DNA from: Acidobacteriota bacterium
GTDB lineage: Bacteria > Acidobacteriota > Terriglobia > Bryobacterales > Bryobacteraceae
Length of the DNA stretch: 38,141 nt
Assembly (NCBI GenBank): GCA_016871055.1
Contig: VFZW01000014.1
Location: 1 to 38,141 of the forward strand
Direction: 5' to 3'
Within the stretch, counting starts at the first letter, position 1. Every line of letters begins with the position of its first letter. Under the pieces are notes generated by a model, which saw only the letters and a program-made list of their open reading frames with translations, searched no databases and had not been told where the DNA came from. The translations under genes were made by a program, and so were the position numbers. Of this stretch, positions 1 to 38,141 are shown one piece after another.

Positions 1-1
1 C

Positions 2-208
2 AACCAAGTGGAACGCTTCTTCGCACTGATCACCGAGCGCATGATCCGGCGTGGCACCTTCCACAGTGTCCACGAATTGGAAACCGCCATCTACCACTGG
101 CTGGCCGGTTGGAACGGAGCCCCGACCCCCTTCACATGGAAGGCCTCCGCAGACGTTATCCTCGACAAGGTGCGCCGTTGTAACGAATTATCCAAGACAG
201 GAGACTAG
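2..208 (+). CDS. IS630-family transposase, C-terminal fragment (runs off left edge)
   Basis: The frame is open to the window edge and ends at TAG 206-208, giving about 68 residues of which the first visible are NQVERFF. The pattern NQVERFFALITERMIRRGTF followed by a WNGAPTPFTWKASAD-like stretch is the well-known C-terminal end of IS630/Tc1-mariner-type DDE transposases, after the catalytic acidic residues, which would lie upstream outside the window. The ORF-track start (GTG at 8) is therefore not a real start. No terminal inverted repeat could be recognised in the 40 bases before the DedA gene, so the exact right end of the element is unknown. Family assignment is from recognised sequence pattern; activity cannot be judged from a fragment. 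Confidence 0.85.
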   Translation, partial: NQVERFFALITERMIRRGTFHSVHELETAIYHWLAGWNGAPTPFTWKASADVILDKVRRCNELSKTGD

Positions 209-248
209 AAGGACCTCACGCCTTGTCGGAGGCATGACAAACAGTCTC

Positions 249-893
249 TCACGCAGCGCGGCGGCTCTTCAGGTATTCGAACACGATCGGCAGGACCGAG
301 ATAACGATGATCCCAATGATCACCTTCTCGAAATGCTTGCGCACGATTTCGTTGTCGCCGAGCAGGTAACCGAGCGTCGTCATCGAGACAACCCAGCCTA
401 TGCCGCCGAACACGTTGAAGCTCAGAAAGCGCCCGTAGTTCATGTTGGCGACGCCGGCGACGAACGGCGCGAACGTTCGGATGATCGGCACAAAGCGCGC
501 GTAGATGATCGTCTTGCCGCCGTGCTTTTCGTAGAACTCCTGGGTCTTGATGAGGTGCTCGCGTTTGAAGAGTTTGCTGTCGGGGCGCTTGAACACACCA
601 ACGCCGGCTTTCTTGCCGAGTAGGTAGCCGACGCCGTCGCCGATGATCGCGGCGGCGATCAAGACGGCCATGATCGCCGGAAGATTCAGACCGCCCGCGC
701 CGGCGACAACGCCGACGGTGAAAAGCAGCGAATCGCCCGGTAGAAAGAATCCCGCCAATAGTCCGGTCTCGGAGAACACGATGCCGAACAGCAGGGCATA
801 GCCGTGCCACCCGCTGAACACGGTCGTGAGAAGCTGCCGCAACTGATCCGGATTCGTAAGAGTCCGGAGGAATTCAATCAGCGTTTGCACCAT
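249..893 (-). CDS. DedA-family inner-membrane protein
   Basis: A 214-residue polytopic membrane protein. The stretch around residues 40-55 (SETGLLAGFFLPGDSLLF) and the later segment RFVPIIRTFAPFVAGVANM are the two hallmark DedA/SNARE-associated (VTT domain) motifs: the acidic E/FxPGD re-entrant hairpin and the R-x-x-P-hhR-x-x-x-P-hhaG motif. Hydrophobic segments near residues 30-65, 65-90, 140-165 and 185-205 fit a membrane protein. DedA proteins are linked to undecaprenyl-phosphate or phospholipid flipping and to membrane-potential homeostasis; which substrate applies here cannot be told. It lies 6 nt downstream of the ppiD-like gene on the same strand, so both probably share a transcript concerned with the cell envelope. 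Length is normal for the family. Confidence 0.9.
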   Translation of the reverse strand: MVQTLIEFLRTLTNPDQLRQLLTTVFSGWHGYALLFGIVFSETGLLAGFFLPGDSLLFTVGVVAGAGGLNLPAIMAVLIAAAIIGDGVGYLLGKKAGVGVFKRPDSKLFKREHLIKTQEFYEKHGGKTIIYARFVPIIRTFAPFVAGVANMNYGRFLSFNVFGGIGWVVSMTTLGYLLGDNEIVRKHFEKVIIGIIVISVLPIVFEYLKSRRAA

Positions 894-899
894 GCCGGG

Positions 900-2819
900 C
901 TAGCTGCGATAGCTATCGAGCATGCGCTTGATGGCGTCCTGATTAATCTTGACCTTGCCCCGGTCGATCAGCTTGGCGACGATGCCGTCCTCGAAGAGAT
1001 CTTTACGCTCTTGCGCGCGGCGGCCCTTGAGGTTGGAGAGAATTTGCTCTTTTTCTTCGGCGAACTTCGCCATGTCGGCTGGCGTCTTGGTGAGTAGCTT
1101 GGCGACGATAATTTGATCGCTAATCTGCAGCGGTCCAATCATGGCGCCCGGCTCCTTCGTGAACAGTTCGGTGAAGTGCGTGCCGGTGCCGATGCCCTCG
1201 GCGGCGCCGTCGCGAGTAAAGTCGTTGGACGCTTTGACCTCCACGCCGACGGCCTGCGCGATCTTCTTCAGGTCCGCGCCCTGCTTAACGAGGTCTTCCA
1301 CTTCCTTCTGCTTCTTGGTGAGCAACTCCTGGCCCTTTTGCGCGCTCAGCGCCGAACGCACCTGACCTTCCACTTCGGCCAGTTCCGCCGGGCGAGCCGG
1401 CACGATGTTGTTCACGATGGCGAAGGCCATGCGGTTGCCTTGCGCAACGACGAGATTAGTGATCTTGCCCTTCTCGGCGGTAAAGACGGCGGAGTCGAAT
1501 TCGTCGACAACGCCGATTTCGGGGATCGGAGCGCGCGAGGAGGCTTCGTTAACGTTGTAGTGCGCGAGATTGTACTTCGCGGCGATGGCCGCTGCATTAC
1601 CCGGCGACTTCATCAGTTCATTGCGGGCCTGTTCGGCGGCGGCCTCGACTTTCGACTGCGCCTGCTGCTTCTTCATCTCGGTGGCGAGTTCGGCTTTCAC
1701 TTCCTCGAAGGGCTTGACCTTCGCATCCTCGCGGTCGAGAGTCTGGATGATGTGATAGCCGTACTCGGTCTTGACGAGTCCGGAGAGTTCGCCTTTCTTG
1801 AGCGAAAATGCGGTTGTTTCAAATGCGGGAACCGTCTGGCCCTTGGCCATCCAGCCGTATTCGCCGCCGTTTTCCTTCGAACCGGGATCTTCGGAGTTCT
1901 CCTTCGCGAGCTTGGCGAAATCGGCGCCGCCCTTGATCTGCGCGAGCAACGCGTTGGCTTTGCCTTCGGCCTTCTTGGCGTCGTCAGCGGACTTGCCGGT
2001 GGTGGAAACGAGAATGTGCCGGACCTTCACGCGCTCACCGCTGCGGAAGCGATCTCCCGAGGTGTTGTAGGCCGAACGCAGGATGTTGTCGTCGACGTTG
2101 ATGGCCGCGCTCATGCGGTCTTCGCTGGCCACCAGGACATCGAAGCTGCGCTTTTCAGGAGTGCGGTAGCCGGCGCGATTGGCGTTAAAGTAGGTCTGCA
2201 TCTCTTCGGGCGTGATTTTGACCTGCGAGTTGAACTTGTCGACACCGAAACGGACATAGTCGACCTTGATCTTTTCGTTGCGGCGCTTGAATTCTTCCTG
2301 GACTTCGGACGGGGAGACCACAACGCCTTCCATAACGACGATGCGCAGGCGGTTCAGGCGCATCTGCTTGGCGACGTTGGCTTCGAATTCGGGAATCGTG
2401 AGGCCCTGTTGCTGGAGGAAGCCGGCGTACAGTTCCTTGTTGAAGCCACCCTGGAAGACCTGCGGCAGCATCGAGCGGATCGAATTGGCGACCTCTTCTT
2501 CGGTCACCTTCATGCCCATTTCGTCGGCGACGCAGGCGGAGGCGCGCTCGGCCACGAACTGGTTGACGAACTCGGGAAGGTAGGCCTGAATCATCTGGGC
2601 GGGGAAATTGCGGTTCTTCAACTGCGATTGCAACTGGGCCTGTACTTCGCGCGCGGTGATCTTGTCGCCGCAGACTTCGGCGATGACGGCTTCGGGCATG
2701 TTCGACCCGCCGGGGCCGGTCGGCACCAGATAGGCAACCATCGAGAGCGCGACCATGCCAAGTAGAACGGTCAAGATCGTGCGGGCCGCTTTATCGCGGC
2801 TGCGGAAAAAATCGAACAT
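900..2819 (-). CDS. PpiD/SurA-type membrane-anchored peptidyl-prolyl isomerase
   Basis: A 639-residue protein with a short cytoplasmic N-terminus (MFDFFRSRDKAARTI), one membrane anchor at about residues 15-35, a SurA_N-like helical chaperone region (about 45-230), one parvulin/PpiC rotamase domain starting at KVRHILVS (about 265-365, including GGEYGWMAKGQ and GYHIIQ), and a helical/beta C-terminal part. This is the architecture of PpiD, a periplasmic foldase tethered to the inner membrane near the Sec translocon. The start is supported by an AGGAG about 13 nt upstream and by a perfect TATAAT (2855-2860, minus strand) giving a short leader. It is followed by DedA after 6 nt. The function is known for the family; the client proteins are unknown. 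Confidence 0.88.
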   Translation of the reverse strand: MFDFFRSRDKAARTILTVLLGMVALSMVAYLVPTGPGGSNMPEAVIAEVCGDKITAREVQAQLQSQLKNRNFPAQMIQAYLPEFVNQFVAERASACVADEMGMKVTEEEVANSIRSMLPQVFQGGFNKELYAGFLQQQGLTIPEFEANVAKQMRLNRLRIVVMEGVVVSPSEVQEEFKRRNEKIKVDYVRFGVDKFNSQVKITPEEMQTYFNANRAGYRTPEKRSFDVLVASEDRMSAAINVDDNILRSAYNTSGDRFRSGERVKVRHILVSTTGKSADDAKKAEGKANALLAQIKGGADFAKLAKENSEDPGSKENGGEYGWMAKGQTVPAFETTAFSLKKGELSGLVKTEYGYHIIQTLDREDAKVKPFEEVKAELATEMKKQQAQSKVEAAAEQARNELMKSPGNAAAIAAKYNLAHYNVNEASSRAPIPEIGVVDEFDSAVFTAEKGKITNLVVAQGNRMAFAIVNNIVPARPAELAEVEGQVRSALSAQKGQELLTKKQKEVEDLVKQGADLKKIAQAVGVEVKASNDFTRDGAAEGIGTGTHFTELFTKEPGAMIGPLQISDQIIVAKLLTKTPADMAKFAEEKEQILSNLKGRRAQERKDLFEDGIVAKLIDRGKVKINQDAIKRMLDSYRS

Positions 2820-2854
2820 GGGAAAGGGGACTCCTGCTGAGAAGGGGATTTTCT

Positions 2855-2860
2855 ATTATA
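2855..2860 (-). promoter_or_regulatory. Putative -10 box of the ppiD-like gene
   Basis: The minus strand reads TATAAT, a perfect consensus -10 hexamer, ending 35 nt before the ATG at 2819. This leaves a leader of roughly 28 nt that contains AGGAG, so this gene appears to have a classical leader. No good -35 was found. Position and sequence are seen directly; promoter activity is inferred. Confidence 0.5.
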
Positions 2861-2887
2861 AGCAACTCCCCGCGCCGCCGCCGAAGA

Positions 2888-2896
2888 TGCTATAGG
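2888..2896 (+). promoter_or_regulatory. Putative extended -10 of the BI-1 gene, adjacent to the ATG
   Basis: TGC-TATAGG matches an extended -10 (TGnTAnnnT-like) and ends only 7 nt before the ATG at 2904. Transcription would start at or next to the start codon, which suggests a leaderless mRNA. No Shine-Dalgarno sequence is present in the 7 nt. Confidence 0.4.
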
Positions 2897-2903
2897 TAAT
2901 TGC

Positions 2904-3623
2904 ATGAACCCAAACGGAACTCCGCTGTCGGCGATGGAGAAGTTGTCGTCGACAACCACGCTCACCGCCCACCAGTCGCTCGTTATCAAACAGACCTACA
3001 TGCTGCTCGGTCTGGCCGTCGTCGCCGCGATTACGGGCGGCGTAGTCGGCTCGTCGTCGGTGACGCTGGCGCGTTTTTTCTCGTCCTGGATCGGGATGAT
3101 CGTGGCGATTGTCGCGCTGAACGGGATTCCGATGATTGCGCTGGCGGTGCGAGACAAACCGATGCTTGGTGTCTTTGTGCTGTTCGCCGACGGTCTCATT
3201 TCGGGCCTGGTGCTCTCTCCGATTCTGTTCTTCGCAGCGCGTGTGGCGCCCGGTTTGATTTTCGCGGCGCTGGCGATCACGGCGCTGGTGTTTCTGGCCG
3301 TTACCGGATATGTGTTTATCTCCGGGCGAACGTTTTCAGCCCCGCGCGGCCTGATGATCGGCATGTTCGTTTCGATCATGGCGGCCGTGGTGCTGAATGG
3401 GTTCCTGAACATCGGGTGGCTGGGAATGTTGATCAGCGCGGGCATCGGGATCATGGGCGTGCTGGCGTTGGTGAGTTCGACCAGCGGCGTGCTGCACTCG
3501 CCCGATTCGAACTCGCCGGTGGCGGGCGCGCTGGCGCTGTTTGCCGGGGTGTTTAATGTGTTTGTCGCCGCGTTGAATATCCTGCTTCGCCTCGTGGGCG
3601 GCGGCGGCCGGCGCGACGACTAA
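2904..3623 (+). CDS. Bax inhibitor-1 (BI-1)/YccA-family membrane protein
   Basis: A 239-residue protein with a hydrophilic N-terminus and about seven hydrophobic segments from residue 30 onward, typical of the Bax1-I (TMBIM) superfamily. Recognisable pieces are RTFSAPRGLMIGMF near residue 145-160 and the final membrane segments ISAGIGIMGVLALVSS and ALFAGVFNVFVAALNILL; the last of these sits where family members carry the conserved LYLDhhNlFhxLLrhhg. Bacterial members include the calcium-leak channel BsYetJ and E. coli YccA, which modulates FtsH; which role applies here is not shown. Unusually, the acidic residue of the pattern LYLDFxN is replaced (GVFNVFVAALN), so calcium-channel function should not be assumed. 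The sulfatase gene follows after 6 nt. Confidence 0.82.
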   Translation: MNPNGTPLSAMEKLSSTTTLTAHQSLVIKQTYMLLGLAVVAAITGGVVGSSSVTLARFFSSWIGMIVAIVALNGIPMIALAVRDKPMLGVFVLFADGLISGLVLSPILFFAARVAPGLIFAALAITALVFLAVTGYVFISGRTFSAPRGLMIGMFVSIMAAVVLNGFLNIGWLGMLISAGIGIMGVLALVSSTSGVLHSPDSNSPVAGALALFAGVFNVFVAALNILLRLVGGGGRRDD

Positions 3624-3629
3624 TTCGAG

Positions 3630-5012
3630 ATGACACGCCGAACTTTCCTTGCTGCCGCCGCGGCGCAGACCGCGCCCGCGCGCAATGTGCTGTTGATATC
3701 CGTCGACGATCTAAACTGCGATCTCGGCTGTTATGGCCATCCCCTTGTCCAGTCGCCGCATATCGACCGGTTGGCGAGGCGTGGCGTTCGCTTCGACCGC
3801 GCCTATTGCCAGTACCCCGTTTGCAACCCATCGCGGACCTCGCTGTTGAGCGGGTTTTACCCCGAGGCCACCCGTGTGCTCAACAACACGACCGATGCGC
3901 ACACGCAGGTGAAGTCAAAGTTTCTGCCGGAGTTCTTGCGCTCGAACGGTTACTACACGGCGCGCGTCGGCAAGCTGTATCACGACGGCATGGATGGCGC
4001 CAGCGACTGGGACCACGCCTCCAGCCCGCGCGGGACCGCAAGGGTCGCCACCGGCGAGGGGCGGAATTTAACGGGCGGCAAGTTCGCCTACTTTGAGTGG
4101 CGCGCTTCGGAGGCGCCGGAAGAGGAACACCCCGACGCGCAGACGGCTTTAGAGGTTTCGAATCTGCTCGCGGAAAAACGGTCCAAGCCGTTCTTCATCG
4201 CCTGCGGATTCCGGAAGCCGCACGATAAGTACATTGCCCCGAAGAATTATTTCGATCTGTATCCGCTCGAGAGCATTCCGGGCGCGGTCGGTCCGGCCGA
4301 TGACGCGGCGGACATTCCGCCGGCGGCATTCCCGCAGCGCGACTTGAAGCTCGGCTACGAAGAGGGACGTGAGTTTCGGCGCGCCTACTGGGCGTGTGTT
4401 TCGTTCATGGACGCGCAGGTGGGTAAGGTGCTCGGCGCCTTGGAACGTAATGGGTTGGCACAGTCGACACTGGTGATTTTCTTCAGCGATCACGGCTTGC
4501 ATCTTGGCGAGCATGGCTGGTGGAACAAGGTCGCGTTGTGGGAACGGACGACGCGCGTGCCGCTAATTGTTTCCGGGCCGGGTGTGCCGTCTTCGGGAGA
4601 ACGGTCGGAGGCTATCGTCGAGTTGCTGGATCTCTATCCAACGATCACGTCTTGGGCTGGGCTGCGGCTGCCTCCCGCGATGCCAGGAAAGAGTCTGCTC
4701 GCGCCGGCGTCGAACCGCGCCGCCTATACGGTCGTTTTGCGCGGCGAGAAGTTGGGACGTGCGCTGCGCACCGATCGGTATCGCTATGTCGAGTGGGATG
4801 AAGGGCGGCTGGGCGCGGAGCTGTACGATCACGCAAGCGATCCGCTGGAGCTTCGCAATGTGGCCGGCGATCCGGACTATCGGGAGCGGCGGGCGGAGTT
4901 GCGGAAGCGGCTTAGCGAAAAGACGCTGGCGGCCTCGCTACTCCCACTCGATCGTGCCGGGCGGCTTGTGCGTCAGGTCGAGAAACACGCCGGCGATCCC
5001 GTCGACGGCTAG
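3630..5012 (+). CDS. Type I sulfatase (iduronate-2-sulfatase-like), sulfatase 1
   Basis: A 460-residue alkaline-phosphatase-superfamily arylsulfatase. Metal-ligand aspartates are visible in LLISVDDLN (about D26-D27). The formylglycine signature is CNPSRTSLLSG with Cys65, the residue oxidised by a formylglycine-generating enzyme such as the one at 15757. A second metal site is in FFSDHGLHLGEHGWWNK. The N-terminus MTRRTFLAAAAA resembles a shortened Tat signal. The GRxPDDAADIPP-like loop and overall order are those of iduronate-2-sulfatase-type (S1) enzymes, suggesting a sulfated glycan substrate; this is inferred. The last 75 bp overlap the 3' end of guaA on the other strand. It directly follows the BI-1 gene. 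Confidence 0.88.
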   Translation: MTRRTFLAAAAAQTAPARNVLLISVDDLNCDLGCYGHPLVQSPHIDRLARRGVRFDRAYCQYPVCNPSRTSLLSGFYPEATRVLNNTTDAHTQVKSKFLPEFLRSNGYYTARVGKLYHDGMDGASDWDHASSPRGTARVATGEGRNLTGGKFAYFEWRASEAPEEEHPDAQTALEVSNLLAEKRSKPFFIACGFRKPHDKYIAPKNYFDLYPLESIPGAVGPADDAADIPPAAFPQRDLKLGYEEGREFRRAYWACVSFMDAQVGKVLGALERNGLAQSTLVIFFSDHGLHLGEHGWWNKVALWERTTRVPLIVSGPGVPSSGERSEAIVELLDLYPTITSWAGLRLPPAMPGKSLLAPASNRAAYTVVLRGEKLGRALRTDRYRYVEWDEGRLGAELYDHASDPLELRNVAGDPDYRERRAELRKRLSEKTLAASLLPLDRAGRLVRQVEKHAGDPVDG

Positions 5013-6698
5013 CAACTCGGCGAGCATCTGTTCGCGCACGCCATCGGGGATCGCCACCGATTGCGCGGTCATGCCGTCGACCGAATCGATTGGCCGCAGA
5101 ACGACCGAATCTTCGCCGGGCGCGGCGCCGAGGGGAATGAGCACGACGGGAAACTGCCAGACGGTCTTGTCGTAACCGGATTCGTGCGAGATGCGGCGCA
5201 CGATGGCGTCGACGCGGCGCAGTTTGTTCATGCGGTCGAGCGTGATGGCGGCGCTGTGCACGCGCATCTTCGAAACGGGCTCGCGTACGCAAATCGTTCC
5301 GATGACGCGATTGACGCGCATGTCGACGTTGATGGCGTCGGCGGCGCGGTGTTGATCGAGATGATCGACGACGAGCACGGGGCGGTAGGAGCGCGAATCG
5401 CCTTGCACGCCGACCGAATGCACCGGCGCGATGATACCGAGATTGGTAGGCGTGAGGGGTTCGTCGATATCGGCGCAGAGACAACGAATGGCGAGGCCGG
5501 GGCCGGGAAAGGGATGGCGTTCGAGGAACTCGGCGGGCAGTCCGAGTTCGCGGCCGATCTCGCGGACCTCGTCCTTGTAGAACTGGGTCAACGGCTCGAC
5601 GATTCGATTTTCATCGATCAACTTCTGAATTCCGGCGACGCGGTTGTGATGCGTCTTGATGAGGTCGGCTTTGGCGGTGCCGCCGCTTTCAATGGTGTCG
5701 GGGTAGATGGTTCCCTGCCCAAGAATCCACTGCCCGTCGAGGTAGTGGCCGGACTCCAAAATCCGCTGCTGAATCTCAACAAACTTTTCGCCGATGATGC
5801 GGCGCTTGCGCTCGGGCTCGGTGGCGCCTTCCAACGCTTTCAGGAACTCGTCGCGGGCGTCGACGACTTCGAAATTGCGCGCGCCGAGGGAGGCGAAGAT
5901 GCCGCGGACGAATTCGGTCTCGTCCTCGCGCATCAACCCCGTGTCGACGTAGGCGCCGTGGACGCGTTCGTCGTTTAACGCCTTCAGGCAGAGGGTGTAG
6001 GCGACCGTGGAATCGACGCCGCCGGAGACGAAGAAAAAGATATTGCGGCCGGCGGCGACTTCGACGATGGATTTTTCGACGACGGGGACGCGGCTGGCCG
6101 GCTCCCAATCGCGCGTGCAGCCACAGATATCGAAGAGAAAGTTGTGCAGCACTTTGCGTCCTTCGTGCGTGTGCACGACTTCCGGGTGAAACTGCACGGC
6201 GTACTTTCGGGCTTCCGTGTTGCCGATGGCGGCGATCGAGCAGGTGTCGGTGGAAGCGAGAACTTCGTAACCCGATGGCGGCGCGTAAACGGTGTCGCGA
6301 TGGCTCATCCAGACCTGCTTGTGGTCTGCGACGCCTTTCAGTAGCGGCGACGCGGCCTTTAGATCGAGGTGTGCGATTCCGTACTCGCCTTTATCGCCCT
6401 TGCGGACCTGGCCGTCGAGGAGATACGACATTAACTGCTGGCCGTAGCAGATGCCAAGGACGGCTTTGCTGGAGGCGAGAACAGCGGGGTCCATGGTCGG
6501 GCTGCCGGTCTCGTAGACGCTCGAGGGTCCGCCCGAGATGATTACGCCCCGGGCGTTGCCTAGTTCGGCAAGAGGTGTTTCGGAAGGCCGGACTTCGGCG
6601 TAGACGCCAAGTTCGCGGACCTTGCGGGAGATGAGATGGGTGTATTGTCCACCCGTATCAAGAATGATGATTTGTGGTTCGGGTGCGTAGTCGTTCAC
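4938..6698 (-). CDS. guaA: GMP synthase (glutamine-hydrolysing), long form
   Basis: A 586-residue enzyme that converts XMP to GMP with glutamine and ATP. The class I amidotransferase domain (about 8-195) has the nucleophile in LGICYGQQL (Cys84) and the histidine/glutamate in VQFHPEVVHT. The ATP-pyrophosphatase domain has the PP-loop FVSGGVDSTVA. The dimerisation domain runs from HPFPGPGLAIR to the canonical end PPGTIEWE. E. coli GuaA has 525 residues; the extra length is in the dimerisation domain, which carries SVGVQGDSRSYRP and resembles the long eukaryotic-type form. The start is GTG at 6698, 15 nt after the ctpA stop, so the two genes probably share a transcript. The 3' end overlaps sulfatase 1 on the other strand by 75 bp, and both C-termini look genuine. 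Confidence 0.95.
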   Translation of the reverse strand: MNDYAPEPQIIILDTGGQYTHLISRKVRELGVYAEVRPSETPLAELGNARGVIISGGPSSVYETGSPTMDPAVLASSKAVLGICYGQQLMSYLLDGQVRKGDKGEYGIAHLDLKAASPLLKGVADHKQVWMSHRDTVYAPPSGYEVLASTDTCSIAAIGNTEARKYAVQFHPEVVHTHEGRKVLHNFLFDICGCTRDWEPASRVPVVEKSIVEVAAGRNIFFFVSGGVDSTVAYTLCLKALNDERVHGAYVDTGLMREDETEFVRGIFASLGARNFEVVDARDEFLKALEGATEPERKRRIIGEKFVEIQQRILESGHYLDGQWILGQGTIYPDTIESGGTAKADLIKTHHNRVAGIQKLIDENRIVEPLTQFYKDEVREIGRELGLPAEFLERHPFPGPGLAIRCLCADIDEPLTPTNLGIIAPVHSVGVQGDSRSYRPVLVVDHLDQHRAADAINVDMRVNRVIGTICVREPVSKMRVHSAAITLDRMNKLRRVDAIVRRISHESGYDKTVWQFPVVLIPLGAAPGEDSVVLRPIDSVDGMTAQSVAIPDGVREQMLAELLAVDGIAGVFLDLTHKPPGTIEWE

Positions 6699-6713
6699 GG
6701 ATAACGGAGAGGT

Positions 6714-8318
6714 TTACTGCTCGTTGCGCGGTGAGGTGCGCTGCACGATCAATTTCTTGGCGCTGTCGAGGAGTTCCTTGGCCTTCGGCACGGATTCGAT
6801 CGCCTTAACGACAGCCGGATCGGTCTCGATGGCGAGTTTGCGCGCTTCTTCCTGGCCGAACGCGGTGAGATACATCTCGTTCTTCACGCGGAGTTTGGTC
6901 CAGTCGAGATTCTCAGTCCACTCGGCTTCGGTGAAGGGTACGTTTTCCTTGGTCAGGAAGGCCTTGAAGTCGTTCATCACCGCGGCATCGGGGTCCCAGC
7001 CTTGCGGCAGCTTGGCTTCCTTGCCGCCGAAGTATTTCGCAGTGTAGCTGAAGAACACGAAGCGGCGGATCAATTCGCTCTGGAACTTGTTGGCGCGCGC
7101 GGGCGTGTAGGCCTCGTCGGGTTTGATGCCGCCGCCGCCGTAGACAGTGCGGCCAGAGTCGGTCATCTTCACGTCGTTGGGGTTCTGGGTGGCGGTATCG
7201 CGGCGATAGTAATAATCGAGGAACGAGGTGTTCTGATAGTCGCGCTGAATCGACCGGTTCGATGGCGTGTAGTATTTCGCGGTCGTTAGCGCGAGGCCGG
7301 TGGAATCGCTCATCGGGTGAACGGTCTGCACCAAGCCCTTGCCGAAGGTGTTGTCGCCGATGATCCAGCCGCGATCGTGATCCTGCAGCGCGCCGGCGAC
7401 GATTTCGGCGGCCGAAGCGGAGTAGCGATTGACCATCACAACGATCGGGTAGGTGCGTTTCGACGAACCGTTGCGAGCGACGTAGGGCCGTTCGGCCGAA
7501 GCGCGTCCACGGTGCGATACGACGGTCTGGCCGTTCTGCAGGAAACGCCCGGCGACCGAGACACCTTCGTTCAACAGTCCGCCGGGATTTTCGCGGAGGT
7601 CCAAAATCAGGGCCTTGACGTTCTGTTCGCCCACGCGCTTGAAGTTGTCTTCCACCTCCCTGCTGGTGTTCTCGTTGAACGACTCGATGTCGATGTAGAG
7701 CACTCCGGGCTTGACGAAGAAGGCGTCCTGCACCGACTTGCGCGGGATTTCGTCGCGGATGATGTTGAACGTCAACGGCTTGTCAACGCCGTCGCGCATG
7801 ACGACGACTTGGACGGGGGTGCCCTTGGGGCCTTTCAGGATGTCGGCGACTTCGGTCGTCGTCAGCCCGTCGGTGCGTTTGTCCTGCACGGAGATGATGG
7901 TGTCGCCGGGGCGGATGCCGGCTTTGTAGGCGGGCGAACCGGGGAAGGGAGCGATGACGACGGTGCGGCGATTGCGCTCGCTCACGGTCATGCCCACGCC
8001 ATAATAGTGACCGCGCTGATCTTCGCGCATCTGCTGGAAGTCGCGGGGATCGAAGAAGCTCGAGTGCGGATCGAGCGTCCGAAGCATGCCTGGGATGGCG
8101 CCTTTGTAAACGGCTTTGTCGGAGGTGACCTTATCGGCGAAGTTCTTTTCGACCGCGTCGTAAACCTTTGAAAACGTACGAATCGCCGAGGAAATTTCGT
8201 CCTCGCTGGTGGCTGCGTTGGCGTCGGAGACCAGGGGTCCGGCAACGCCGCCCAGCACCGAAGACACAATAATGACGGCGGGGACGATCCAGTTTAGACG
8301 GCGGCGAGTTTCGGCCAT
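6714..8318 (-). CDS. C-terminal processing peptidase, S41 family (CtpA/Prc-like)
   Basis: The track start at 8642 is too far upstream because it crosses the map gene. The ATG at 8318 is preceded by GGAGG (GGAGGTACTGGC-ATG) and an extended -10, giving 534 residues. The N-terminus MAETRRRLNWIVPAVIIVSSV is a signal/anchor. Then follow a short helical region (about 35-90), a PDZ domain (about 100-180, HYYGVGMTVSE) and the S41 catalytic core with NRYSASAAEIVAGAL (catalytic Ser) and GDNTFGKGLVQTV (catalytic Lys). The enzyme cleaves periplasmic proteins at their C-termini. The tail region from about residue 400 (TPSNRSIQRDYQ to the end) is the longer C-terminal extension seen in acidobacterial members. 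guaA follows after 15 nt. Confidence 0.92.
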   Translation of the reverse strand: MAETRRRLNWIVPAVIIVSSVLGGVAGPLVSDANAATSEDEISSAIRTFSKVYDAVEKNFADKVTSDKAVYKGAIPGMLRTLDPHSSFFDPRDFQQMREDQRGHYYGVGMTVSERNRRTVVIAPFPGSPAYKAGIRPGDTIISVQDKRTDGLTTTEVADILKGPKGTPVQVVVMRDGVDKPLTFNIIRDEIPRKSVQDAFFVKPGVLYIDIESFNENTSREVEDNFKRVGEQNVKALILDLRENPGGLLNEGVSVAGRFLQNGQTVVSHRGRASAERPYVARNGSSKRTYPIVVMVNRYSASAAEIVAGALQDHDRGWIIGDNTFGKGLVQTVHPMSDSTGLALTTAKYYTPSNRSIQRDYQNTSFLDYYYRRDTATQNPNDVKMTDSGRTVYGGGGIKPDEAYTPARANKFQSELIRRFVFFSYTAKYFGGKEAKLPQGWDPDAAVMNDFKAFLTKENVPFTEAEWTENLDWTKLRVKNEMYLTAFGQEEARKLAIETDPAVVKAIESVPKAKELLDSAKKLIVQRTSPRNEQ

Positions 8319-8343
8319 GCCAGTACCTCCAGCTTCCGATTCG

Positions 8344-8352
8344 AGTATACCA
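8344..8352 (-). promoter_or_regulatory. Putative extended -10 promoter of ctpA
   Basis: The minus strand reads TGG-TATACT, an extended -10. It ends 25 nt before the ATG at 8318 and is followed by a leader with GGAGG, so this gene has a conventional leader and ribosome binding site. It supports the revised start over the 108-residue-longer ORF in the track. Confidence 0.5.
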
Positions 8353-8398
8353 ACTATTGTGTTTGACGCCCTCGGCCCCATTTCCGTTTTGAAAATGT

Positions 8399-8407
8399 TG
8401 CGATAGT
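8399..8407 (+). promoter_or_regulatory. Putative extended -10 of map, adjacent to the ATG
   Basis: TGC-GATAGT ends 7 nt before the ATG at 8415. With transcription starting about 7 nt past the hexamer, the mRNA would begin at the start codon. There is no purine-rich ribosome site between them. Confidence 0.4.
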
Positions 8408-8414
8408 CGCCAAC

Positions 8415-9158
8415 ATGTCTATCGGCACTTGGCGGGATTTCGAGAGATTGAGGGAGATCGGGCGCGTGGTGCGCCTGGTGCTCGATGGGGTGGCTTCGGC
8501 GGTTGGGCCGGGCGTTTCGACGCGCGATTTGGATGCAATCGGCGGGCGGCTGCTGGCTCTTGAAGGGGCGGAATCGGCTCCGCCCGCGGTTTACGGTTTC
8601 CCGGGGCAGCTTTGTATCAGCGTGAATGAGGAAGCGATTCACGGCATTCCGGGGAAGCGCGTGTTGCGGGATGGCGATCTGGTCAAGCTTGATTTGGTCG
8701 CGTCGAAGGACGGTTATTACGCCGACGCAGCTGTTACGGTGGAGGTGGGGCGCGGCACTGAACTCGGGAAGCGGCTGCGGCGCAGCGCTGAGGCGTCGTT
8801 TGCCGCGGGACTATCGGCGGCGAAACCGGGAAACAGGGCTTACGATATTGGGCGTGAGATCGACAAGCGGGTCCGCGCGGATGGCTTCCATGTTCTGCGC
8901 GACCTGTGCGGCCATGGCGTGGGGCGGACGATTCACGAGGAGCCGTCGATCCCGAACTTCAAGGACCCCAACTGCCGGGCGCGGTTGACCGAGGGGATGG
9001 TGATAACGATTGAGCCGATTCTGTCGGCCGGGACGCGCGAAGTGGTGAAGGAGAGGGATGGGTGGACGCTGCGGACGGGGGACCGGAGTTGGGCCGCGCA
9101 TTTTGAACATACGGTGGTGGTGATGGCGGGTGGACCGGTGTTGGTGACGGCGGCGTAG
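8415..9158 (+). CDS. map: Methionine aminopeptidase, type I
   Basis: A 247-residue pita-bread-fold metalloprotease that removes the initiator methionine from nascent proteins. All five metal ligands are visible: Asp in LVKLDLV, Asp in GYYADAAVTV, His in DLCGHGVGRTIHEEP, Glu in MVITIEP and Glu in AAHFEHTVVV. The length and start fit type I enzymes without an N-terminal extension. It is followed after only 8 nt by hicA, so an essential housekeeping gene and a toxin-antitoxin pair may share a transcript. The family assignment is secure; whether this is the only map gene in the genome is unknown. Confidence 0.95.
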   Translation: MSIGTWRDFERLREIGRVVRLVLDGVASAVGPGVSTRDLDAIGGRLLALEGAESAPPAVYGFPGQLCISVNEEAIHGIPGKRVLRDGDLVKLDLVASKDGYYADAAVTVEVGRGTELGKRLRRSAEASFAAGLSAAKPGNRAYDIGREIDKRVRADGFHVLRDLCGHGVGRTIHEEPSIPNFKDPNCRARLTEGMVITIEPILSAGTREVVKERDGWTLRTGDRSWAAHFEHTVVVMAGGPVLVTAA

Positions 9159-9166
9159 GGGGCGCG

Positions 9167-9343
9167 ATGGGGATGAAGGTTCGGGAAGCGATCAGAAAAA
9201 TAGAATCGGACGGGTGGCAATTAGCGCGTGTCCGAGGAAGCCATCGGCAGTATCACCATCCGATCAAACCAGGAACCGTTACCATCGCCGGACACCCCTC
9301 CGCCGATTTGGACCCCAAGACGGAGAGTTCTATACTGAAGTAG
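9167..9343 (+). CDS. hicA: HicA-type mRNA interferase toxin (below ORF-track cutoff)
   Basis: A 58-residue ORF absent from the track because of its size. It starts ATG at 9167 (a second in-frame ATG is at 9173) and ends with TAG at 9341-9343. The protein MKVREAIRKIESDGWQLARV followed by RGSHRQYHHP, then VTIAGHPSADL, has the dsRBD-like HicA fold, with the catalytic histidine in the GSHRQY motif. HicA toxins cleave mRNA and are neutralised by HicB, which follows 11 nt downstream. The order toxin-then-antitoxin is usual for hicAB. It starts 8 nt after map on the same strand. Assignment is from family pattern; toxicity is not shown. Confidence 0.85.
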   Translation: MGMKVREAIRKIESDGWQLARVRGSHRQYHHPIKPGTVTIAGHPSADLDPKTESSILK

Positions 9344-9354
9344 GCAGGTTTGAA

Positions 9355-9570
9355 ATGAGCAGGTACACGATCTTTATTCAACCCACAGCAACCGGTTTCA
9401 GCGCATACGTGCCGGATCTTCCGGGATGTGTTGCCGCCGCGTCCACGATTGACGAAACTCGCGAGCTGATGCGCGAGGCGATCGAGTTCCATCTAGAAGG
9501 CATGCAATTGCACGGCGAGGCGATTCCTGAGCCGACCGCGCTTGTTGAAGAGATCGAAGTGGGGGTTTAG
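9355..9570 (+). CDS. hicB: HicB-type antitoxin, short form
   Basis: The track ORF begins at 9214, but that would run through hicA; the ATG at 9355, 11 nt after the hicA stop, gives 71 residues. The sequence starts MSRYTIFIQPTATGFSAYVP and contains DLPGCVAAASTIDETRELMREAIEFHLEGM, the partially degraded RNase-H-like HicB fold (YxxxhPDLPGCxxxGxTxxEAxxxAxEAIxxhL). No ribbon-helix-helix or helix-turn-helix DNA-binding tail follows, so autoregulation by this short form would need another factor; this is inference. It is the expected partner of the HicA at 9167. Confidence 0.85.
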   Translation: MSRYTIFIQPTATGFSAYVPDLPGCVAAASTIDETRELMREAIEFHLEGMQLHGEAIPEPTALVEEIEVGV

Positions 9571-9634
9571 CGCTTGCTAAGTGACGACCGGCCGCAGCGC
9601 GGATTGCCCAGACGGTGTTGGGACGCCGTCGCGG

Positions 9635-10045
9635 CTATGACGCTGCGTCGTAAGTAGACAGGTAGATCTTGCTGTCATGGTGCACAAGACCCACGCGCAC
9701 ACGATCGAGCCAGCCGATCCTGCCAAGAACACTTTTCTCAATGAGTGGGTCGGCGAAAAAGTAGATTAGTGCGTGCGTCGCGATGCCAAGGGTAATGAGT
9801 TCGACTTCATGGCCGTAGGCCTCAAACCCACTGTTCGCCGTGCGGAAAAGCCTACGGATTCCGCTCGTCAGATCGAGGCCCAACTCCTCGGCAACTTCGG
9901 CGCTGAAGAGGCAAAATGACGCTCCCGTGTCGACGCTCGCGGCCATGTTGACTTGCCTAGTTCCCGACCGAAGCAGGACGGGGACCACAACCGTATCGGA
10001 CTGATCGGAGTAGTCGTAAACTCGGGCGAACGCGAGTTGGTGCAT
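9635..10045 (-). CDS. Retropepsin-like (clan AA) aspartic protease
   Basis: A 136-residue single-domain protein. The motif SVDTGASFCLFS (Asp39-Thr-Gly-Ala) is the retropepsin active-site triplet, and near the C-terminus SVLGRIGWLDRVRVGL matches the conserved hydrophobic-LGR helix segment of clan AA proteases. Such proteins work as homodimers with one Asp from each subunit. No signal peptide is seen, so it is probably cytoplasmic. It begins 3 nt after the stop of the AF2212/DUF5678-like gene, so translation is likely coupled. Its tight link to an antitoxin-like partner suggests a regulated protease; the substrate is unknown. A possible alternative is a non-proteolytic relative, but the DTGA motif is intact. 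Confidence 0.8.
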   Translation of the reverse strand: MHQLAFARVYDYSDQSDTVVVPVLLRSGTRQVNMAASVDTGASFCLFSAEVAEELGLDLTSGIRRLFRTANSGFEAYGHEVELITLGIATHALIYFFADPLIEKSVLGRIGWLDRVRVGLVHHDSKIYLSTYDAAS

Positions 10046-10048
10046 TGC

Positions 10049-10393
10049 CTACCAACCGCCAAATGGGGTGTCTTTGTCTTTTGGGACGCGGGCAAAGAAC
10101 GGCTGGGCGACTCCTGAAGACCGCGCCTCTTCGCTGACCGCCGCGAGTTTATTTCCGTGGGCGATCAGCTTCGAACCGTCGAGTGCGACCCACTGACCCG
10201 CGTAGGCCTCCGACTGTTCGGCAAGCCATCTCAGTTCTTCACTTCGCTCGTTGATTGGCTCGTTGGTTTCCCAGCTCAGTGGCGCTGGCGCTTCTTCCAG
10301 CGTCAATTGGACTCGTTGGTTTTCGGAAAGAAACAACGGCTCTAGAGGACGGAGGACTCCCTGTTCGAAGACGGCTTCAAGCTGACGCGCCAT
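10049..10393 (-). CDS. AF2212-like antitoxin domain fused to a DUF5678-like domain
   Basis: A 114-residue protein in two parts. Residues 1-35 (LEAVFEQGVLRPLEPLFLSE then NQRVQLTLEE) match the AF2212/DUF104 antitoxin pattern, a small beta-fold usually paired with PIN toxins. Residues about 62-105 (EAYAGQWVALDGSKLIAHGN then a helix and GVAQPFFARV) match DUF5678. A charged linker (INERSEELRWLAEQS) joins them. It sits between a DUF433 gene (33 nt upstream) and the aspartic protease (3 nt downstream). A TACAAT lies 9 nt before the ATG. The pairing suggests this is the partner or regulator of the protease rather than of a PIN nuclease; that role is inferred. Confidence 0.7.
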   Translation of the reverse strand: MARQLEAVFEQGVLRPLEPLFLSENQRVQLTLEEAPAPLSWETNEPINERSEELRWLAEQSEAYAGQWVALDGSKLIAHGNKLAAVSEEARSSGVAQPFFARVPKDKDTPFGGW

Positions 10394-10402
10394 GGCATCT
10401 TC

Positions 10403-10408
10403 ATTGTA
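10403..10408 (-). promoter_or_regulatory. Putative -10 box of the AF2212/DUF5678-like gene
   Basis: The minus strand reads TACAAT ending 9 nt before the ATG at 10393, within the 33-nt gap after the DUF433 gene. It could allow the AF2212/DUF5678-protease pair to be transcribed separately, with an almost leaderless message. Confidence 0.35.
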
Positions 10409-10425
10409 CAGATCCTCCGAGTCGG

Positions 10426-10722
10426 CTATGGGACGATAGGTCGCCCTGAAAGGCGAACACCCTCATCGTAGGCGCGGTCCTCCGCCTCCAGATCGGCGTC
10501 GATCTCGCCCTTGTTCGCGTGATAATAAGCGAGCGCCGCGTGAATCTGCGCAAGTGTCAGATAGGGCCGGTCCGCGGCGATTTCTTCAGGCAAGTATCCC
10601 TGATTGCTCGCAACCGAGATAGTCCTGACACACGTGCCCGTGCCGGCAATAATCGGCCGGCCTCCGCGCAGTTCGGGGTCGCGCGTGATCATCGTCCCGA
10701 TCTCACAATACGTGGCAGCCAT
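10426..10722 (-). CDS. DUF433-family (VapB45-like) antitoxin-like protein
   Basis: A 98-residue protein with the DUF433 signature: ITRDPELRGGRPIIAGTGTCV, then GYLPEEIAADRPYLTLAQIHAALAYYHANKGEID. DUF433 proteins are helical DNA-binding antitoxins that are normally followed by a DUF5615 PIN-like nuclease. No such nuclease is present here; the next gene downstream is the AF2212/DUF5678 fusion. The normally conserved TRI in the IAGTRIPV motif reads TGTCV here, so the sequence has drifted. The start could be the ATG at 10722 or the in-frame ATG ten residues later (MITRDPE). It lies 19 nt downstream of the M16 protease gene on the same strand, so it may be read through from there. Confidence 0.8.
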   Translation of the reverse strand: MAATYCEIGTMITRDPELRGGRPIIAGTGTCVRTISVASNQGYLPEEIAADRPYLTLAQIHAALAYYHANKGEIDADLEAEDRAYDEGVRLSGRPIVP

Positions 10723-10741
10723 CTCGCCCCCAGTACAGCCG

Positions 10742-13465
10742 CTACTTCACCACATTCCCATCCGCGTCAAGAAAGCTGACCTCGCCAATGTTGAGCTCGC
10801 GCACGCCCTTTTCAATCTGCGCGCGGTCGCCGACAATGACATACACCATCTTCTCGGGGCGCAGGATCCTCTCGGCCACGCCGTTGATATCGGCACGCTT
10901 CAGAGCGTTGACGCGCCCAGTGTAGGCCGTGAAGTAATCCTCCGCCAAGCCGAAGCGGTTGATCGCGAGCGAATCGCCGAGCAGTCCCGCCTTCGTTTCG
11001 CGTTGCCCGGCCAACGACCGCGTCAGCGTCTCCTGCGTCTTCTTCAATTCCTCTTCGGTAACCGGCTGGTCGCGGATGATCGCGCGGAATTCCTTCACGA
11101 TCTCTTGCAGAGACTCCTTGGTCTTGTCACTCTGCACGGGCGCCATCGCCAGGAACGGCCGCTGGCCGCGCGCGTCGACGAAGGTCGTGAACGCGCCGTA
11201 GCTCCAGTGCTTGTCCTCGCGCAGATTCATGTTGAGGCGCGACGTGAACGCGCCGCCGAGCGCGGTGTTCAAGACGTCGATGGCCGCCTCGTCGGGATTG
11301 TTCGTCGGCGGGGCGATGTGGCCCGCCATGATGGTCGATTGAATCGCGCCGGGCTTATCGATGATGTAGACGGCGGTCTTTTCGCGATGCTGCACTTGCG
11401 CCAGGTTCTTCTTCGGCACGTCGGCGCGGGTCCAGTCGCCGAACAGCTTCTCGAGCTTCGGCTTCATCTCATCGAGCGTCGTGTCGCCGACGATGTGCAG
11501 CACGGCGTTGTTCGGCCGGAAGAAGGTCGAGTGATATTTGGCCAGCGTTTCGCGCGTGATCTGCCCAACGCTGGCTTCGGTTCCGCTGCCGGTGAAGGGG
11601 TTCGAATACGCGTGGCCTTTGCCGAAGAGCAGGCCGGGGAACACGCGCAGCGCCATGCTGTTCGGCTCGTTCTTCTCGCGTTGAATGCCGGCGGATTGCA
11701 GCTTCTTGAGGCGGTCGAAATCCGCCTGCGGGAAGGCTGGGTTACGAATCACGTCGGCGTAGAGATCGAGCGATTCATCGAGGTTCATCTTCAGCGCGGT
11801 CAGATTGACCGACGACATGTCGAGATTCGAAAACGCGGCGATTGACGCGCCCAACTGTGCGGTTTTTTCCGCTATGGCCGGTCCAGTGATTTTCGCCGTG
11901 CCTTCGGTCAATGTGCGGTTTACAAGCGACGCCGTGCCGGGCACGCTGAACTGATCGCCCGCGTAACCCGCGTCGAATTGCATGGCCATCGAGACGGTTG
12001 GCGTTTCATGGCGTTCGGAGAGAACGACCTTCAGCCCGTTCGACAGCGTCATCTTCTGCATCGGCGGCACACGCAGCATTGCAGGTGCGCCGGCAACGGG
12101 GAGTTTCGATCGGTCGACGTCTTTCGAGAACTCCTTAAACTTCGACTTCGGATGAATCTCCAGCGTGTACACGCCGTCGGATAGCCACGCGTTCGCAACG
12201 CGCTTCACTTCATTCCACGTCGCTTTTTCCGTCGTCTCGATCGACTTCTTGTAGCAGCCGGGATCTCCTTCGAACACTTCGCAAGCGGCCAGCCGGTCCG
12301 ACTTTCCGCCGAAGCCGCCGATGCGCTCGATGCCGTTCAAAAAGCCCGACAACATGCGCGTCTTGATCAGCTTCAATTCCGCTTCGGAAGGACCGGTGTG
12401 CAAGAACGACGCGAGTTCGGCGTTCAGCACCGCTTCGAGTTTGGCCAGCGGCACGCCGGGGCGCGCGGTCGCGGTGATCGAAAAGTTCCCGCCGATTTCG
12501 TTCGACTCGTTGTCCACTTGCACCGCGCTTGCCAATTGGTCCTGCAACACTAACCTCTTGTACATGCGCGAAGTGCGGCCCGTGCCCAGCGCCGAAGCCG
12601 CGATGTCGAGCATTTCGGAATCGTAAGTCCCGATCGAAGGCACGTTCCAGACTTTGATGACGCGCGCTTGCGCAACTTGGTCTTCGGCGGTCTGGCGTTG
12701 TTCGCCGGTGCGTTTGGCGATCCACTCGCGATGGCGCACGGGCGGCGGGCCGGGTGGAATCCAGCCGAAGTATTTTTCGACCTTTTCCTTCGCGGTCTTC
12801 GCGTCGATGTCACCGGCGATCACGATGACCGCGTTCGCCGCGCCGTAATACTGTTTGAACCATTCCTGCACGTCTTTCAACGACGCCGCGTTCAGATCTT
12901 CCATCGATCCGATCACGGTCCATGAATACGGATGGCCGGGCGGATAGACCGCCTTGGTGATCAGTTCATACGCCAGCCCGTATGGCTCGTTCTCAAACTG
13001 CCGTTTCTCGTTTTGCACAACACCGCGTTGAATGTCGAGCTTCTTTTGGTCGACGACATCGAGCAGGTGCCCCATGCGGTCGGATTCGAGGAAGAGAACC
13101 TGATCCAGAGCGCCGGTAGGAACGTTTTGGAAGTAGTTGGTGCGGTCGTTGTTGGTCGTACCGTTCATGTCGGTGGCGCCGAGGCGTTCGAGCGCCTGAA
13201 AATAGTCGTCGTTGAAGTTCTTCGAACCGTTGAACATCAGGTGTTCGAACAGGTGCGCGAAGCCGGATTTGCCGGGTTTTTCGTTCTTCGAGCCAACGTG
13301 ATACCAAACGTTCACGGCGACGATGGGCGCCTTGCGGTCCTCATGCACGATCAGCCGCAGGCCGTTCGGCAGGACGAATTTCTGGTAAGGAATATCGATC
13401 TCGATCTTCTTCGCGGGTTGCGCGGAGACGAGGGCGCAGAGGACAAAGGGTAGCAGTCGACGCAT
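10742..13465 (-). CDS. M16-family zinc metalloprotease (two-domain, secreted)
   Basis: The ATG at 13465 (MRRLLPFVLCALVSAQPAKK) gives a clean signal peptide and 907 residues; the track start nine residues earlier spoils it. The N-terminal half starts FVLPNGLRLIVHEDRKAPIV and has the inverted zinc motif HxxEH in GFAHLFEHLMFNG. The second half begins MTLSNGLKVVLSERHETPTV but lacks HxxEH, as in the inactive partner domain of processing peptidases; here both are fused in one chain. It probably degrades peptides outside the cytoplasm. An extended -10 (TGT-TACAAC) lies 6 nt before the start. Its start region is only 25 bp from the start of divergent sulfatase 2. Confidence 0.92.
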   Translation of the reverse strand: MRRLLPFVLCALVSAQPAKKIEIDIPYQKFVLPNGLRLIVHEDRKAPIVAVNVWYHVGSKNEKPGKSGFAHLFEHLMFNGSKNFNDDYFQALERLGATDMNGTTNNDRTNYFQNVPTGALDQVLFLESDRMGHLLDVVDQKKLDIQRGVVQNEKRQFENEPYGLAYELITKAVYPPGHPYSWTVIGSMEDLNAASLKDVQEWFKQYYGAANAVIVIAGDIDAKTAKEKVEKYFGWIPPGPPPVRHREWIAKRTGEQRQTAEDQVAQARVIKVWNVPSIGTYDSEMLDIAASALGTGRTSRMYKRLVLQDQLASAVQVDNESNEIGGNFSITATARPGVPLAKLEAVLNAELASFLHTGPSEAELKLIKTRMLSGFLNGIERIGGFGGKSDRLAACEVFEGDPGCYKKSIETTEKATWNEVKRVANAWLSDGVYTLEIHPKSKFKEFSKDVDRSKLPVAGAPAMLRVPPMQKMTLSNGLKVVLSERHETPTVSMAMQFDAGYAGDQFSVPGTASLVNRTLTEGTAKITGPAIAEKTAQLGASIAAFSNLDMSSVNLTALKMNLDESLDLYADVIRNPAFPQADFDRLKKLQSAGIQREKNEPNSMALRVFPGLLFGKGHAYSNPFTGSGTEASVGQITRETLAKYHSTFFRPNNAVLHIVGDTTLDEMKPKLEKLFGDWTRADVPKKNLAQVQHREKTAVYIIDKPGAIQSTIMAGHIAPPTNNPDEAAIDVLNTALGGAFTSRLNMNLREDKHWSYGAFTTFVDARGQRPFLAMAPVQSDKTKESLQEIVKEFRAIIRDQPVTEEELKKTQETLTRSLAGQRETKAGLLGDSLAINRFGLAEDYFTAYTGRVNALKRADINGVAERILRPEKMVYVIVGDRAQIEKGVRELNIGEVSFLDADGNVVK

Positions 13466-13471
13466 ATTCCC

Positions 13472-13481
13472 GTTGTAACAT
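13472..13481. promoter_or_regulatory. Overlapping divergent -10 boxes (M16 protease / sulfatase 2)
   Basis: On the minus strand TACAAC (13472-13477, preceded by TGT as an extended -10) ends 6 nt before the M16 ATG at 13465. On the plus strand TAACAT (13476-13481) ends 9 nt before the sulfatase ATG at 13491. The two hexamers overlap by 2 bp in a 25-bp intergenic space, so the promoters would exclude each other and both mRNAs would be nearly leaderless. Sequence is seen; activity is inferred. Confidence 0.4.
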
Positions 13482-13490
13482 GCAAGGGTC

Positions 13491-14876
13491 ATGAATCAAC
13501 CGTCACGCCGCGAAATCTTGCAGGCTGGGGCCGTTTCCGCCGTAAACAGGGGCGAGAAGCGATTTAACCTTCTCTTCCTGATGTCGGATCAGCACCAGCG
13601 CGCGGCCAGTGGGTGCTACGGGCGCAAGATCGTCCGCACGCCGAACATCGACAGCATTGCGAAAAACGCGGTTCGCTTCAATTCCACCTATTGCCCGGCG
13701 CCGGTGTGCGTGCCGTCGCGCGGGTCGTTGATCACGGGGCTATACGCGCACAAGCATGGGGCGCGGATCCTGCAGGACCCGCTGCCGAGCGAGATCCCAA
13801 CCATCGCGCATTATTTCGGCGAGCGCGGCTACACAACCGGCGCGATCGGCAAGATGCACTTTGTCGATGAAACCCGCACGCACGGCTTCACGCACCGGCT
13901 GAACGAGGCATCGTTTCATCACGCTCTAACGCCCGACGATCGGAAGAAATTTCGCGAAGCGTCGGGCGATGCGGGCGGCATCGACGGCTCCGGACTCGAT
14001 CTGCCCGAACGCTTTTTCGAAGACAACTGGTTCGCCGGCCGTGCCGTCGAATTTCTGCATCAAAACAAAACCAAGCCATTCTGTCTGTGGGCCTCTTTCG
14101 TACAGCCGCACACGCCGTTCCGGCCGATGAAGAAATACTTCGACCTTTACGACCCCGCGAAGATGGTGCTGCCGAAACGGCCGGCGAACGATCTCGAATC
14201 GGGCTTCGAGGGACATCTCATTCGAGCGAAGGAGCGCGGCTGGTATCAGCAGTCCGACGAAGGCGCGCGGCGATCGCTGGCCGGATACTACGGCAACATT
14301 TCGCAGATGGATGCGAACGTCGGACGCATCTACGACGCCCTGCGTGAACTTGGGCTGGATAAGAACACGGTCGTGGTCTATACGTCCGATCACGGCGAAC
14401 TAGCCGGCGCGCATCGCATGTGGACGAAGCACGCGATGTTCGAAGAAGCCGTCGGCGTGCCGCTGTTGATCTCCGTTCCCGGCGGCCCGCGCGGCGTGAA
14501 GACCGAGATCATCGAACAGGTCGATCTATTCCCGACGCTGGTTGAACTCTGCGGGCTCGGTGCGGTCAACGGACTGCATGGGCGCAGCTTCAAACCGCTG
14601 ATGGACGGCAAGCGTTACACGCGGCGCGAGTTCGCCTATTCGGAGTACTGGTTCTGTCGCAGCGTCTTCACGCGTGACGACCGCTACGTCGGCAAGGACC
14701 CGATTCTGATGGTCCGCACCGACAAGTGGAAGTTCAACTATTTGCCGTGGAGCCGCAGCGAACTCTTCGATTTGACAAACGACCCCGGCGAGTTCGTCAA
14801 TCGCATCGACGACACCGGCCTTTCGGGGGTCGTGCGGGAAATGACTGCGATCGCACGGCGACAGTTTATACAATAG
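13491..14876 (+). CDS. Type I sulfatase, sulfatase 2
   Basis: A 461-residue arylsulfatase-superfamily protein. The N-terminus NQPSRREILQAGAVSAV resembles a Tat signal (SRRxxLQ). Metal ligands appear in LLFLMSDQHQ; the formylglycine motif is PVCVPSRGSLITG with Cys73; a C-terminal metal site is in VYTSDHGELAGAHRMWTKH. The layout is closest to choline-sulfatase/arylsulfatase-like (DQH) members. It heads a plus-strand operon with a parvulin 8 nt downstream and a formylglycine-generating enzyme after that, so the enzyme and its maturation factor are made together. Substrate is unknown; sulfated polysaccharides or organosulfates are possible. Confidence 0.88.
   Translation: MNQPSRREILQAGAVSAVNRGEKRFNLLFLMSDQHQRAASGCYGRKIVRTPNIDSIAKNAVRFNSTYCPAPVCVPSRGSLITGLYAHKHGARILQDPLPSEIPTIAHYFGERGYTTGAIGKMHFVDETRTHGFTHRLNEASFHHALTPDDRKKFREASGDAGGIDGSGLDLPERFFEDNWFAGRAVEFLHQNKTKPFCLWASFVQPHTPFRPMKKYFDLYDPAKMVLPKRPANDLESGFEGHLIRAKERGWYQQSDEGARRSLAGYYGNISQMDANVGRIYDALRELGLDKNTVVVYTSDHGELAGAHRMWTKHAMFEEAVGVPLLISVPGGPRGVKTEIIEQVDLFPTLVELCGLGAVNGLHGRSFKPLMDGKRYTRREFAYSEYWFCRSVFTRDDRYVGKDPILMVRTDKWKFNYLPWSRSELFDLTNDPGEFVNRIDDTGLSGVVREMTAIARRQFIQ
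14869..14874 (+). promoter_or_regulatory. Putative internal -10 box upstream of the parvulin gene
   Basis: TACAAT overlaps the last codons of sulfatase 2 and ends 10 nt before the ATG at 14885. It could give separate transcription of the parvulin-FGE pair. The bases AGGGA between it and the ATG could also act as a weak ribosome site. Confidence 0.3.
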
Positions 14877-14884
14877 GGATTCCG

Positions 14885-15760
14885 ATGGGACTACTGATTA
14901 ACGGCGAATACGTCGACGACGCGGTCATCCGCCAAGAGGCCGCGGCCATGCGTCCGCGATATGAAGAGCTGGTCGAGGACCTGGAGCCGATCGCCAAAGA
15001 GATGCAGCTCCGCGAGTGGTCGCGCGAAAACGTGATCGAACGGACACTGCTGCGGCAAGAGGCGATGAAGGACACGACTCCGCTTTCGCAGGAAGAGATC
15101 GATGAACGATTGACGGCCATGTTTCCGCCGGCGGGCGATCTCGAAAATTGCGAGGCGGGCGCGACGCGCGCCGGCGTGGACAGGGACGCCGCCCGCAAGG
15201 ATATCGAGGCGCAGATGCGCGTGGAGAAACTGATCCGCGCGGTCGGCGAGAAGGCGCCGAAGCCGAACAAGAAGGAGATCTCCGAGTTTTACAAAGCCAA
15301 CAAGGAGCGCTTCTGGATTCCGCCTATGGTGCATGCGTCGCACGTTGTGAAGAACGTCGCCGAGGGCGCGGATGAGAACGAAGTGCTCGAAGAGATCAAG
15401 AAGGCCGAGGCCGAGATCAAGGCGGGCGCGCCGTTCAGCGAGGTCGCCGATAAGTACTCCGATTGCGCCGGCCAGGGCGGCAGTCTTGGCTGGTTTCCCG
15501 CCGGCGAAATGGTTGAGGAGTTCGAGGCGATTGTTTTTCAGATGAAGCCGGGGCAGGTGAGCGATATTTTTCGTTCGGTCTTCGGCTGGCATATCGCAAC
15601 CGTGCATGAGACGAAGCCCGAGGGGACGCGCGCGCTCGATGAAGTGAAAGCTCAGATCGAGTCGGAGTTGTCGCGCGAGAAACAGGAAAAGGCGCTCGAA
15701 GATTTCGTCGATCGGTTGCGTGCGAAGGCCGACGTCAAGACCGCAAAGAAATCGCAGTGA
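14885..15760 (+). CDS. Cytosolic parvulin-type peptidyl-prolyl isomerase
   Basis: The track ORF starts inside the sulfatase at 14726; the ATG at 14885, 8 nt after the sulfatase stop, gives 291 residues. No signal peptide or anchor is seen (MGLLINGEYVDDAVIRQEAA), so it should be cytoplasmic, unlike SurA/PpiD. A helical N-terminal region (about 1-135) is followed by one PpiC rotamase domain (about 145-245): MVHASHVVKN, then FSEVADKYSDCAGQGGSLGW, then VFGWHIATVHE. The C-terminus is helical and charged. The layout recalls NifM, an isomerase helping maturation of a specific enzyme. Its stop codon overlaps the GTG start of FGE by 4 nt, linking it to sulfatase maturation; a client role is inference. 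Confidence 0.85.
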   Translation: MGLLINGEYVDDAVIRQEAAAMRPRYEELVEDLEPIAKEMQLREWSRENVIERTLLRQEAMKDTTPLSQEEIDERLTAMFPPAGDLENCEAGATRAGVDRDAARKDIEAQMRVEKLIRAVGEKAPKPNKKEISEFYKANKERFWIPPMVHASHVVKNVAEGADENEVLEEIKKAEAEIKAGAPFSEVADKYSDCAGQGGSLGWFPAGEMVEEFEAIVFQMKPGQVSDIFRSVFGWHIATVHETKPEGTRALDEVKAQIESELSREKQEKALEDFVDRLRAKADVKTAKKSQ

Positions 15761-16737
15761 GCAATCCGTTCCAAGTCGTCGGGATCAATCCGTGCTGCGT
15801 GCCGAGTAAGTCGCGCGCGGGGCAGTTGGCCGAGTCGCAGAAGGCGAGCGCCGAGCGGCGAATCATACGCGCGGGTTCGGTCGACGGCATGCGGAAGCTC
15901 GACGGCGGGCCGTTTCAGATGGGCACCGAGGACAAGGAAGGATTCCCGGCCGATGGCGAAGGACCGATCCGCGAGGTGCACGTCGATCCGTTCTACGTCG
16001 ACGCGACGCCGGTGACGAATGAACAGTTTCGCGAGTTCGTCAAGGCGACGGGGTTCAAGACGGAGTCGGAGCGGTTCGGGTGGTCGTTCGTGTTTCAGGG
16101 GCATCTGGCTCCGGAGCTGTACAAAAAACACGTCGAAGATACGGTGCTGGCGGTGCCGTGGTGGTGCAAGGTTCCGCATGCCGATTGGGCGCATCCGGAG
16201 GGGCCGGACTCGTCGATCGAACGCCGCCTCGACACGCCGGTGACGCAGATTTCGTGGAACGACGCGGCTGCGTACGCCGAGTGGGCGGGCAAGCGTCTGC
16301 CGACCGAAGCCGAATGGGAATTCGCCGCGCGAGGCGGTCTGGAGCAAAAAACATATCCGTGGGGGGATGAGTTAACCCCGGACGGCAAGCATCTCTGCAA
16401 CATTTGGCAAGGGGAATTTCCGTCAAGCGATCTCGGCGAAGACGGCTACACGGCGCCCGCGCCGGTGCGCGCGTTCCCGGCCAATGGATACGGGATGTAC
16501 AGCGTGGTTGGCAATGCGTGGGAGTGGTGCGCGGACTGGTTCGAACCGTTCTGGCACCGCGATGCAACGCGCTTTAATCCGCTCGGGCCGTTGAGCGGCA
16601 CGCAGAAGGCGATGCGGGGCGGTTCGTATCTCTGTCATAAGAGCTATTGCAACCGGTATCGTGTGGCGGCGCGGACTAAGAACACGCCGGATTCAGCGAC
16701 GACGAATATCACGTTTCGGTGTGTGAGAGATACGTAG
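15757..16737 (+). CDS. Formylglycine-generating enzyme (sulfatase-modifying factor, SUMF1 type)
   Basis: A 326-residue FGE-sulfatase domain protein. The start GTG at 15757 overlaps the parvulin stop (GTGA). Family landmarks run in order: GGPFQMGTED, VDPFYVDATPVTNEQFREFV, GKRLPTEAEWEFAARGG, YPWGDEL, NAWEWCADWF, and the active site GGSYLCHKSYCNRYRVAAR followed by NTPDSATTNITFRC. Both copper-binding cysteines of true FGE (human Cys336/Cys341) are present as about Cys293 and Cys298, which separates it from the many FGE-like proteins lacking them (EgtB, PvdO). It oxidises Cys in CxPxR of sulfatases, here available in both sulfatases of the window. A short N-terminal stretch with CCVPSKSR looks like a sulfatase-type motif. 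Confidence 0.93.
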   Translation: MSNPFQVVGINPCCVPSKSRAGQLAESQKASAERRIIRAGSVDGMRKLDGGPFQMGTEDKEGFPADGEGPIREVHVDPFYVDATPVTNEQFREFVKATGFKTESERFGWSFVFQGHLAPELYKKHVEDTVLAVPWWCKVPHADWAHPEGPDSSIERRLDTPVTQISWNDAAAYAEWAGKRLPTEAEWEFAARGGLEQKTYPWGDELTPDGKHLCNIWQGEFPSSDLGEDGYTAPAPVRAFPANGYGMYSVVGNAWEWCADWFEPFWHRDATRFNPLGPLSGTQKAMRGGSYLCHKSYCNRYRVAARTKNTPDSATTNITFRCVRDT

Positions 16738-16742
16738 GCTTG

Positions 16743-16751
16743 TGCTAGCGT
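16743..16751 (+). promoter_or_regulatory. Putative extended -10 of the esterase gene, adjacent to the ATG
   Basis: TGC-TAGCGT fits TGnTAnnnT and ends 6 nt before the ATG at 16758. The only bases between are ATCCCC, with no ribosome binding site, consistent with a leaderless transcript. Confidence 0.4.
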
Positions 16752-16757
16752 ATCCCC

Positions 16758-17885
16758 ATGCGCCTCGTACTCGCTCTCACAACCATCGCCGCATTCGCCC
16801 AGCAACGCCCGCAAGGGCCTGTCGTCAATTCGCCGGAGGTCTCGGCCGATCGTAAGATCACGCTTCGCCTGCTGGCGCCAAACGCCACCGATGTCAAAGT
16901 GAACGGCGGCGATATTCCCGGCGCGGGCGGCACGCCCCTCGTCAAAGGAGAAAACGGCGTTTGGGAAGTGACGCTCGGTCCGGTCGTGCCGGGGTCATAC
17001 CGTTACACGTTCAATGTCAACGGCGTCGCCTCCGTCGATCCGCGCAACCCCGCCAACAGCGAATCGAACAACAACGTGTGGAGCGTCGTCAACGTGCCGG
17101 GCTCGGAATGGTTCGACACGAAGGACGTTCCGCATGGCGCAATCGGCTCGGTGACGTATCACTCCAAAAGCCTGGGCCGCGCGCGTCGCATGCAGGTCTA
17201 CACGCCGCCCGGCTATGAGCTGAGCAACGCCAGGTATCCGGTGTTCTATTTGCTGCACGGTGCGAGCGACTCCGACGACTCCTGGACCTCCGTCGGCCGC
17301 GCGAACTTCATCCTCGACAACCTGATCGCCGCGAAGAAGGCCAAACCGATGATCGTCGTCATGCCGGCCGGCCACACCACCTCGGGCGGGTTCCGCGTGC
17401 CGGGCCAGCGCGACGAGTTCGCGAAAGATTTCGTCGAGGACATCATGCCGTACATTGAAAGCCACTACCGCGTCGCCGCGGGCCGCAATAATCGGGCGAT
17501 CGCGGGACTATCGATGGGCGGCAACCAGACGCTCGCCGTCGGCATTCCGCACCTCGATAAATTCGCCTATCTCGGCGTGTACAGCTCGGGCCTGATTGGC
17601 GCGTTCGGCTCGGCTCGGCCGGGGATGAACATGACACCCGATGGCGGCGCGGCGTGGGAGAAGGAAAACGCGGCCGTGCTAGCTAACACGAAGTTGAAGA
17701 AAGACCTGAAGCTGATGTGGTTCGGCATCGGCACAAAGGACTTCCTGCTCGAAACCAATCGCGGCACGGTGGCGCTGTTAAAGAAACACGGCTTCACGGT
17801 GACGACGAAAGAGACCGACGGCGCGCACACGTGGCTGGAATGGCGGAATTACCTGGCGGAGTTCACGCCGATGTTGTTCCAATAA
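16758..17885 (+). CDS. Secreted alpha/beta-hydrolase esterase with N-terminal E-set domain (enterochelin/feruloyl esterase-like)
   Basis: A 375-residue protein with signal peptide MRLVLALTTIAAFAQQ. Residues about 25-110 form a starch-binding-like immunoglobulin (E-set) domain (ITLRLLAPNATDVKV, GSYRYTFNVNGV). The catalytic esterase D domain follows, with RRMQVYTPPGY, PVFYLLHGASDSDDSW, the nucleophile elbow AIAGLSMGGNQ (Ser252) and a C-terminal histidine in DGAHTWLEW. This is the layout of carbohydrate acetyl/feruloyl esterases of xylan-degradation loci as well as of iron-siderophore esterases; in this setting a plant or microbial polysaccharide ester is more likely. This is inference. It follows the FGE gene after 20 nt but has its own -10. 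Confidence 0.87.
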   Translation: MRLVLALTTIAAFAQQRPQGPVVNSPEVSADRKITLRLLAPNATDVKVNGGDIPGAGGTPLVKGENGVWEVTLGPVVPGSYRYTFNVNGVASVDPRNPANSESNNNVWSVVNVPGSEWFDTKDVPHGAIGSVTYHSKSLGRARRMQVYTPPGYELSNARYPVFYLLHGASDSDDSWTSVGRANFILDNLIAAKKAKPMIVVMPAGHTTSGGFRVPGQRDEFAKDFVEDIMPYIESHYRVAAGRNNRAIAGLSMGGNQTLAVGIPHLDKFAYLGVYSSGLIGAFGSARPGMNMTPDGGAAWEKENAAVLANTKLKKDLKLMWFGIGTKDFLLETNRGTVALLKKHGFTVTTKETDGAHTWLEWRNYLAEFTPMLFQ

Positions 17886-17902
17886 TTTTATCCGGGTATA
17901 AT
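17874..17902 (+). promoter_or_regulatory. Promoter with perfect TATAAT 6 nt before the DUF2239 start
   Basis: TATAAT lies at 17897-17902, with TTGTTC at 17874-17879 as a possible -35 and a 17-nt spacer. The start codon at 17909 is 7 nt after the end of the -10, exactly where transcription would begin, so the mRNA is probably leaderless. This is the clearest example of the arrangement in the window. Confidence 0.55.
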
Positions 17903-17908
17903 GGACCT

Positions 17909-18400
17909 ATGGATGCTCGTAGGTCACCCTCATGCCATGTCTTCTTGGACGGTACCCTCATTGCGAAGGGCGCGCCGGCGGAGGTCTCGTCAAAGCTGAA
18001 GCCCGGCGCCCTGGCCTTCGACGACGCCACTTCGGAGCTGCTTGAATTCGAGCTCATCGACGAGCCGTTACAAAGCGGCCCCGGGCGGCCGAAGCTCGGT
18101 GTGATGGCGCGCGAAATCACGCTGATGCCGCGTCATTGGGACTGGCTTACCACGCAGCCGGGCGGGGTGTCGGCGACGATTCGACGGCTCATCGAAGAGG
18201 CCTCCAAAGCGCCGAACCCGCGTCATGCGGCGGCGGTCGCCTACAAATTTCTATCGCAGATCGCGGGCAACTTACCCAACTTCGAAGAGGCCATCCGCGG
18301 GCTGTTCGCGGGCGATCGCAAAAAGTTCGCGGCCCATATGAAAGGCTGGCCGAAGGACATCCGCGATCACGCTACTCGGCTGGCCGAACCGGCGTTTTGA
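17909..18400 (+). CDS. DUF2239-family protein
   Basis: The track ORF begins inside the esterase; the ATG at 17909 gives 163 residues starting MDARRSPSCHVFLDGTLIAK. The segments GRPKLGVMAREITLMPRHWD and LTTQPGGVSATIRRLIEEAS, followed by KFLSQIAGNLPNFEEAIRGL, are characteristic of DUF2239, a conserved bacterial family of unknown function. The first third looks beta-rich; the rest is helical. No signal peptide is seen. The 3' end overlaps the convergent DUF2277 gene by 34 bp. Function is not known and none is proposed. Confidence 0.85.
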   Translation: MDARRSPSCHVFLDGTLIAKGAPAEVSSKLKPGALAFDDATSELLEFELIDEPLQSGPGRPKLGVMAREITLMPRHWDWLTTQPGGVSATIRRLIEEASKAPNPRHAAAVAYKFLSQIAGNLPNFEEAIRGLFAGDRKKFAAHMKGWPKDIRDHATRLAEPAF

Positions 18401-18588
18401 ACCGTTGCCAGCAGCGTTTTCGACGACGCCGCAATCTCTGCAACGGCGCGATGAAACGCATCGTGATTGGTCTTCGAAGGCTTGTTGTAACCGCTGATTT
18501 TGCGCACGAACTGCAACGCGGCGGCCTGGATTTCTTCATCGGTGATAGGTGGCGCGGGCCGGCGAAGGACTTTAATACTGCGGCACAT
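18367..18588 (-). CDS. DUF2277-family small protein
   Basis: A 73-residue protein embedded in a longer track ORF (18367-18891). The ATG at 18588 gives MCRSIKVLRRPAPPITDEEI followed by QAAALQFVRKISGYNKPSKT, which is the strongly conserved DUF2277 signature (MCRxIkxL...PPaTdeEi.aAalQfVRKiSGfxkPS). The rest is helical (FHRAVAEIAASSKTLL). The family function is unknown. A TATTCT lies 6 nt before the ATG. It is divergent from the ceramidase-like gene with only 17 bp between start codons, and its 3' end overlaps DUF2239 by 34 bp. Confidence 0.88.
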   Translation of the reverse strand: MCRSIKVLRRPAPPITDEEIQAAALQFVRKISGYNKPSKTNHDAFHRAVAEIAASSKTLLATVQNAGSASRVA

Positions 18589-18593
18589 TCGTT

Positions 18594-18600
18594 CAGAATA
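18594..18600. promoter_or_regulatory. Overlapping divergent -10 boxes (DUF2277 / ceramidase-like gene)
   Basis: The plus strand reads CAGAAT (18594-18599) ending 6 nt before the ATG at 18606. The minus strand reads TATTCT (18595-18600) ending 6 nt before the ATG at 18588. The same 7 bp would serve both directions in a 17-bp intergenic space, and both messages would be leaderless. Confidence 0.4.
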
Positions 18601-18605
18601 GCGGA

Positions 18606-19895
18606 ATGACTGGCCGTCGTGACTTCCTCTCTCTTGGCCTTGGCCTCGCCGTGCGCCCCACGCTGCGCATCGCCACGTTCGCGGTCGATGTAACGCCGCC
18701 GCTCGGCACGGCGCTCTGCTACGGACTCGTGCCGGACGCCGCGTCGATCGGCGATCGTCTCTGGGCGCGCGGCATCGTGCTGCTGCCGTCGGGTGACAGA
18801 CCTGTCGTGCTCTGCGCGGTCGACTGGCTCGGCATCGGCAATGGCAGCCGGGATCGGTGGCACACGGCCCTCGCAAAAGCCGCCGGCACAACGCCCGATC
18901 GCGTCAGCGTGCACACGGTTCATCAGCACGACGCGCCGGGCGACGACGTTACCGCGCACGCGCTGCTGCCCAAAGGCCTCTCGCTTTACGACGAAGCGTT
19001 CGCGGCCGCGACCGTCAAGCGCGTGGCCGAGGCGGTGAAGCGCGTGAAGCCGGTAGCGATCAGCCACGTCGGCATTGGCTCGGCCAAGGTCGACAGCATC
19101 GCGTCGAATCGCCGCATTCTCGGCCCCGACGGCAAGGTGGCCTTCGGCCGCATGACAGCGTGCCGCAACTCGCCGCACTGCGCGGCGCCGGAGGGCGTGA
19201 TCGATCCGCTGCTGCGTTCGCTCAGCTTCTACAACGGCGAACGCCGCGTCGCCACGCTCAGCTACTACGCCACGCACCCGATGAGCTACTACGGGAAATC
19301 GGTTGTCTCGGCCGATTTCATCGGCATGGCGCGCGACAAGCAGACCGACACATTTCAGATTCACTTCACCGGTGCGGCGGGCAATATCGGCGCGGGGCGA
19401 TACAACGACGGCGCCGTCGAAAACCGCGTGGTATTGGCAGGGCGGCTCGCCGATGGCATGGCGCGATCGAAGGCAAGTGAGGAGCGTGTGGCTTACGACG
19501 GCCTGCATTGGGCGGTGTCGCCGATTTCGTTGCCACTGCGCGAAGGCGCCGGCTTCACCGAGGCCGATATCACGAAGGTCGAAAAAGACCCGAAGTTGGC
19601 ACGCAACAACGCGAGGTATCTTGCGTTTTATCGCCTAACGAAAGCCGGCCGCAAGATCAATCTCACCGCGCTGACGATCGGCGGCGCGCGGGTCATCCAC
19701 ATGCCCGGCGAGTTGTTCGTCGAATATCAACTGCACGCCGGAACCGCGATGGCGGCCTACGGCGACTACGGCCCGATGTACATCGGCACCGCCGAGGCCT
19801 ACGAACAAGGCGGCTACGAAACGACGCTAGTTTCCCGAGTCGGTCCTCGGGCTGAGGAAATTATTAAAGAAGGGATTCGGCCGCTGCAAGTCTAG
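18606..19895 (+). CDS. Neutral/alkaline non-lysosomal ceramidase-like protein
   Basis: A 429-residue protein with a Tat-like N-terminus (TGRRDFLSLGLGLAV). The catalytic-domain pattern of neutral ceramidase relatives is visible: IATFAVDVTPPLGTALCYG, ARGIVLL, VVLCAVDWLGIGN, VHTVHQHDAPG (metal-binding histidine region), LSYYATHPMSYYG and FTGAAGNIGAGRYND. True ceramidases are about 650-700 residues with a C-terminal immunoglobulin-like domain; that domain is missing, so the name is structural and the substrate may be another amide. The last 69 bp overlap the gene at 19827 on the other strand. Confidence 0.75.
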   Translation: MTGRRDFLSLGLGLAVRPTLRIATFAVDVTPPLGTALCYGLVPDAASIGDRLWARGIVLLPSGDRPVVLCAVDWLGIGNGSRDRWHTALAKAAGTTPDRVSVHTVHQHDAPGDDVTAHALLPKGLSLYDEAFAAATVKRVAEAVKRVKPVAISHVGIGSAKVDSIASNRRILGPDGKVAFGRMTACRNSPHCAAPEGVIDPLLRSLSFYNGERRVATLSYYATHPMSYYGKSVVSADFIGMARDKQTDTFQIHFTGAAGNIGAGRYNDGAVENRVVLAGRLADGMARSKASEERVAYDGLHWAVSPISLPLREGAGFTEADITKVEKDPKLARNNARYLAFYRLTKAGRKINLTALTIGGARVIHMPGELFVEYQLHAGTAMAAYGDYGPMYIGTAEAYEQGGYETTLVSRVGPRAEEIIKEGIRPLQV

Positions 19896-20261
19896 CCGCT
19901 CGCGGATCTCTCGCACCGGGGACGTGCGGATCACGCCGAACTCCGGGTGAATAAACTCCATCAACATATCGTGGCCAATGAACCGCGTCTTGATGAGCGG
20001 CGTGCCCCAGGTCGAACCCGCCAGATGCACGCGAACCGGGTCGGGGCAGTACGTCGGATGCCCCGAAATAGTTATCTCGTTGTCGCCTTCGTATTCAATT
20101 CGGTAAAGGTGATTGCACGTCTGCACCTCCAGCACCGAGCCGATTAGCAACTGGTTCAAGTGCACGCCGCCATTGATCTCCGACTGGCAGATGGCGCTGT
20201 TGATCCCATCGTCGAAGTTGGGATGCGGAACGTAGAAGTCGAGCTTGGTGTCGAGATCCAT
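19827..20261 (-). CDS. Hypothetical protein, beta-rich
   Basis: I do not recognise a named family. The track start is at 20276; the in-frame ATG at 20261 (MDLDTKLDFYVPHPNFDDGI) is preferred because TGA-TAGAGT, an extended -10, lies 5 nt before it. That gives 144 residues. The core (GSVLEVQTCNHLYRIEYEGD, ITISGHPTYCPDPVRVHLAG, WGTPLIKTRFIGHDMLMEFI) alternates short beta-strands and turns and contains three cysteines, with no signal peptide or membrane segment. The C-terminal tail overlaps the ceramidase-like gene by 69 bp and looks poorly constrained. It lies 40 nt downstream of the DMFase-like gene on the same strand. Confidence 0.65.
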   Translation of the reverse strand: MDLDTKLDFYVPHPNFDDGINSAICQSEINGGVHLNQLLIGSVLEVQTCNHLYRIEYEGDNEITISGHPTYCPDPVRVHLAGSTWGTPLIKTRFIGHDMLMEFIHPEFGVIRTSPVREIRERLDLQRPNPFFNNFLSPRTDSGN

Positions 20262-20266
20262 GACTG

Positions 20267-20275
20267 ACTCTATCA
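20267..20275 (-). promoter_or_regulatory. Putative extended -10 of the hypothetical gene at 19827-20261
   Basis: The minus strand reads TGA-TAGAGT, ending 5 nt before the ATG at 20261. It supports the shorter start and again suggests a leaderless message. Confidence 0.35.
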
Positions 20276-20301
20276 TGCAGCAAATCGCGACGGTTTGCAG
20301 C

Positions 20302-21732
20302 CTACCCCTGAATCGCGCGTTTCAGAAGGTTGGTAGTGATACGCTGCACTCGCGCGTCCGGGCCGGTTGGACGCACCCAATGCGACCACGGAAGAATGTG
20401 GCCGGGCGGCGAGGCCAGGCCTTGCGCCCACCAGATCGTCGCGGCGTTGAAAACGAAGTTTTTCTTCGGGCCAGGGTAGATCGTCGCCGTCCAGTGCGAC
20501 GGCTTCGTGCCGCCGGACAGCGCATCGCCCTCGGCCAGAATTTCGAGGTCCGGAACCGGCGCCGGATCGCCGTGGAACTCCCAACCGACAAGTCCGTCTA
20601 TGTGATCGCCCTTCTTCATGCCGGTGCCGGCGAACACCCAGTGGTCGGGCTTCGTCACGATCCAATCGCCGCCACCGTTGAACGGATAAACCGAGTGCGC
20701 GCCCATGAGCAGATTCGCTTTCGGCCCCTCTTGCGGGAACGGATGTTTGAAGAACTGATCGAGTCCGCCGTAGACTCCGCCGTAGACGCCCTCGCGGCTG
20801 ATGATGCGATTCGGGCGCCCGTCTTTGGCCGCTTGAAACGGCGTCAGGCCCATGACGGAGTTGCCGCTCAAGTAGAGATGCGTAACGCCGCGTTTCACCG
20901 ACTCCAACGCCGCGTTGTACTGGCGAATGTCCCAGTATTCGTCATGGCCGACGCTCAAGAAAACCTTCGCGCGCTCGAACTGCCCGACATCGATCATGTC
21001 CGAATTCGACGTGTAGGTCACGTCGTAGCCGTTAGCTTCGAGCCAGTAGCAGAGCGGATATTCCCAGAGCAGAAACTCGCCGGAGCCAATGGACAAAGGG
21101 TGATCGTAGATCTGCGCGTACTTGCAGTACGGGCGATCGAACGACGCGGCGACGCTCGGCGCCCAGGAGTGGCGCGGATCGGTGTACATCGAATAGTCGT
21201 CGGGCCACTTGTTGTAGGCGGCCCACGTGTTGTCGCTGCATTGGAACAACACGCCGGCTTTGCGCCGGTCGCGCACGATGAAGATGATGTAGCTCTGCCA
21301 GTTGTGCTCGTGTTTGGCTTCGGGCACACAGGTTAGCTTGCCGAGATAGACGCCCGACGGCCAGTCGTTCGGAATTTTCAATGACGCCGTTGGCTGCCAC
21401 TCGCACTCGCGCAGCCGCTTCGGGCCGACCGGAGGCTCGGGCTGCGTAACGGTCGCCAGGGGCCCGAGCTGCTTCATGTGTCGCGCGCCGGCGCCGCCGT
21501 AATAGCCCATGCGGAAAATGTCGATGGTGACGCGGCGTACTGGATTCGTCGAGACGAAAATCTGAAGAGTCTGGCCCGCTTCGACACTCTGGTGCGACGC
21601 GTAGCCTTCGACAAGCGCCGAGCGATAGCCCTTCGCTTTGTTCGGCCAGACTTTGGTCAGTTGCCATTCTGGCGTGCCGGGCTTCTTGTTTTCCAGAGCG
21701 AGTGCGGCTTGCAAAAGATCGCGACGGCGCAT
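20302..21732 (-). CDS. N,N-dimethylformamidase large-subunit-like protein
   Basis: The ATG at 21732 (MRRRDLLQAALALENKKPGT) gives 476 residues; the 27 extra residues in the track would overlap the divergent gene. The RRRDLLQAA start is Tat-like but lacks a clear hydrophobic core. The body matches the C-terminal catalytic region of N,N-dimethylformamidase beta subunits: IFRMGYYGGAGARHM, FIVRDRRKAGVLFQCSDNTW, AAYNKWPDDYSMY, LCYWLEANGYDVTYTSNSD, FLSVGHDEYWD and YLSGNSVMG. In DmfA2 the iron is bound by tyrosines and a glutamate; the corresponding Tyr-rich segments are present. Substrate is unknown, probably a small amide or a glycan-linked one. Confidence 0.8.
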   Translation of the reverse strand: MRRRDLLQAALALENKKPGTPEWQLTKVWPNKAKGYRSALVEGYASHQSVEAGQTLQIFVSTNPVRRVTIDIFRMGYYGGAGARHMKQLGPLATVTQPEPPVGPKRLRECEWQPTASLKIPNDWPSGVYLGKLTCVPEAKHEHNWQSYIIFIVRDRRKAGVLFQCSDNTWAAYNKWPDDYSMYTDPRHSWAPSVAASFDRPYCKYAQIYDHPLSIGSGEFLLWEYPLCYWLEANGYDVTYTSNSDMIDVGQFERAKVFLSVGHDEYWDIRQYNAALESVKRGVTHLYLSGNSVMGLTPFQAAKDGRPNRIISREGVYGGVYGGLDQFFKHPFPQEGPKANLLMGAHSVYPFNGGGDWIVTKPDHWVFAGTGMKKGDHIDGLVGWEFHGDPAPVPDLEILAEGDALSGGTKPSHWTATIYPGPKKNFVFNAATIWWAQGLASPPGHILPWSHWVRPTGPDARVQRITTNLLKRAIQG

Positions 21733-21739
21733 ACCTGGA

Positions 21740-21749
21740 ATGGTAGAAC
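21740..21749. promoter_or_regulatory. Overlapping divergent -10 boxes (DMFase-like / CRTAC1 protein)
   Basis: The minus strand reads TACCAT (21740-21745), ending 7 nt before the ATG at 21732. The plus strand reads TGG-TAGAAC (hexamer 21744-21749), ending 7 nt before the ATG at 21757. The two hexamers share 2 bp in a 24-bp intergenic space. Confidence 0.4.
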
Positions 21750-21756
21750 AGAAGAG

Positions 21757-23481
21757 ATGACACGACGGGAATTGATCGCGCTGTTGGCTGCGAGCGGAAG
21801 CGCGGATGCACAAGGCGTGGCGAGCCGCGTGGCGAAGGCAATACCGCGCGGCAAACTGTCTGGCCGGCCGTTTCCGGCGAAGTTCATCAATGTATCGGCG
21901 GCGGCGGGGCTGAAAGTTCCGGCGATTTATGGCGGCGTCACCGAGAAGCAGTACATCCTCGAAACGATCGGTTGCGGCGTGGCGTTCATCGACTACGACA
22001 ACGACGGCTGGCTCGACATCTTCGTGCTGAACGGAACGCGTTTCAGCGGCGCGCCGGTGGATGCGTCAAACCGGCTGTACAGGAACAACCGCGACGGCAC
22101 GTTCACCGACGTGACGCGGAAGGCGGGCTTGTTCAAGCAGGGCTGGGCGTCCGCCGTCTGCGCGGGTGATTTCGACAACGATGGGCACACGGATTTGTTT
22201 GTAACGTATTGGGGCCAAAATGTTTTATACAAAAACAACGGCGACGGCACGTTCAGCGATGTGACGGCAAAAGCGGGTCTCATCGATCCAAAGCGGCGGT
22301 GGGGCGCTGGCTGTACGTTTCTCGACTACGACCGCGATGGAAAGCTCGATCTGTTCGTCTCCAACTACGTCGACTTCGATCCCGGCAAAGTCCCCAAGCC
22401 GGGACAGAATTCGTTCTGCAACTGGAAGGGGATCCCGGTGAACTGCGGGCCGCTCGGGCTGCCGCCGGGCAGTCATTCGCTCTACCGCAACAACGGCGAC
22501 GGCACGTTCACCGATGTATCGGCGAAGTCGGGAGTGTCCAAGGCGAGGGGCTCCTACGGCATGACCGCCGTTGCCGCCGACTTCGACAACGACGGCTGGC
22601 CCGACATATACGTCGCGTGCGATTCAACGCCATCGTTTCTCTTCAAGAACAACCACGACGGCACGTTCAGCGAAATCGGCCTGGAAAGCGGCGTGGCGCT
22701 GAACGAAGACGGCATGGAGCAAGCCGGCATGGGCATCGGTGTCGGCGACTACGACCTCGACGGTAACCTCGACGTCTTCAAGACGCACTTCGCCGACGAT
22801 ACAAACGTGCTCTACCGCAATGACGGCAGGGGTAACTTTCAGGACATGACGATTCGGAGCGGCATCGCCGTCGAGACGCGCTTCATCGGCTGGGGCGCGG
22901 GCATGACCGACCTCGATAACGACGGTCTACCCGATATTTTCTTCGTCACCGGCAACGTCTATCCGGAGGTCGAAAAGAAGCTCGAGCAATATCCCTACAA
23001 GACGCCGCGTGTCATCTTCCGGAATCTGGGTGGCGGTGTGTTCGAGGAACTGCTCGGCGAGATCGACGAAGTGCATTCCAGCCGCGGCTGCGCGTTTGGC
23101 GACTTCGACAACGACGGCGATGTCGACCTTTTGATCTGGAACATGGACGCGCCGCCTTCGCTGCTGCGGAACGATCTGAACGCGCCCGGCCGGCACTGGC
23201 TGAAGGTGAAGCTCGAAGGCACGGTTTCGAACCGCTCGGCGATTGGGGCGCGTGTCACCGTAAGCTACGGCGGGAAAAAACAGTCGCAGGAAGTCCTGAG
23301 CCAGGCGAGTTTTTACTCGGTGAACGACTGGCGCTTGCACTTCGGACTGGGTGCGGCGAGCGTTGTCGACGTTGAAGTGCGTTGGCCCACCGGCAAGAAA
23401 GAATTGTTCGCGAAAGTCACGGCGGACGCGCTGGTGACGATTCGCGAGGGGCGCGGCATCACGGGCCGCCAGAAATTTTGA
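21757..23481 (+). CDS. CRTAC1-type FG-GAP/VCBS repeat protein with ASPIC/UnbV C-terminal domain
   Basis: A 574-residue exported protein (the track ORF starts 93 codons too early, inside the divergent gene). MTRRELIALLAASGSADAQG looks like a Tat-type signal. Then at least five repeats of the form GDFDNDGHTDLFV, FLDYDRDGKLDLFV, AADFDNDGWPDIYV, VGDYDLDGNLDVFK and MTDLDNDGLPDIFF, each with a calcium-binding DxDxDG loop, alternate with NNGDGTF elements to form a beta-propeller. The ASPIC/UnbV domain (about 470-560) has RHWLKVKLEGTVSNRSAIGARV and ends with VEVRWPTGKKE. Such proteins are very numerous in acidobacteria; the role is surface or periplasmic binding, otherwise unknown. Confidence 0.9.
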   Translation: MTRRELIALLAASGSADAQGVASRVAKAIPRGKLSGRPFPAKFINVSAAAGLKVPAIYGGVTEKQYILETIGCGVAFIDYDNDGWLDIFVLNGTRFSGAPVDASNRLYRNNRDGTFTDVTRKAGLFKQGWASAVCAGDFDNDGHTDLFVTYWGQNVLYKNNGDGTFSDVTAKAGLIDPKRRWGAGCTFLDYDRDGKLDLFVSNYVDFDPGKVPKPGQNSFCNWKGIPVNCGPLGLPPGSHSLYRNNGDGTFTDVSAKSGVSKARGSYGMTAVAADFDNDGWPDIYVACDSTPSFLFKNNHDGTFSEIGLESGVALNEDGMEQAGMGIGVGDYDLDGNLDVFKTHFADDTNVLYRNDGRGNFQDMTIRSGIAVETRFIGWGAGMTDLDNDGLPDIFFVTGNVYPEVEKKLEQYPYKTPRVIFRNLGGGVFEELLGEIDEVHSSRGCAFGDFDNDGDVDLLIWNMDAPPSLLRNDLNAPGRHWLKVKLEGTVSNRSAIGARVTVSYGGKKQSQEVLSQASFYSVNDWRLHFGLGAASVVDVEVRWPTGKKELFAKVTADALVTIREGRGITGRQKF

Positions 23482-23495
23482 GCAACCAGCGCATG

Positions 23496-23501
23496 TACAA
23501 T
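23496..23501 (+). promoter_or_regulatory. Putative -10 box of the pnt operon
   Basis: TACAAT lies 15 nt after the CRTAC1 stop and 51 nt before the GTG of pntAA. It would give a leader of about 45 nt that includes a strong Shine-Dalgarno, in contrast to the leaderless genes nearby. Confidence 0.4.
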
Positions 23502-23533
23502 GAGGTCATCCCGATCAGTCGACAGCTTATTTA

Positions 23534-23540
23534 AGGGAGG
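23534..23540 (+). promoter_or_regulatory. Shine-Dalgarno of pntAA
   Basis: AGGGAGG lies 12 nt before the GTG at 23553. The spacing is longer than usual, but no better start codon exists closer, and the protein starts with the conserved MNVIVGVPKE. Confidence 0.55.
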
Positions 23541-23552
23541 GTTGTTACCTAC

Positions 23553-24722
23553 GTGAACGTTATCGTCGGAGTACCCAAGGAAACGTTTCCTTCTGAGTGC
23601 CGTGTCGCTATGACTCCTAGCGGTTTTGACCGGTTGACGAAGGCCGGCATGAAGCTCGTCGTTGAACAAGGCGCCGGCGACGCCGCCGGATTTCCCGATT
23701 CCGAATACGAGGCAAAGGGCGCGAAGCTCGTCTCTCGCGCGGAAGTATTTGCGCAGGCCGGTGTAATTTTACAAGTGCGCACGCTGGGTGCGAATCCCGC
23801 CGCGGGCGAGGCCGACAGCGGGTTGCTGCGGAAAGGTCAGATCGTCATCGGCATGTCGGAACCGCTCACCGCGCTGGATCAAGTTTCGACGATGGCCAAG
23901 GCTGGCGTCACGCTCTTTGCGATGGAGTTGATTCCGCGCATCACGCGAGCGCAAGCGATGGACGCGTTGTCATCCATGGCGACCGTCGCCGGATATCGCG
24001 CGGTGCTCGCCGGCGCGCAGGCGTCGGCGCGGATGTTTCCGATGTTGACCACCGCCGCGGGAACGATCGCGCCCGCCAGAGTGTTCGTGCTCGGCGTCGG
24101 CGTCGCGGGCCTGCAGGCGTTGGCGACGGCGAAGCGCCTGGGTGCGGTTTGCAGCGCGTACGACGTGCGCGCGGCGGCGCGCGAGCAGGCCGAAAGCGTG
24201 GGCGCGAAGTTCATCGCGCTGGAAATCGAAACGACGGCCGCGGAGGGCTCGGGCGGGTACGCCAAGGCGATGGATGAAGAGTTCTATCGCAAGCAGCGCG
24301 AGTTGTTGACGAAGGTCTTGCGCGAGCAGGACGTGGTCATTACAACCGCCGCGGTGCCGGGCCGCAAGGCGCCGGTTCTGATCACAGCCGAGATGGTGCG
24401 CGCGATGCATCCGGGTGCGGTCATCGTCGATATGGCGGCCGAACGCGGCGGCAACTGCGAGTTGACGCGCGCCGGTGAAACAGTTGTGGAAGCGGGCGTG
24501 TCGATTTTGGGCATCACGAATCTGCCGTCGGAATCGGCGTATCACGCCAGCCAGATGTACGCGAAGAACGTGGCGACGCTGCTCGAACATCTGGCGCCGA
24601 ATGGCGTGATTTCGCTCAATCTGACTGACGAAATCACGCGGGAAACGCTGGTCACACACGAAGGCGCAGCCGTGCATCCGCGCGTCGCCGCTCTGCTCGC
24701 TCCGGTTCTGGTGGAAGGATAG
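23553..24722 (+). CDS. pntAA: NAD(P) transhydrogenase subunit alpha part 1 (NAD-binding domain I)
   Basis: A 389-residue soluble subunit of the proton-translocating transhydrogenase, related to alanine dehydrogenase. It begins VNVIVGVPKETFPSECRVAMTP-like with the GVPKE-x-x-x-x-E-x-RVA motif, has LSSMATVAGYRAVLAGA, the NAD-binding Rossmann glycines in FVLGVGVAGLQALATAKRLG, and the mobile-loop/dI region MDEEFYRKQRELLTKVLREQ and TTAAVPGRKAPVLIT. It binds NAD(H) and passes hydride to the NADP-binding PntB. It is the first gene of a pntAA-pntAB-pntB operon with gaps of 2 and -1 nt, the split three-subunit arrangement. Confidence 0.95.
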   Translation: MNVIVGVPKETFPSECRVAMTPSGFDRLTKAGMKLVVEQGAGDAAGFPDSEYEAKGAKLVSRAEVFAQAGVILQVRTLGANPAAGEADSGLLRKGQIVIGMSEPLTALDQVSTMAKAGVTLFAMELIPRITRAQAMDALSSMATVAGYRAVLAGAQASARMFPMLTTAAGTIAPARVFVLGVGVAGLQALATAKRLGAVCSAYDVRAAAREQAESVGAKFIALEIETTAAEGSGGYAKAMDEEFYRKQRELLTKVLREQDVVITTAAVPGRKAPVLITAEMVRAMHPGAVIVDMAAERGGNCELTRAGETVVEAGVSILGITNLPSESAYHASQMYAKNVATLLEHLAPNGVISLNLTDEITRETLVTHEGAAVHPRVAALLAPVLVEG

Positions 24723-24724
24723 TC

Positions 24725-25012
24725 ATGCACGTTTACGAAATCGGTTTGTGGATATTTTTGCTCGCGGCGTTTCTCGGCTTTGAGCTGATTCGCCGCGTGT
24801 CTCCGCTGCTGCACACGCCGCTGATGTCGCTGACCAACGCGATATCGTCGGTCGCCGTTGTCGGTGCGATTCTGGTCGCTGGACATAAGGACGCATCGAC
24901 GCTGGCGAAGGTATTGGGCTGCATCGCCGTCACCGCCTCGACCATCAACGCCGTCGGCGGGTATCTGATTACCGACCGCACGCTGAAGATGTTCAAGAAG
25001 AGGGACGAGTAA
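24725..25012 (+). CDS. pntAB: NAD(P) transhydrogenase subunit alpha part 2 (membrane)
   Basis: A 95-residue membrane protein with three hydrophobic segments (about 5-25, 35-55, 58-85) and the conserved HTPLMSLTNAISSVAVVGAI loop typical of the transhydrogenase dII alpha part. Together with the membrane part of PntB it forms the proton channel. It starts 2 nt after the pntAA stop, and its stop TAA shares its last A with the ATG of pntB, so translation is coupled. Length is normal for the family. Confidence 0.93.
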   Translation: MHVYEIGLWIFLLAAFLGFELIRRVSPLLHTPLMSLTNAISSVAVVGAILVAGHKDASTLAKVLGCIAVTASTINAVGGYLITDRTLKMFKKRDE

Positions 25013-26391
25013 TGCAAAACGTCATTTACCCGATTTTCTATCTGTTCGCGGCGGCGCTGTATATTCTCGCGTTGAAGTGGATGAGTTCGCCGTCGACGGC
25101 GCGGCGCGGCGTGCGCGCGGGCGAGGCCGCGATGTTGCTGGCCGTTGTCGGCACGTTGCTGCGCTTTGAAGTCGTCGAGTATCACTGGATCGCGCTTGCG
25201 TTCCTAATCGGCGCCGCGATCGGCGCGCCGCTGGCGCTGAAGATGCCGATGACCGCCGTGCCGCAGCGAACCGCGATCGCGCAGGCGTTCGGTGCGCTGG
25301 CCGCGGCGTTGATCGGCACCGCGGAGTTGCTCGAAGCGCATCCAAGCGGATTTGTGATGGCTGCGCTGACGGTCGAGATGCTGCTCGGCTACATGACATT
25401 CACCGCGAGCTTGATCGCATTCGGCAAACTGCAAGAGCTATTACCAGGCCGCCCGATGACCTATCGCGGGCAAAACTACTTCAATCTCAGCGTCCTTGCG
25501 GGCGCGATTTGCCTCGGCGTGCTGATGAACCAGTCGGCCGACCCGATGACGATCTTCCCGTACTTCGTTGGTGCGTCTCTGTTATTCGGCATCCTGCTGA
25601 TCCTGCCGATCGGCGGCGCGGATATGCCGACCGTGATCGCGCTGCTCAACTCCTATGCCGGCCTTTCCGCTTGCGCGATGGGATTCGCGTTTGACAACAA
25701 GTTGCTGATCGTTGCCGGCGCGCTCGACGGCTCGTCGGGCTTCATTCTCTCGATCATCATGTGCCGTGCGATGAACCGGTCGTTCACCAACGTGTTGTTC
25801 GGCGGCTTCGGCGCGCTGCAACAATCCGCCGCCGGTTCGGCGGAACAGCGGCCCGTGCGCTCGGCGTCACCGGAAGAAGCGGCGTCAATTCTCGATGCTG
25901 CTCGCTCCGTAATCATCATTCCCGGTTACGGACTCGCCGTCGCGCAGGCGCAGCACAAGATTCGCGAGATGCACGACATCCTTACCAAACGCGGCGTCGA
26001 AGTGCGGTTCGCGATTCATCCGGTCGCCGGCCGCATGCCGGGGCACATGAACGTGCTGCTGGCCGAAGCTGACATTCCTTACGACAAGCTGGTCGAAATG
26101 GAAGAGATCAACGGCGACTTCCCGATGTGCGACGTGGCGCTCGTGATTGGCGCCAACGACGTTGTGAACCCGGCGGCGAAAAACGATCCGGCTAGCCCGA
26201 TCGCGGGCATGCCGATTCTCGAAGTCGACAACGCGCGGACCGTCATGATCATCAAACGCGGCATGGCGGCGGGGTTTGCGGGCATCGACAACGAACTCTA
26301 TTACATGGACAAAACGCTGATGCTGTTTGGCGATGCGAAGTCGTATGTTTCGAGTTTGGTGAAGGAGCTGGGCGCGCAAGGGAACGAGTAG
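25012..26391 (+). CDS. pntB: NAD(P) transhydrogenase subunit beta
   Basis: A 459-residue protein with about nine membrane helices in the first 265 residues (dII) and the NADP-binding dIII domain at about 285-459. Landmarks are IMCRAMNRSFTNVLFGGFG at the end of dII, SVIIIPGYGLAVAQAQHKIR with the modified Rossmann GYGxAVAQ, FAIHPVAGRMPGHMNVLLAE, DVALVIGANDVVNPAA, and VMIIKRGMAAGFAGIDNELY. The complex couples proton import to NADPH formation from NADH. It starts on the last base of pntAB. Regulation appears to come from the TACAAT upstream of pntAA. Confidence 0.95.
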   Translation: MQNVIYPIFYLFAAALYILALKWMSSPSTARRGVRAGEAAMLLAVVGTLLRFEVVEYHWIALAFLIGAAIGAPLALKMPMTAVPQRTAIAQAFGALAAALIGTAELLEAHPSGFVMAALTVEMLLGYMTFTASLIAFGKLQELLPGRPMTYRGQNYFNLSVLAGAICLGVLMNQSADPMTIFPYFVGASLLFGILLILPIGGADMPTVIALLNSYAGLSACAMGFAFDNKLLIVAGALDGSSGFILSIIMCRAMNRSFTNVLFGGFGALQQSAAGSAEQRPVRSASPEEAASILDAARSVIIIPGYGLAVAQAQHKIREMHDILTKRGVEVRFAIHPVAGRMPGHMNVLLAEADIPYDKLVEMEEINGDFPMCDVALVIGANDVVNPAAKNDPASPIAGMPILEVDNARTVMIIKRGMAAGFAGIDNELYYMDKTLMLFGDAKSYVSSLVKELGAQGNE

Positions 26392-26394
26392 CGC

Positions 26395-26400
26395 TACACT
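26395..26400 (+). promoter_or_regulatory. Possible -10 box before the coiled-coil gene
   Basis: TACACT lies 13 nt before the ATG at 26414, directly after the pntB stop, inside the small inverted repeat CTACA-C-TGTAG (26394-26404). Support is weak. Confidence 0.25.
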
Positions 26401-26413
26401 GTAGTCGAATCCC

Positions 26414-26767
26414 ATGGGCGTTCAAAAGACAATGGACTTCATTCTCGAGCAGCAGGCGGCGTCGACCGCCCGCATGGCTCATGTCGACCTTGTTATGGGT
26501 CGGCTGGTTGAATCCCATTACAACCTGGAACAACACTTCGCCAAGCTGGCGGAGGCGATCACTGAAACCAATCAGGCGATCACCGAAACCAACAAGTCGC
26601 TAACCGAAACGAATCGGAGCGTATCGGCCATTGCGCTAGCATCCGCCTAGACGGACGCGCGGCTTGACCGCTTGTCTGAACGTGTCGATTCAATCGGCGC
26701 CAAGGTCGACGCACTCGTCGATATCGTCGATTCGATGGTGAGGCGAGAATTGCCGCCCAGCGCGTAG
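26414..26767 (+). pseudogene. Coiled-coil protein gene interrupted by an in-frame TAG
   Basis: The first part, 26414-26650, codes 78 residues (MGVQKTMDFILEQQAASTAR onward) and stops at TAG 26648-26650. The same frame continues without further stops for 38 more codons to TAG 26765-26767, giving TDARLDRLSERVDSIGAKVD then ALVDIVDSMVRRELPPSA, which keeps heptad spacing of a coiled coil. The TAG therefore looks like a recent nonsense mutation (or a readthrough site) in a 117-residue coiled-coil protein. Residues 48-68 are three tandem heptads (AITETNQ/AITETNK/SLTETNR). Function unknown. Its final stop abuts the stop of the convergent nucleotidyltransferase gene (TAGCTA). Confidence 0.65.
26555..26617 (+). 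repeat. Three tandem 21-bp units encoding coiled-coil heptads
   Basis: Units 26555-26575, 26576-26596 and 26597-26617 read GCGATCACTGAAACCAATCA(G), GCGATCACCGAAACCAACAA(G) and TCGCTAACCGAAACGAATCG(G). Each encodes one heptad with the core TETN. Units 1 and 2 are the most alike and unit 3 has drifted. Such in-frame 21-bp units can expand or contract without frameshift. Confidence 0.8.
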
Positions 26768-27220
26768 CTAGCCGCAAGGCGGCAGATGCTCTAAGTCCGC
26801 AAGATCCTGCATCCGGCCCGAAGCCGCTTTGTTGCGCCGCAACTCCGCGAGGCCGATGACGGGGATTCGAATTTCACCGTCTTCCCAATACACACGATTC
26901 GGCCACGCTTCCTCGAAACCGACTCCGCTGATCGATTTGAGGATTTCGATTCGGTACGGCGGGACCCCGAAACGCACCACGGCCTTTTCTTCTGAAAACA
27001 AGTCATCCGGCGCATCCGCGAACGCGAAGGTGCGCAGCGCCGCAACGGTACGCTCTTGGTTTTCTTTATCCGCCGCGATCCAGAAATCGATGTGCTTTGT
27101 GTTCCGCACCCAGCCGTAGTAACCAACGGCGTATCCGCCGATCAAGAGATATCGAACGTCATGCGAGTCGAGACACTTCCAGAATTCCAGGAAATGCGGT
27201 TTCATCTGGACCGTCGCCAT
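26768..27220 (-). CDS. Nucleotidyltransferase-fold protein (MNT/AbiEii-like) with altered catalytic motif
   Basis: The ATG at 27220 has AAGGAG at an ideal 5-nt distance and gives 150 residues, 14 fewer than the track. The order CLDSHDVRYLLIGGYAVGYY-GWVRNTKHIDFWIAADKEN is that of small nucleotidyltransferases (GGxAhxxxGxxRxTxDhDhhI). Where the first catalytic Asp is expected, the protein has His (TKHID; codon CAC against GAC), so activity may be lost or changed. The C-terminal part (FGVPPYRIEILKSISGVGFE, IRIPVIGLAELRRNKAASGR, QDLADLEHL) is normal for the family. The upstream small gene overlaps it by 62 bp, a toxin-antitoxin-like layout. Role in defence or regulation is inference. Confidence 0.75.
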   Translation of the reverse strand: MATVQMKPHFLEFWKCLDSHDVRYLLIGGYAVGYYGWVRNTKHIDFWIAADKENQERTVAALRTFAFADAPDDLFSEEKAVVRFGVPPYRIEILKSISGVGFEEAWPNRVYWEDGEIRIPVIGLAELRRNKAASGRMQDLADLEHLPPCG

Positions 27221-27347
27221 ACCAACTCCTTCGCAATTCCGCGAGCAGCGCCATCCGTTCATTCGGCGTCATCGCCCACATCTCTTCACGGTCGCGGCGC
27301 TCGGCCTCTTCGAAACCCTGTACCACTTCCAGTTTCCACTCCGGCAT
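27159..27347 (-). CDS. Small helical protein paired with the nucleotidyltransferase
   Basis: A 62-residue acidic helical protein (MPEWKLEVVQGFEEAERRDR, then EMWAMTPNERMALLAELRRS-WYGDG). The TPxERLxLxxELRR-xxYG pattern is common in short ORFs directly upstream of MNT-like nucleotidyltransferases, where it may act as the antitoxin or partner. The stop lies inside the next gene, which starts 62 bp earlier in another frame. CATAAT lies 8 nt before the ATG. No function has been established to my knowledge. Confidence 0.65.
   Translation of the reverse strand: MPEWKLEVVQGFEEAERRDREEMWAMTPNERMALLAELRRSWYGDGPDETAFPGILEVSRLA
27226..27231 (-). promoter_or_regulatory. Shine-Dalgarno deciding the nucleotidyltransferase start
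   Basis: The minus strand reads AAGGAG 5 nt before the ATG at 27220. It lies inside the coding region of the small upstream gene and is the main reason for choosing this start over the track start at 27262. Confidence 0.6.
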
Positions 27348-27355
27348 GCAATTTC

Positions 27356-27361
27356 ATTATG
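27356..27361 (-). promoter_or_regulatory. Putative -10 box of the small-protein/nucleotidyltransferase pair
   Basis: The minus strand reads CATAAT ending 8 nt before the ATG at 27347. It overlaps the pdxH stop codon, so the pair could be transcribed independently with a nearly leaderless message. Confidence 0.35.
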
Positions 27362-27977
27362 GCGCAAGCCTCTCGCGTCGCCAGCCGCCATCTTCGCGCC
27401 GATACCGCAGCCGGTCATGCAGGCGATTCTCGCGGCCCTGCCAGAACTCGATCTCGTGCGGAACAAGCCGATAGCCGCCCCAGTGCGGCGGGCGCGGAAC
27501 ATCGCCGGGAAAGCGCGCTTCGGCGGCGGCCTCGGCCGCGGCGAGTTGTGCGCGATCGGCAACGACGGCGCTCTGCGACGACGCCCACGCCGAAATGCGA
27601 TGCCCCCGCGGCCGGCTTGCAAAATAGGCGTCGCTCTCCTCGGCGCTTGCTTTTTCGATCCGCCCCGCGACTCGAACCTGCCGATGCAACGGCTGCCACC
27701 AAACGGTGAAGGAAGCGCGTGGATCGGCTGCGATCTCCAGGCCCTTGGCGCTTTCGTAGTTTGTGTAGAACACGAAGCCGCGATCGTCATACCCGCGCAG
27801 CAGCACAATGCGCACACTCGCGGGAGACGTCGCAAGCGCAATTCCATTGGGTTCGGCGATATCGGCGGCGAGCGCCGCATTCATCCACTCCGCGAACAAC
27901 GCGATCGGATCCGCGCCCGCGACCTCTTCGCGCAACTCGGACAATGTGTAGGACTCTCGGATCTTCTCAATGCTCAT
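27357..27977 (-). CDS. pdxH: Pyridoxamine 5'-phosphate oxidase
   Basis: A 206-residue FMN enzyme that makes pyridoxal 5'-phosphate from PNP or PMP. Landmarks are SVRIVLLRGYDDRGFVFYTN, YESAKGLEI, FTVWWQPLHRQVRVAGRIEK, YFASRPRGHRISAWASSQS, PPHWGGYRLVPHEIEFWQGR and NRLHDRLRYRR, all canonical for PdxH. The start ATG at 27977 is 20 bp from the divergent SDR gene. The small-protein gene follows after 9 nt. A PLP-binding MocR regulator is encoded about 3 kb away, but no direct link is shown. Confidence 0.95.
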   Translation of the reverse strand: MSIEKIRESYTLSELREEVAGADPIALFAEWMNAALAADIAEPNGIALATSPASVRIVLLRGYDDRGFVFYTNYESAKGLEIAADPRASFTVWWQPLHRQVRVAGRIEKASAEESDAYFASRPRGHRISAWASSQSAVVADRAQLAAAEAAAEARFPGDVPRPPHWGGYRLVPHEIEFWQGRENRLHDRLRYRREDGGWRRERLAP

Positions 27978-27981
27978 CGAT

Positions 27982-27994
27982 TACTCTGATTAGA
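27982..27994. promoter_or_regulatory. Possible divergent -10 boxes (pdxH / SDR)
   Basis: The plus strand has TACTCT (27982-27987), 10 nt before the SDR ATG at 27998. The minus strand has TCTAAT (27989-27994), 11 nt before the pdxH ATG at 27977. Both lie in a 20-bp intergenic space. Alternative hexamers exist, so the assignment is tentative. Confidence 0.3.
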
Positions 27995-27997
27995 TCC

Positions 27998-28702
27998 ATG
28001 TTCTCTTTTTCCGGACGCAGTATTTTGATCACCGGCGGCACGTCGGGAATCGGCCTTGCCATCGCGCGCGCCTTTGCGGCATCGGGCGCCGGCGTAACAG
28101 TCGCCGGATTGGGCGCGCTTCCCGCCGCCGAACCGGGTATTCGCTTCGCATCGCTTGATGTCACCGATACCGCCGCGTGCAACGCGCTCGTCGCGAGTCT
28201 CGGCCGCATCGATGCCGTCGTCAACGCCGCCGGCATCATTCGCCGCGACGCCGAATTTTCCATCGATGTCTTTCAACGGGTGATGGACGTGAACCTCACC
28301 GGCGCGATGCGCATCGCAACCGCGGCTAAAGAAAAACTGGCCGCGTCAAACGGCGCTATCGTCAACATCGCATCGCTGTGGAGTTACTTCGGCAGCCCGC
28401 GAGTGCCCGCATACACGGCGTCGAAAGGCGCGATCGCGCAGTTGACGAAATCGCTCGCGGTCGCGTGGGCCGCCGATGGCATCCGCGTCAACGCCGTGGC
28501 GCCGGGATGGATCGCAACACCGCTAACCCAAGCGCTGCAGGACAACCCCGAACTCGCTGCGCCGATTCTCGCGCGCTGTCCGCTGAAGCGCTGGGGCCAG
28601 CCGGAAGAGATCGCGCCGCTGGTGTTATTCTTGTGTTCCGATGCGGCGTCGTTTATTACCGGCGCCGTCATGCCGATCGACGGCGGCTATTCCGCCATGT
28701 GA
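27998..28702 (+). CDS. Short-chain dehydrogenase/reductase (SDR)
   Basis: The track ORF begins within pdxH; the ATG at 27998 gives 234 residues starting MFSFSGRSILITGGTSGIGL. It is a classical SDR: the TGGTSGIG dinucleotide-binding motif, NAAG in VVNAAGII, the catalytic YTASK in VPAYTASKGAIAQLTKSLAV, then RVNAVAPGWI and the C-terminal GAVMPIDGGYS. In classical SDRs the catalytic Ser precedes the Tyr by about 13 residues; ASLWSYFGSPRVPAY supplies it. Oxidoreduction of an alcohol or ketone is expected, substrate unknown. A cupin follows after 5 nt, then GT4, suggesting one transcription unit. Confidence 0.9.
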   Translation: MFSFSGRSILITGGTSGIGLAIARAFAASGAGVTVAGLGALPAAEPGIRFASLDVTDTAACNALVASLGRIDAVVNAAGIIRRDAEFSIDVFQRVMDVNLTGAMRIATAAKEKLAASNGAIVNIASLWSYFGSPRVPAYTASKGAIAQLTKSLAVAWAADGIRVNAVAPGWIATPLTQALQDNPELAAPILARCPLKRWGQPEEIAPLVLFLCSDAASFITGAVMPIDGGYSAM

Positions 28703-28707
28703 GCCAA

Positions 28708-29190
28708 ATGTCCCAATCCACTCATCCTCTTTCTCCCGCGCAGATCGTTACGACCGCTGTGCCCGACGACGAACGCATCTGGGTTCCGCAAGCGCCGAAC
28801 GTCTGGTTTCGCCCTCTGATGTTGAACACGCTACAAGGCCAGTGGTGCAATCTGCTGCGCGTGCGCAAAGCGGGCGTGCTCAGCCGTCATCGCCATCCCG
28901 CGCCCGTGCACGGCTACGTGATAAAGGGGAGTTGGCGTTACCTGGAGCACGACTGGGTGGCCCGCGCCGGCGACTACGTGTTCGAACCGCCCGGCGAAAC
29001 GCATACGTTGACCGTCGACTCAGCCGACGAAATGATTACCTTCTTCAACATCTCCGGCTGCATGTACTACGTGGACGAACTGGGCCGAAACACGGGCTTC
29101 GAAGATGTCTTCGTGAAAATCGACATGTGCCGCAAGCATTACATCGAAGTTGGTTTGGGCGAGTCGTTCGTCGATCAGTTCGTCCGGTGA
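28708..29190 (+). CDS. Cupin protein, 2,4'-dihydroxyacetophenone dioxygenase-like
   Basis: A 160-residue single-domain cupin starting at ATG 28708 (MSQSTHPLSPAQIVTTAVPD). The first cupin motif is GVLSRHRHPAPVHGYVIKGS with three metal-type histidines; the second is GDYVFEPPGETHTLTV. VPQAPNVWFRPLMLN, WRYLEHDW, and the later ITFFNISGCMYYVDE are as in the 2,4'-dihydroxyacetophenone dioxygenase (DAD) family, iron enzymes cleaving an aromatic ketone. Many DAD-like proteins have unproven substrates. It sits between an SDR and a glycosyltransferase; its stop overlaps the GTG start of the latter by 4 nt. Confidence 0.82.
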   Translation: MSQSTHPLSPAQIVTTAVPDDERIWVPQAPNVWFRPLMLNTLQGQWCNLLRVRKAGVLSRHRHPAPVHGYVIKGSWRYLEHDWVARAGDYVFEPPGETHTLTVDSADEMITFFNISGCMYYVDELGRNTGFEDVFVKIDMCRKHYIEVGLGESFVDQFVR

Positions 29191-30377
29191 AGGTAATCTA
29201 CACCGCCGCGCACGGCGGGTTCGCCGCCGAACATGCGCCGCTTGGCGGCGGAGCGGCCGTGTGTGACATGTTGTGCGCCGAGTGGGCGCGCACGCGGCCA
29301 TTTGACTTGGAGTTGTACAAGCCGCGCGGCGTCATCGGTGCGGCGATCACATCGTTCGACACGAAAGCCTACGCGCGCTTCTGCCGCGAGTTCGGCCACG
29401 CCTCGACCGAGTTCATTCTGAAGCACGACCCTCGGAATACCGCCGTGCTCGTCAACGATATCTCCGAGGGGCCGGACTTCAAACTGCTCCACGCGCAAGG
29501 CTATCGAATCGTCACACTCTGGCACGTAGATGTCGTGGCCTACATCGCCTCCATGTATGCAAAGGGCCTCGGCTCGCCGCGCACACTGGTGAAGCTTGAC
29601 GCCGCGTTCGGCTGGATGTTTCCCGAAATACTCAACCTCATTTTCGACAAGCAGGCCGACTGCCTCGATTACTCCTTCGCGCACATCGTCCCCGCGCCGG
29701 ATGTAAAGCAAACGATTCTCGAAACGTACCCGCATATCAACTCCGGCAAGATCGACGTGGTGCCGTGGGGTGCGCCTCCCGATAGCGAACCGCCCGCGCC
29801 TCGCGATGCCGCGCGCGATGCGTTCGGCATTCCGCGCGACGCCTTCGTCATGCTCACGCTGAGCCGGTTGTCACCGGAGAAGAATCAGCAATTATTGCTG
29901 GACGCATTGTACTCGTGGGAACGGCAGCGTAACTTCCCCGCGCGGCCGATGTACGTTTTGCTTTGCGGCGCCGCGGCCTACATGCAAGGCGCGCGGCACG
30001 AAGCCAGTCTGCGCGTCAAGGCCGCCCGGCTGCGAAAGACGAAGGTGATCTTCGCCGGGCACGTGCACGGACAGCGCAAGCGCGAGGCGTTCGGCGCGGC
30101 GGACTTGTATGTCTTTCCATCGAAGCATGAGTCCTACGGACTAACGTTGATGGAGGCGTTTCAAGCCGGACTGCCCGCGCTCACGCTCAAGCACGCCGGC
30201 GCCGCTGCCTTAATGGAGCCCGCGTTCGGCGCGATGACGACACGGTCCGGATTTCTCCCGGCGCTGCAACGCCTGATCTCCGCCGGCCTGCCGGCCATGG
30301 GCGCGGCCGCGCGCGACTATGCTTCGGCTCATCCGTTTGCCGGCGCCGCCGCGAGAATCGCCGCGCGCTTGATATAG
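29187..30377 (+). CDS. GT4-family glycosyltransferase
   Basis: The start is GTG at 29187 overlapping the cupin stop (GTGA), giving 396 residues; the long track ORF from 28641 runs through the cupin gene. The N-terminal domain begins MKVIYTAAHGGFAAEHAPLG with a glycine-rich acceptor loop. The C-terminal GT-B domain (from about 215) has FVMLTLSRLSPEKNQQLLLD, KVIFAGHVHGQRKREAFGAA and the EX7E-type segment FPSKHESYGLTLMEAFQAGL, the nucleotide-sugar site of GT4. A retaining transfer of a sugar is expected; donor and acceptor are unknown. Its pairing with a cupin and an SDR is unusual for a surface-polysaccharide enzyme. Confidence 0.88.
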   Translation: MKVIYTAAHGGFAAEHAPLGGGAAVCDMLCAEWARTRPFDLELYKPRGVIGAAITSFDTKAYARFCREFGHASTEFILKHDPRNTAVLVNDISEGPDFKLLHAQGYRIVTLWHVDVVAYIASMYAKGLGSPRTLVKLDAAFGWMFPEILNLIFDKQADCLDYSFAHIVPAPDVKQTILETYPHINSGKIDVVPWGAPPDSEPPAPRDAARDAFGIPRDAFVMLTLSRLSPEKNQQLLLDALYSWERQRNFPARPMYVLLCGAAAYMQGARHEASLRVKAARLRKTKVIFAGHVHGQRKREAFGAADLYVFPSKHESYGLTLMEAFQAGLPALTLKHAGAAALMEPAFGAMTTRSGFLPALQRLISAGLPAMGAAARDYASAHPFAGAAARIAARLI

Positions 30378-30382
30378 CGCGA

Positions 30383-30388
30383 TACACT
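30383..30388 (+). promoter_or_regulatory. Putative -10 box of the enoyl-CoA hydratase gene
   Basis: TACACT ends 10 nt before the ATG at 30399, in the 21-nt gap after the glycosyltransferase. The remaining bases contain no clear ribosome site. Confidence 0.35.
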
Positions 30389-30398
30389 CAGCAAAGCT

Positions 30399-31169
30399 AT
30401 GTCGAAGCTCCTCGTTACCCGCGAAGGTCCCATCACTACGATCACCTTCAACCAACCCGCGCGCAAAAACGCCGTCGATCTTGAGATGACGATGGCCCTG
30501 AAGGACGCAGTGCTTGAGGCCGGTTCGGACGACTCAAAAGTCCTTATTCTCGCCGGCGCTGGCGCCGACTTTTGCGCCGGAGCCGACCTCAAGGCCGGCA
30601 TCGATCCCCGCGACGATGTCGCCGAATACCTGCGCGCCTACACAAACCCGACGATAAAGGTGCTGCGCGAAATGCCGAAATCCGTCATCGCGAAAGTGCG
30701 CGGCGTGGCTGTCGGCATCGGCTGCAACTACGCACTCGCTGCCGACATCCGCATCGCCAGCGAGACGGCGAAGTTCGGCCAGATCTTCACGCGCATCGGG
30801 CTGATGCCCGACGGCGGCTCGACATACTTCTTGCCACGCATGATCGGCTACGCGCGGGCCTTTGAATGGATGGTGACGGCCGATATCGTCGACGCCGCGC
30901 GCGCCCTCGAACTCGGCATAGTCAATCGCGTTGTCGACGACGCCGCGCTCGACAGCGCCGTCGCCGACTTCGCCGCGCGGCTCGCCAACGGTCCCTCGCT
31001 GGCCTTCGCCGGCATCAAACACGCACTCAACATCGGCGAACGCGGCACGCTGGCCGACGCCCTCGACGCCGAAGCCGTGAATCAGAAGGCCTGCATCTCC
31101 TCGGATGACTTCCGGGAAGGCGTCGCCGCTTTCATCGAAAAACGCAAAGCGCGCTTCCAAGGGCGTTAG
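30399..31169 (+). CDS. Enoyl-CoA hydratase/isomerase (crotonase) family protein
   Basis: A 256-residue crotonase-fold protein. ITTITFNQPARKNAVDLEMT is the usual N-terminal strand-turn. The first oxyanion-hole segment is LAGAGADFCAGADLKAG and the second is VRGVAVGIGCNYALAADIRI. At the position of the first catalytic glutamate of hydratases the helix reads FGQIFTRIGLMPDGGSTYFL, where G-hhPDgG is closer to the PaaG/isomerase or 2-(1,2-epoxy)-isomerase subgroup; hydratase activity is therefore not certain. It ends shortly before a MocR regulator on the same strand. Confidence 0.88.
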   Translation: MSKLLVTREGPITTITFNQPARKNAVDLEMTMALKDAVLEAGSDDSKVLILAGAGADFCAGADLKAGIDPRDDVAEYLRAYTNPTIKVLREMPKSVIAKVRGVAVGIGCNYALAADIRIASETAKFGQIFTRIGLMPDGGSTYFLPRMIGYARAFEWMVTADIVDAARALELGIVNRVVDDAALDSAVADFAARLANGPSLAFAGIKHALNIGERGTLADALDAEAVNQKACISSDDFREGVAAFIEKRKARFQGR

Positions 31170-31171
31170 TA

Positions 31172-31206
31172 CCACTTGCGCCCTTTTGCGCGGTGCCACT
31201 TGCGCC
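31172..31206 (+). promoter_or_regulatory. Direct repeats CCACTTGCGCC upstream of the MocR gene (candidate operator)
   Basis: CCACTTGCGCC occurs at 31172-31182 and again at 31196-31206, starts 24 bp apart, with a further TTGCGC at 31186-31191 between them. MocR/PdxR regulators typically bind such direct repeats near their own promoter. Here they lie between the enoyl-CoA hydratase stop and the -10-like CACAAT. Repeats are seen; binding is inferred. Confidence 0.45.
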
Positions 31207-31225
31207 GCACCGTCCTCGCATGCGG

Positions 31226-31231
31226 CACAAT
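31226..31231 (+). promoter_or_regulatory. Putative -10 box of the MocR gene, adjacent to the ATG
   Basis: CACAAT ends 5 nt before the ATG at 31237 (CACAATGGACC-ATG). The same phrase TATAATGGACCT-ATG precedes the DUF2239 gene, suggesting a common leaderless arrangement. Confidence 0.4.
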
Positions 31232-31236
31232 GGACC

Positions 31237-32754
31237 ATGGGAGGCTACACCTTCGTCGCGTCCGACCTCCTGCTGCAATTCGATCCCGCGTCGGACCTGC
31301 CAATTTACCTGCAGCTTTATGAACAACTACGCACGGCCATCGTAAGCAAATGCCGGCTTGGACCCGGCACCAAACTTCCTTCGACCCATACGCTCGACGG
31401 TCAACTCGGCATCAGCCGCAACACCGTACTTGCGGCCTTTGAACAGCTCCTCGCCGAAGGCTATCTGGAAGGCCGCATCGGCTCCGGCACGTTCGTCGCG
31501 CGCACGCTTCCGGATGAATTTCTCGGCGCGCGCAATCGCACCGCGGCGCAGCCGACACCGCGTCCGGTCGCGCAAGTTTCCCGCCGCGGACGTATTGTGC
31601 GATCACTCGCCCCTGCCACATCGCTCTCGCAGGTTGTGCCCTGGCCGTCTGTGCCGAAGCCGTTCCGGCTACATACGCCGACCTTCGACAACTTCCCCTA
31701 CGACGTGTGGAAACGGCTGCTCATCCGCGCATGGGACCGCATCCGTCCCGACATGCTTGGCTACGGAAGCCCCGCCGGCTGGCGGCCGCTGCGCGAAGCG
31801 ATCGCCCAATATTTACGGGCCTCCCGAGCCGTTCGTTGTGACTGGCAACAAGTGATCATTACCGCCGGCTCGAAACAGGCGATGCACCTCACCGCGATGA
31901 TCATGACCGATTCCGGCGATCCCGTGTTCATCGAGAACCCAAGCTACAGCGGCATTCGCGTGGCGTTCTCGCTCTCCGGAGGCGAGATGGTTCCTCTTCC
32001 GGTCGACGGCGAAGGCATCGACATCGCATGCGGGGAACGGCTGCGCCCGGATGCGCGTTTGACCTACGTCACGCCTTCGCATCAGTATCCGCTCGGTGTC
32101 ACAATGTCGCTGCGGCGGCGTCTCGAACTGCTCGATTGGGCGCGCCGCCGCGATGGTTGGATTATCGAGGACGACTACGACAGCGAGTTCCGTTACGCCG
32201 GCCGCCCCGTCGCCTCGCTGCAAGGACTCGACGATCAACAGCGCGTCATCTACATCGGAACGTTCAGCAAAGTGCTCATGCCTTCGCTGCGCCTTGCCTA
32301 CATGGTTGTACCGCACGATCTCGTCGACACCTTCATCGCGGCGCGCGCCCACACCGACTGGTCATCGCCCGTTGTCGAACAGGTTGCGCTCACCGACTTC
32401 ATTACCGAAGGCCACTTCGCGCGCCATGTGCGCCGGGTCCGCGCACAGAACGGCGAGCGCCAGAAATGTTTCCTGAAAGCCGCGCGCGAGCATCTGCACG
32501 GGCTGCTGGAAGTGCCGTCGAAAGACAGCGGAATGCACTTGCTCGGCTGGTTGCCGGATGGCGTCGACGATGTTTCTGTCAGCAACGATCTATTTGCGCA
32601 AGGCGTCGAAGCGCTTCCAGTTTCACGCTTCGCCGATCCGCCAATCGATCGAGGCGCACTGCTGTTCGGCTACGCACCATTCGATGAACGTGACACCGTC
32701 GCTGCGATGCAAAAGATCGCCGCGGTTATCGAATCGCAACTGGCACCGCGCTGA
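31237..32754 (+). CDS. MocR/PdxR-type regulator: GntR helix-turn-helix fused to aminotransferase fold
   Basis: The track ORF starts 44 codons earlier, inside the enoyl-CoA hydratase gene; the ATG at 31237 gives 505 residues. A winged HTH of GntR type (about 18-90) has PIYLQLYEQLRTAIVSKCRL, LPSTHTLDGQLGISRNTVLA and EGRIGSGTFV. After a linker the class I aminotransferase-like domain (about 140-500) has YGSPAGWRPLREAIAQYLRA, SRAVRCDWQQVIITAGSKQA, FIENPSYSGIRVAF, DDYDSEFRY and the PLP-lysine segment YIGTFSKVLMPSLRLAY. The family senses PLP or amino-acid derivatives. Targets are unknown; direct repeats upstream hint at autoregulation. Confidence 0.92.
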   Translation: MGGYTFVASDLLLQFDPASDLPIYLQLYEQLRTAIVSKCRLGPGTKLPSTHTLDGQLGISRNTVLAAFEQLLAEGYLEGRIGSGTFVARTLPDEFLGARNRTAAQPTPRPVAQVSRRGRIVRSLAPATSLSQVVPWPSVPKPFRLHTPTFDNFPYDVWKRLLIRAWDRIRPDMLGYGSPAGWRPLREAIAQYLRASRAVRCDWQQVIITAGSKQAMHLTAMIMTDSGDPVFIENPSYSGIRVAFSLSGGEMVPLPVDGEGIDIACGERLRPDARLTYVTPSHQYPLGVTMSLRRRLELLDWARRRDGWIIEDDYDSEFRYAGRPVASLQGLDDQQRVIYIGTFSKVLMPSLRLAYMVVPHDLVDTFIAARAHTDWSSPVVEQVALTDFITEGHFARHVRRVRAQNGERQKCFLKAAREHLHGLLEVPSKDSGMHLLGWLPDGVDDVSVSNDLFAQGVEALPVSRFADPPIDRGALLFGYAPFDERDTVAAMQKIAAVIESQLAPR

Positions 32755-32804
32755 CAACCGCGAGTGGATCTTTCCCATGCGAGCGTTCTGCCGCAGACTG
32801 GGAC

Positions 32805-33513
32805 ATGAGTATCCCCGCATTGATCCTCCTCGTTGCGCAATGGCAACACGATCGCCCGTTCATCGATCAAATCCACGAAGCCGAGCACCTTCGCCTCGAA
32901 GGCAAGTCCACGCGAGCGGAAGGGATTTTGCGCGGCGCCGTCAACAGCGGCTGCGGCTCAATCGGTGAGCGCGGCACGGCGGCCAACAATCTCGCAGCGT
33001 TGCTTGCGCGCCATCGGCTTGTGGACAGAAGCCGACGGCCCCAATCAACCACGCGCCGCGCGCGCAATGAACAACCTGGCCGCCGATCTCGCCTCCCGTA
33101 AACGTTATGACGAAGCCGCTGCTCTATACCGGCAAGTTCTCTCCACCGTCGAGTTGCCGGAGGCGCTCAACAACCTCGGTGTGGTCTACCAACAACTCGG
33201 CCGTTGTGACGAAGCCGAGTCCCTCTTCCGCCAGGCGATCCGAAAATTCGGTGACAGTCGCGGTGCGATGCAGCCGTGGGGCAACCTGGCCATCCTATTG
33301 GAACGGCGCGAGCGCATCGACGAGTCGCTCCACGCGTTCGGCCAAGTCGTCGCGTTGCTTCCGAAACTGCGGCCCGCCGACGAAAAAACCGCCGCGCGTT
33401 ATCTCGCGCACCACGAAGCACTACTGCGTCACATTCGCGAACCGGCCGGCACGGAGCGCGTGGGCTTGCTGGCCATGCGCTTCGGAGTGCGTGAGGCGCG
33501 GAGGAATCGCTAA
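32805..33513 (+). pseudogene. TPR-repeat protein gene with a frameshift
   Basis: The start ATG at 32805 gives MSIPALILLVAQWQHDRPFI and a first helical repeat (EAEHLRLEGKSTRAEGILRG, TAANNLAALLARHRL). Near 33015-33026 the homologous reading moves by +1 to the frame of the track ORF 32833-33513, which continues WTEADG then RAMNNLAADLASRKRYDEAA, PEALNNLGVVYQQLGRCDEA and WGNLAILLERRERIDESLHA. Together these form about four to five TPRs and a short signal peptide, about 235 residues. Either a one-base insertion has broken the gene or the sequence has an error. The stop TAA abuts the stop of the convergent PQQ gene (TAACTA). Confidence 0.7.
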
Positions 33514-34821
33514 CTACTTCCCGCCCTTGCGAATCGCCCATAGCGTCCGCGTGCCTCGAATAAAAATCGTCTTGCCGGCAATCGCCGGCGTCGCCAGCAC
33601 CGCCTCGCCCATCGCATTCAGAGCCAACTGCTCATACTTCGCGCCCGGCTTGAGCACGAACACTTCGCCGTCTTCGTTGGTGCCGTAGACCGCGCCGTCC
33701 GCCGCAACAAGCGACGAACTCACGCCCGTCCCATTGCCCAGCCGTTGTTGATAAACCGTCTTGCCCGTCGTCGCGTCGTAGGTCACCAGCACGCCGCGCG
33801 ACGATAGCGTGAAGACTTGCCCGCCCGCGATCACGGGCGTCGAAAGATACGGCGCCTCTTCGCGCATCCAAGCGACGTGCTTCTTCGAATTCGTTATGTC
33901 GCCCGAAGCGCCTGGCTTGATCGCATACGACCGCCGGATGTAGCGCGAGTACCCGCTGAAGACATAGACCAGCCCGTCGTGCTCGAACGGCGTCGGTACC
34001 GAGATCATCGACGTGCCCTTGATCCGCCACAACTCCTTCCCCGTCTCGGCATCGTAGCCGCAAACATGTTCTACGCCGTTCGTCACGATCTCGGTGCGCG
34101 TCGCGCTCGTCACGACTGTCGGCGTCGCCCAGGCCGGTTTCGAATCGCGCGCCGTGCGCCACAACTCGCGGCCGGTCGCCGCGTCGAAGCTCGCGAGAAA
34201 CGAACCCTTGTGCATATCGACTTGCAGCAAGACCTTCCCTTGCCACAGCACCGGCGACGACGCTGAACCCCATTGATAATCGGGTAAATCGAATGCGCCC
34301 TGATCCAGCGCGCCGAGGTCTTTGCTCCACAGCAGCTTGCCCTTCAGATCGAAACAGTACAACCCTTCCGAGCCGAAGAATGCCACCAGATACTTGCCGT
34401 CGGTAACCGGCGTTGGTGAAGCGTATGAGTTGTGCGGATGCCGCAGCACACGCGGCTTCGTGGTCGCGGCCAGCGTGTTCCAAACAATCTTGCCCGATTT
34501 TGTATCAATCGCAAGGACACGAAATTGTTGCTCGGCCGCATCCTGCCGCCGGTCGAGTTCGCCCTTCAACTTCTCTTCGAACACCATCTGCGGATTGGAC
34601 GACACCGCCGTCGTGACGTAGAGCCGGTTGCCCCACACGATCGGGCTCGACAAACCTAACCCCGGCAGTTCCTTCTTCCAGGCGATATTTTCGCCGGTCT
34701 TCACATTCCAGGACGCCGGCACATGTTGCTTTTCGGCGACGCCCCGCGCGCCCGGCCCGCGGAACTGCGGCCAGTTCTCCGCGCTCGCGGCCAGCGCGAT
34801 AACTGCCAAAAACATTTTCAT
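33514..34821 (-). CDS. Secreted PQQ-like beta-propeller protein (BamB/quinoprotein-fold)
   Basis: A 435-residue protein with signal peptide [20 protein letters not shown], then repeated blades of the form [54 protein letters not shown] and [14 protein letters not shown], the AxDxxTGxxhW motif of PQQ-type propellers. The [13 protein letters not shown] opening is common among the many acidobacterial and planctomycete copies, which are often annotated as BamB or PQQ-dehydrogenase-like although enzyme residues are not evident. Its ATG overlaps the stop of the carboxylase gene by 4 nt (ATGA), so it is translationally coupled to it. Confidence 0.88.
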
Positions 34822-36347
34822 AACGGAATGTTACCGTGTTTCTTCCGCGGCATCGTGTCCACCTTATTGCGCAGCATGCGTAGCGCGCCGATCACGCGGG
34901 CGCGCGTCTCGCGCGGCTCGATCACATCGTCGATGTAGCCGCGCTCGGCGGCGATGAACGGATTGGCGAATCGTTCTTTGTACCCCGCGATTTTCGCCGC
35001 GCGCGCCTCGTCGTCGGTGATTTCGCGGCGATACAAAACATTCACCGCTCCCTCGGCGCCCATCACCGCGATCTCGGCCGTCGGCCACGCGAAGTTGACG
35101 TCGGTGCGCAGATGCTTCGACCCCATCACGCAATACGCGCCGCCGTAGGCTTTCCGCGTGATCACGGTGACCTTCGGAACGGTCGCTTCGGCATATGCGT
35201 AAAGCAGCTTCGCGCCGTGTTTGATGATGCCGCCCCACTCCTGCGCGGTGCCCGGCAAAAATCCAGGCACGTCTTCAAAGGTCAGAATCGGAATGCCGAA
35301 CGCATCGCAGAAACGCACGAAACGCGCGCCCTTCAGCGACGAGTTGATATCGAGGCAACCAGCCAGCACGGCCGGATTGTTCGCCACCACGCCGACGGTT
35401 CGTCCATCCATGCGCGCAAAGCCGACCACGATGTTGGCGGCGTAGGCTTCGTGCACTTCAAGAAACTCGCCGTCGTCGACCACGCGGCAAATCACCTCTT
35501 TCATGTCGTAAGGCTGATTGCTCTCGGCGGGTACGATCGCATCGAGCGCAGTGTCGGCGCGCGTCGCCGGATCGCTGCAACTCTTCACCGGCGCGGGATC
35601 GGCGTTGTTCGACGGCAGGTAATCGAAAAGCTCGCGAATGCGCGCGCAGCAGTCGGCGTCATCGGCGGCTTCGAAATGCGCCACGCCGCTGGTCGCGTTG
35701 TGCGTCGTTGCGCCCCCGAGATCTTCTTTGGATACATCCTCGTGCGTCACGGTCTTGATGACATCGGGCCCGGTGACAAACATGTAGCTCGTCTTCCGCA
35801 CCATGAACACAAAATCGGTGATCGCTGGCGAATACACCGCGCCGCCCGCGCACGGTCCCATGATCGCTGAGATCTGCGGAACGACGCCGGATGCCAGCGT
35901 GTTGCGCAGGAAAATGTCGGTGTAGCCGGCCAGCGAAACAACGCCCTCTTGAATACGCGCGCCGCCGGAATCATTCAGGCCGATGACGGGCGCGCCATTC
36001 TTCATCGCCATGTCCATCAGCTTGCAAATCTTCTGCGCGTTGGTCTCCGACAGCGACCCGCCGAAGACCGTGAAATCCTGCGCGAAAACGTAAGCCAACC
36101 GGCCGTGAATCCTGCCATAGCCGGTGATAAAACCGTCGCCGTCGATGACCTGTTGCTCCATGCCAAAGTCGCGGCAGCGATGGCGCACCAGCTTATCGAG
36201 CTCTTCGAAGGAGCCCTCGTCCAGCAGCAAATGGATTCGCTCGCGCGCCGACAGCTTGCCCTCTTTGTGCTGGCGTTCGCGGCGTTCGGCGCCGCCCCCG
36301 GCTTCTGCGTTGGCGTGGCGGCGGCGAAGTTCGTCTAGCGTCGACAT
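34818..36347 (-). CDS. Acyl-CoA (propionyl-/methylcrotonyl-CoA) carboxylase carboxyltransferase subunit beta
   Basis: A 509-residue carboxyltransferase of the AccD5/PccB family: [80 protein letters not shown], the conserved [20 protein letters not shown] and [15 protein letters not shown] with the end [12 protein letters not shown]. It transfers the carboxyl group from biotin to propionyl-CoA or a similar acyl-CoA. No biotin carboxylase or biotin-carrier subunit is encoded in the window. It is followed with a 4-nt overlap by the PQQ-propeller gene, an unexpected operon partner for a cytosolic carboxylase. Confidence 0.93.
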
Positions 36348-36395
36348 CTAGAGCAGGGTAGCAGGGTTGGGGTGGTCAACGCGCTGTCGTGAAGG

Positions 36396-36418
36396 CATCG
36401 GCGAAATCTTCGCCGATG
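36396..36418. other. Perfect 10-bp inverted repeat with 3-nt loop (hairpin)
   Basis: CATCGGCGAA-ATC-TTCGCCGATG forms a stable GC-rich stem in the 144-bp gap between the metallophosphoesterase remnant and the carboxylase gene. No T-run follows on either strand, so it is not a typical intrinsic terminator; it could be a terminator without a U-tract, a regulatory hairpin or a protein-binding palindrome. Nothing else is recognisable in this gap. Confidence 0.5.
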
Positions 36419-36491
36419 GTGTTAGATGATGTCAACGCCGCCGTTCATACGATTTGAACTTACCACGATTTGTCCCTCCTTGCAATACCCC

Positions 36492-38014
36492 CTATTCCGG
36501 CAGGTCCCACAGAATTGAGATCGTATGAGACAGCGGGGCATTGCGCACCACTACTTCACATCGACGCTTCACCCGGTCTACTTTAACCTTGTAGTCGAAT
36601 TTTGACAAATCAAAGATATGTCCGCCTTGTTCGATTTCGATCACCGGATCGGCGATCAATTGAAAGTCAAAGGGAAGCTGAACCTCCAGTTCCATGCTGT
36701 CGGTTGGTGTCACAACCGTCAGCGAAACACTTTCCCTTGGCTTGTCCGTCTTCGGATAGAGGGCGTCGAATTGGCGGCGGGACATTGCCGTCCCATTCTT
36801 GATGGAGTATGTGTATTCCACATATGGCACGGGCGACCCGGGCGCGGGCGGCTTGCGGAAGTGGAACGCGCCGCTAATTCGCGTCGGCGTATTCAGTTCA
36901 ACTTTCATCGTGGCGTGCGTTTCGTCGGGACTGAATTTCACGATCTCGGCCTGCGGGCTTCCCGCCGCAACGCCCACGGGAATGTAAAGCAGTTGGCGCG
37001 CGCCATCGTCGAGCCGGATCTCTTCTCGGCGCATGCGAATGTGCGTTGTACCGTCCGGCTCGACCGTCACGATCTTCCGCGAACGGCTCGTGCTGTTGCC
37101 CAAATGAACGAGCCGGAACGGATAGTCGCGATCCTCGTCACGAACCGCCGTGAATTCACCTTCCGTGTTGGCCCGATACAAAACATTCCGAAACCGGTTC
37201 TCGTCCGGCCATAGATCGATCAGATTGAACGTATTTCCCTTTCCGTGCTGTTCGGCGACAATCGGACAAGTAGCCGTTCCCGCGCCGATGACGCTCATGA
37301 AGCTCGCATCGGAACGAGAACGCTGAAAGATGTGTGGCACGTGCTTGTGGCCATGCAGCACGAAATGAAAGCGGAACTCATCGAGAATCGGAAGCAGATC
37401 GCCCGTATCGACCAGTTGCATGAACCGCTCATCCTTACCGCCGGCTCCTTTGATCGGCACAACGTGATGATGCAAAACCGCGACCCGAGTGTATTCGTCC
37501 GCCTCCGGCCCGAGTTGCCGGTTGATGCTCGTGAGTTTCTCGCGCAGCCAACGGATCTGGCTCGGCCCGATCTCGCCTTCCGCCAGCGGCGCCTGCGATT
37601 TGAGCGTTGAATCGAGGCACGCGAAGATTAGCTTCCGCTCGGTATCCACACGGGTATATCGAATGCGGCGCGTTTCGACATCGGACTCGCCATAAAGGTC
37701 CTTCAAGAAATCGCGATACGGCCCCAGACGTTTCGATTCCTCCGGGTTCTTGACCGGGAGCATGGAGGCGTCGTGATTGCCCGGAACGACGAGTAGTCGC
37801 CTTTCAAAGTCGAAGAATGCGTCCTTGAAGAGTCTTCGTAAATACGCCGCCTGTTCGCGATAGATCTTGCTCGACGGCTTGTTGACGAGGTCGCCCGAAA
37901 GCACGATGTAGTCGGATTTCAAATCGCAAATCGCGGCGGCCAGACCGCGCGTCACTTCTTCTTTCGCGGTACAGCGCCACGACCGCAAAGCCTTCAAAGA
38001 ACGCAAGACGAGAT
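36492..38014 (-). pseudogene. Calcineurin-like metallophosphoesterase with beta-rich C-terminal domain, 5' end lost to IS6 insertion
   Basis: The minus-strand frame from 38014 down to TAG at 36492 codes about 506 residues. The phosphoesterase part has DYIVLSGDLVNKPS (GDx), LLVVPGNHDASML (GNHD), AVLHHHVVPI and VLHGHKHVPH (GHxH). The first motif (DxH), normally at the N-terminus (HLSDLHF), is missing, because the left inverted repeat of an IS6 element begins at 38015; the TTG start in the track at 38027 falls inside that repeat. Residues about 285-505 (IVTVEPDGTTHIRMRREEIR and on to HTISILWDLPE) form a beta-rich domain I do not recognise. The gene is probably inactive unless a fused start is used. 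Confidence 0.7.
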
Positions 38015-38141
38015 GGCTCTGGTGCAAACCTGCCGAGATGAGAGAGAATGACGCAATGCCCTCCTTCGTTCCGATTGAAGAGCTGTTCGCTGGCCGCCAT
38101 TTCGACGCGGAGATTGTGGTGGTGTGCGTTCGGTGGTACCT
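38015..38141 (+). mobile_element. IS6-family insertion sequence, left end (runs off right edge)
   Basis: GGCTCTGGTGCAAACC at 38015-38030 matches the typical IS6-family terminal inverted repeat (GGxxCTGxTGCAAA), and a transposase reading frame starts at 38056. The 8 bp before it, GACGAGAT (38007-38014), is the candidate target-site duplication; its second copy would be beyond the window. The element interrupts the metallophosphoesterase gene on the other strand. Confidence 0.75.
38056..38141 (+). CDS. IS6-family transposase, N-terminal fragment (runs off right edge)
   Basis: The start ATG at 38056 opens MPSFVPIEELFAGRHFDAEI followed by VVVCVRWY, the conserved N-terminus of IS6/IS240-type DDE transposases (FxGRHFxxEIIxxxVRWYLxYxLSYRDL). 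Only 28 codons are visible; the catalytic DDE residues lie outside. It is absent from the ORF track because it is cut by the edge. The track ORF 37804-38100 on the minus strand is its shadow. Confidence 0.82.
   Translation, partial: MPSFVPIEELFAGRHFDAEIVVVCVRWY

What the first reader, a model, noticed from the sequence alone, without database searches (positions are those of the whole stretch)
9635..10722. Three-gene DUF433 / AF2212-DUF5678 fusion / retropepsin-like protease module
Seen: three short minus-strand genes with gaps of 33 and 3 nt. The first resembles a DUF433 antitoxin, the second joins an AF2212-like antitoxin segment to a DUF5678-like segment, the third has an intact DTGA retropepsin motif. 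Known: DUF433 usually precedes a DUF5615 PIN-like nuclease and AF2212 proteins usually pair with PIN toxins; neither nuclease is here. Inference: the protease has taken the effector place in a toxin-antitoxin-like system, with the fusion protein as inhibitor, substrate or targeting factor. The neighbouring hicAB makes this stretch a small toxin-antitoxin cluster.
Basis: partly seen in the sequence, partly recalled or inferred. Interest (0 to 1): 0.65.

Follow-up and report, generated by a model that had tools for sequence, protein, structure and literature searches.

The report
Antitoxin-like gene paired with retropepsin-type protease
A soil-bacterium gene pair built like a toxin-antitoxin system, except that the place of the toxin is taken by a small protease of the HIV-protease type; close to a hundred related pairs in the same phylum show that the two genes belong together, but toxicity itself has not been tested.

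Summary
The unit, however, is two genes, not three: an antitoxin-like protein ending in DUF5678, followed at once by a single-domain retropepsin-like protease. About 94 different pairs were collected across Acidobacteriota, down to 38% identity. DUF5678 is constant; the part in front of it is exchanged (AF2212-like, RHH, RelB/Phd-like, AbrB-like, DUF433 or short helical domains, mostly antitoxin DNA-binding or dimerisation domains). Most paired DUF5678 proteins end in a conserved (P)FGGW-type tail. Two DUF5678 genes without the protease sit directly before a Doc/Fic gene and a PIN gene. The window's DUF433 is a leftover: in a near relative the same site holds DUF433-DUF5615, and homology stops at the DUF433 stop codon, after which the window has the DUF5678-protease pair and hicAB. 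Best explanation: a mobile type II toxin-antitoxin-like module whose toxin is an aspartic protease, held inactive by DUF5678 and its tail. Pairing, domain exchange and site replacement are shown; toxicity, inhibition and the role of the tail are inferred. No such system was found in the papers searched. Distribution outside Acidobacteriota could not be tested.

The parts
10049..10393 (-). Antitoxin-like partner gene, 114 aa: AF2212-like front (residues 1-34, 10292-10393), DUF5678 (residues 60-104, 10082-10216), C-terminal tail TPFGGW
   Evidence: Pfam; conserved directly upstream of the protease in relatives
10052..10066 (-). Conserved C-terminal tail PFGGW of the partner
   Evidence: [GA][GA][WF] within the last five residues of 82 of 108 paired and 5 of 15 unpaired DUF5678 proteins
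9635..10045 (-). Retropepsin-like aspartic protease gene, 136 aa; DTGA at 9920-9931, LGRIGWLDR at 9701-9727
   Evidence: Pfam PF13650/PF13975; invariant motifs; fold match to APRc 5c9f
10426..10722 (-). Orphan DUF433 antitoxin gene, left over from a DUF433-DUF5615 pair; not part of the module
   Evidence: Near relative G007 has DUF433-DUF5615 at the same site; homology ends at the DUF433 stop codon
9167..9343 (+). hicA toxin gene, neighbour, not part of the module
   Evidence: Pfam HicA_toxin E 3.5e-18
9355..9570 (+). hicB antitoxin gene, neighbour, not part of the module
   Evidence: Pfam HicB_lk_antitox E 2.5e-12

Best explanation
A mobile, self-contained two-gene module of type II toxin-antitoxin design. 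The first gene makes an antitoxin-like protein: its front domain (here AF2212-like, AbrB superfamily) dimerises and binds the module's own promoter; its DUF5678 domain binds the protease; its C-terminal PFGGW tail lies in the substrate cleft and blocks it. The second gene, translationally coupled, makes a retropepsin-like aspartic protease that acts as a homodimer. When the partner is lost (turnover, stress, perhaps infection), the freed protease cuts cellular proteins and stops growth. Shown: gene pairing and order, domain make-up, exchange of the front domain, conserved active site, conserved tail, presence/absence at a syntenic site. Inferred: complex formation, inhibition by the tail, autoregulation, toxicity, trigger.
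For: Pairing: nearly all protease loci and 39 of 60 DUF5678 genes; fixed order, gap -12 to +10 nt in 80 of 94. Partner and protease distances correlate, r 0.56, 0 of 1000 permutations as high; among paralogues within genomes r 0.50, 25 of 2000. Front domains are antitoxin domains (AF2212, RelB-like, Phd/YefM, FitA/ParD-type RHH, DUF433) and change at least 24 times on the protease tree, with supported sister proteases carrying different fronts. DUF5678 genes without protease precede Doc/Fic (L160) and a PIN gene (L162) by a 4-nt overlap. Patchy distribution (10 of 61 relatives, 21 of 297 in the phylum), tandem copies and up to about ten copies per genome. In the window the module occupies the place of a DUF5615 toxin gene. 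D[TS]G[ASTC] kept in 89 of 94 proteases.
Against: No toxicity or inhibition data. The read-through structure model has pTM 0.58, so no confident interface. The tail is absent from the distant short-DUF5678 group and from 26 of 108 paired proteins. Five full-length proteases lack a canonical DTG. The excess of broken proteases over broken partners is not significant. A link between tail and active-site state was not significant. Characterised bacterial retropepsins are specific processing enzymes.
Confidence: 0.6

Rival explanations
1. Regulatory protease pair without a toxin: the DUF5678 protein is a transcription-factor-like substrate. On a signal the protease cuts it (at the tail, or between front domain and DUF5678) and so changes expression of the module or of other genes, in the manner of ImmA/ImmR.
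For: The partner carries DNA-binding type front domains. The conserved tail has the hydrophobic and aromatic character that retropepsins cut or bind (general knowledge). Makarova et al. propose such a role for COG2856 Zn-proteases paired with Xre proteins.
Against: DUF5678 genes also stand in front of Doc/Fic and PIN genes, where no protease is present to cut them. The conserved piece is at the extreme C-terminus, where a cut would remove only a few residues. The linker between front domain and DUF5678 is the least conserved part.
Confidence: 0.2
2. Specific processing enzyme with a chaperone or targeting subunit: DUF5678 brings the protease to its substrate or activates it, and the pair performs a benign maturation or stress function.
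For: Characterised bacterial retropepsins are specific processing enzymes: RimB trims polyglutamate from ribosomal protein RpsF (PMC11957791); the nearest solved structure is Rickettsia APRc.
Against: Patchy distribution, many paralogues per genome and turnover at a site with other TA pairs do not fit a housekeeping processing enzyme; nor does the exchange of antitoxin-type front domains.
Confidence: 0.14
3. The three genes form one system in which DUF433, the fusion protein and the protease act together (the first reader's module).
For: Same strand, short gaps; one relative (L097) has DUF433 fused to DUF5678 and another (L056) has a DUF433 gene just upstream.
Against: DUF433 is absent from the closest relatives of the module and present in only about six of some hundred loci, at varying positions. 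At the same site in G007 it is paired with DUF5615, and homology ends at its stop codon.
Confidence: 0.04

Closest known systems
Type II toxin-antitoxin systems with exchangeable antitoxin DNA-binding domains (VapBC, RelBE, Phd-Doc, ParDE)
   Same: Small first gene with a DNA-binding or dimerisation front domain and a C-terminal effector-binding part, coupled to a small second gene; patchy, multi-copy, tandem, mobile
   Different: Second gene is an aspartic protease, not an RNase, kinase, Fic or gyrase toxin; DUF5678 is not an established antitoxin domain; toxicity is untested
DUF433-DUF5615 (COG2442-PIN) and AF2212-PIN (COG2880-PIN) pairs, Makarova et al. 2009 (PMC2701414)
   Same: The AF2212 front domain and the neighbouring DUF433 are antitoxins of these pairs; a DUF433-DUF5615 pair stood at this very site
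   Different: No PIN-like nuclease here; AF2212 is cut down to its first 34 of 59 positions and fused to DUF5678
COG2856 (ImmA/IrrE-like) Zn-protease with Xre partner
   Same: Protease paired with a DNA-binding protein in a TA-like arrangement
   Different: Metalloprotease, often fused to its partner; unrelated fold and partner
Bacterial retropepsins: RimB, APRc, COG3577/COG5550, TIGR02281/TIGR03698
   Same: Single-domain clan AA fold, DTG motif, late hydrophobic-Gly motif
   Different: Far below the TIGR02281/TIGR03698 cut-offs; near-obligate neighbour of DUF5678; no such partner is mentioned in the papers read

Membership tests
Clan AA retropepsin-like proteases (PF13650/PF13975) | Profile match above the curated cut-off | tested here: met
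   34.8 bits against 24.3 (PF13650), 31.7 against 28.2 (PF13975)
Clan AA retropepsin-like proteases (PF13650/PF13975) | Catalytic D-T/S-G and fold | tested here: met
   DTGA at residues 39-42, invariant in close homologues; best fold match APRc 5c9f, E 5e-6
Clan AA retropepsin-like proteases (PF13650/PF13975) | Active homodimer with proteolytic activity | not testable with these tools
   Only one chain can be modelled; no assay
Type II toxin-antitoxin system | Two small co-directional, overlapping or abutting genes conserved as a pair | tested here: met
Type II toxin-antitoxin system | First protein has a DNA-binding/dimerisation domain of antitoxin type | tested here: met
   AF2212-like here; RelB-like, Phd/YefM, RHH, DUF433 in relatives; DNA binding itself not tested
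Type II toxin-antitoxin system | Mobile, patchy, multi-copy distribution | tested here: met
   10 of 61 relatives, 21 of 297 in the phylum, tandem copies, site replacement
Type II toxin-antitoxin system | Second protein is toxic and is neutralised by the first through binding | not testable with these tools
   Needs expression and binding experiments; read-through model inconclusive
DUF433-DUF5615 pair | DUF433 followed by a DUF5615 PIN-like gene | tested here: not met
   Not in the window; present at the same site in G007
AF2212-PIN pair (COG2880) | AF2212 protein followed by a PIN gene | tested here: not met
   The next gene is a retropepsin
HicB-like antitoxins (considered for DUF5678) | Profile or fold similarity between DUF5678 and HicB | tested here: not met
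   hhalign probability 0.1 with four HicB rows, a weak test; no HicB among Foldseek matches of the partner model

The most novel reading that the evidence does not exclude
A new class of toxin-antitoxin (or abortive-infection) system in which the toxin is a retropepsin-like aspartic protease and DUF5678 is a dedicated protease-inhibitor domain that ends in a pseudo-substrate tail, fused to interchangeable antitoxin DNA-binding domains and spread through the Acidobacteriota in up to about ten copies per genome.
Probability: 0.5. Interest if true: 0.85.

Novelty: new variant of a known kind. Interest (0 to 1): 0.68.

Why it matters
If true, proteolysis by an HIV-protease-type enzyme would join the list of toxin activities in bacterial toxin-antitoxin systems, and DUF5678, for which the paper library holds only one unrelated mention, would gain a function as a natural binder or inhibitor of such enzymes. 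The conserved FGGW tail would be a natural peptide ligand to study. The claim can be tested directly with two small genes in laboratory E. coli.

Tried and rejected
(a) DUF433 as third member: rejected by synteny and by its absence in relatives; the recurrent DUF433 neighbours (about 6 of 100 loci) fit clustering of TA genes. (b) DUF5678 as a HicB-like fold: not supported. (c) Interface from a read-through model: domains good, relative placement not confident; in the partner alone the tail is disordered. (d) Tail linked to active-site state: p 0.08; H-E motif against tail p 0.63: inconclusive. (e) Protease decays more often than partner: 10 against 2, p 0.18 after allowing for target size: inconclusive. 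(f) Plasmids, phages, viral contigs: no relatives. (g) Papers: none joins retropepsin with antitoxin or toxin-antitoxin, and 'protease toxin' with toxin-antitoxin gave nothing relevant; the clan AA survey mentions no partner. (h) PADLOC: only weak matches, E 0.015 and 0.03. (i) Promoter/terminator scan: nothing above chance. (j) A cyanobacterial plasmid record, wanted as a way into another phylum, was not held.

Full report
WHAT IS THERE. The window is a contig of an Acidobacteriota genome (7.1 Mb, 713 contigs; nearest named relatives of the genes are Bryobacterales and Ca. Sulfopaludibacter MAGs). Minus strand: DUF433 gene 10426-10722, fusion gene 10049-10393, protease gene 9635-10045, with 32 and 3 nt between them. 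Pfam confirms DUF433 (E 6e-16), AF2212-like plus DUF5678 in one 114-aa protein, and Asp_protease_2 in the third. The protease has DTGA and the late LGRxGWLDR motif; 23 columns are invariant in 11 homologues. The protease half of the structural model matches Rickettsia APRc (5c9f, E 5e-6) and retroviral proteases.

THE UNIT IS TWO GENES. In relatives the fusion gene and the protease stay together down to 38-39% identity, while DUF433 is absent. A scan of 84,980 species genomes with the protease alignment gave 79 loci, all titled Acidobacteriota (Bryobacterales to Pyrinomonadaceae and Blastocatellia); all but five show a DUF5678 gene directly upstream on the same strand. Of the five, three begin at a contig edge, one is degraded, and one (L040) has a shortened protease without partner. 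The reverse census, a DUF5678 family search in 297 genomes of the phylum, gave 60 genes in 21 genomes (one further G000 pair, L019, among them); 39 have a retropepsin directly downstream, and several of the rest are contig edges, sub-threshold matches or a protease remnant. The set includes a second, more distant protease group paired with a short DUF5678 protein without the tail (L024, L026, L028, L110, L123). Gaps lie between -12 and +10 nt in 80 of 94 pairs (gap measured to the start of the profile match). Distances of partner and protease correlate (r 0.56; within genomes r 0.50).

THE PARTNER IS BUILT LIKE AN ANTITOXIN. DUF5678 is present in 77 of 77 partners scanned, but the front domain varies: AF2212-like (19 by Pfam, 22 by motif), RelB-like, Phd/YefM, FitA-like and ParD-like ribbon-helix-helix, AbrB-like (by eye only), DUF433, a short helical front (one weak DUF2281 match), or almost nothing. 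On the protease tree this label changes at least 24 times (least possible 6; shuffled mean 45), and well-supported branches force at least three changes for RHH, two for AbrB-like and two for RelB-like fronts (the 'helical' and 'other' labels are rough). So antitoxin-type front domains are exchanged ahead of a constant DUF5678. Two DUF5678 genes without a protease overlap by 4 nt with a Doc/Fic gene (L160; Fic E 2e-15) and a PIN gene (L162; E 1.6e-4, just under the cut-off). Most paired proteins end in (P)FGGW or a close variant: 82 of 108 paired against 5 of 15 unpaired (Fisher p 0.0016; sequences are related, so the p-value is rough).

LOCAL HISTORY. Relative G007 carries the same M16 peptidase and methionine aminopeptidase genes (98% identical proteins). 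Between them it has DUF433, then DUF5615 (PIN-like, E 2e-15) 3 nt later, then a HicB-like remnant. Alignment with the window runs through DUF433 to its stop codon (TAGC) and ends there; it resumes at the end of the aminopeptidase gene. In the window the space between holds the DUF5678-protease pair and hicAB. Thus the two strains hold different partners after the same DUF433 gene, and the simplest reading is that the window's DUF433 lost its DUF5615 partner and a different complete pair now stands in its place (direction of change is inferred; DUF433-DUF5615 is the usual pair also elsewhere in this genome). The closest relatives of the module lie on contigs other than that of the M16 gene, so the module moves independently of this site.

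MECHANISM. Shown: pairing, order, exchange of front domains, intact active site, conserved tail, a different partner at one syntenic site. Inferred: the front domain autoregulates, DUF5678 binds the protease, the tail fills its cleft (many type II antitoxins neutralise with a C-terminal segment: general knowledge), and free protease is harmful. The AlphaFold model of the in-frame read-through of both genes (TAG read as Gly) has pLDDT 88.7 but pTM 0.58; DUF5678 residues 61-100 score 94-97 there against 87-92 in the partner alone, and the block with the tail 65 against 44. This is at most a hint, since coordinates and error matrix were not available, alignments differed, and the protease dimer was not modelled. 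DUF5678 itself has no match among solved structures; only the AF2212 part matches 2nwt.

COMPARISON. Makarova et al. 2009 predict DUF433 (COG2442) and AF2212 (COG2880) as antitoxins of PIN toxins; the only protease in their list is the Zn-protease COG2856. Known bacterial retropepsins are processing enzymes (RimB, APRc). No paper in the library joins retropepsins with antitoxins, and DUF5678 is mentioned in a single unrelated paper. The library lacks most subscription journals, so this is not proof of absence.

LIMITS. Everything rests on genome comparison. Frameshifts in metagenome assemblies may blur gene integrity. Only Acidobacteriota were reachable. Function as a toxin is an inference.

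Noticed in passing
L160:1467-2209 (+) and L162:849-3052 (-): DUF5678 proteins of another build stand directly before a Doc/Fic gene and a PIN gene with a 4-nt overlap: DUF5678 as an antitoxin part for other toxins.
   Followed up: partly
L125:761-1680 (+): DUF433, DUF5615 and a short DUF5678 gene in a row, without protease.
   Followed up: partly
L109:1252-1830 (-), L148:1456-2076 (-): One ORF with two DUF5678 domains in a row, directly before the protease.
   Followed up: no
L115, L141, L149, L150, L163 proteases: Full-length paired proteases whose DTG is DCG, DTV, DPG, DPG, DRG: the Asp is kept, the rest of the motif is not. Possibly inactive members.
   Followed up: partly
L166 (G000:C48), L167 (G000:C2), L024, L110, L123: A second, more distant retropepsin group (DSG/DTG, LLGRxGFF) with a short upstream DUF5678 gene lacking front domain and GGW tail; two copies in the window's own genome.
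   Followed up: partly
window 9149-10425 against L170:2862-3384: The M16-aminopeptidase gap is a turnover site for TA-type genes: DUF5615 and a HicB-like remnant in G007, DUF5678-protease and hicAB in the window.
   Followed up: yes
G000:C301 (L137/L165): Two tandem DUF5678 genes at a contig end in the same genome; the protease may lie beyond the break.
   Followed up: no
L097:2506-3399 (+): A DUF433 domain fused directly to DUF5678, followed by the protease.
   Followed up: partly
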